Shown: positions 1-34,556 of the stretch, piece after piece
How the letters are laid out: every line of letters starts with the position of its first letter
Position numbering within the stretch: the first letter of the stretch is position 1
NCBI GenBank assembly: GCA_947626095.1
Contig: CANQQV010000015.1
Span: forward strand, 1 to 34,556
Origin: an uncultured Bacilli bacterium
GTDB lineage: Bacteria; Bacillota_I; Bacilli_A; RF39; UBA660
Reading direction: 5' to 3'
DNA: 34,556 nucleotides
The notes under the pieces: model-generated
Databases searched by the model: none
Told to the model about the DNA's origin: nothing
Seen by the model: only the letters and a program-made list of their open reading frames with translations
Made by a program: the position numbers and the translations under genes

Positions 1-554
1 CCTTTTGCACAATCCTTAGCTCGTAATCCTGCACTAATTGTTAAAGCTAAATCTAAAACTAAGAAAATAGATATAATAACTACTAATTTATGTCCTAACT
101 TTTCTGGTATTTTTCTAATTAATTTTTCAATTGGCGGATAAATCCATTTAATCCATGCAATGCCTAAAAAGCCCCATAAACAGGACATAACTAAACAAAC
201 ACGACCATTTATATTTAAAAACATATTACTATAATTCCAAGAAGAAAAACCTAATACTAGTTCCATTCCCCAGCTCATAATATATTCTAAAATTGATCCT
301 AGAAAGAAACTAATCCCAAACAAAGTAAGATATCCTTTATCTTTATAACGATATAACAAAAAAGTTAAAGCACAAGCACAAATACCATAACAAACATTAA
401 ATGGTCCAATTACTAAAGCTGAATGATTTATAAACACATGATGAACAATTAAACTAAATAAAACTTCGTAAATCCACCCAAAGATACTACCAAAGATAAA
501 TAACCAAAATAAATCATAAAATCTAACTTTTTGTTTTTTACTACTCTTCTTCAT
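1..554 (-). CDS. PF06541-type membrane protein (putative ABC permease), 3' end cut by window
   Basis: Reading the minus strand from ATG 554, the frame stays open for 184 codons to the window edge, so the C-terminus is missing. The start MKKSSKKQKVRFYDLFWLF is preceded by AAGGTGG five bases upstream. The product has several hydrophobic segments. It carries the family hallmarks I associate with PF06541 (annotated putative ABC transporter permease, CmpB type): an N-terminal F-G-S-x-x-G-W-x-Y-E block, V-I-G-P-F-N-V-C-Y-G, and a Y-x-x-S-W-x-x-E / W-N-Y-S / N-x-N-G-R-V-C-L series. The protein at 2780-3418 has the same blocks (E-P-I-I-P-I-Y-G, W-D-Y-S, N-L-G-G-R-V-N-F), so the two are paralogues. 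Biochemical function is unknown for the family. Membrane location is seen; transport is only the family label. Confidence 0.75.
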   Translation of the reverse strand, partial: MKKSSKKQKVRFYDLFWLFIFGSIFGWIYEVLFSLIVHHVFINHSALVIGPFNVCYGICACALTFLLYRYKDKGYLTLFGISFFLGSILEYIMSWGMELVLGFSSWNYSNMFLNINGRVCLVMSCLWGFLGIAWIKWIYPPIEKLIRKIPEKLGHKLVVIISIFLVLDLALTISAGLRAKDCAK

Positions 555-583
555 TTTATCCACCTTATTATCTAAAATATAAA

Positions 584-607
584 TAAAAAAGACTGATATA
601 ATCAGTC
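584..607 (-). terminator. intrinsic terminator of the lipoprotein gene
   Basis: A perfect 7-bp stem (GACTGAT/ATCAGTC, 591-607) with a 3-nt loop, followed on the minus strand by six T. It lies two bases past the stop codon of the lipoprotein gene. Confidence 0.8.
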
Positions 608-609
608 GG

Positions 610-1170
610 TTATTTTTTGTAATTTCTAATTACTTGATATTCATAGTGATTAGATGCAATTGCATATCCTACTGAAATACCTTTACCATTATTACTAGTT
701 GCTTTATCTTCTGCTACCTTTTTGGCTTCATCTATTAATGTTTGTGCTTCTTCACTAGTTATTTCTTTATTATTGGCTTCAATTAATAATCTCGTATAAG
801 CAGGTATTTGTGGATCTTCTAATGTTTTATCAGTAAAGTAAAGACGCACTGATTCAACAATATCTTCTTTAACATCCTTTTGTTCATTAAGTGGTACTAC
901 AATTAAATAAATATCACTATCAATTGTATACCAATAACGTCCATCATTAACTTTTAAAGTTTCTTTATCAATTGGTCCTAATCCAGATGTATCAGTAATA
1001 ACTTGATTTAATATATCGATTAAACTATCTACTGTTACTTCATCAACATAACCAATAGTATTTTGTTTTTCTGGTTCTTGAGTCTCTTCTTTCTTTTCTT
1101 CTTTACTTCCACATCCTACTAAACTAAAAGCACATATTATAGCTAATAAACTAAATAATATTTTTTTCAT
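610..1170 (-). CDS. putative lipoprotein, unknown function
   Basis: 186 aa. The N-terminus MKKILFSLLAIICAFSLVGC is a lipoprotein signal peptide with lipobox LVGC, so the mature protein should be lipidated on Cys20 and anchored to the outside of the membrane. A charged K/E linker follows (residues 22-36), then a domain of about 150 residues with alternating strands and helices that I do not recognise. The start is ATG 1170 with GGAGAAAG upstream. It lies 67 bases downstream of the DUF308-type gene and ends in its own terminator, so it may be a separate unit or the tail of that operon. Lipoprotein is confident; the role is not known. Confidence 0.75.
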   Translation of the reverse strand: MKKILFSLLAIICAFSLVGCGSKEEKKEETQEPEKQNTIGYVDEVTVDSLIDILNQVITDTSGLGPIDKETLKVNDGRYWYTIDSDIYLIVVPLNEQKDVKEDIVESVRLYFTDKTLEDPQIPAYTRLLIEANNKEITSEEAQTLIDEAKKVAEDKATSNNGKGISVGYAIASNHYEYQVIRNYKK

Positions 1171-1237
1171 TTTCTTTCTCCGTTCTAATTTATATTATAT
1201 AACAAAAAAAGAAGTTTATAAATATTACATCTTAATA

Positions 1238-1807
1238 TTATAAATCTTGTTTACTTAAGTACTTTTCAATCTTATTTAAATTATGATTAAAGATAATAGA
1301 TTCGATTATATTCATTATTGCAAAAATAATTAATACAACGCCAATTGAAGTAATTACAAGGCCTTTAGTCAGAATAATAAAACCTCCACACAAAACCATT
1401 AAAATTGAAATTAATAAACTTGTAATACCAGATACTTTATCAACAAATAGTATTTTAGTAGATAAAGTTATATTAATAATTGCTTCATAAATAACAACTA
1501 AACCAATAATTATTCTAAAAATACTTTGTAGTTCATTAGTAAAAATAATACATACAATACCTATAATAATGTTTAAAATACCAAATGATAAATCATAATT
1601 AAAAATATTATATTTACCATCATATCTAAAATAATAAAATATTTTAAGTAAGCCATTAACAATTAATAAACCACCGATTAAATAAGAGATAATATCTAAG
1701 ATACTTTTAGAAAATATTATCATAATAAGACCAAGCAAAATGGTAACACAACTAAAAAATATTGATTCATAACTATCTTGTTTTAATTTTTTTTGAATAC
1801 TTTTCAT
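1238..1807 (-). CDS. DUF308/HdeD-type membrane protein
   Basis: 189 aa, nearly all membrane: about six hydrophobic helices in three repeated pairs, each with the pattern of a helix ending in a small-residue turn (L-x-G-L-x-x-x-x-G, I-x-G-I-V-x-I, G-L-V-V-I-Y-E). This repeat is typical of the DUF308 (PF03729) short repeat family that includes acid-resistance membrane protein HdeD; no biochemical role is established for the Gram-positive members. A basic N-terminus and a C-terminal N-L-N-K-I-E-K segment should face the cytoplasm. It starts 20 bases after the YugP-type gene and is probably the last gene of that cotranscribed group. Confidence 0.7.
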   Translation of the reverse strand: MKSIQKKLKQDSYESIFFSCVTILLGLIMIIFSKSILDIISYLIGGLLIVNGLLKIFYYFRYDGKYNIFNYDLSFGILNIIIGIVCIIFTNELQSIFRIIIGLVVIYEAIINITLSTKILFVDKVSGITSLLISILMVLCGGFIILTKGLVITSIGVVLIIFAIMNIIESIIFNHNLNKIEKYLSKQDL

Positions 1808-1827
1808 TTTTTATTCTTCTTTCTTTT

Positions 1828-2511
1828 TTAATTTTCACGTCTATTAAACATTAAAATCAATCTTAAAATTTGAATTAATGTTGTCGCAACACTCGCAACG
1901 TATGTCATAGCTGCTGCTGTTAAAACTTTTTTACCAGATTTTAATTCATTACTTGTAAAAAAATGGGCATAATCAAGTTCTTTTAAAGCTCTAGAACTAG
2001 CATTAATTTCTACTGGTAAAGTTATAAGTTGAAATAATAAAATAACTACTTCTAAAATAATGCCTAACCAAATTAAATTAATCGCTCCAAACAGTAAACC
2101 TAAAACTATCGCCAAATAACCGGCATATGAAGAAAAATTAACTATTGGAACTAATTTAGCTCTAATACGCATAAATAAGTATTTTTCTTTATCTTGAATA
2201 GCATGACCACATTCATGACAGGCAACACTAACACTCGCAATAGAAGTCCCATTATAGTTATTTTTAGATAGTCGTACCTCTAACTTTTTTGGATCATAAT
2301 GATCAGTTAAATAACCACTTACTTCAACGACTTCAACATCTTCTAAACCATTCTTATCTAAAATATAACGAGCAGCTTCTCGGCCAGTTAAATTTCGTTC
2401 ATTTTTCACTTTAGCATATTTATTATAAGTTGAATTAACAAAAAACTGTGCCGCAATCGTAATAATAAAAGCGATTAATGTTAAACCATAAACAATAAAG
2501 TAATAATCCAT
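1828..2511 (-). CDS. YugP-type zinc metallopeptidase
   Basis: 227 aa from ATG 2511, which has AGGTGAT seven bases upstream; a GTG nine bases earlier is in frame but has no room for a ribosome site. A TM helix at residues 3-25 is followed by a cytosolic stretch containing the zinc motif H-E-C-G-H (around residues 99-103, in A-C-H-E-C-G-H-A-I-Q), then two or three further TM helices. This layout and length fit the neutral zinc metallopeptidase family of B. subtilis YugP (PF04298). The substrate is unknown. Its Shine-Dalgarno site overlaps the stop codon of the thioredoxin-like gene (TAGGTGAT), suggesting translational coupling. Confidence 0.85.
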   Translation of the reverse strand: MDYYFIVYGLTLIAFIITIAAQFFVNSTYNKYAKVKNERNLTGREAARYILDKNGLEDVEVVEVSGYLTDHYDPKKLEVRLSKNNYNGTSIASVSVACHECGHAIQDKEKYLFMRIRAKLVPIVNFSSYAGYLAIVLGLLFGAINLIWLGIILEVVILLFQLITLPVEINASSRALKELDYAHFFTSNELKSGKKVLTAAAMTYVASVATTLIQILRLILMFNRREN

Positions 2512-2520
2512 CTTAATCAC

Positions 2521-2763
2521 CTAGTTACTTAGCAATCTAATATAGTTTCGTATTTCTTTTTCATTTAATACTTTACCTTGACTAATTATTTTGTCATTAA
2601 TAATTAAAGCTGGCGTATTAAATACTTGATACTTAGAAAATTTTTCTTGATCCTCAATTAATTCTATCTCTAAATCTTCTGGCAGTTCTTCTACTGCCTT
2701 ATTAATATTTTTTAGAAGTTTAAGACGATTACTAGAATTTTGACCAACTATTTTTAATTTCAT
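2521..2763 (-). CDS. thioredoxin-fold protein lacking the CXXC motif
   Basis: 80 aa from ATG 2763, chosen because GGAAAGGAAAAG lies just upstream; the frame is open 13 codons further but that stretch overlaps the preceding gene and looks non-coding. The pattern K-L-K-I-V-G, then a helix of K-x-L-x-x-N-I-x-x-A-V-E-E-L, E-I-E-L-I-E-D, and T-P-A-L-I-I-N-D with a cis-Pro at residue 51, matches the small thioredoxin_3 / redox-active disulfide protein 2 type. Where those proteins have C-P-x-C, this one has N9-S-S-N12, so dithiol chemistry is not possible at that site. It sits between the PF06541-type gene (16-base gap) and the YugP-type protease (9-base gap). Confidence 0.7.
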   Translation of the reverse strand: MKLKIVGQNSSNRLKLLKNINKAVEELPEDLEIELIEDQEKFSKYQVFNTPALIINDKIISQGKVLNEKEIRNYIRLLSN

Positions 2764-2779
2764 ATTATCTTTTCCTTTC

Positions 2780-3418
2780 CTACTTATATAAAATAATTGC
2801 ATTAGGATAAACTTTTTTTAAATAATCATCATTATATTTATTATCGATTAAATGCCAGAAATAACTTGTTCTCTTTATATTATTCCCACGCTCCTTCATT
2901 CTAAAAGCAGCAATCCCAGAAATTATAACATCATTTATAAAGAAGGCAACTGATATAATAAATAAGGTGATTACTGTACTAGTTAAATTTATAGAAAGGA
3001 AGTATTCGTTAATTGGAAACAAAATAGATTTATAGGAGATTGTAGCAGCTAGGCCAAAAAGGATAGAATACAAAAAGTTAACTCGGCCACCTAAATTTAA
3101 AGGAAACTCACTATAATCCCAAGATATTGTTCCAAATAACTTTTCTTGAATAAAACTAGCAACATATTCCACTACAGTACTAACTACAAAGCCTACTAGA
3201 AATATTGCAAAAGAGGATTTAACCTTTAAGTAATTGCATACTAATAAAATTATTAAACCAGCTAAACCATAAATCGGAATAATAGGTTCATAAATTAAAC
3301 TTTTTCGCCACTCAAAGCGTTTATTCTTTAATAAACACCAAATAGTTTCCATTATAAACCCAACAAAAGAACCAATTAAGAAAAGCCAGAAGTAACTAAT
3401 AATTTTATGCACTATCAT
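2780..3418 (-). CDS. PF06541-type membrane protein (putative ABC permease)
   Basis: 212 aa with about five hydrophobic helices. Blocks W-L-F-L-I-G-S-F-V-G-F-I-M-E, Y-E-P-I-I-P-I-Y-G and S-W-D-Y-S-E-F-P-L-N-L-G-G-R identify it as a member of the PF06541 family and a paralogue of the truncated gene at the left edge. AAGGTGA lies only two bases before ATG 3418 but seven before an in-frame GTG at 3412, so the true start may be GTG (two residues shorter). It is the first gene of a tight minus-strand group (this, thioredoxin-like, YugP-type, DUF308-type). Membrane protein is certain; transport function is a family label only. Confidence 0.72.
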   Translation of the reverse strand: MIVHKIISYFWLFLIGSFVGFIMETIWCLLKNKRFEWRKSLIYEPIIPIYGLAGLIILLVCNYLKVKSSFAIFLVGFVVSTVVEYVASFIQEKLFGTISWDYSEFPLNLGGRVNFLYSILFGLAATISYKSILFPINEYFLSINLTSTVITLFIISVAFFINDVIISGIAAFRMKERGNNIKRTSYFWHLIDNKYNDDYLKKVYPNAIILYK

Positions 3419-3515
3419 TCACCTTCTATATAAGTAAAAGTTTTCTTCCTTTTACATTTTTAAGTTTATTACTTAATTCTTAATAAATTATAATTATTTT
3501 ATTAAAAATTATTAA

Positions 3516-3545
3516 AAAGAAAAAAGATAAGTTATTTCTTATCTT
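3516..3545 (-). terminator. terminator of the kinase gene, stop codon in the loop
   Basis: An 8-bp stem (AAGATAAG/CTTATCTT, 3524-3545) is followed on the minus strand by TTTTTCTTTTT. The TAA of the histidine kinase gene is in the loop. It separates the two-component operon from the PF06541-type gene. Confidence 0.8.
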
Positions 3546-4812
3546 CGTTATAAATTGGTAATTTAAATTTTATTGCTAATCCATTATCATTAAAGGCTTT
3601 AATCGTTCCTTTATGTACTTCAACAAATTCTTTACAAATAGATAAACCCAAACCTGATATTTTTCTTGAAGGATCAGTTGTAAAAAATGGATCAAATAAT
3701 TTATCAATAATTTTTTCATCTACTCCAGGTCCATTATCAGCAATTGTAAATTCAATAAAATTATTTTTCTTTAAGATAGTAATATTGATAATTCCCTTTT
3801 CTGGAACAAACTTAGCACTATTAGAAATAATATTAGAAAAGACACGTTTAATTTTTAAAACATCAATATTTATTTTTGCCTTTTCACAATTAGTAGTAAT
3901 ATTAAATTCAATATTTTTATTATTTAATTCAATCTTATAATCTTCATTTAATTCATTGATAAGGTCTTTAATACAAACAACTGACAAATTAATCTTTTGT
4001 TTATCATAATTAACTAAATAATCATCAAATGTTGCTAATATATCTTTAATATGTAAAGCTTTTTCATGAACTTTATTACTATATTCTTTCATTTCTTTAT
4101 TAGATAGATTATCTTCCATTAAAGTAGAATAACCAATAATCGAGGTAAGTGGCGTTTTTATATCGTGAGATATACTAGCTATAATTCTTTTTTGTTCTTT
4201 CTTCTCTGCTTCTAAAGAATCAACTAAATTAACAAATTCATTTTGAATAACATCTAATTCATTATTTACTTCATTACGAACTGGTTTTTTCCCAAATTTA
4301 TAATTTCGTAAATCATTAATTATCTTTTCAATTGGTGTAATAATTAAATGACCGGTAAAAATATAAGTCGATACTATTAAAATAGCCACAATAATTATTT
4401 GAAAAGAAATTAAAGATAGAATAATATTAACCGGATTTATTCTTTTAGAAAAATAGCCATTAATAATATATAAATGATCATCTACTTTAGTAAAAGTACT
4501 AAATATTTCTAAATTATTTTCCTGTGGTTGATTATCTTTAATAATATTATTTTCTTCATCAACAATATTTAAGATAACATCATATTCTTGCGCTAAAGAA
4601 TCAATATTTTTTTCTAAATCTTCATATGAAGAATAACTAGGAGCTATTTTCTCATTAATAATTGTTTCTTTAGTATTTTCTATATTATTTAAAGAAGGCT
4701 TTATTCTTAGATAATACCAAGTAACTAATGAGATAACATTAATAAGAGCAATGATAAATAAAGTGATAATAAAATTACGACGAACTTTATGATTTTTAAA
4801 TATATTAATCAT
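3532..4812 (-). CDS. sensor histidine kinase
   Basis: 426 aa. TM1 is about residues 14-35 and TM2 about 133-154, enclosing an extracytoplasmic sensor domain of about 95 residues. A HAMP-like linker (155-205) leads to the dimerisation box A-S-I-S-H-D-I-K-T-P-L with phosphoacceptor His216. The ATPase domain has the N box (N-I-I-S-N-S-A-K-F), D-N-G-P-G, a F-box and G-L-G-L-S-I-C-K. All catalytic parts are present, so it should autophosphorylate and pass phosphate to the response regulator encoded just upstream; the two genes overlap by eight bases (ATGATTAA). The signal is unknown. The small size and short sensor domain resemble the VanS/PhoR-like kinases of Gram-positive bacteria. Confidence 0.92.
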   Translation of the reverse strand: MINIFKNHKVRRNFIITLFIIALINVISLVTWYYLRIKPSLNNIENTKETIINEKIAPSYSSYEDLEKNIDSLAQEYDVILNIVDEENNIIKDNQPQENNLEIFSTFTKVDDHLYIINGYFSKRINPVNIILSLISFQIIIVAILIVSTYIFTGHLIITPIEKIINDLRNYKFGKKPVRNEVNNELDVIQNEFVNLVDSLEAEKKEQKRIIASISHDIKTPLTSIIGYSTLMEDNLSNKEMKEYSNKVHEKALHIKDILATFDDYLVNYDKQKINLSVVCIKDLINELNEDYKIELNNKNIEFNITTNCEKAKINIDVLKIKRVFSNIISNSAKFVPEKGIINITILKKNNFIEFTIADNGPGVDEKIIDKLFDPFFTTDPSRKISGLGLSICKEFVEVHKGTIKAFNDNGLAIKFKLPIYNEDKK

Positions 4813-5497
4813 TTAAATCAACACTCTTATTAAATTTATAGCCGTAGCCCCAAATAGTTATAATATATTCATCATTATCATTTAATTTATCTCTTAAACT
4901 TTTAATATTAACAGCTACTGTGCCAATATCACCATATTCACTACCCCATACAGCTTCATAGATTTGTTCTTTAGATAAAGCAATACCTGCATTTTCCATT
5001 AAGTATCTTAATAATTCAAATTCTCTTGTTGATAAATCAACCTTTTCTCCATTATTTTTAACTTCATAACTTTCGGTATTTAAAGATATCTTCCCAATAT
5101 TAATTACTTTACCATTTCCTTTATTATTTCTTTTATTTAATCTTAAATGTGACTTTACTTTTAATAAAAGTTCAGTATTATCAAATGGTTTAGTAATATA
5201 ATCATCCCCACCTAGTTCATAACCAACAATCTTATCAACCATCTCACTCTTAGCTGAAACAAAAATAATAGGTATATTAACCAAATCTCTTATTTTAGAA
5301 CATAATTCAGTTCCACTTAAATCAGGCATCATAATATCAAGTAAGATTAAGTCATAATCAAAATTAGGATCTTTAATAAAATCTAAAGCCATTACTGAAT
5401 TATTAATTATTTTAGATTCAATTTGTTCTTTTTTTAAAATTAAAGATATTAACTCTGCGATATCTTCATCATCATCAACAATTAAAACTTTAGACAT
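4805..5497 (-). CDS. OmpR/PhoB-family response regulator
   Basis: 230 aa from ATG 5497, preceded by a strong AGGAGGTG; the frame opens 14 codons earlier but that stretch contains the promoter and ribosome site. The receiver domain (1-120) has the acidic pair D8-D9, phosphoacceptor D54 in L-L-D-I-M-M-P-D, the S/T of F-V-S-A-K-S and the Lys of T-K-P-F-D. The C-terminal winged-helix domain (about 135-228) ends with the typical V-N-I-K-S-L-R-D-K-L and G-Y-G-Y-K-F pattern. It is first in the operon with the kinase, so autoregulation of both is likely but not shown. Confidence 0.93.
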   Translation of the reverse strand: MSKVLIVDDDEDIAELISLILKKEQIESKIINNSVMALDFIKDPNFDYDLILLDIMMPDLSGTELCSKIRDLVNIPIIFVSAKSEMVDKIVGYELGGDDYITKPFDNTELLLKVKSHLRLNKRNNKGNGKVINIGKISLNTESYEVKNNGEKVDLSTREFELLRYLMENAGIALSKEQIYEAVWGSEYGDIGTVAVNIKSLRDKLNDNDEYIITIWGYGYKFNKSVDLND

Positions 5498-5527
5498 AAA
5501 TACACCTCCTAGGTATAATATACCCAT

Positions 5528-5536
5528 ATTATAGCA
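5528..5536 (-). promoter_or_regulatory. extended -10 promoter of the two-component operon
   Basis: Minus strand TGCTATAAT, a perfect extended -10 element, about 31 bases before the regulator ATG. No good -35 is visible at the usual distance, which is acceptable with an extended -10. Confidence 0.55.
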
Positions 5537-5554
5537 CAAAGAATTTTAAGCAAT

Positions 5555-5578
5555 TAAAAAAGCTATTATTTAATAACT
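5555..5578 (-). terminator. terminator of the RibD-C gene, stop codon in the stem
   Basis: An 8-bp stem with one G-U pair (5561-5578) and a tight loop, followed by six T on the minus strand. The TAA of the reductase gene (5566-5568) is part of the stem. Confidence 0.7.
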
Positions 5579-6261
5579 TTGTATTTTAACTCAATATACG
5601 AATTATTAAGTTGCTTACATTCTATTAATTCTAAAGCTTTTAATTTATTTAATTCTTCTCTCTTTGTAATAGCATCACCATCTATTAAAGTTGGAACATC
5701 TCTACCACCAACTAATATCGGCGCAATAACTATATGAACATAATCAATTAAATTCTCTCTTAAAAATAAACCATTTAATGTTCCACCAGACTGAATCGTT
5801 AAATTTTCAACTTGATATTCTAAAACTAAATCTTCTAATACCTGAGCTAAATCTAATTTATCATAAAATAGTATATCAATATTATCATATTTATTTTTAA
5901 GTTGATAAGCTGGATGATTTTTATTAGTTGTCACAAGAATCAATCTTTGCACCCATTTAGATAAATAACTAATCCCTTGTTCATTTAAATGTGGTTTATT
6001 ATCAATAATAATAAAACTACAATCAATCTTAGTTGGTTCATCCAAACGTTCATTAACCCCAATCTTTGCCATAACTCGACCAGTATTTAAAGAATATAAA
6101 TCCGTCGTTTTTTCTATTTCATAATATTGATCTAATCCTTCTTTAACTCCTGTAATTGTACACCAGTCTTTATCAACATCTAAAGTATCATTATTACCAC
6201 TATTTATTTTACCATCTAAAGACTCTAACATAAATAAGGTCGTTATAGGTTTTCTTCTCAT
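5566..6261 (-). CDS. RibD C-terminal (dihydrofolate-reductase-like) family protein
   Basis: 231 aa, one domain of the RibD_C / DHFR-like fold (PF01872). Features are the N-terminal T-T-L-F-M-L-E-S-L-D-G-K-I (family S-x-D-G), a long central part with Y-S-L-N-T-G-R-V-M, and the C-terminal cofactor-loop equivalent I-Q-S-G-G-T-L-N-G-L-F followed by D-Y-V-H-I-V-I-A-P-I-L-V-G-G. In riboflavin synthesis this domain reduces the ribosyl group with NADPH. There is no N-terminal deaminase domain and no other rib gene in the window, so the substrate is open. It starts 15 bases after the phosphoesterase stop, with AAAGGAG before ATG 6261, so the two are probably cotranscribed. Confidence 0.83.
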   Translation of the reverse strand: MRRKPITTLFMLESLDGKINSGNNDTLDVDKDWCTITGVKEGLDQYYEIEKTTDLYSLNTGRVMAKIGVNERLDEPTKIDCSFIIIDNKPHLNEQGISYLSKWVQRLILVTTNKNHPAYQLKNKYDNIDILFYDKLDLAQVLEDLVLEYQVENLTIQSGGTLNGLFLRENLIDYVHIVIAPILVGGRDVPTLIDGDAITKREELNKLKALELIECKQLNNSYIELKYKVIK

Positions 6262-6276
6262 ATTTATTTCTCCTTT

Positions 6277-7122
6277 TTATTTATTTTCTAAACTAATAAT
6301 AACTAATTCCGGACGATTATTAATCCTAAAAGGAATAATACTATTTCCTATTCCTCTACTTACCACCATTTTAGTATCATTCTTTTCATATATACCACTA
6401 GTATATTTCGGTAAGAATCCTTGATTAGGAGCTACTAAACCACCTATTAAAGGAATTCTTATCTGTCCACCATGAGCATGACCTGATATTACTAAATCAA
6501 ATTTTTCTTCGGCATAAGTATCAATTAATTCTGGACGATGAGATAATAAAATAGTAAATTCATTTTTATCATAGGTAATAGCTTTTAATTCATCTTTAAT
6601 TGTCGTCTTATCATCACGATAAGGATCTCCGTTAAACGCTGGATCATCTAAACCAATTAAATTTATTATACTATCTTTATTTTCTATTACTACATTCTTA
6701 CCATCTAATATCGTAACATTATTATTTACTAATTCTTCTTTTAATTTATCATAACTTGTAATACCAGCTTCATGATTACCAGTAACATAATAAATAGGAG
6801 CAACATCCTTTATTTCTTTTATCAAATTAATTGCTGTATCAATATCTGTTCTATTAGCATCAATCAAATCACCAGTTATAACAATTATATTAGGTTTAAT
6901 ACCACTTATTTCTTTAACTAAACTATTATGTAATTTCTTAGATTTCGTATTATGAAAATCAGATATTTGTACAATTTTATAATTATTAAATTCTTCTGGT
7001 ATTCTATCACTAGTAATAACATAATTACTTACTTGTAACATATTATTTTCATAATATAAGTAATAAGCTACTAAACTTAGTAATACAATAATTACTAAAC
7101 TAATTATTATCTTCTTTTTCAT
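6277..7122 (-). CDS. membrane-anchored metallophosphoesterase (YkuE-like)
   Basis: 281 aa from ATG 7122 with GTGAGGT upstream; an earlier in-frame start at 7164 falls inside the terminator of the preceding gene and is rejected. The N-terminus K-K-K-I-I-I-S plus a TM helix at 5-22 is an uncleaved anchor. The calcineurin-like domain has every metal motif: D55-x-H57 (I-S-D-F-H), G-D-L-I-D (D85), G-N-H-E (N116, H117), S-H-R-P and G-H-A-H-G-G-Q. This order is that of the YkuE/LpxH-like membrane-associated phosphoesterases (PF00149). The substrate is not predictable; lipid headgroups or phosphodiesters at the membrane surface are possible. Confidence 0.88.
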   Translation of the reverse strand: MKKKIIISLVIIVLLSLVAYYLYYENNMLQVSNYVITSDRIPEEFNNYKIVQISDFHNTKSKKLHNSLVKEISGIKPNIIVITGDLIDANRTDIDTAINLIKEIKDVAPIYYVTGNHEAGITSYDKLKEELVNNNVTILDGKNVVIENKDSIINLIGLDDPAFNGDPYRDDKTTIKDELKAITYDKNEFTILLSHRPELIDTYAEEKFDLVISGHAHGGQIRIPLIGGLVAPNQGFLPKYTSGIYEKNDTKMVVSRGIGNSIIPFRINNRPELVIISLENK

Positions 7123-7151
7123 TTTATAATACCTCACACTTATTTTAACAT

Positions 7152-7180
7152 AAAAACAGAACATTTAACTATTCTGTTTT
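7152..7180 (-). terminator. terminator of the XRE regulator gene, stop codon in the loop
   Basis: Stem AAAACAGAA/TTCTGTTTT (7153-7180) whose T-side acts as the U tract. The TAG stop of the regulator (7169-7171) is in the loop. It lies immediately upstream of the phosphoesterase ribosome site. Confidence 0.6.
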
Positions 7181-8068
7181 ATATTGAAATTGATCAGTAT
7201 GATAATATAATTCTACTTGTTCTTTAAGATCAATATCTAATTTTTCAAAAGTTCCATCAAAGTAAACTTGATCTATTTCTGGCAAAATTTCTGCGGGAAA
7301 AATTTTTTTTAAATCTTTGGCATAGGCAGTGCCATCACCAGGTATTTCATAACTATCGACAATAAATTCATCCCCATTTTTTATAACCTTAAATTTGTGA
7401 GGAATAGAAAAACCAGAATAATTAACAACATTATCATTTTTAATATCTCTAGCAAATGTTTCTTCCAATACCCAAGCATAAACATAATAAGTATTCTTTT
7501 CTTCTTTTATTAAATATGTCCTCATAGTAACAAAACTTTTTACATCATAATAACTATCATCATCAAAGCCACTTTCACTTTCTTGAGCAATATATTCTTT
7601 AATAGCCTTTTCTATTTTTAAACTATCAATATTAATTGCTGGTGCATACTTAAATCCCCACGTACTAAAAAATACTGGTTCATTATTACGCATCCTTATA
7701 ACATCTATTCCAAATAAAGTAAGTAATATTATAACTATTATAGCAATAATTGAAATCAAACAAATTGCTACTTTTCTATTACCTCTTTCTTTTTTAGCAG
7801 AATAATCTAAAGTATTAATAATATTTTCTTCAAACTTACTTTTTTGTTCTTCTTTTTTTAATTTTTCTCCACTTAATAATTCGTTAATTGTAATTCCAAG
7901 CTCATCACATAAATCTTTGATTAAAGAATAATCTGGTAAACGACGACCATTCTCCCAATTAGAAATAGCTCGATCCGTAACATTTAACTTATTAGCTAAA
8001 TCTTGTTGTGTCATCTTTTTTTCTTTACGAAGTTCGGCAATAAACTTACCAATTTTTTCTTGATTCAT
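7169..8068 (-). CDS. membrane-bound XRE-family transcriptional regulator
   Basis: 299 aa. Residues 5-65 form a helix-turn-helix of the Cro/CI type (M-T-Q-Q-D-L-A-N-K-L-N-V-T-D-R-A-I-S-N-W-E-N-G-x near 19-42). A charged linker leads to one TM helix (about 99-120), and residues 125-299 would be outside the cell, with many acidic and aromatic residues and no known motif. A DNA-binding domain joined to an external domain suggests a one-component membrane sensor, as in other XRE-TM proteins. The start ATG 8068 has AAAGGAAG upstream. A perfect inverted repeat at 8085-8101, just before the ribosome site, may be its operator. Confidence 0.8.
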   Translation of the reverse strand: MNQEKIGKFIAELRKEKKMTQQDLANKLNVTDRAISNWENGRRLPDYSLIKDLCDELGITINELLSGEKLKKEEQKSKFEENIINTLDYSAKKERGNRKVAICLISIIAIIVIILLTLFGIDVIRMRNNEPVFFSTWGFKYAPAINIDSLKIEKAIKEYIAQESESGFDDDSYYDVKSFVTMRTYLIKEEKNTYYVYAWVLEETFARDIKNDNVVNYSGFSIPHKFKVIKNGDEFIVDSYEIPGDGTAYAKDLKKIFPAEILPEIDQVYFDGTFEKLDIDLKEQVELYYHTDQFQYKTE

Positions 8069-8084
8069 AAATTTCTTCCTTTCG

Positions 8085-8101
8085 TAAGTTATTGTAACTT
8101 A
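8085..8101. promoter_or_regulatory. inverted repeat upstream of the XRE regulator, possible operator
   Basis: TAAGTTA-TTG-TAACTTA, a perfect 7-bp inverted repeat with a 3-bp spacer, 17 bases before the regulator ATG and adjoining a candidate -10. Cro/CI-type regulators bind such sites, so autoregulation is a reasonable inference. Confidence 0.45.
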
Positions 8102-8135
8102 TTTTATGATGAGAGTATCCAAACAAAATGTGGAG

Positions 8136-8603
8136 TTATAAAGTTTTACAAACATCAACCCATTTAATATTATTTGATACTTTTTCTAATTCATTAATTT
8201 TTAATTTAACTGCACTATTAGAACTACCACAGGCAGGATATACTATTTGATGCTTTTTTAAAGATACATCTAGATATACTTTAACGTTATCATTAATTCC
8301 AAAAGGACAAACGCCACCTACACCATGACCAATTAATTTTTCTACATCTCCAGCGGGAATCATTTTAGCTTTACACTTAAATTCTTCTTTATATTTTTTA
8401 TTATCTATTTTAGAAGCTCCAGATACTACGATTAATATTGGTTCATGGAAAGATAAAAAAGATAAACTTTTAGCTATTTCATCTTCACTACATTTAAGTG
8501 CCTCTGCCGCTAAAGCAACAGTAGCTGATGAAACAGAGAACTCTTTTATTCGATCTTCTAAGTTATATTGTTTTAGATATTCTTGCGCTTTTACAAATGA
8601 CAT
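8136..8603 (-). CDS. YbaK/EbsC-type aminoacyl-tRNA deacylase
   Basis: 155 aa, the usual length for stand-alone YbaK/prolyl-tRNA-editing family proteins (PF04073). Visible motifs: E-I-A-K-S-L-S-F with the conserved Lys, P-I-L-I-V-V-S-G, G-H-G-V-G-G-V-C-P-F-G and Y-P-A-C-G-S-S-N-S-A-V-K-L. Members hydrolyse mischarged aminoacyl-tRNAs (for example Cys- or Ala-tRNAPro) in trans. Which amino acid this one edits cannot be read from the sequence. Start ATG 8603 is preceded by TAGGAAGTGG. No terminator is obvious in the 67 bases between it and the XRE gene downstream. Confidence 0.88.
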   Translation of the reverse strand: MSFVKAQEYLKQYNLEDRIKEFSVSSATVALAAEALKCSEDEIAKSLSFLSFHEPILIVVSGASKIDNKKYKEEFKCKAKMIPAGDVEKLIGHGVGGVCPFGINDNVKVYLDVSLKKHQIVYPACGSSNSAVKLKINELEKVSNNIKWVDVCKTL

Positions 8604-8655
8604 AATACCACTTCCTAAATTTTATATATTGTAACATGCTTTTAAATAATCATAA

Positions 8656-8686
8656 TAAAAAAATGAGGTTGTTTATTCCAACCTCA
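8656..8686 (-). terminator. terminator of the small membrane protein gene
   Basis: A perfect 8-bp GC-containing stem (TGAGGTTG/CAACCTCA, 8664-8686) followed on the minus strand by a run of seven T. Confidence 0.85.
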
Positions 8687-8696
8687 AACAATACTA

Positions 8697-8975
8697 TTAT
8701 AAAAAGAATATTAAACAATTGACAGCAATTACTAATATTACACTAATAACCATTAATAACAAGACTGGTGCTATACAGCTATTAGCAAGCTTTTTATTTT
8801 TTTCCACGTTAATAGCATAAATTATCATTCCTACCAAAGGTAGAAAAAATGATATTATCGCCTCATGACAATAGCTCTTATCAACAAAAGATAAAGCCTT
8901 TTTAATTCCCCAAACTAGAGCTACAACAGCAGCAAATAAGAAAATAATAAAGAAAAAACCAACAACAGTTACCAT
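8697..8975 (-). CDS. small three-helix membrane protein
   Basis: 92 aa with hydrophobic helices at about 3-24, 39-55 and 69-91. The ribosome site GAGGTGATATAGG precedes ATG 8975, and a strong terminator follows the stop, which supports a real gene. The middle helix S-F-F-L-P-L-V-G-M-I-I-Y-A is followed by a basic V-E-K-N-K-K stretch, as in small membrane proteins with the phospholipase_D-nuclease N-terminal or DUF4190-like layout, but no family can be named with confidence. Function unknown. Confidence 0.65.
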   Translation of the reverse strand: MVTVVGFFFIIFLFAAVVALVWGIKKALSFVDKSYCHEAIISFFLPLVGMIIYAINVEKNKKLANSCIAPVLLLMVISVILVIAVNCLIFFL

Positions 8976-9021
8976 CCTATATCACCTCATTTATAATTAT
9001 AACAAATTAAATATAATTTAG

Positions 9022-9690
9022 CTATTTCTTATTTGAATAAGCATGACTTTCTTTAATATGTTCCATTATTACTTCATCATCTAAAGTATCATCTAAAGTA
9101 ATCGTAATCCATTTAGTTTTATTCATGTGATAAGCTTTATAATAACCATCTTTTAGTAATAACTCTTGAATCTCACTTTCATCAAGTTTAATATTTAGTA
9201 TTTCCACATCACCAGTATCATTACTAAATCGACTGCGATCAATATGCATAATTAAAGCATACCATTTTTTCGTAAGCGGATTTCTAAATATTCCCGAATC
9301 ATCATTCTCCCAAGGAAACTCTGGAGCATCATTAAATTCTTCTAAAATTAATTTCGCTAAACGATTAGTTTGCGGATAAACAAAGTTATTACCTGTTGTA
9401 CATTTATCTTTAATCCTATTAAGAAAATCTATAAACTCTTGTCTTACTTTACCAACATATTCCCCAGTTTGGGTTTTTATTCGATAATTAAAATATTCTT
9501 CATTAAAAGCTAAATCATAGATATGGCCCTCTACTTTACCAGATTTAGATATTTTAACATCAATACGAAAAGAACTATTTAAAATAGTCTTAGATATTAA
9601 ATAATTATTCCCTTCTTTAGTAAAACCATAAGGAATTAATTTATCAAACAAAATAATCCTTTTTTTAAATACTTCTTCTTCAATATTCAT
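9022..9690 (-). CDS. MmcQ/YjbR-family protein with extra N-terminal domain
   Basis: 222 aa. Residues about 105-215 match the MmcQ/YjbR fold (PF04237, double-wing DNA-binding-like): A-P-E-F-P-W-E-N-D-D-S-G-I-F-R-N, K-W-Y-A-L-I-M, I-L-N-I-K-L-D, G-Y-Y-K-A-Y-H-M-N-K-T-K-W-I-T-I-T-L-D. The first 100 residues form a second domain commonly seen attached in Bacillota members. A DNA-binding role is only the family label and is not well tested. Start ATG 9690 has AGAGGG upstream; it follows the deacetylase gene after 31 bases. Confidence 0.83.
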   Translation of the reverse strand: MNIEEEVFKKRIILFDKLIPYGFTKEGNNYLISKTILNSSFRIDVKISKSGKVEGHIYDLAFNEEYFNYRIKTQTGEYVGKVRQEFIDFLNRIKDKCTTGNNFVYPQTNRLAKLILEEFNDAPEFPWENDDSGIFRNPLTKKWYALIMHIDRSRFSNDTGDVEILNIKLDESEIQELLLKDGYYKAYHMNKTKWITITLDDTLDDEVIMEHIKESHAYSNKK

Positions 9691-9721
9691 AAAACCCTCT
9701 TCTAATATTTCTTACTATATC

Positions 9722-11125
9722 CTAGTTACTAACTCGATGATGAACATCTGGTGTCCATTCATCAATTGTTTCAAAAGTATAATCATTATCTTTAGCATAA
9801 CGAATAATATCACGTAAAGCATCACGTGTTTGTGGTTTTACATCATGCATTAGAATCATATTAATTCTTTTATTACTTAAATTTTTAATAACATTATTAT
9901 AAACCGCTTCTTTAGTTTTTGCACCACCTGCATCTTCGCAAGATACATTCCAATCAAAATAGCGATATCCTCTATTCGTAACTTCTTGAGTTAAAGTACT
10001 CATAATACCTATACTATATTTACGACTTACTGTATTGCTACTTCCTCCAGGGAACCTAATTATTTTAGAATCAACTCCTGTAAGACGTAGAACTCGATCA
10101 TGAACAATTTGTAAATCATTAAAATAAGCATCAACTGAAGCATAAACTTTAGAATAAGTATGACTTGCTGTATGTAACCCTATTGTATGTCCCTCAGCAT
10201 ATTCGCGTTTTATCAAAGAATCAGGTCCTTTATTAGTTACAAAGAATGTTGCTTTTACACCCTCTTCTTTTAAAATATCTAAGATAACATTAGTTGTTCC
10301 ATTATTTGGTCCGTCATCAAAAGTTAAATATATTACTCCTCCCTGTGGTGGAATTACTACATTTACCTTTCTTCTAACCTCACTTGCATTTCCTGCACTA
10401 TCAGTTACTTGAAAAGCAATTTCATATATTCCAATTTTTTTTGTATCTACATTATTTATTACTTTTACCTTACTAGCTATCTCACTATCACAATTATCTG
10501 TTACCGTATAACCAGGATCATTATATATTTCGCTATAATATACTTTATAATTACTAGCACCCTTTAATACTATTTTAGGACTTTCTTCATCTACATAAGT
10601 TATCTTTCTTGTAACACTACTTGTTTTACCTAAGGAATTAGTTACTGTATAAGTTACTTCATTATCATTCGTAGTTACTTTAACTTTACTAGTTAAATCT
10701 CCATCTATATCATCACTAGCTGTATATCCTTCCTCTTCATATTTTTTATTTGGACAAACTTTTACTTTACTTTCCCCTTTAAGCGTTATAACTGGTTTTG
10801 ATGATCCATCTACAACTACTGTTCTAACTTTCTCTTTTTTATATATTCCTTTTTTTAAAGTATACTTAATTTTATAAGTTCCAATTTTCTTATCAACAGT
10901 ACCTTCTATTTGAACATCATCAGAAACATCTTTACCATAATAAGTCGCTATAACTCCGGGTTCTTGATATTTTTCAGTATAATCAATAGTTATTTCATCG
11001 CTACCCTTTAATTCTAAAGACGGTGAAGCAAAATAAAGAAGAAGTGGAATTCCACTTAGGGTTAATAATAAAAACATAATAAAAAATAAAACCATTTTCT
11101 TTTGTAAAATCGCTTCTTTACTCAT
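9722..11125 (-). CDS. membrane-anchored polysaccharide deacetylase with three Ig-like repeats
   Basis: 467 aa. One TM anchor (about 11-32) leads to three extracellular Ig-like repeats of the DUF5011 type (about 38-106, 111-178, 183-256), recognisable by V-x-Y-x-E-x-Y-x-E-P-G-x-x-A endings and the recurring I-G-x-Y-x-I-x-Y/F turn. A NodB homology domain follows (about 264-460): T-F-D-D-G-P-N (catalytic base D270, metal D271), H-T-A-S-H (metal His318 and His322), R-F-P-G-G-S, D-W-N-V-S and I-L-M-H-D. These are the five motifs of metal-dependent N-deacetylases of cell-wall GlcNAc or exopolysaccharide. The repeats probably present the enzyme within the wall. The ribosome site is weak (GGGAG 13 bases before ATG 11125). 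Confidence 0.9.
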   Translation of the reverse strand: MSKEAILQKKMVLFFIMFLLLTLSGIPLLLYFASPSLELKGSDEITIDYTEKYQEPGVIATYYGKDVSDDVQIEGTVDKKIGTYKIKYTLKKGIYKKEKVRTVVVDGSSKPVITLKGESKVKVCPNKKYEEEGYTASDDIDGDLTSKVKVTTNDNEVTYTVTNSLGKTSSVTRKITYVDEESPKIVLKGASNYKVYYSEIYNDPGYTVTDNCDSEIASKVKVINNVDTKKIGIYEIAFQVTDSAGNASEVRRKVNVVIPPQGGVIYLTFDDGPNNGTTNVILDILKEEGVKATFFVTNKGPDSLIKREYAEGHTIGLHTASHTYSKVYASVDAYFNDLQIVHDRVLRLTGVDSKIIRFPGGSSNTVSRKYSIGIMSTLTQEVTNRGYRYFDWNVSCEDAGGAKTKEAVYNNVIKNLSNKRINMILMHDVKPQTRDALRDIIRYAKDNDYTFETIDEWTPDVHHRVSN

Positions 11126-11226
11126 ACTACTCTAACTCCCGATAACTAACCATTCTTATTTATTATCTATTATTATCATACCACTTTTTAAAATCTATAA
11201 ATCATTATAATTAAACAGTTTACAAA

Positions 11227-11249
11227 CAAAAAGACAAATATCAATTTGT
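11227..11249 (-). terminator. weak terminator of the ABC permease gene
   Basis: A 6-bp stem ACAAAT/ATTTGT (11234-11249) followed on the minus strand by CTTTTTG, six bases past the permease stop. Confidence 0.45.
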
Positions 11250-11255
11250 TTTTTA

Positions 11256-11891
11256 CTAAAATTCTTTATTTAAATATATTTTTTTCGATATTTTATAAGA
11301 TATATAAACCATTACTACCGCTATCGCTATTATAATAGCAACCAAATATTTTTCTAAGAAATTAAATGCTTTACCAATAAAGGAAAAGTCAATATTTAAA
11401 TTAAATATTAAACCACCAATGAAAGCTATACCAATTACAATTACGAAAATAACAATGCGGGCTTTTTCAATGCCTAATTTATAGATGATTGGATACATTA
11501 CTGCTAAGACAAGAAAAGTCCCAAAGATACCTCCAAGTGTCGTAACTAATATTTCTTCTATGTCAATTGGTTGCTTTTTAATATAAGTTAAAAGAAATGT
11601 TAATAAGATCGTTATTAAGGTTGTAACAAGAATCATAATAATTGTCGCTAAGTATTTGGCCTTAACACTATTTTCTCGTCCATTAGGTAATGCTATCGTA
11701 TAAGCGTCCCAATGGTTATACTCATCATAACTAAATGTTGAAATCATAATCATGACACAGATAAATGGTAAGATAAAGGAAATATCCATTCCATCATTAT
11801 AAGCCATTACACCATAAAAGATAAAAAGAATAAATAATATTTTAAAGTTACTTTTTATCATCGCTATATCTTTTTTAATAAAACCTAACAT
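11256..11891 (-). CDS. ABC-2 type transporter permease
   Basis: 211 aa with six hydrophobic helices (about 13-31, 36-52, 71-93, 112-134, 140-160, 180-200). The N-terminal M-L-G-F-I-K-K-D and the segment F-S-Y-D-E-Y-N-H-W-D-A-Y-T-I-A-L-P are hallmarks of the small ABC-2 permeases (ABC2_membrane_5 type) found in GntR-ATPase-permease operons of Bacillota. Its ATG shares a base with the ATPase stop (TAATG), so the two are translationally coupled. The substrate is unknown; homologous operons are induced by cell-wall antibiotics in some bacteria. Confidence 0.83.
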   Translation of the reverse strand: MLGFIKKDIAMIKSNFKILFILFIFYGVMAYNDGMDISFILPFICVMIMISTFSYDEYNHWDAYTIALPNGRENSVKAKYLATIIMILVTTLITILLTFLLTYIKKQPIDIEEILVTTLGGIFGTFLVLAVMYPIIYKLGIEKARIVIFVIVIGIAFIGGLIFNLNIDFSFIGKAFNFLEKYLVAIIIAIAVVMVYISYKISKKIYLNKEF

Positions 11892-12748
11892 TACTCTTCC
11901 CCCTTAATCATTAAAACCATTAAGTCATCTAAAGTTATATTATCAATAACTTCTATTTTATATTTCTTTTTAAATTCTTTTTTATTTTCAACTAATACTT
12001 CATAAGCATATTTTTCTTTACGATATTTTATATAATCTTTTTTATTAATTTTCTTAAACTCTGCATCACTACATTTAGCAATTCCATAATTTTCTTTTAT
12101 CTCATCACAAGTCTTACATAATACAATTGCACCATTATTAATGAAAGTTATATAATCAGCTATATGTTCTAAATCCGTTGTAATATGACTAGATAAGAAA
12201 ATTGAACATTCTTCATTTTGAATAAAATCTTGAAATATTTCAATAACTTCAGCACGCGCAACTGGATCTAATCCTGAAGTTGGTTCATCTAAGATTAATA
12301 GTTTAGGATGATGTGATAAAGCTGTCACTATTTCTAATTTTTTACGCATTCCTTTAGATAATGTTTTAATCGTTTTATTATCAGGTAAAGAAAAATCTTT
12401 AAGATATTTATAATACATCTCACTATCCCAATTATGATAAATCCCTGCCATAACATTATTAACATCTTTTGGTGTTAAAATCTCAGGAAAGAACATATCA
12501 TCTAAGACAACACCAATATCTTCCTTAATCTTTTTCTCTTCTTTTTTACTATCTAAACCAAATATTTTAATATCTCCTTGATATTTTTTAATAATCCCTA
12601 AAATAGCTTTTATGGTTGTGGTCTTACCAGCTCCATTCTCCCCAATAAAACCCATTATCATTCCTTTAGGTAAATTAAAACTAATATTTTTTAAAGCAAA
12701 AGTATCATACTCTTTATTTAAGTTTTTAACTTCTAGTATATTTTCCAT
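11891..12748 (-). CDS. ABC transporter ATP-binding protein
   Basis: 285 aa from ATG 12748; its AGGAGG is inside the last codons of the GntR gene, so an in-frame ATG at 12763 that contains this site is rejected. Walker A G-E-N-G-A-G-K-T-T, Q-loop region, signature L-S-K-G-M-R-K-K, Walker B L-L-I-L-D-E-P-T-S-G-L-D-P and the switch His in S-S-H are complete. The C-terminal 70 residues are a family-specific extension. It should dimerise and power the permease encoded immediately downstream; the trio resembles YtrA-YtrB-YtrC-type or BcrA-like drug/peptide exporters. Confidence 0.93.
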   Translation of the reverse strand: MENILEVKNLNKEYDTFALKNISFNLPKGMIMGFIGENGAGKTTTIKAILGIIKKYQGDIKIFGLDSKKEEKKIKEDIGVVLDDMFFPEILTPKDVNNVMAGIYHNWDSEMYYKYLKDFSLPDNKTIKTLSKGMRKKLEIVTALSHHPKLLILDEPTSGLDPVARAEVIEIFQDFIQNEECSIFLSSHITTDLEHIADYITFINNGAIVLCKTCDEIKENYGIAKCSDAEFKKINKKDYIKYRKEKYAYEVLVENKKEFKKKYKIEVIDNITLDDLMVLMIKGEE

Positions 12749-12749
12749 C

Positions 12750-13124
12750 TTATTCCTCCTCATATAAGATATCTATCATTTCTTTTAATTCTTTTTTAGT
12801 TACATTATTTAGTTTAGCTATTTCAATCGCTGAATCCATTAAACCTTGAATTTTATTTAATTGTTCTTCTCTTGCTAAATCTTTATTAATCTGCGCCACA
12901 TAAAAGCCTTTAGCTGGTATTGTTTTAACATACCCTTCTTTAACTAATTCCTCATAAGCATTTTTCGTGGTAATAACACTACATCTTAAATCTTTAGCTA
13001 AACTTCTAATCGATGGTAATAATTCATCAGTTTGTAATTCCCCCGAAATAATTTTACTTTTTATTTGTTCTTTTATTTGTTCATAGATTGGAACTCCATT
13101 AGAGTTACTAATTATTATTTCCAT
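12750..13124 (-). CDS. GntR-family regulator, YtrA subfamily
   Basis: 124 aa, the short YtrA form: an N-terminal winged helix (P-I-Y-E-Q-I-K-E-Q-I-K-S-K-I, L-L-P-S-I-R-S-L-A-K-D-L, V-x-x-x-T-T-K-N-A-Y-E-E-L, G-Y-V-K-T-I-P-A-K-G-F-Y-V) and only a short helical C-terminal dimerisation tail, with no ligand domain. In this subfamily the regulator represses its own operon with the ABC genes. The ribosome site AAGAGGTGAT lies before ATG 13124, and two GTATATAC boxes overlap the promoter. It is separated from the ATPase gene by a single base. Confidence 0.92.
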   Translation of the reverse strand: MEIIISNSNGVPIYEQIKEQIKSKIISGELQTDELLPSIRSLAKDLRCSVITTKNAYEELVKEGYVKTIPAKGFYVAQINKDLAREEQLNKIQGLMDSAIEIAKLNNVTKKELKEMIDILYEEE

Positions 13125-13136
13125 CCAATCACCTCT

Positions 13137-13176
13137 TGTATATATTAAGTATATACAGTATATACACAGAAGTCAA
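13137..13176 (-). promoter_or_regulatory. promoter of the GntR-ABC operon with overlapping tandem operator
   Basis: Minus strand TTGACT (13171-13176), 17-bp spacer, TATACT (13148-13153). Two copies of the palindrome GTATATAC (13149-13156 and 13158-13165), one base apart, cover the -10 and much of the spacer, with a third imperfect copy at 13137-13145. Binding of the YtrA-type regulator here would block RNA polymerase. The -35 is adjacent to the terminator of the previous operon. Confidence 0.75.
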
Positions 13177-13177
13177 T

Positions 13178-13206
13178 AAAAAAGTAGTTTAATAACTAAA
13201 CTACTT
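13178..13206 (-). terminator. terminator of the AAA+/DUF7192-like operon
   Basis: A perfect 10-bp stem (13182-13191 with 13197-13206), 5-nt loop, then six T on the minus strand. It overlaps the TAA of the 347-codon gene. Confidence 0.88.
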
Positions 13207-14248
13207 ATTTCTTTAACTTTAAACTCATTACATCGTTTTTAAATTCTTCTTTCGCTTTTTCGACATCTATTTTATCTTCCAAATTTAAATGTTTAATCGC
13301 CGCTTCAAAGTCTTCAGCTAAATCTTCGCCTCTTATTCCCATTTCTCTTGGTTGATCAAAGAAGATATCATTAGGGCCAAAATGTAATACTTTTTTCGTA
13401 AATCTCTCACCACAGGTTGTACCGTAGCCGCTTTCCCAGTCTCTTTTTACATCTAGCGTTTCTAAAATTCTAAATAATATTCTTCGTAAAAATTCCACAC
13501 GACATAATGTCTTATATAAAGCCGCCATATTCATTCTTTCGCCATGACGTTTTATTTGGACCACAATGTATATAAGTTCATCATATTCTTCACTTAATTC
13601 AAAAGTATCTAAATCAACACTATATCCTGCTTTTTCTAAGGCTGTTAATATATTTGTAATAATGATTGCGCGATTAAGTACTTGCCTTTTCGTTGTTCCC
13701 CAATAATATGATAATGTTACATGGATTCTTACAAACTTCGGTTGTTTAATCTTTTCTTCAGTTTCATAACATAAAGGATTCCCCGCACTATAAGCTGGCA
13801 CGTTTAAATGTCCACCAGCTACTGTTCTAACTAATTTATATTTATGTATTTCTCTTAAGTTAGCACTATTTAAATCCCTTTGTAAAGTTAAGAATTCTTC
13901 ATAACCAGGATCAACATCATTTATCAAGTCTTCTACTGCTGCTTTATATGGCTTACCAGCAAAACCACTATCTTTAACTACACTATGTAAGGTTGTAAAA
14001 ACTCTTCGATTAGTTTCAGGATTACTTTTTAAATATTCATAAAGGTCAAATAAACTACTAAATCGTGCTTTATAAATTGTATAAGTATCATCACCAACAT
14101 CAATTTCCTCGGGAGGAAAAATATAATCTTCAAACTTTTCATAATTATGTGGATAATCCATTATTTCTTCCTCCTCTTCGACATCTTCTTCGTCTTCTAC
14201 TATTTCTTCTGTTTCTTTTATAACTCTTTCAAATCCATCATCTAACAA
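13205..14248 (-). CDS. DUF7192-like protein, partner of AAA+ ATPase, unknown function
   Basis: 347 aa if translation starts at TTG 14248 (AAGGA seven bases upstream). ATG 14161 (residue 30) is an alternative: AGGAGG lies eight bases before it, but that sequence also encodes the acidic tract D/E 15-29. The body contains the block G-G-H-L-N-V-P-A-Y-S-A-G-N-P-L (145-159) and, about 50 residues on, L-N-R-A-I-I-I-T-N-I-L-T-A-L-E-K-A-G-Y-S-V-D-L. This pair recalls the DUF7192 family, which I know mainly from phage and plasmid genes near MoxR/CobS-like ATPases; the match is from memory. No catalytic motif is visible. It is the last gene of the operon, and the frame is open with a heptad-like repeat upstream of the TTG. 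Confidence 0.6.
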   Translation of the reverse strand: MLDDGFERVIKETEEIVEDEEDVEEEEEIMDYPHNYEKFEDYIFPPEEIDVGDDTYTIYKARFSSLFDLYEYLKSNPETNRRVFTTLHSVVKDSGFAGKPYKAAVEDLINDVDPGYEEFLTLQRDLNSANLREIHKYKLVRTVAGGHLNVPAYSAGNPLCYETEEKIKQPKFVRIHVTLSYYWGTTKRQVLNRAIIITNILTALEKAGYSVDLDTFELSEEYDELIYIVVQIKRHGERMNMAALYKTLCRVEFLRRILFRILETLDVKRDWESGYGTTCGERFTKKVLHFGPNDIFFDQPREMGIRGEDLAEDFEAAIKHLNLEDKIDVEKAKEEFKNDVMSLKLKK

Positions 14249-14251
14249 TAA

Positions 14252-14286
14252 TAATTCCTTAAGTTTTTTAATTAATTCCTTGAGTT
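14252..14286 (-). repeat. 21-nt period direct repeat in the ATPase/DUF7192-like junction
   Basis: Two 14-base copies differing by one base (minus strand AACTCAAGGAATTA at 14273-14286, AACTTAAGGAATTA at 14252-14265) with a 21-base period. In the frame of the downstream gene they read K-L-K-E-L-I-K and K-L-K-E-L-L-L, one heptad each. The second copy also supplies the AAGGA ribosome site of TTG 14248. Confidence 0.7.
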
Positions 14287-14307
14287 TAATTAAATATCTT
14301 TTAGTCT

Positions 14308-16605
14308 TTATTTTCTTTTCTTCTTTTCTACACCATTTAAGGAATTATTACAAGTTCTAATAAATGATTTAGCTAAAATCATAGTATCAGCATCAGCTAA
14401 TCTTTCTGGCTCCGTAAACTTACCAAGACTATCAGCATCTAAGCTATAAAACTCACTAAATTTTTTCTTTAAGAAACTTAAATAATCTCTTTCTTTAGTT
14501 TGTGTAAATTTTTCACGCATTATTTGATCTATAGATTTACTATTATGATTTATGTATTTAACAATCGCCGCCGCATCTCTTGTTGTCCCAATACCAGGTG
14601 CTACATCTAAACCATGTTGTTTGGCATATATTTCACAAGCTTCTCTAAACTTAATAAATATTTCATACCAATTAGTATAATTACCAAATATTTTTTGTTC
14701 TACGACATTATCATATTTAAACTCTTTAGGTGTCATACGTTCTTGAACTGCTTCATCAATTTTACCACGTGAAGAAAATATTTGGTTTTCTCCACCACCT
14801 CTTGTATTACCAGCACTAATCATTCTAAAATTAGGGCTTATTGGAACTGTCATATCTTCAGCAAATGTTACATAACGTTTTTTATTTGGATTACCTAAAA
14901 CATCCAATAAACCAGAATATAATTCATTTAAAACAACTTGCGTATCTGTATTACCATTATCAAATTCATCTAAAGATAACATCTTACCATATACTAAAGC
15001 GACAAAAGCTTGAGTTGCTCTAAATCTTCCATGTGGATCATTATAAGCCATAATACTATATTTATCAGTTATTTTACCATTTTCTACTAAATCAATACCA
15101 ATTAATTCTGCTACTTGTTTAATAACAAATGATTTACCGCAACCAGAAGGTCCCCATAAATAAACCCAATCACCTTCTAAGATACAACGTATAACTTCTT
15201 CAACCATTTCATGGAAGAACTCTCCATTTGCTTCACGACGTTTTTTCTCTTCTAATATTTTGTCCATTCGTTTATCAAATGGAATACTCTCATCAAAAGC
15301 TGGTAAGATAACTGACTCAGTATGTTCTTTCGGAATAATAACTTGTGGATTAGCTGGTACTACTAAACGATCATTACCAGGTATAACTATTCCACTAACT
15401 GGTGCTCCTACTACCGCTTGACTTTCTGCTCCTACTTGTAATTCACTAAATTTCTTTAAAGCTTCCATTATCTTTTCATTATCACTAGCACTCTTTAAGA
15501 ATTCTTGTAATTGTGGTTCTGTTTCCACATAACTTTTTAATCGAGCTACACTATCTTGTGTTGCTTTTTGAATACGTAATAGTTCTGATGTTGTGGTACT
15601 TGATAAACCACTAGCCATTACTTTAATACTATTTATTTTTTCTTCAGCATCTAAAAGTAATTGTTTAAATATTTCATCACTACTCTTTTTTAAAGCATCT
15701 TCTAAAGATAATAAATATTCATCTAGTTTTTTAACTAATTCAAGTCTTACTTCTTCAATTTCCTTTTTCATTTCTGATATTGCATCATCACTATATGTCC
15801 TAATATCTTGTTTGCCGACTCTTAAAGTATCATTTATTTCTTTAACTCCAGCTTTCGTAAGGGCATTAACTCGATCTTGATAACTATCTACTTTCTTTTG
15901 CATAACACTAAGTTTAGCAATTAAACCTTGGGCTTTTTCCGCTTCGGCTGATATCGTTGCTAATGTTTTTTCATCAATTGGATAAATACCAGTTCTTTTC
16001 TTTGCTTCCGTAAGTCTTTTTTCTTTATAACTAGTTACATCATCTAACTCATTTTTTAAAACACTAACAAAAGATAATATTTCATTTTTTAACACCGCCT
16101 GATTAATTGTATATGGTGCTACTTCTAAAGCATAACTTACAATATCTTTATAATGCGAAGTTAAATCTTCATCATCTCTAATTATTTTCATCAGATATAA
16201 ATAATCTAAACGTGAATCAAATAAACTATAAAATCTTTTATCAAAAACATCTTTAGCTAAAATACCATCATTTCCCCCAAAGTTATGAACAAACATATTT
16301 TTTATTGCTTCATAATCAGGTGTTTTTTCACCCTCTGGTAAAAAGAACTCTATGGCATCTAGTAATTCATTATATAAGGCCTTAAATTCTTCTAAATCAC
16401 TAAAATCCGTATTAATTATTTCTAAGATTATTCCTTCTAAGAATTCGAAGTTAAAAAAGTCATTATTTCTTTTTTTATCTCTAATCTCAGTTACATAATT
16501 AACTAAATAATTAATAATTTCATAGTTTAAACCAGAACTTCTTATTACTTTAATTAATCTTTTATAATCCTTTTCTTCTGGTGTTTCTTCACTAAATATT
16601 CCCAT
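14308..16605 (-). CDS. MoxR/CobS-like AAA+ ATPase with long coiled-coil N-terminal region
   Basis: 765 aa from ATG 16605 (AAAGGGTG seven bases upstream); a GTG three codons earlier is less well placed. Residues 1-195 are helical with no known motif, about 215-390 is predicted coiled coil from its heptads, and 395-435 is a Pro/Val-rich linker. The AAA+ domain (about 460-680) has Walker A G-P-S-G-C-G-K-S (485-492), Walker B M-L-S-L-D-E-F-D, sensor-1 region I-S-A-G-N-T and a candidate arginine finger in E-A-V-Q-E-R-M. The sequence around D-E-F-D-N-G-N-T and N-E-L-Y resembles CobS/MoxR (AAA_5) remodelling ATPases, which usually act with a VWA partner; none is encoded here. It overlaps the previous gene by 14 bases. 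Confidence 0.82.
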   Translation of the reverse strand: MGIFSEETPEEKDYKRLIKVIRSSGLNYEIINYLVNYVTEIRDKKRNNDFFNFEFLEGIILEIINTDFSDLEEFKALYNELLDAIEFFLPEGEKTPDYEAIKNMFVHNFGGNDGILAKDVFDKRFYSLFDSRLDYLYLMKIIRDDEDLTSHYKDIVSYALEVAPYTINQAVLKNEILSFVSVLKNELDDVTSYKEKRLTEAKKRTGIYPIDEKTLATISAEAEKAQGLIAKLSVMQKKVDSYQDRVNALTKAGVKEINDTLRVGKQDIRTYSDDAISEMKKEIEEVRLELVKKLDEYLLSLEDALKKSSDEIFKQLLLDAEEKINSIKVMASGLSSTTTSELLRIQKATQDSVARLKSYVETEPQLQEFLKSASDNEKIMEALKKFSELQVGAESQAVVGAPVSGIVIPGNDRLVVPANPQVIIPKEHTESVILPAFDESIPFDKRMDKILEEKKRREANGEFFHEMVEEVIRCILEGDWVYLWGPSGCGKSFVIKQVAELIGIDLVENGKITDKYSIMAYNDPHGRFRATQAFVALVYGKMLSLDEFDNGNTDTQVVLNELYSGLLDVLGNPNKKRYVTFAEDMTVPISPNFRMISAGNTRGGGENQIFSSRGKIDEAVQERMTPKEFKYDNVVEQKIFGNYTNWYEIFIKFREACEIYAKQHGLDVAPGIGTTRDAAAIVKYINHNSKSIDQIMREKFTQTKERDYLSFLKKKFSEFYSLDADSLGKFTEPERLADADTMILAKSFIRTCNNSLNGVEKKKRK

Positions 16606-17929
16606 CTTGTTCACCCTTTACTAATCTAAGCATTTGCGCTTTATTTAACATATCACTAGCTTGTAAGACATTATCTTCTTTTCTAACTGTTCTTAAACTA
16701 TCCCTACTTATTCCTTTTATACCTTTACTACTTTGTTCTAAATGATAATAATATCTATTTTTTAATTTATCATCATAGTATCCCAAACCACCTAAAACTT
16801 TATCAGTAAATCCTGTTTCTATAACATATATTCCATTAGTTGGTGATAAACAAACCCCATTAATTGTTTTTCTTACTTCATCTAAAACCATTTCATGAGC
16901 ATCAACTGCCACCGTTTTATTTCTAATATAAGTTTTAGCAAAATACTCTCTTCTACTAAAAGCATCACTATTTACATCAATATACATATTATGAACTTTA
17001 ACTATCTTCTCAGTCTCACTTATCTCTTGGATTTGATTACTTACTCCATATAAAGATCCCCAAGGAAGTCTATACCAAGTTAAATTACTATCATAATCTA
17101 AATTAGCGATATTCTCCCATTCATTACTTGTTACTTCTAAATCTCTATCCTCATACACAACTGGTATTCCATCTTTTTTTATTTCATATGTCTCTTTAGG
17201 TGCTCCCTTAGTTATATGATAAAGACTACTACTTACTAACTTATAAGAAGGAATAATTAACTCAATACTAATTGCTTCTTTACTAAATTTAATCTTTATC
17301 CCAAGTGGTTCATTCTTCGTATTTAAACCACCAACATATATTTCATACTCATCACTATCTATTTTATTAAATTGTAAGTTGATATTAACTTCTATGCCAT
17401 CTACTTGACCATATAAAACATAATTATCTCGATATCCACTTACCTCTTCATCAAAAGTAACTACTCGATTCGTAAATTCATAAAATTTTTTTATATGATA
17501 CTTAATCATTGGTAATAATAATTTAACTTCGTCAGTCTGAAATAATAAACTACTATCATAACTATCTTTACCATCATAAAAACTATATATTTCATTTATT
17601 TCTTCTAAACGTCCACTTAAAAGAATTTCTTTAGTTTTATCATCAATATTTATTCTTGGACGTAACTTAAAAGGATCTGTTAAACCATCTTCTAATAAAT
17701 TATCTTTTTCATTGTTATATACTTCAACAACCTTTTGCACAAATACTTTAAAGTTTTTATCTTTGGCACTAAGATTTAAATATTTACCACCATCATATGT
17801 CACAAGTAAGGTTGGCACAACAACTAATTTACCCGTTCCATTTAACACTAAATCCCAAAGCTTAATTGATTCAATATTATGTAAATTATATATTTCTATT
17901 AATTCTCTATCCATTCCATATAATTGCAT
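16592..17929 (-). CDS. unknown 445-residue protein, first gene of the AAA+ operon
   Basis: 445 aa, soluble, no signal peptide or TM helix. Start ATG 17929 has AAGGGTG close upstream. The middle (about 150-260) alternates short hydrophobic strands and charged turns, suggesting a beta-rich domain (E-V-N-I-N-L-Q-F, E-Y-E-I-Y-V-G-G, I-K-I-K-F, I-S-I-E-L-I-I-P). The C-terminal third has a conserved-looking W-Y-R-L-P-W-G-S-L-Y-G and Y-V-I-E-T-G-F-T-D-K-V-L-G-G-L-G. No family is recognised. The coupling by overlap to the ATPase gene, and the shared promoter and terminator, suggest it works with the ATPase as substrate, adaptor or effector; this is inference. Confidence 0.6.
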   Translation of the reverse strand: MQLYGMDRELIEIYNLHNIESIKLWDLVLNGTGKLVVVPTLLVTYDGGKYLNLSAKDKNFKVFVQKVVEVYNNEKDNLLEDGLTDPFKLRPRINIDDKTKEILLSGRLEEINEIYSFYDGKDSYDSSLLFQTDEVKLLLPMIKYHIKKFYEFTNRVVTFDEEVSGYRDNYVLYGQVDGIEVNINLQFNKIDSDEYEIYVGGLNTKNEPLGIKIKFSKEAISIELIIPSYKLVSSSLYHITKGAPKETYEIKKDGIPVVYEDRDLEVTSNEWENIANLDYDSNLTWYRLPWGSLYGVSNQIQEISETEKIVKVHNMYIDVNSDAFSRREYFAKTYIRNKTVAVDAHEMVLDEVRKTINGVCLSPTNGIYVIETGFTDKVLGGLGYYDDKLKNRYYYHLEQSSKGIKGISRDSLRTVRKEDNVLQASDMLNKAQMLRLVKGEQDGNI

Positions 17930-17951
17930 AACATCACCCTTAGCATTGATT

Positions 17952-17980
17952 ACTATATAGATTTAATATTCTTTTGTCAA
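17952..17980 (-). promoter_or_regulatory. near-consensus sigma-A promoter of the AAA+ operon
   Basis: Minus strand TTGACA (17975-17980), exactly 17 bp, TATAGT (17952-17957), 23 bases before the first ATG. Among the best promoters in the window, so the operon is probably expressed constitutively or at high level. Confidence 0.82.
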
Positions 17981-17982
17981 GC

Positions 17983-18003
17983 AAAAAGGACTTATTTAAG
18001 TCC
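17983..18003 (-). terminator. terminator of the transglutaminase-like gene, stop codon in the stem
   Basis: A 7-bp stem GGACTTA/TAAGTCC (17988-18003) followed by TTTTT on the minus strand; the TAA is in the stem. The downstream promoter starts three bases further on. Confidence 0.75.
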
Positions 18004-19866
18004 CATTTCTTCTCCTTCTACATCAAATTTATTAACGCCATTTAATAAAACTGTCTTTTCTTCATTTTTATCTACTTTATATCTTACTGGAAAATTTTTC
18101 CGATATATTTGTTTATTATAAGCCATTGTTTCATTAACTCTCTGTTCTAGTTCTTCGCCTTCTAATCCCAATACTATATGATAATAAGCTGTAATACCTT
18201 CTTTTAGTGTTCGACCACTAACTACTTTATTAACTTTAGTTAAAATATGTTCACCAATATCAAGGAATATATTTTGAATATCTGCTTTCGAATAATTAAA
18301 ACCATAATCTCTAATTCCTGAATATTTACTAATTATTTCTTGATAAAATTCATTATCTAAAGTTTCAAACTTATCTAATAATTCTCTAATAATATCTGCT
18401 TCTTTTTTATTTTTATTCTTATCTAACAATATATTAATTTTTGCATAAAACTCTTCTAGACTATGCACAAAAAATAATTCATCTACCCCATAACAATTAA
18501 AATAGTTCGATCTTCTTGTCCCATTATATTCATCTTGTGTCATTAGAGCATAACTATAAGTATCATGTTCCATATCATTATCCCATGTTGGATCAGCTAT
18601 AAAATAACCATCTATACCATACTTAGGATCAACTAAATGAACTTCTCTTCTAGCATGATCTCCTCGTTCAATCATGACTTCATGTTCTTTTCCCGTTTTA
18701 GAAGAAACTATCTTTTCTGGCAAAATTACAATATCATCTGGAACATCATCAAATCCTACATTTACTCCTACTGAGTAATCTAAACTAGGTATCCCTAGTT
18801 TTTCTAATAAATCACCAAGTAATCTTGAAAAACCTACACAAACTATATAATCATTATCTAATAACTGATATAGATTTCGTGAATTAGCTTTATCTTCATT
18901 ATTTTCTTTATATTTTTTAAATTGTTTAACCTTATTATAAGCAAATAAATATTTTTCAAAAGGACTTAAATTCATTGCTGGTAAAACCATTTCCATAAGT
19001 CTTCGTTCATTTTTTATATATGTTAAAATATCACAATCTAAACCTAAATGCTTATTAGATTTAATAAAAATATTTTGCGTATCTGGTAATTCTTCCAAAT
19101 GATTTAATAAATAATTATTAAAATCATTTTTATTATCAACATAAAGATATATCTCACCTTTAAAATCTAATTCTTTTAATCTTCTAATAACTTTAAAATA
19201 ATTATTATTATCAAGTGATTTTAAATCAATTTTTGCTTTTTTATTTATGTATTTTAAATAATATAATTCTTCATCATTTAAGGGATTATTAAAATAAAAC
19301 GAATCATTACTTTGTAACATTGTATAAGGATAATAACCAATTAATTCTCTTCTATTATGCAAAATAATTGGATCAAAATTATCTTTAAGTTCTTTACTTA
19401 CTTCATAACTTCTTATTTCTTCGACATTCCCTTTTTTTAAAGAATTATATTCATTAAGTGTTAAAGGAGCCACATCATCCCTATTACCAATTCTAACTCT
19501 TTCTATATTTAGATTATTACCAATTGCTTCACAAAATCGATCATTAACTATCATACTATCAGCTAAAGCAATAAATTCTCCTTTTTTATAACGACAAATA
19601 AATTCAATTAAGTCATCTATTTCCTCTTTATGTTCTTGATAATATTTTGAATCAATACTAAGTACTTTTGATCCAAATACTGCTGAAACTAATACTAACG
19701 GATGTTCATAATCAGAATAAATAACTTTAGTATCTTTAATTAAAGCACACGAATCAATGGAAATTTCTTCTATCTCTAATTCACTTAAATGTTCTTTAAT
19801 TTCGGCAATCGTTAATATTTTAGGATTTAAAAAATCTAATTTATAACCTAGTGCTATTTTTTCCAT
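17992..19866 (-). CDS. large cytosolic protein with transglutaminase-like (papain-fold) domain
   Basis: 624 aa from ATG 19866 (AGGTGAT five bases upstream); ATG 19869 is too close to that site. No signal peptide or TM helix. Residues about 1-300 are unrecognised. From about 300 the pattern is that of a transglutaminase-like core: L-S-P-F-E-K-Y-L-F-A-Y-N, then D-Y-I-V-C-V-G-F-S-R-L-L with candidate nucleophile Cys343, L-G-I-P-S, G-D-H-A-R-R-E-V-H-L-V-D with His404, and F-I-A-D-P-T-W-D-N-D with Asp425. The spacing C-H-D fits the family. Such domains act as peptidases, amide hydrolases or cross-linkers; the substrate is unknown. It has its own terminator but lies only 62 bases upstream of the AAA+ operon. 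Confidence 0.72.
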   Translation of the reverse strand: MEKIALGYKLDFLNPKILTIAEIKEHLSELEIEEISIDSCALIKDTKVIYSDYEHPLVLVSAVFGSKVLSIDSKYYQEHKEEIDDLIEFICRYKKGEFIALADSMIVNDRFCEAIGNNLNIERVRIGNRDDVAPLTLNEYNSLKKGNVEEIRSYEVSKELKDNFDPIILHNRRELIGYYPYTMLQSNDSFYFNNPLNDEELYYLKYINKKAKIDLKSLDNNNYFKVIRRLKELDFKGEIYLYVDNKNDFNNYLLNHLEELPDTQNIFIKSNKHLGLDCDILTYIKNERRLMEMVLPAMNLSPFEKYLFAYNKVKQFKKYKENNEDKANSRNLYQLLDNDYIVCVGFSRLLGDLLEKLGIPSLDYSVGVNVGFDDVPDDIVILPEKIVSSKTGKEHEVMIERGDHARREVHLVDPKYGIDGYFIADPTWDNDMEHDTYSYALMTQDEYNGTRRSNYFNCYGVDELFFVHSLEEFYAKINILLDKNKNKKEADIIRELLDKFETLDNEFYQEIISKYSGIRDYGFNYSKADIQNIFLDIGEHILTKVNKVVSGRTLKEGITAYYHIVLGLEGEELEQRVNETMAYNKQIYRKNFPVRYKVDKNEEKTVLLNGVNKFDVEGEEMGLK

Positions 19867-19892
19867 CATATCACCTATTATTTAAATTATAA

Positions 19893-19917
19893 CAAAAAAA
19901 TGATGATTATTCATCAT
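19893..19917 (-). terminator. terminator of der, stop codon in the loop
   Basis: Stem ATGATGA/TCATCAT (19900-19917) then a run of seven T on the minus strand. The stem also encodes the acidic D-E-D-D-D-E tail of Der. Confidence 0.82.
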
Positions 19918-21235
19918 CATCTTCGTCTTTACTACCTCTATTTTTAAATTGTAAAATAATCGGTGTTCCTGTAAAATCAAAATTCTTTCTAATCGTATTT
20001 TCTAAATATCTTTCATAACTAAAATGAACTAAGCCTTTATCATTACATCTAAAAGTAAATTTAGGTGGACATATTCCCGTTTGACTACTAAAGTAAATCT
20101 TTAACTTACGTCCTTTATATCCTGGTGCATCATGTAACTTAGTTGCATCAGTAATTACATTATTTAAAAGTGATGTTTTAACTTCACGATGGTTATTTTC
20201 ATAAGCACTTAGTATTTCTGGCATTAAAGTATGTAATCTTTTCTTTGTTAAAGCCGATAAGAATACTACTTTAGCATAAGTCATAAACTGAAATTCGTTT
20301 TCTAAAAGTACTTTCCATTCTTTAATTGCTGAATCTTTATCTTCTATCGTATCCCATTTATTAACTACTAAGACTAAACCTTTACCAGCTTCTATTGCAT
20401 AACTAGCAATATGTTTATCATGCTCAATAATTCCTTCTTTTGCATCTATCACTAATACACATACATCAGATCGATCAATAGCTTTTAAACTTCTAAGTAA
20501 ACTATATTTTTCTACTGATTCATATATCCTACCTTGTTTACGCATTCCTGCTGTATCAATAACGATATAGTCTTCATTATTATATCTAAATCTTGTATCG
20601 ACCGAATCTCTAGTTGTTCCTGCAACATCAGAAACAATTGCTCTTTCTTCATTTAATAAAGCATTAACTAAACTACTTTTACCAACATTAGGTCGACCAA
20701 TAATACAAAATTTTAAGATATTTTCAGGCATATCAGTATTCTCTTTAAAATCTCTAGTTATTTCATCTAATAAATCACCAAAGCCTAAATTATGAGAAGC
20801 AGATATAGGTATTACATATTGAAAACCTAATTCATAGTAATAATATATTCTTTCTTCTTGCATCTTAACATTATCTAATTTATTTAAAGCAACAATAACT
20901 TTTTTATTAGTTTTCATTAACATATCACGAATATATAAATCATTACTTGTTAAATCTTCACGTCCATCAACAACAAAAACAATTACATCAGATTCATCAA
21001 TTGCAATCTCTGCTTGTAATCTAATATCTTTATTAAAATCACCTTCGCCTAAATCTATTCCTCCAGTATCAACTAGTAAAAAAGTTTTCTCATCATAAGT
21101 AACATCACCATATAAACGATCTCTTGTTACTCCTGGAGTATCTAAGATAATAGCTTTATTTTCTTTAATTAAACGATTAAATATTGTACTTTTGCCAACA
21201 TTAGGTCTTCCGATTAAACAAACTGTCTTTTTCAT
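19907..21235 (-). CDS. der: ribosome biogenesis GTPase Der (EngA)
   Basis: 442 aa, the normal length. Two tandem GTPase domains: the first with G-R-P-N-V-G-K-S-T (9-17), D-T-P-G-V and N-K-L-D, the second with G-R-P-N-V-G-K-S-S near 180, D-T-A-G-M and N-K-W-D. A KH-like C-terminal domain follows (K-I-Y-F-S-S-Q-T, F-T-G-T-P-I) ending in an acidic tail. The double G domain is unique to Der, which acts in 50S subunit assembly. Start ATG 21235 is preceded by GAGGGG. It has its own promoter at 21260-21288 and follows ysxC, another ribosome-assembly GTPase. Confidence 0.97.
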   Translation of the reverse strand: MKKTVCLIGRPNVGKSTIFNRLIKENKAIILDTPGVTRDRLYGDVTYDEKTFLLVDTGGIDLGEGDFNKDIRLQAEIAIDESDVIVFVVDGREDLTSNDLYIRDMLMKTNKKVIVALNKLDNVKMQEERIYYYYELGFQYVIPISASHNLGFGDLLDEITRDFKENTDMPENILKFCIIGRPNVGKSSLVNALLNEERAIVSDVAGTTRDSVDTRFRYNNEDYIVIDTAGMRKQGRIYESVEKYSLLRSLKAIDRSDVCVLVIDAKEGIIEHDKHIASYAIEAGKGLVLVVNKWDTIEDKDSAIKEWKVLLENEFQFMTYAKVVFLSALTKKRLHTLMPEILSAYENNHREVKTSLLNNVITDATKLHDAPGYKGRKLKIYFSSQTGICPPKFTFRCNDKGLVHFSYERYLENTIRKNFDFTGTPIILQFKNRGSKDEDDDE

Positions 21236-21259
21236 CTTCTACCCCTCATTTCTCGTGGT

Positions 21260-21288
21260 ATTTTAACATAATTATTATCATATGTAAA
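21260..21288 (-). promoter_or_regulatory. sigma-A promoter of der
   Basis: Minus strand TTTACA (21283-21288), 17-bp spacer, TAAAAT (21260-21265), 25 bases before the der ATG. Confidence 0.65.
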
Positions 21289-21320
21289 ATTCTCTTTTAA
21301 TTATAAATTATCTCTAAACA

Positions 21321-21345
21321 AAAGAAAAGGTACTAATTAGTACCT
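21321..21345 (-). terminator. terminator of ysxC, stop codon in the stem
   Basis: Stem AGGTACT/AGTACCT (21328-21345) around AATT, followed on the minus strand by TTTTCTTTTG. The TAG of ysxC is part of the stem. Confidence 0.75.
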
Positions 21346-21923
21346 AGACAACCTTCAATAATTGTATATAACTCTTCTCTTCCTTTTTTCGTTACTGAAG
21401 AAAATAAAACAATATTATCATTTCCTTTAAGTTCAAAAGAATCACGTAAAGCATTTTCATTCTTAACACGATCTTTTTGGCCTACTTTATCATACTTAGT
21501 TGCTACTATCGTTACATCTAAATTATAATATTTCATAAAGTTATACATTAGCAAATCATCTTCTGTTGGTTTATGTCTAAAATCAACTAACAAAAAGACT
21601 CTTTTTAAACATTTTCTTTTTATTAAATACTCTTCAATCATTAAACCAAATTTCTTTTGTGTATCCTGTGAAACAGAAGCATAACCATAACCAGGTACAT
21701 CTACTAAATAAAACCTATCATTAATTAAATAGAAATTTAAAGTCTTTGTTTTACCAGGTGTTGCACTAGTATGCGCAAAATTCTTACGACATATCAAAGA
21801 ATTAATAAAAGAACTTTTACCAACATTACTTCTTCCTACTAACAAAAACTCACTTTTATCATCATCAGGGTATTGACTAGTTCTAACTGCTATACTTTTA
21901 AGCTCGACGCTATCAATTTTCAT
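21333..21923 (-). CDS. ysxC: ribosome biogenesis GTPase YsxC (EngB)
   Basis: 196 aa from ATG 21923 with GGTGAT five bases before; two GTG codons upstream in frame are less well placed. A single GTPase domain with G-R-S-N-V-G-K-S-S (P-loop), T-P-G-K-T (switch I), D-V-P-G-Y-G-Y-A (switch II) and A-T-K-Y-D-K, the signature of the YihA/EngB family needed for 50S assembly. Its -35 lies in the loop of the glmS terminator, so it is transcribed separately from glmS. Confidence 0.95.
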   Translation of the reverse strand: MKIDSVELKSIAVRTSQYPDDDKSEFLLVGRSNVGKSSFINSLICRKNFAHTSATPGKTKTLNFYLINDRFYLVDVPGYGYASVSQDTQKKFGLMIEEYLIKRKCLKRVFLLVDFRHKPTEDDLLMYNFMKYYNLDVTIVATKYDKVGQKDRVKNENALRDSFELKGNDNIVLFSSVTKKGREELYTIIEGCLGTN

Positions 21924-21942
21924 AGTTATCACCACTAGCCAT

Positions 21943-21972
21943 ATTATAAAGGAAAAAAGAAGGTAATGTCAA
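21943..21972 (-). promoter_or_regulatory. promoter of ysxC, -35 inside glmS terminator
   Basis: Minus strand TTGACA (21967-21972), 18-bp spacer, TATAAT (21943-21948), 20 bases before the ysxC ATG. The -35 is in the loop of the glmS terminator hairpin and the terminator T tract is in the spacer. Confidence 0.7.
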
Positions 21973-21982
21973 ATCACCTTCT
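21951..21982 (-). terminator. terminator of glmS
   Basis: A 9-bp stem with one G-U pair (AGAAGGTGA/TTACCTTCT on the minus strand), then TTTTTTCC. The outermost base pair includes the first base of the glmS TAA. Confidence 0.75.
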
Positions 21983-23766
21983 TATTCAACTGTTACACTC
22001 TTAGCTAAATTACGTGGTTTATCAATATCACAACCATTTAACTTAGCCACATAATAAGCTATTAGCTGACAATTAACCATTACTAACGCTCCACTAATAA
22101 GTTCATGAACTTTAGGTATTAAAATCAATTCATCATATAACGATTTATCATCTATTTCTCTATTACTAATTATAATACTTAAAGCTTTTCTTGCTTTTAC
22201 TTCTTTTATATTACTTAATGTTTTAGTTCTAATATCATCATCCGTAACAATACTTATTACTGGCGTCTTATCTTCTATTAAACTAATCGTTCCGTGTTTT
22301 AATTCACCAGCTGCATACGCTTCACTATGTAAATAACTTACTTCCTTTAACTTTAATGAAGCTTCTAAACAAAGTGCATAATCTAACTTACGTCCTAAAT
22401 AAAAAATATCTTTCTTTTGATAAATTAATTGGGCAATTTTTTCTAACTTTTCTTTATTTTCTAATTCATCACTAATTAGTTTATCTAACTCTTTATACTC
22501 TTTTAATACATCTTTACTTAGACTTTTATTCTTAATTCCTAAATATAAAGCTATTAAAGATAATATCATCATTTGACACAAATAAGCTTTAGTTGTTGCT
22601 ACTGCTATTTCTGGTCCCGCTTTAATATATAATACTTTATCTGCTTCTCTTGCTATTGATGAACCAACAACATTTACTATTGCTAATGTCTGAGTTCCCA
22701 TTTCTTTAGCTTTTCTTAAAACAGCTAAAGTATCAGCTGTTTCCCCAGACTGACTTATTAAAATAATTAAATGCTTTTTTCGGTAAATATGTTCTGTATA
22801 ACGATATTCTGATGCAATATCAGTTCTAACTTCTACTTTACCATATTTAGTAATTAAATATTTACCAACTAAGCCAACATGGTAAGCACTACCACAACCA
22901 ACAATATCAATAGCTTCATATTTTTCTAATCCTTTTAATTTTTCTTCTAATGCTTCATAACTATTAATATATTCGTTAATCGTTTCCATCACTGCTTTAG
23001 GCTGTTCCTCGATTTCTTTAAGCATATAATGATCATAACCATTTTTCATTGCTGCATCAATGCTACCTTCAAATACTTCTAACGATTTTGTACTTATCTT
23101 TCCATCTTTATCATAAATAGTTACATCATTTTTACTTAATACAGCATATTCATCATTTAAAAGTAAATAATACATCTTCGTATATTCTAAAATAGCTGGA
23201 ACATCACTCGCTATATAATTACCATCTTCACTTATGCCAATAATTAATGGACTATCTTTTCTAATAGCATATATCATATCTAAACCATCAACTAAAACTC
23301 CTAAAGCATAACTACCTTTTAAATAGTCTTTTAATTTAGCTAGAACTTTTAACATATCATTATCTTCTTGATATAGTTTATCTATTAAAGCTGCTACTAC
23401 TTCACTATCTGTTTCACTTTGCCATTTATATTCTTTTAAATATTTTTTTAATTTCTCATAATTTTCAATTATTCCATTATGCACTAAAGTTATCTTTCCA
23501 ACCTTATGAGGATGACTATTTACTGTACATGGCATACCATGAGTCGCCCACCTTGTATGACCAATTCCCATATAAGAATCAAGATCTTTATTTATTAATT
23601 CTTTAAGATTTACTATTTTCCCCTCTTCTTTAACTATTTCAATATCGTTATTTAATTTATAAGCAATCCCGGCACTATCATAACCACGATATTCTAAAGA
23701 TTCCAAACCTTTTATTATTTTAGGTATACATTTATCTTTCCCAATGTATCCGACAATTCCACACAC
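21982..23766 (-). CDS. glmS: glutamine-fructose-6-phosphate aminotransferase GlmS
   Basis: 594 aa. The start is GTG 23766, not the in-frame ATG at 23781: GGAGG lies eight bases before the GTG, and the second residue is then Cys, which must become the N-terminal nucleophile after Met removal. Glutaminase domain (1-215): C-G-I-V-G-Y-I-G, G-Y-D-S-A-G, G-H-T-R-W-A-T-H-G, H-N-G-I-I-E-N. Two SIS isomerase domains follow (S-Q-S-G-E-T-A-D-T; A-Y-A-A-G-E-L-K-H-G), and the end P-R-N-L-A-K-S-V-T-V-E is canonical. It makes glucosamine-6-phosphate, the first step to UDP-GlcNAc and cell wall. Expression is controlled by the glmS ribozyme upstream. Confidence 0.97.
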   Translation of the reverse strand: MCGIVGYIGKDKCIPKIIKGLESLEYRGYDSAGIAYKLNNDIEIVKEEGKIVNLKELINKDLDSYMGIGHTRWATHGMPCTVNSHPHKVGKITLVHNGIIENYEKLKKYLKEYKWQSETDSEVVAALIDKLYQEDNDMLKVLAKLKDYLKGSYALGVLVDGLDMIYAIRKDSPLIIGISEDGNYIASDVPAILEYTKMYYLLLNDEYAVLSKNDVTIYDKDGKISTKSLEVFEGSIDAAMKNGYDHYMLKEIEEQPKAVMETINEYINSYEALEEKLKGLEKYEAIDIVGCGSAYHVGLVGKYLITKYGKVEVRTDIASEYRYTEHIYRKKHLIILISQSGETADTLAVLRKAKEMGTQTLAIVNVVGSSIAREADKVLYIKAGPEIAVATTKAYLCQMMILSLIALYLGIKNKSLSKDVLKEYKELDKLISDELENKEKLEKIAQLIYQKKDIFYLGRKLDYALCLEASLKLKEVSYLHSEAYAAGELKHGTISLIEDKTPVISIVTDDDIRTKTLSNIKEVKARKALSIIISNREIDDKSLYDELILIPKVHELISGALVMVNCQLIAYYVAKLNGCDIDKPRNLAKSVTVE

Positions 23767-23798
23767 AAAAAATTCCTCCATACAAAAAAGATATGGAG
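23767..23798 (-). promoter_or_regulatory. hairpin over the glmS ribosome site, possible attenuator
   Basis: A perfect 7-bp stem CTCCATA/TATGGAG (23792-23798 with 23776-23782) holds part of the GGAGG ribosome site in its 3' arm and is followed after three bases by six T. It could hide the ribosome site or end transcription. Its 5' arm shares two bases with the last stem of the ribozyme. Confidence 0.5.
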
Positions 23799-23924
23799 AA
23801 TTATTCTTTGTTACAATCTTGATTTTGCTTTTTTAATAATTCTAACGTTTCCACTCTTACGTAGTAATACCCGCCGAATCTTTCGAACCTTACTAACCTC
23901 GTCATCCTTAAAGGACCTGGCGCT
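23797..23924 (-). ncRNA. glmS ribozyme (glucosamine-6-phosphate-activated self-cleaving leader)
   Basis: Minus strand from 23924 reads A-GCGCC, the conserved 5' end with cleavage expected between A23924 and G23923. In order it then has a small hairpin around TCCTTTAAGGA, GACGAGG, ATTCGGCGGGT, and AACAAAG close to the 3' end; all are conserved blocks of the class. The last stem is a perfect 9 bp (23797-23805 with 23835-23843) enclosing AATC/GATT. Bound GlcN6P acts as cofactor for self-cleavage, after which the glmS mRNA is degraded. Position directly before glmS confirms the call. Confidence 0.93.
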
Positions 23925-23966
23925 AACTTAAAAATACTACCTTTCTTCATTTAAGTTTTATACTTA

Positions 23967-23996
23967 ATTATATGCGTATCCATTAAAAAAAGTCAA
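23967..23996 (-). promoter_or_regulatory. sigma-A promoter of glmS
   Basis: Minus strand TTGACT (23991-23996), 18-bp spacer, TATAAT (23967-23972). Transcription would begin about 35 bases before the ribozyme cleavage site. Confidence 0.78.
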
Positions 23997-24010
23997 TAAA
24001 TTGGCTTAAA

Positions 24011-24041
24011 ACAAAAGAATACTACATTTAAATAGTATTCT
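24011..24041 (-). terminator. terminator of the PD-(D/E)XK gene
   Basis: A 9-bp stem AGAATACTA/TAGTATTCT (24016-24041) with an 8-nt loop, then TTTTGTTTT on the minus strand. Confidence 0.75.
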
Positions 24042-24047
24042 TATTCT

Positions 24048-24959
24048 TTAAAAATTTAATTCATTTAATGACATATTTAATCTTTGCGATAATTCTTCTT
24101 TAGACATTCCTGAATTTAGAAGTTGCTTAACAATATTAGCTTGACCCTCGATACGGCCTTCTTTAATTCCTAGTTTACGTCCTTCAACACGACCTTCTTT
24201 TAATCCTTCTCTACGAGCATTTTTTCTTATTTCTTTTTCTAAAGCTTTGGAAAAATCACGACGTTCCTCTGGTGTCATTAAATCCTCTTCTGCTGTCATT
24301 ACATGTATCATATCTTTTAAAACACTCATCCTTTCTTTATTACCTTTAGCATACATTGCCATTTCTTTAAAACTTTTAGCTTCAAACATTTTATAATCTA
24401 GTTGTTCTTCTTTATTATAACATGATATAGATATAATTGGTATATAAATATTAAATAATCTTATACTTTTTAAATCGATATTATTATTCTTATCTTTCAT
24501 TGAAAACTCACTTACTGAAATTCCTTCATTATCTTTAGCTTTAAAGCAATTCAAATTAACTTGATCGACTAATAAATCTTTCTCATATTTATCTTTCTTC
24601 CTTCCTGCATAAAAATTTCCGGCTATCTTATATAAATATGATTCATTCCTATTCATTAATACCTTATAATAAGTTTTATTAAGTTCAATATTTACAATTC
24701 TTTTTCTATCTTTTGCTACTAAAATAATATCTACTTTGTTAAAGACACTTTCTTTCGTATCAATTGGTAGCTCATTATATCTTAAATCAAAATCAGATAC
24801 ATCATACCCAACTATTCTTTTAATAACACGATAAAAAAACTTTTTAGTATCAGTACTTCCCTTTACCCACAATGACTTAAAAAGAAAATCTGTAGTCAAA
24901 GGGATAAAATCTAATATTTCATCTTGCAATTCCATTGGTAAATTAATTATTTTAATCAC
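24048..24959 (-). CDS. Rpn/PDDEXK_2-family nuclease-like protein (putative transposase family)
   Basis: 303 aa if started at GTG 24959, 295 aa from ATG 24935. The N-terminal D-F-L-F-K-S-L-W, then V-D-I-I-L-V-A-K-D and V-N-I-E-L-N-K give a PD-(D/E)XK-like nuclease core, with E-L-N where E-x-Q/K is usual. The tail has the typical repeated E-G-R-x-E-G stretch (about 255-280) and a C-terminal M-S-K-E-E-L-S-Q-R-L helix. These belong to the recombination-promoting nuclease (Rpn/PF12784) group, often abundant and mobile in gut Bacillota. No inverted repeats flank it. The perfect GGAGGTGAT site does not fit either start: it touches the GTG and is about 20 bases from the ATG. Confidence 0.82.
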   Translation of the reverse strand: MIKIINLPMELQDEILDFIPLTTDFLFKSLWVKGSTDTKKFFYRVIKRIVGYDVSDFDLRYNELPIDTKESVFNKVDIILVAKDRKRIVNIELNKTYYKVLMNRNESYLYKIAGNFYAGRKKDKYEKDLLVDQVNLNCFKAKDNEGISVSEFSMKDKNNNIDLKSIRLFNIYIPIISISCYNKEEQLDYKMFEAKSFKEMAMYAKGNKERMSVLKDMIHVMTAEEDLMTPEERRDFSKALEKEIRKNARREGLKEGRVEGRKLGIKEGRIEGQANIVKQLLNSGMSKEELSQRLNMSLNELNF

Positions 24960-25007
24960 CTCCCCCTACTTTAATTATTCTCTATAAAATCGCAATTTCC
25001 TTTTTTT

Positions 25008-25040
25008 TATAAAAAAAGAAAGTTTTTTAATTAACTTTCT
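25008..25040 (-). terminator. terminator of the zincin/pseudoprotease operon
   Basis: An 8-bp stem AGAAAGTT/AACTTTCT (25017-25040) then seven T on the minus strand. The TAA of the last gene is in the loop. Confidence 0.8.
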
Positions 25041-25539
25041 CTCCTGTTATAATTTCTAATGTTTCAAACATTGTATCAACACTATCTAAAACTATATCAT
25101 AATACTCACTATCAGCTTCATAAAAAGCTACAATCAACTTACTATCTTTCTTATACACATTAACTAATACTTGTTTCATATCATATTCATATAAGAAAGA
25201 ATAAGCTTCATACTTATCCGTAATATTTGCCGAACTAATTAAAGTATAACCTGTATTCTGTTTTTCAATACTTAGCATAATATCACTTATTAAATCACTT
25301 AATGGTATATCAATATAATTATCTTCTAATTTCTTATATTGAATTTTTACTATACTATGTGACTTTTTATGTTCTAATACTAACTTATTATCATTATCTT
25401 TAACTTTCCACGTATTATCATAGTTAATTTTAAAATTATTATCACTATACTCTTTAATTTGCATACTATAAGAATAATAAAATCCCCCTAATAATGCTAT
25501 ACCTATAATAAAAAGTATTATTAATATTTTATTTCTCAT
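25027..25539 (-). CDS. membrane-anchored small-domain protein (PsbP/DcrB-like layout)
   Basis: 170 aa from ATG 25539 (GGAG eight bases upstream, inside the end of the previous gene; a GTG one codon earlier is less likely). A TM helix (about 4-24) anchors an extracellular domain: F-K-I-N-Y-D-N-T-W-K-V, L-V-L-E-H-K-K-S-H-S-I-V-K-I-Q-Y, a helix, then Y-E-A-Y-S-F-L-Y-E-Y, K-L-I-V-A-F-Y-E-A and a final helix. This order of strands after an N-terminal F-x-I-x-Y-P-x-x-W-like motif resembles the Mog1/PsbP fold of DcrB-like lipoproteins, but identity is uncertain. It is coupled to the pseudoprotease gene by two-base spacing. Confidence 0.6.
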   Translation of the reverse strand: MRNKILIILFIIGIALLGGFYYSYSMQIKEYSDNNFKINYDNTWKVKDNDNKLVLEHKKSHSIVKIQYKKLEDNYIDIPLSDLISDIMLSIEKQNTGYTLISSANITDKYEAYSFLYEYDMKQVLVNVYKKDSKLIVAFYEADSEYYDIVLDSVDTMFETLEIITGEKVN

Positions 25540-25541
25540 CA

Positions 25542-27143
25542 CTATTTCTCCATAATAAGAATAATTAAGTAATCTAAATCATTTTTAATTACTACCTTAT
25601 ACTTTTTACCTTCATATATTATTTTATTATTCTTTTCATATCCTTTTTTATAGCCATCTTCTTCTAAAGCCTTAGCATAATCTGAAACTAAGTATATTGA
25701 ACTTATCATTCCCTCAGTTTCATTACGATATCTAAGACTTAAAATATTATCTTTAAATGAAGCCTTAAGTAAAGGTAAATCAATATTTTTTAAAACATCT
25801 CCTACTTGTTTAAATTCTACTGATTCTTGACCTGTATTATTATATTGTACTTCTTCTTCACTATCATTTTGATAATAACTTGTTTTAAAATTTTCTAAAG
25901 AAACTGCTTTAATATTATTAAATGTTTGTAATTCTAAAATACTTTGTAATTCTTTTAAATAGTCAGTACTATTAGCATAGGACAAATCACTATTTACCAT
26001 ATCAGCTACGGTAAAACCAACTACGTTACCATTAATATCATATAAAGCACTACCTACATCACTATCACTCAAAGTAAATAAATTCTTCATTCGCCCATTT
26101 TCATTCTTAATAAGCGCCCCATAACTGATACTAAAATTATCATTGGACTTACTATTTATCATTATTAAATTATCATTTGTTTTAACATCTTTACTATTAC
26201 CAAGTTTAACACTTTGTAATACTTCTTTTTCTAATTTCAATAGTACTACATCATAACTAGCTTCTGCAGCAACAATTCCTGAGACATTATAAGTATTACC
26301 ATCAACATCACTAACATAAACATAATTACTATCATTTAAAATTTTTAAAAAATTTGACCACGTTGTAGCTACTATTCCTTTTCTTAGAATAAAGCCACTA
26401 CCATACTCGTTAACTCCAGTTTCATTCATCCCTGTAATACTTACATTACTATTTTTATTATTTTCATATATTTCTTTTAATTTTTCATCACTTATACTTT
26501 GTAACTGTGAATCACTATTTAGTGATAATTTATTATAAGTACCACCAATTATATTTCCATTTTCTTCCTTTAAAGCTACCTCATTATAATAATTTTCTAA
26601 ATTACTACCATAAGTTAACCATGGAAAAAATAATTTATAACCATCACTATTTTCTTTTAACCAAAAAGCTAAAATTAAATCTTCACTTTTACCTTCTACT
26701 TTAGCATCAGTTAAATAGACAAAAGATAATGCATCCTTCTCATTAAAACTAACAGTTCTAATATCTTTAATATAATCTGCTTCTATCTTTTTATCTTTAA
26801 TCATTTCTAAATACATTTGAATAAATAAAGCTCCCGACAAAGTATCTGCTCCATTAGTTTCACTAGTATATAAGTATTTTTTACTAAACTCCTTATATAA
26901 CTCATCATAACTTTTATTACTTAATGATTCTTTAACTAATTCTTTTGTAAAATTACTAATCTTTTCATCATTAATAATTCTTTTATCAAAGCCATCTACC
27001 GAAATACTATAAGATTTATTTAAACTATTAATTACTTCATTACTTTTAGCATGAATATCTATTTTATCTACATCAATATCAAAGGCATAAGATATTTTAA
27101 TAAAGCTTAAACTTATAATTAATAAAAATATTATTTTTTTCAT
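25542..27143 (-). CDS. secreted trypsin-fold (HtrA-like) protein with degenerate catalytic triad
   Basis: 533 aa. A signal peptide (1-20, ...K-I-S-Y-A) should be cleaved before F21. Residues 25-230 are an unrecognised helical/mixed domain. About 237-400 follow the HtrA pattern: Y-G-S-G-F-I-L-R-K-G-I-V-A-T-T, Y-D-V-V-L-L-K-L, V-K-L-G-N-S-K-D-V, S-I-S-Y-G, and D-V-G-S-A-L-Y-D-I-N-G-N-V-V-G-F. Lined up with active HtrA, the catalytic His falls in T-W-S-N, the Asp is kept (D298), and the Ser position in G-N-S-G-G is D-V-G-S here, so the triad looks lost. A C-terminal domain (430-533) follows. It probably binds rather than cuts. It sits one base after the zincin gene. Confidence 0.65.
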   Translation of the reverse strand: MKKIIFLLIISLSFIKISYAFDIDVDKIDIHAKSNEVINSLNKSYSISVDGFDKRIINDEKISNFTKELVKESLSNKSYDELYKEFSKKYLYTSETNGADTLSGALFIQMYLEMIKDKKIEADYIKDIRTVSFNEKDALSFVYLTDAKVEGKSEDLILAFWLKENSDGYKLFFPWLTYGSNLENYYNEVALKEENGNIIGGTYNKLSLNSDSQLQSISDEKLKEIYENNKNSNVSITGMNETGVNEYGSGFILRKGIVATTWSNFLKILNDSNYVYVSDVDGNTYNVSGIVAAEASYDVVLLKLEKEVLQSVKLGNSKDVKTNDNLIMINSKSNDNFSISYGALIKNENGRMKNLFTLSDSDVGSALYDINGNVVGFTVADMVNSDLSYANSTDYLKELQSILELQTFNNIKAVSLENFKTSYYQNDSEEEVQYNNTGQESVEFKQVGDVLKNIDLPLLKASFKDNILSLRYRNETEGMISSIYLVSDYAKALEEDGYKKGYEKNNKIIYEGKKYKVVIKNDLDYLIILIMEK

Positions 27144-27144
27144 C

Positions 27145-28866
27145 TTATCCCTCCTCTAATTTTTGATTCAAAATAGTCAAAATCGCCTTACTCGCTGGTT
27201 TAGCTTTTTCTCCATTTAAGTAACAATCATGGAATGCTTCAGCAATCGTCTCATCATAAATGTATTTACCACTTTTATCTTTTGCCATTGCATACCTTGA
27301 TATACTTGCTCTAAATTCATCAAAAGTTCCACTGGCAAACGTCGTATTTTGATATTCTTGATAAGCTTCTTGTAACAATTTATAACTAAAATTACCTTTA
27401 GTAAAGTCTGTATAAACTGAATATAATTTTTTTGAATCACTCTCTGTAACATAATTTAAACGATTACTATTATAATAATTTAACATTGCTACATAAGAAA
27501 GATAATGACCAAATTCGTGAGCAACTGTACTACTACTAGTCGCATTAGGTGGAAAATAACCACTATTAGCTCCACTACTAACTGAATTTTTTAATTTAAC
27601 TGGATTTAAAAAATATTTAGCATTTAAGATAATTTGCGTCTTAATACCTACAGGATATCCTGAACTAGTATTACTAGTAGCAAAAGTAAATACTGGCATA
27701 AAAGCTGCTATATACGTTTCATTTTCGCCAACATTAGCTATTGTAATATTCGTTAAATAATCTCTAGCATTAGGAAATTCATTATATATATATGCAACAA
27801 CATTTCTTAATTCTTCTGCCAAATTTTTATCTATCTCACAAAAATTAACTGCTGTAACTCCATAATGAGCAATAATTTCATTTTCTACCTTTTTTACATC
27901 ACTTGGACAATTTCTTTTCTGCTTTTCACTGTCACTAACTATTAACTTATTAACATCACTAAGATTATTTATTTTCATTTGTTTTAAATATTGATTATCA
28001 TAAACAATAGACGTAACGCCAATACTAGAGCCATTAGAAACTTGATTAGACTTAGAAACTCCAGTATATTCTTCCATATCACCATTACCAGAACTAAAAT
28101 AATATCCCTTATTATTAGCCGATATTACCACAAATATAACAATTACCCATACTGCCATCACAACCATATAAGATAAGAAATCTCCAATACCATGTTTCTT
28201 TTTTACCGGTTCTTCTAATGGTAAATTTAGGTTATATGAAGAATTAGGCACATTAACAAATCTTCCTGATTGATAACTTTCTTGTCTACTAACTTGTCTA
28301 GATGAATTACCTTTCCATTCACTGCTATATCTCTTAGTCTTTGCTACATTACCAACTTTATTAAAATCTGCTTCTCTCTTCGTTCTAATTGAAGCTTCAG
28401 CACTATTTTTTGAAAACTTAATTTGGGCTTTATTAGCTCCTGTTGTCTTATTATTAGATTCCAATAACTCTTTTTTATATTCACCTATATTTTTTTCATT
28501 AGGTTTTATCTTTTCAATTTTTAAAATACTAAAGAAACCATTTCCTTCTGGTTCATTACTTTTTAATATTTTACTTTTATATTTTGTTGCTTTCGCTAAT
28601 TCTTGATCTTTAATTGCATCTTTAGCTTCTTGATAATCTAAATAAGTACTATAATCTGATCTCTTAATTTCTTGTTGAACTTTTTTCTTTTTAAAACTAA
28701 CAACTGAACTATTATTTGAAATAACTCCTCCAACATTTTTTGAAGCTTCATCTTTTATATACTTATTTTTAACTACTTTACGAACTTTTTTCTTCATTGG
28801 TGAACCACATATTGGACACATCGATAAATTATCTTTAACTTTATTCTTACATTTTGGACATATCAT
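27145..28866 (-). CDS. zinc-ribbon, single-TM protein with extracellular zincin domain
   Basis: 573 aa from ATG 28866, with GGAGGTG seven bases before; an ATG at 28881 contains that site and is rejected. An N-terminal zinc ribbon (C-P-K-C at 3-6, C-P-I-C at 17-20) and a long basic, low-complexity linker lie in the cytosol. One TM helix (about 230-250) is followed by an extracellular domain with S-T-V-A-H-E-F-G-H (His450-Glu-x-x-His454), a zinc metallopeptidase motif; a later E-x-F-H-D-C region may give the third ligand. Zinc-ribbon/TM proteins of Gram-positive bacteria are common, but fusion to a zincin is unusual to me. First gene of a three-gene operon. Confidence 0.7.
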   Translation of the reverse strand: MICPKCKNKVKDNLSMCPICGSPMKKKVRKVVKNKYIKDEASKNVGGVISNNSSVVSFKKKKVQQEIKRSDYSTYLDYQEAKDAIKDQELAKATKYKSKILKSNEPEGNGFFSILKIEKIKPNEKNIGEYKKELLESNNKTTGANKAQIKFSKNSAEASIRTKREADFNKVGNVAKTKRYSSEWKGNSSRQVSRQESYQSGRFVNVPNSSYNLNLPLEEPVKKKHGIGDFLSYMVVMAVWVIVIFVVISANNKGYYFSSGNGDMEEYTGVSKSNQVSNGSSIGVTSIVYDNQYLKQMKINNLSDVNKLIVSDSEKQKRNCPSDVKKVENEIIAHYGVTAVNFCEIDKNLAEELRNVVAYIYNEFPNARDYLTNITIANVGENETYIAAFMPVFTFATSNTSSGYPVGIKTQIILNAKYFLNPVKLKNSVSSGANSGYFPPNATSSSTVAHEFGHYLSYVAMLNYYNSNRLNYVTESDSKKLYSVYTDFTKGNFSYKLLQEAYQEYQNTTFASGTFDEFRASISRYAMAKDKSGKYIYDETIAEAFHDCYLNGEKAKPASKAILTILNQKLEEG

Positions 28867-28907
28867 ATGATTCACCTCCATACTCTATCACTATGATTAT
28901 ACCACAT

Positions 28908-28931
28908 AAAAAAAGTGCATTAAAGCACTTT
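28908..28931 (-). terminator. terminator of the 274-codon gene, stop codon in the loop
   Basis: Stem AAAGTGC/GCACTTT (28912-28931), loop ATTAAA holding the TAA, then T7 on the minus strand. Confidence 0.8.
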
Positions 28932-29744
28932 CTTATCACCAAAAACCAATTTCATATGTTCTTGCATTTTTTCATATTCAACCCAAGCTTCAGGATATAA
29001 TTCTTTGCTTCTTTCTAACTCATAATTTTGTTCTGCTAAATCAGGTGCTTGGAATGTTTTATTCATTTCATAAAAAGTAATTATATCAGCTAATTTAACC
29101 ATTCTTTGCGTTTGTTCAGCATACAAAGCCCTTTGCCTTTTATTAAAATTTTTCTTTTTTACTTCACTAACTACTTCCAAATTATAACATTCCTTAAAAT
29201 AACTAGTTTTAAATATTCGTTTTGTAATAGTATCTACTAAATATAATTCGCCATTAATTTCTACTTCCACAAATGGACGTGTTTCCGTAAGTCTAACACC
29301 TCTCGTTGGTGAAGTATAAAGCGCTTCATAAAAAGTAAAATCTTCAAAGACTATACTAAAAGCTGTATTAGGATCATACACACAATATCTTAATGTTTTA
29401 CTAGGTGGTTTAGCTAAAAACATAGTAACTGGTACACCCGCTGATATATAAAGACATTCTTTTCTTAATTTATCTTTAATTGCCATTGGAATACCACATA
29501 CATTAGGCGTCTTTGTATAATGATAATCACTAGGATTATTCGTTATTGCCAAATCACTTAAAGATAGAAATTCCCTTTCTGGATTTATCTCCCCTTTATA
29601 TACTAAAGCATCCATTATTGTTGCTCTAATAGCTTCTTTATCTAACTCATCAATATCTTCGTGATGCTCTAAATATTCTAAAATATGCCAACACTTATAA
29701 AATGTTTCATTAACTAATACTGGATAATCAAATAAACTTTTCAT
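28920..29744 (-). CDS. unknown 274-residue protein
   Basis: 274 aa, no signal peptide or TM helix; start ATG 29744 with TGAGGTGG upstream. The N-terminal third is helical (C-W-H-I-L-E-Y-L-E-H-H). The centre has R-P-F-V-E-V-E-I-N-G-E-L-Y-L-V-D-T-I-T-K, which resembles the H-x-W-V-E-x...Y-x-V-D part of transglutaminase-like domains but with Arg in place of His, and no clear Cys box; this may be a degenerate copy or chance. The end is a helical, charged segment (E-Q-N-Y-E-L-E-R-S-K-E). It lies 67 bases downstream of ftsK, with its own terminator. Family not recognised. Confidence 0.55.
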   Translation of the reverse strand: MKSLFDYPVLVNETFYKCWHILEYLEHHEDIDELDKEAIRATIMDALVYKGEINPEREFLSLSDLAITNNPSDYHYTKTPNVCGIPMAIKDKLRKECLYISAGVPVTMFLAKPPSKTLRYCVYDPNTAFSIVFEDFTFYEALYTSPTRGVRLTETRPFVEVEINGELYLVDTITKRIFKTSYFKECYNLEVVSEVKKKNFNKRQRALYAEQTQRMVKLADIITFYEMNKTFQAPDLAEQNYELERSKELYPEAWVEYEKMQEHMKLVFGDKKVL

Positions 29745-29799
29745 TTAACCACCTCAAAGTAATCTGTATTATAACAATTAATACCCATTTTGCCAAATT

Positions 29800-29828
29800 A
29801 AAACGTAGAATTTATTCTTCTACGTTTT
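29800..29828 (-). terminator. terminator of ftsK, stop codon in the loop
   Basis: An 11-bp perfect stem (29800-29810 with 29818-29828) whose T-side gives a short U tract. TAA is in the loop. Confidence 0.72.
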
Positions 29829-32070
29829 CTGCTTGTTTACCAACTAATACTTCACGAGGCTTAGAACCATTTGCTGGTCCGATTACTCCTCTTTCTTCTA
29901 ATAAATCAACTATTCTTGCTGCTCGATTATAACCTAATCTAAATCTTCTTTGAATTAATGAAGCACTAATCTTACCTGTTTCTAAGGCAAACTCATATAT
30001 TTCATTGTATAATGGATCATCAAATGATTCTTTATCACCAGATACTGGATTATGTTCTTCCGTAATCGCTTTTTCTAATGAATCATCATAAGATGCTGTT
30101 TGTTGACCACTAACATATTCAATAACTTTAGCTATCTCATCATCGGTAATAAAACATCCTTGAATTCTTATTGGATTATTCTCTCCCATTGGTAAATATA
30201 ACATATCACCTTTACCAAGTAATTTTTCTGCTCCGGCATGATCTAAGATTGTTCTTGAATCAACCTGTGATGCAACCGCAAATGAAATACGTGTTGGTAT
30301 ATTAGCTTTAACAACACCCGTAATAACATCTGTACTAGGTCTTTGGGTTGCAACAATTAAGTGAATACCAGCCGCACGAGCCATTTGGGTAATACGCATT
30401 ATTGAATCTTCAACTTCTTTAGAAGCAACTAGCATTAAATCTGCTAACTCATCAATAATAACCACTAAGTAATACATCTTTTCTTTATCAAATGTTGGAT
30501 CTTTAGCTTTTTCACTTTCAACCCATTCATTATAAGAACCAATATTCTTAACCCCAGTTTCACTAAACATCTCATAACGTTCTTCCATCATTGCTACAAC
30601 TCTTTGTAATGCTGTATTAGCTTTCTTAGGATCAGTTACAACCGGCCATAATAAATGTGGTATACCATTATAATTTGAAAGTTCAACCTTCTTAGGATCA
30701 ACTAAAACTAATTTAACTTCATCTGGTCTTCTAAACATCAAAATAGATGCAATAAAACTATTAATACATACTGATTTACCTGAACCAGTAGAACCAGCAA
30801 CTAATAAGTGTGGCATTTTCGAAATATCAGCTGTTTGTACACGACCCATTAAGTCTTTACCTAAAGCTACTAATACCTTCGCATTTTCTTGTCCTTTAGG
30901 AATATTACCCAATACTTCTCTTATCTTAACTGCACTAATTGATGGATTAGGTATTTCAATACCTATTGTACTCTTACCAGGTATTGGGGCTTGAATACGT
31001 ACATCTTTAGCCGCTAATGCTAAAGCTATTTCTTTATTAATTCCTAAAATACGACTAACCTTTGTTCCATTTGGAATTGCTACTTCATATTGTGTAACTG
31101 CTGGTCCAACATGAATTTCCACAACTGTTCCATTTATTTGGAAATCATTTAATACTCGCTCTAAAATAATTTTATTACTCTTTGTAAACTCCGAACTATT
31201 AACTTTATTCTTTGGTACTTCATCTAAAAGATTAATACTAGGTAACGTATAAAAGCCTTTAGTAGATGCTGAAGTCATTTCTGGAATCTTCATTGTCATC
31301 GTTAAATCAAGATTCTTATTATCTAAATTAGCTGCTAAATTAGCTGGATTAACTTCTTTATTATTAAGCATTGGCACCTCAGTATCAGCTACTGTAACTG
31401 CTACCTCTTCATCATCTTCTTCTGTTTCTTCTTCGTCGTCTTCCTCTTCCTCTTCTTCACTTTCTCTTAAAGCTCTTCTCTCATCAAGTTTGTGTTTAAA
31501 ATTAACAATAACTTCACCTAAATCAACATTAAATAACATAACAATCGCAAATAAGATTAAAGCAAATAAAACAACAATCGTTCCTATCTTACCAAATAAA
31601 CTAGTTAAAGCATAAGCGCAACCAGCACCGATAATTCCTCCCCCAATATTAATACCACTTTGACCACTTGTAAAAATACTCGAACCACTCTTAATCGTTA
31701 CTTTACGTGATTCAAAATTAGTAATCGTTGCATCAATTATTTCCTTTGGTTCATACTTGTTAATAAATCCTGCATGAGCCATAACTAAAATAACTAAGAT
31801 AAGTATATATAAACCAAGTAACTTTGAACTAAAAAAATTAGGTAATTTTCTTTTAATAAGCATATAAAAGCCCATAAATAAAAGTAAAGCTAAAATCGCC
31901 CACCAAAACTCACCAACTAAAAACATGGCAAACTGTTTAACCATTGATCCTACAATTCCAAAACCTATTCCTACAATCCCTATGACAATTAAAAGTAAGC
32001 CAATTAGTTCTACACTGTAATTAAAATCCTTCTTTTCATCTTTCTTCGATGTTTTTTTCTTCTTAGCCAT
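29812..32070 (-). CDS. ftsK: DNA translocase FtsK/SpoIIIE
   Basis: 752 aa. Four TM helices in residues 20-182, an acidic linker (about 204-222, nearly all D/E), then alpha and beta motor domains: V-A-G-S-T-G-S-G-K-S (Walker A 426-433), V-V-I-I-D-E-L-A-D-L (Walker B), and A-T-Q-R-P-S-T-D-V-I-T-G. The C-terminal gamma winged helix (about 685-740: S-A-S-L-I-Q-R-R-F-R-L-G-Y-N-R-A-A-R) recognises orientation sequences. It pumps DNA through the division septum or, in spore formers, into the forespore. Length and layout fit SpoIIIE/SftA-like proteins of Bacillota. An extended -10 (TGATATAAT) lies just upstream. Confidence 0.95.
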   Translation of the reverse strand: MAKKKKTSKKDEKKDFNYSVELIGLLLIVIGIVGIGFGIVGSMVKQFAMFLVGEFWWAILALLLFMGFYMLIKRKLPNFFSSKLLGLYILILVILVMAHAGFINKYEPKEIIDATITNFESRKVTIKSGSSIFTSGQSGINIGGGIIGAGCAYALTSLFGKIGTIVVLFALILFAIVMLFNVDLGEVIVNFKHKLDERRALRESEEEEEEDDEEETEEDDEEVAVTVADTEVPMLNNKEVNPANLAANLDNKNLDLTMTMKIPEMTSASTKGFYTLPSINLLDEVPKNKVNSSEFTKSNKIILERVLNDFQINGTVVEIHVGPAVTQYEVAIPNGTKVSRILGINKEIALALAAKDVRIQAPIPGKSTIGIEIPNPSISAVKIREVLGNIPKGQENAKVLVALGKDLMGRVQTADISKMPHLLVAGSTGSGKSVCINSFIASILMFRRPDEVKLVLVDPKKVELSNYNGIPHLLWPVVTDPKKANTALQRVVAMMEERYEMFSETGVKNIGSYNEWVESEKAKDPTFDKEKMYYLVVIIDELADLMLVASKEVEDSIMRITQMARAAGIHLIVATQRPSTDVITGVVKANIPTRISFAVASQVDSRTILDHAGAEKLLGKGDMLYLPMGENNPIRIQGCFITDDEIAKVIEYVSGQQTASYDDSLEKAITEEHNPVSGDKESFDDPLYNEIYEFALETGKISASLIQRRFRLGYNRAARIVDLLEERGVIGPANGSKPREVLVGKQAENVEE

Positions 32071-32087
32071 ACTCTATCACCATAATC

Positions 32088-32096
32088 ATTATATCA
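32088..32096 (-). promoter_or_regulatory. extended -10 element before ftsK
   Basis: Minus strand TGATATAAT about 18 bases before the ftsK ATG; no clear -35. Confidence 0.4.
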
Positions 32097-32103
32097 CAAA
32101 ATA

Positions 32104-32131
32104 AAAAGAAAAAGAGGTATTTCCTCCCTTG
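32104..32131 (-). terminator. terminator between the yjcZ-like gene and ftsK
   Basis: Minus strand GGGAGG-AAATA-CCTC-TTTTTCTTTTT: four strong pairs, extended by G-U and A-U pairs, then a long T tract. Confidence 0.5.
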
Positions 32132-32222
32132 TTAACAAAAAATAAAGTTACATAATACAATCCCTACTAAAACATATAGAATAATTATTAGTATTGAACT
32201 ATTACTCTTTTTCTTAAAAAAA

Positions 32223-32312
32223 CTAAATATAAGCTCCTACTATAATAATTAATAGAATAAATAATACTAAGATAATTGCAGGACCTAAAGCGTTATTTCC
32301 ACAATTATTCAT
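32223..32312 (-). CDS. YjcZ-like tiny membrane protein (sporulation-type)
   Basis: 29 aa: M-N-N-C-G-N-N-A-L-G then one hydrophobic helix (A-I-I-L-V-L-F-I-L-L-I-I-I-V-G) and a short A-Y-I end. This is the pattern of the YjcZ/tiny-TM family (Gly/Asn/Cys head, F-x-L-I-V-x-L-F-I-L-L-I-I-V-G-A), members of which are made during sporulation in Bacillus. An ideal GGAGG ribosome site lies before ATG 32312. About 35 bases upstream are both a sigma-A-like pair (TTCACA, 18 bp, TAGAAT) and a match to the sigma-K pattern AC-N17-CATANNNTA; which is used cannot be told. Confidence 0.78.
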   Translation of the reverse strand: MNNCGNNALGPAIILVLFILLIIIVGAYI

Positions 32313-32383
32313 AAACCATCCTCCTTTATTTGTTTTTTCACTAATATTCTATGGTTAATTATCTATTTATGTGAATGTTATTC

Positions 32384-32412
32384 TTGTTTTTTACATTATA
32401 GATTGCTATAAT
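32384..32412 (+). promoter_or_regulatory. sigma-A promoter of the prsA-like gene
   Basis: Plus strand TTGTTT (32384-32389), 17-bp spacer, TATAAT (32407-32412), 24 bases before the ATG. It faces away from the yjcZ-like gene. Confidence 0.65.
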
Positions 32413-32436
32413 AATAGTTGTATTAAGGAGGAAAAC

Positions 32437-33477
32437 ATGAAAAAGAAAATTATTGTGCTAGCCCTTTGTATGTTATTAATTTCAGGGTGTGGAAGTAAAA
32501 TACCAAAATTGTCTAATGGTGATGAAGCAGTTATTACAATGAAAGATGGTCAAAAAATAAGTGTAAATGAGCTTTACGAAGGAATGAAAAATGAATATGC
32601 ACTACAAACATTAATAAATTTAATGGATAAGAAAATTCTAGAAGAAAAATATGGTGATCGTTTAGATGAAGCTAATCAATCAGTTGAAACTAACGTAAGT
32701 ACTCTAGAACAATACTATGGTGATAGTTTAGAAGGAATGTTACAACAAGCTGGATATCCTTCACTTGATGCTTATAAACAAGAAGCTTATATTAACTATT
32801 TAAGAAATTTAGCTATCGAAGATTATTGTAAAGGTAAAATCAAAGATAAAGAAGTTGAAGAATATTATAAAAATGAAATTGAACCAGATATTGTTGTAAG
32901 TCATATTTTAATCACTCCAAATGTTACTGATGATATGACTGACGAAGAAAAAGAAACTGCTGAAAAAGAAGCTAAAGATAAAATTAATTCTGTTATAGCT
33001 GAATTAAAGAAAACTAATAGCAAAGATGTTGCTACTAAATTTGCTGAATTAGCTAAACAATATTCAATGGATGAAACTAATAAAGATAAAGGTGGTTCAT
33101 TAGGAACTATCAATAAAGATACTTTATCAGATGAATATGATGAATTAGTAAGTGCTGCTTATAAATTAAAAGATGGTGAATATTCTAAAGATATAATCGA
33201 AACTGAAATTGGTTATCACGTTATCTTAAGAACTGAAACAAAAGAAAAAGCTTCATTAGATGAAGTTAAAGATACAATTCTTTCTGATTTAGCTAGCGAA
33301 TATATCCAAGCTCATTCAGTTGCTCAAGTAGAAGCATTACAAGAATTGAGAAAAGATTATAAAATGGAAATAGTTGATTCTGATTTACAAAAACAATATG
33401 CAACTTACATTCAAAATCAATTGACTCAATTACAAGCTCAAGATCAAGAAACTGCTAATCCTCAAAAAGAAAGTTAA
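32437..33477 (+). CDS. prsA: PrsA-like lipoprotein foldase (parvulin-type peptidyl-prolyl isomerase)
   Basis: 346 aa from ATG 32437, with AAGGAGG seven bases upstream; an earlier in-frame ATG at 32371 would place the promoter inside the gene and is rejected. Signal peptide with lipobox L-I-S-G-C (Cys20) gives a lipid-anchored extracytoplasmic protein. An N-terminal chaperone-like helical part (25-150) flanks a parvulin domain (about 153-270): V-V-S-H-I-L-I, A-K-Q-Y-S-M-D, K-G-G-S-L-G, and G-Y-H-V-I-L-R. The C-terminal helices end in a Q-rich tail. It should help fold secreted proteins, probably including the deacetylase and protease-like proteins here. The only clear plus-strand gene. Confidence 0.93.
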   Translation: MKKKIIVLALCMLLISGCGSKIPKLSNGDEAVITMKDGQKISVNELYEGMKNEYALQTLINLMDKKILEEKYGDRLDEANQSVETNVSTLEQYYGDSLEGMLQQAGYPSLDAYKQEAYINYLRNLAIEDYCKGKIKDKEVEEYYKNEIEPDIVVSHILITPNVTDDMTDEEKETAEKEAKDKINSVIAELKKTNSKDVATKFAELAKQYSMDETNKDKGGSLGTINKDTLSDEYDELVSAAYKLKDGEYSKDIIETEIGYHVILRTETKEKASLDEVKDTILSDLASEYIQAHSVAQVEALQELRKDYKMEIVDSDLQKQYATYIQNQLTQLQAQDQETANPQKES

Positions 33478-33482
33478 TACTT

Positions 33483-33511
33483 AAAAAGGAACTTTTAAAA
33501 GTTCCTTTTTT
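33483..33511. terminator. bidirectional terminator between prsA-like and recX
   Basis: A 13-bp perfect stem (33483-33495 with 33498-33510) with A-rich and T-rich ends works for both converging genes. The recX TAA overlaps its last base. Confidence 0.9.
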
Positions 33512-34271
33512 ATTTGTTCATAACTCTTTTAACATCGTCATAATAAAATCCTTTGGCTACTAACTTAGCTAATATTTTATTTTCTAATTCATAACCGTCA
33601 TACTTCTTACTTAATTTATTCTTAGCTTTTTCATATTCTTTTACTAGAATATCATCAGTATTTTTAAATTCACTTTCTTCTATTACTTCTTCAATCATTC
33701 TTTTATAAAAACCATTCATACTTAATTGATATAATATTTTTTCTTTTAACTTATTACTACTAAGACTTTTATTTTGTGCAATCATCTTTTTTACACTATT
33801 TCTTATTTTGTCTAACCAAATTTCTTCACTAATACTATCTAATCTCTCATCAAGTTCTTCTTCACTATATCCTAACTTAATTAAACTATTTTTAATCTTT
33901 TTAGGTCCATTATTACTTAAGTTTATCTGATCTGCCAAATAACATTTTAAATATATATCTTTATTTAAATAACCATTCTTCTTTAATCTATCTATCGTTT
34001 CATCAACTGTTTTTTGCGTATAATCTACTCTTAAGTAATCTTCTATTTCTTTTTCTGTACGTAACTTCTTCGTTAAATATCTTAAAGCTTTATAATAAGC
34101 TTCTAACTTATCATTATACTTTGTTATTTCTTCAAATAACTCTTCATCTATTTCTTTTTTACGTAATAACTCATATTTAACTATTACATCATCATATAAT
34201 TTAACTTTAAGACCATCAATTAAAACCTCATAACGATTACTTTTTAACTTTGTATATTTTTCGATTTTCAT
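33510..34271 (-). CDS. recX: RecX, regulator of RecA
   Basis: 253 aa, within the long form seen in Bacilli. Three helical tandem repeats of the RecX type: A-L-R-Y-L-T-K-K-L-R-T-E-K-E-I-E-D-Y-L, D-Q-I-N-L-S-N-N-G-P-K-K-I-K-N-S-L-I-K-L-G (with the G-P-x-x-I box), and K-L-K-E-K-I-L-Y-Q-L-S-M-N-G-F followed by a fourth, K-A-K-N-K-L-S-K-K-Y. RecX binds RecA filaments and limits recombination. Start ATG 34271 is preceded by AAGGTGAT. An extended -10 (TGATATAAT, 34292-34300) precedes it, next to the terminator of the small gene upstream. Confidence 0.9.
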   Translation of the reverse strand: MKIEKYTKLKSNRYEVLIDGLKVKLYDDVIVKYELLRKKEIDEELFEEITKYNDKLEAYYKALRYLTKKLRTEKEIEDYLRVDYTQKTVDETIDRLKKNGYLNKDIYLKCYLADQINLSNNGPKKIKNSLIKLGYSEEELDERLDSISEEIWLDKIRNSVKKMIAQNKSLSSNKLKEKILYQLSMNGFYKRMIEEVIEESEFKNTDDILVKEYEKAKNKLSKKYDGYELENKILAKLVAKGFYYDDVKRVMNK

Positions 34272-34291
34272 TATATCACCTTGTAAATCAT

Positions 34292-34300
34292 ATTATATCA
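34292..34300 (-). promoter_or_regulatory. extended -10 element before recX
   Basis: Minus strand TGATATAAT, 21 bases before the recX ATG. No good -35. Confidence 0.4.
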
Positions 34301-34304
34301 TACT

Positions 34305-34337
34305 CAAAAAAATAGAGTTATCTTCTTTTAACTCTAT
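34305..34337 (-). terminator. terminator of the 33-codon gene, stop codon in the stem
   Basis: A 9-bp perfect stem (34312-34320 with 34329-34337) then seven T on the minus strand. The TAA of the small frame forms the inner end of the stem. Confidence 0.82.
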
Positions 34338-34419
34338 CCTCTATAAACAGTATATCTTCTATATCTGAACATATTGCTAATAACACTACTAATATACCAA
34401 TTACTATATATCTCACCAT
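34318..34419 (-). CDS. small membrane peptide, 33 aa
   Basis: M-V-R-Y then a hydrophobic helix (I-V-I-G-I-L-V-V-L-L-A-I-C) and a charged tail (S-D-I-E-D-I-L-F-I-E-D-R-V-K-R-R). AAGGGATG lies about 11 bases before ATG 34419, rather far for a ribosome site. A strong terminator overlaps the stop codon in the same way as for larger genes in this window, which is the main reason to think it is transcribed as a gene. No family recognised. Confidence 0.5.
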   Translation of the reverse strand: MVRYIVIGILVVLLAICSDIEDILFIEDRVKRR

Positions 34420-34482
34420 AAATTAATCATCCCTTCTTTTCTCACGTTGTATAACTTATCATATTTTACAAATATCTTCAAT

Positions 34483-34507
34483 AAAAATCCACTAGTTCAA
34501 CTAGTGG
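34483..34507 (-). terminator. hairpin/terminator near right edge
   Basis: Stem CCACTAG/CTAGTGG (34489-34507), loop of five, followed on the minus strand by ATTTTTATT. It would terminate a minus-strand gene beyond the window edge. Confidence 0.65.
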
Positions 34508-34517
34508 TTTTTATGTA

Positions 34518-34556
34518 GCCCTATAAGGGCATACTACTGGCTGACTCCACATGGAG
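34518..34556. other. palindrome-rich right edge, possible end of a gene or mobile element
   Basis: Two more short palindromes follow the hairpin at 34489: GCCCTATAAGGGC (34518-34530) and CTCCACATGGAG (34545-34556, at the edge). This 70-base stretch is richer in GC than its surroundings. On the minus strand short frames end in TAA or TAG here, so it could be the 3' tip of a coding sequence, perhaps a transposase, cut by the edge; too little is visible to say. Confidence 0.25.

Follow-up and report, generated by a model that had tools for sequence, protein, structure and literature searches.

A three-gene operon of uncultured Bacilli combines a CobS/MoxR-type AAA+ ATPase, a probable VWA partner without the MIDAS motif and a protein of no recognised family

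The VWA partners of MoxR/CobS-type AAA+ ATPases are classically thought to hold their target via the MIDAS metal site. In NorQD, the VWA protein inserts a finger into the pore of the AAA+ ring and is rotated by ATP turnover, and the C-terminus of the VWA partner NorD touches the loop that follows sensor 1 (PMC13036017). VMAP systems are described as ternary conflict systems with a MoxR-vWA pair, found mainly in multicellular bacteria (PMC7159879), and viral cobST clusters have been proposed to borrow the CobN protein of their host (PMC8651126). A MoxR-vWA pair has further been proposed to aid virion assembly in jumbo phages, and TelA has been described within Ter systems that exclude phages (PMC7824862).

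The window analysed here (a stretch of 34,556 nucleotides) is contig 15 of a 1.6-Mb assembly of 34 contigs. On its minus strand, three genes are enclosed by a promoter and a terminator and form one operon, as the sequence-only reading had described. The promoter (TTGACA-17-TATAGT; 17952..17980, minus strand) agrees with the consensus at 11 of 12 bases and is the best of the 42 promoter-like matches in the 7-kb stretch containing it, a total that shows no excess over chance (44.6 expected). TTGACA or TTGACT, again followed by a 17-nt spacer and TATAGT, is located 50-56 nt ahead of gene 1 in 9 of the 21 complete loci described below, at different sites and with a spacer that is variable rather than conserved. 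The terminator (13182..13206, minus strand) is a hairpin with a 10-bp A/T-rich stem followed by a T run (-9.6 kcal/mol, z -2.0; 5 of 200 shuffles equally stable), which the pattern scan, demanding three G-C pairs, did not list. A further hairpin (17987..18004, minus strand; -10.2 kcal/mol, z -3.5) forms the end of the upstream gene, encoding a 625-aa protein, and separates it from the operon. The operon with its promoter and terminator is confirmed, with small corrections, and the functional interpretation in the sequence-only reading holds in part.

Gene 2 (14308..16605, minus strand) encodes a 765-aa protein with a long helical N-terminal part. Its best profile match is phrog_249, 'porphyrin biosynthesis' (E 1.2e-24), followed in Pfam by AAA_5 (E 4.6e-7); a search of PDB with the single sequence gave no match at 0.01. 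The motifs GPSG.GK (G485-K491) and DE.D (D546-E547) as well as N600 and R613/R623, which we take to be Walker A, Walker B, sensor 1 and the arginine finger, respectively, are each at least 95% conserved across the 21 loci. With its motifs complete, the protein is thus identified, at the level of sequence, as a CobS/MoxR-type AAA+ ring motor, in agreement with the earlier assignment. That assignment had also placed the AAA+ core behind about 390 helical and coiled-coil residues; the core is indeed complete, and well over 390 residues precede it (Walker A begins at residue 485 of 765). ATG 16605 is the most likely start, because relatives begin with MG[IL], with GTG 16614 as an alternative. Given this start, gene 1 shares its last 14 nt with gene 2, which bears out the overlap noted before.

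For gene 3 (13205..14161, minus strand), ATG 14161 (318 aa) is the most likely start rather than TTG 14248 (347 aa), because relatives start there, and GAGGAGG immediately precedes it; the length of 347 residues given by the sequence-only reading was revised accordingly. The DUF7192 assignment made in the same reading was upheld, with a match to PF23822 at E 2.1e-18 and 67.1 bits (Pfam cut-off 27). This is the only family exceeding its cut-off in gene 3, and the N-terminal part of CobT is not there. The DUF7192 family corresponds to phrog_1909; a limited search of the literature retrieved no mention of it. Compared with PDB, the sequence gave nothing useful (best E 0.14, NUP54). A structure search placed the protein among VWA-type alpha/beta folds: presumed VWA domains, as judged by their titles, made up about 45 of the 50 matches listed, the other five being GATOR1 chains, and the top match was the AAA+-bound VWA domain of NorD, with a middling Z. 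At the profile level, DUF7192 aligns to the VWA domain of CobT, at the MIDAS strand, and to the segment just before it. Since these two independent routes agree, DUF7192 is very likely a divergent VWA partner of the ATPase that lacks the metal site, as judged from modelled structure and sequence. The previous statement that no VWA partner is present is therefore not supported.

It would be improbable, on this evidence, that DUF7192 adopts another alpha/beta fold and that the trio represents an unrelated AAA+ machine. Such a reading draws on the middling Z and on profile scores that vary with the alignment used: the hhalign results counting against a VWA domain were 17.0 for the close set A4 (24.2 against a three-sequence CobT alignment), 19.1 for the trio set and 27.8 for the merged set, with 22.1 for gene 2 and 16.9 for gene 1 as controls. 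It is opposed by the predominance of VWA domains among the listed structural matches, with an AAA+-bound one on top, and by the position of the profile match on the MIDAS strand of CobT.

The DxSxS motif is kept in none of 21 DUF7192 sequences and in none of the 21 trio loci (the two sets share 4 sequences), the corresponding position in the window reading TLSYY; all 41 CobT domains inspected retain it. Kept in DUF7192 instead are G116, G127 and P129 of the pre-VWA segment, K204 and an FLRR..FR..E block. DUF7192 gave no match on plasmids at 1e-3, and a phylum sample of 392 genomes yielded only one other match, L061 (G304:C3:44403-45026). VWA_CoxE (PF05762) matched in 8 of the 16 genus genomes at E values up to 0.001, with one match over the cut-off and a sub-threshold one in the genome of the window (G000:C2); by sequence, further VWA-like proteins may thus be encoded in the genus.

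Gene 1 (16592..17929, minus strand) encodes a 445-aa protein for which no Pfam, PHROGs, NCBIfam or PADLOC family was obtained below 0.001, consistent with its earlier description as unrecognised. It is predicted to be beta-rich (mean pLDDT of the model 75), and a fold search with the model gave no match above background. The gene 1 profile matched 14 genomes in a family sample of 291, and 12 of 150 genera; carriers among the named relatives are metagenome assemblies of an uncultured Bacilli, Firmicutes or Tenericutes bacterium. Judged by sequence identity in the four Der-site loci, gene 1 diverges faster (43-80%) than its neighbour Der at the same site (89-95%). We propose that it serves as an adaptor or target-recognition component.

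In the genus, the ATPase and DUF7192 were found in the same 9 of 16 genomes, at 12 loci each and adjacent in 12 of 12, while gene 1 was present in 7 of the 16 genomes and always together with this pair. The other five pairs combine DUF7192 with an ATPase of 443-582 aa (one cut, on a short contig) that has another N-terminus, and they stand without gene 1. Pairs of this kind, types B and C, are chromosomal (L041, L042, L043, L023, L044, L048:5223-7852); at L048, a trio is immediately preceded by a type-B pair, and one genome (G482) carries two trios. The neighbourhoods of all 14 gene 1-positive family genomes were read. One gene 1 (L202) that missed the 1e-3 limit in this reading was found by the gene 1 profile (6e-9) and by BLAST. 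From all sources, 23 distinct loci were obtained, after L194 and L195 had been dropped as repeats of L049 and L050; two of the 23, L050 and L200, run off their contigs and stand outside the 21 complete loci. All 21 show the order gene 1, AAA+ ATPase, DUF7192 with no gene between and with gaps of -26 to 152 nt, at identities to the window down to 14%, 21% and 21% for the three proteins. Co-occurrence in other genomes, on which the three-gene operon of the sequence-only reading was to stand or fall, was thereby established. Pairwise distances between the proteins correlated at 0.97, 0.94 and 0.96 (permuted labels at most 0.54, 1000 trials each), values that could be explained by shared descent alone.

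A tblastn search with the DUF7192 protein of the window retrieved 262 phage records, 236 of them from Staphylococcus, and a search with the ATPase retrieved 339, likewise 236 from Staphylococcus (the two sets of 236 need not be identical record by record). The phages with DUF7192 include Kayvirus, Pecentumvirus, Homburgvirus and crAss-like phages as well as phages of Mycobacterium, Gordonia, Rhizobium, Lactobacillus and Acinetobacter. A homologous AAA+ gene lies upstream on the same strand in all 22 viral or phage DUF7192 loci, which include near-identical relatives (21 recognised by profile, L220 by its Walker A frame), and in three annotated phage records one or two small genes stand between the two. 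A gene of the crAss-like phage cr10_1 annotated as 'transcriptional regulator' (L079:4707-5516) also encodes DUF7192 (Pfam 1e-10) and follows a 'porphyrin biosynthetic' ATPase. Gene 1, on the other hand, had no match among 50,697 phage records or among the IMG/VR candidates. The phage link that had been suggested for the partners consequently applies to the ATPase and DUF7192 and fails for gene 1.

Three other phages, nickie and T5S1 by annotation and ANB28 by Pfam, encode CobT beside CobS, and DUF7192 is missing from the part of their sequence that was read. Phage CobT proteins contain PF06213 and PF11775. Among 80 viral CobT loci, two of which matched neither profile and six of which held CobT alone, none contained DUF7192 within the stretch fetched. 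Because of this result, and because of the CobS/CobT phages without it, DUF7192 seems, by sequence, to stand where CobT stands elsewhere. The absence of DUF7192 from these loci also bears on the notion that the trio is a CobST-like pair activating a cobalt or magnesium chelatase together with CobN/ChlH, which we regard as very improbable. It could appeal to the 'porphyrin biosynthesis' profile of the ATPase and to the host CobN that viral cobST clusters may use. Yet CobN-Mg_chel (PF02514) was detected in none of the 16 genus genomes, several of them incomplete, against 5 of 14 control genomes; cobaltochelatase activity is unlikely because CobN is missing from this set, and the losses of the MIDAS motif and of the CobT N-terminal part speak against it as well.

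The abundance of AAA+/DUF7192 pairs in tailed phages, and the virion-assembly role proposed for the jumbo-phage pair, would suit a domesticated chaperone for phage assembly or takeover, in which a pair of phage origin was fitted with a new partner. We consider this rather unlikely: gene 1 is without a counterpart in the phage records searched, and in the Kayvirus record the genes around the pair serve nucleotide metabolism or are unknown, and the pair stands outside the structural block. Nor is the operon obviously a prophage remnant, an outcome that the sequence-only reading had named as counting against it, the genes read around the trio being non-phage (by eye where no profile was run).

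Der and the 625-aa gene precede the trio in five loci including the window, and other loci have different upstream neighbours. In two genomes (G002, G007), these two genes occur without the trio and are followed by the gene that in two others (G005, G006) comes after the trio or one position beyond, presumably a threonyl-tRNA synthetase as recognised by eye. The trio is thus patchy in its presence and changes site. The 625-aa gene (17992-19869) was dismissed as a possible fourth member, since it matches 13 of 16 genus genomes including trio-less ones, several of the matches being partial. Its product has no Pfam family above cut-off, resembles transglutaminase-like proteins by eye, lies beside Der in the genus and occurs in two tandem copies in G007 and G008. 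In the window, the genes directly after the trio (11256-13124) encode a GntR regulator, the ATPase of an ABC transporter and an ABC-2 membrane protein, and relatives have other genes in this place; at 9722-11125, a polysaccharide deacetylase domain is encoded behind three domains of the bacterial surface Ig-like type.

TelA (PF05816) lies directly upstream of gene 1 at L203, L204, L206 and L207 (5e-9, 3e-23, 2e-23 and 2e-5; the L207 match stays below the cut-off) and directly downstream of the trio at L201 (3e-60); at L205, the gene upstream of gene 1 resembles these TelA genes by BLAST only. The genome searches covered 19 complete loci (all but L048 and L053), and TelA or a relative adjoins 6 of these. 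Another genome (G580) carries a TelA gene elsewhere. In the genus of the window, a single sub-threshold TelA match was obtained, in a genome that lacks gene 1 (G013), and TelA is therefore not a required part.

These features could also belong to an anti-phage ternary system resembling MoxR-vWA-VMAP, in which gene 1 senses the invader and the AAA+/VWA pair sets a threshold or remodels an effector. The gene order equals that of VMAP systems (PMC7159879): a third component, MoxR and vWA, always together, as found in 21 of 21 complete loci. The patchy distribution (7 of 16 genus genomes) over several sites, some of them empty in relatives, the faster divergence of gene 1 relative to Der and the neighbouring TelA, part of the phage-excluding Ter systems, point in the same direction. 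Against it, Pfam and PADLOC revealed no domain of VMAP, effector or defence type in the three proteins (nothing below 0.001 in PADLOC), most of the neighbours read are housekeeping genes or genes of unknown function, and VMAP systems come mainly from multicellular bacteria. Such a function is possible but doubtful.

Our preferred reading, to which we assign a probability of roughly 0.6, is that the trio constitutes a ternary AAA+/VWA remodelling machine of the MoxR/CobS type. The remodelling machine with a new adaptor or substrate conceived in the sequence-only reading is supported to the extent of an inference, with a new third component. In the preferred reading, gene 2 would act as the ring motor and gene 3 as its VWA partner, which keeps the core and the pre-VWA segment that in NorD forms the pore finger (by homology) and has lost the metal site thought to hold the target in classical partners. 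As the MIDAS motif is gone, target binding would therefore lie elsewhere, and recognition may have passed to gene 1, which is beta-rich and always encoded first, together with the coiled-coil region at the N-terminus of the ATPase. ATP hydrolysis would twist the VWA domain and thereby pull on the complex held by gene 1; we infer this motor coupling by analogy with NorQD. Because the trio is patchy and changes site, gene 1 diverges fast and TelA adjoins in some genomes, we favour an accessory role in the response to stress or invaders at the cell envelope, which is the weakest step of the proposal.

More broadly, and only tentatively, DUF7192 may represent VWA partners devoid of the metal site, a family found in phages and bacteria alike and used by phage 'CobS/porphyrin' ATPases without CobT. 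Many such genes would then represent a separate AAA+ machine with no role in cobalamin. In one Bacilli family, the pair would have been joined by a dedicated third protein and in some genomes by a TelA gene, and the resulting mobile three-part machine would remodel a target in the envelope or from an invader, with no need for metal-dependent adhesion. Of greatest use among the results is that an unnamed family, DUF7192/phrog_1909, gains a likely identity; many phage 'porphyrin biosynthesis' genes adjoin a VWA-like partner without the metal site that classical MoxR/VWA models require. If the reading is true, motor coupling and target binding by VWA partners can be tested separately, and compact ternary AAA+ machines would form a set open to study.

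Among the systems compared, the type B and C pairs of the genus share the adjacent AAA+ and DUF7192 genes and differ in the N-terminus of the ATPase and in having no gene 1. In the phage pairs (Kayvirus S25-4 X577_gp134/135, Listeria phage AG20 AG2_151/152 and Gordonia phage Sephiroth gp 135/134), an ATPase with a homologous core is encoded next to DUF7192 and the gene order is that of the trio, but the ATPase N-terminus is short and gene 1 is again missing. CobS-CobT resembles the trio in the phrog_249 assignment of the ATPase and in the alignment of DUF7192 to the CobT VWA domain and the segment before it, whereas the trio has neither the MIDAS motif nor the CobT N-terminal part, and its genus no CobN in the genomes searched. 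Unlike the MoxR-vWA ternary systems (VMAP, iSTAND; PMC7159879), the trio has no recognised VMAP, effector or EAD domain and its VWA protein is without the MIDAS motif; common to both are the order of third component, MoxR and VWA, tight co-inheritance and the presence of several copies in some genomes. NorD differs from the 318-aa, motif-free gene 3 product in keeping DxSxS and an N-terminal domain, and NorQ-NorD includes no third encoded component of this kind; both systems nevertheless join an AAA+ motor to a VWA partner, and the VWA domain of NorD is the best structural match of gene 3.
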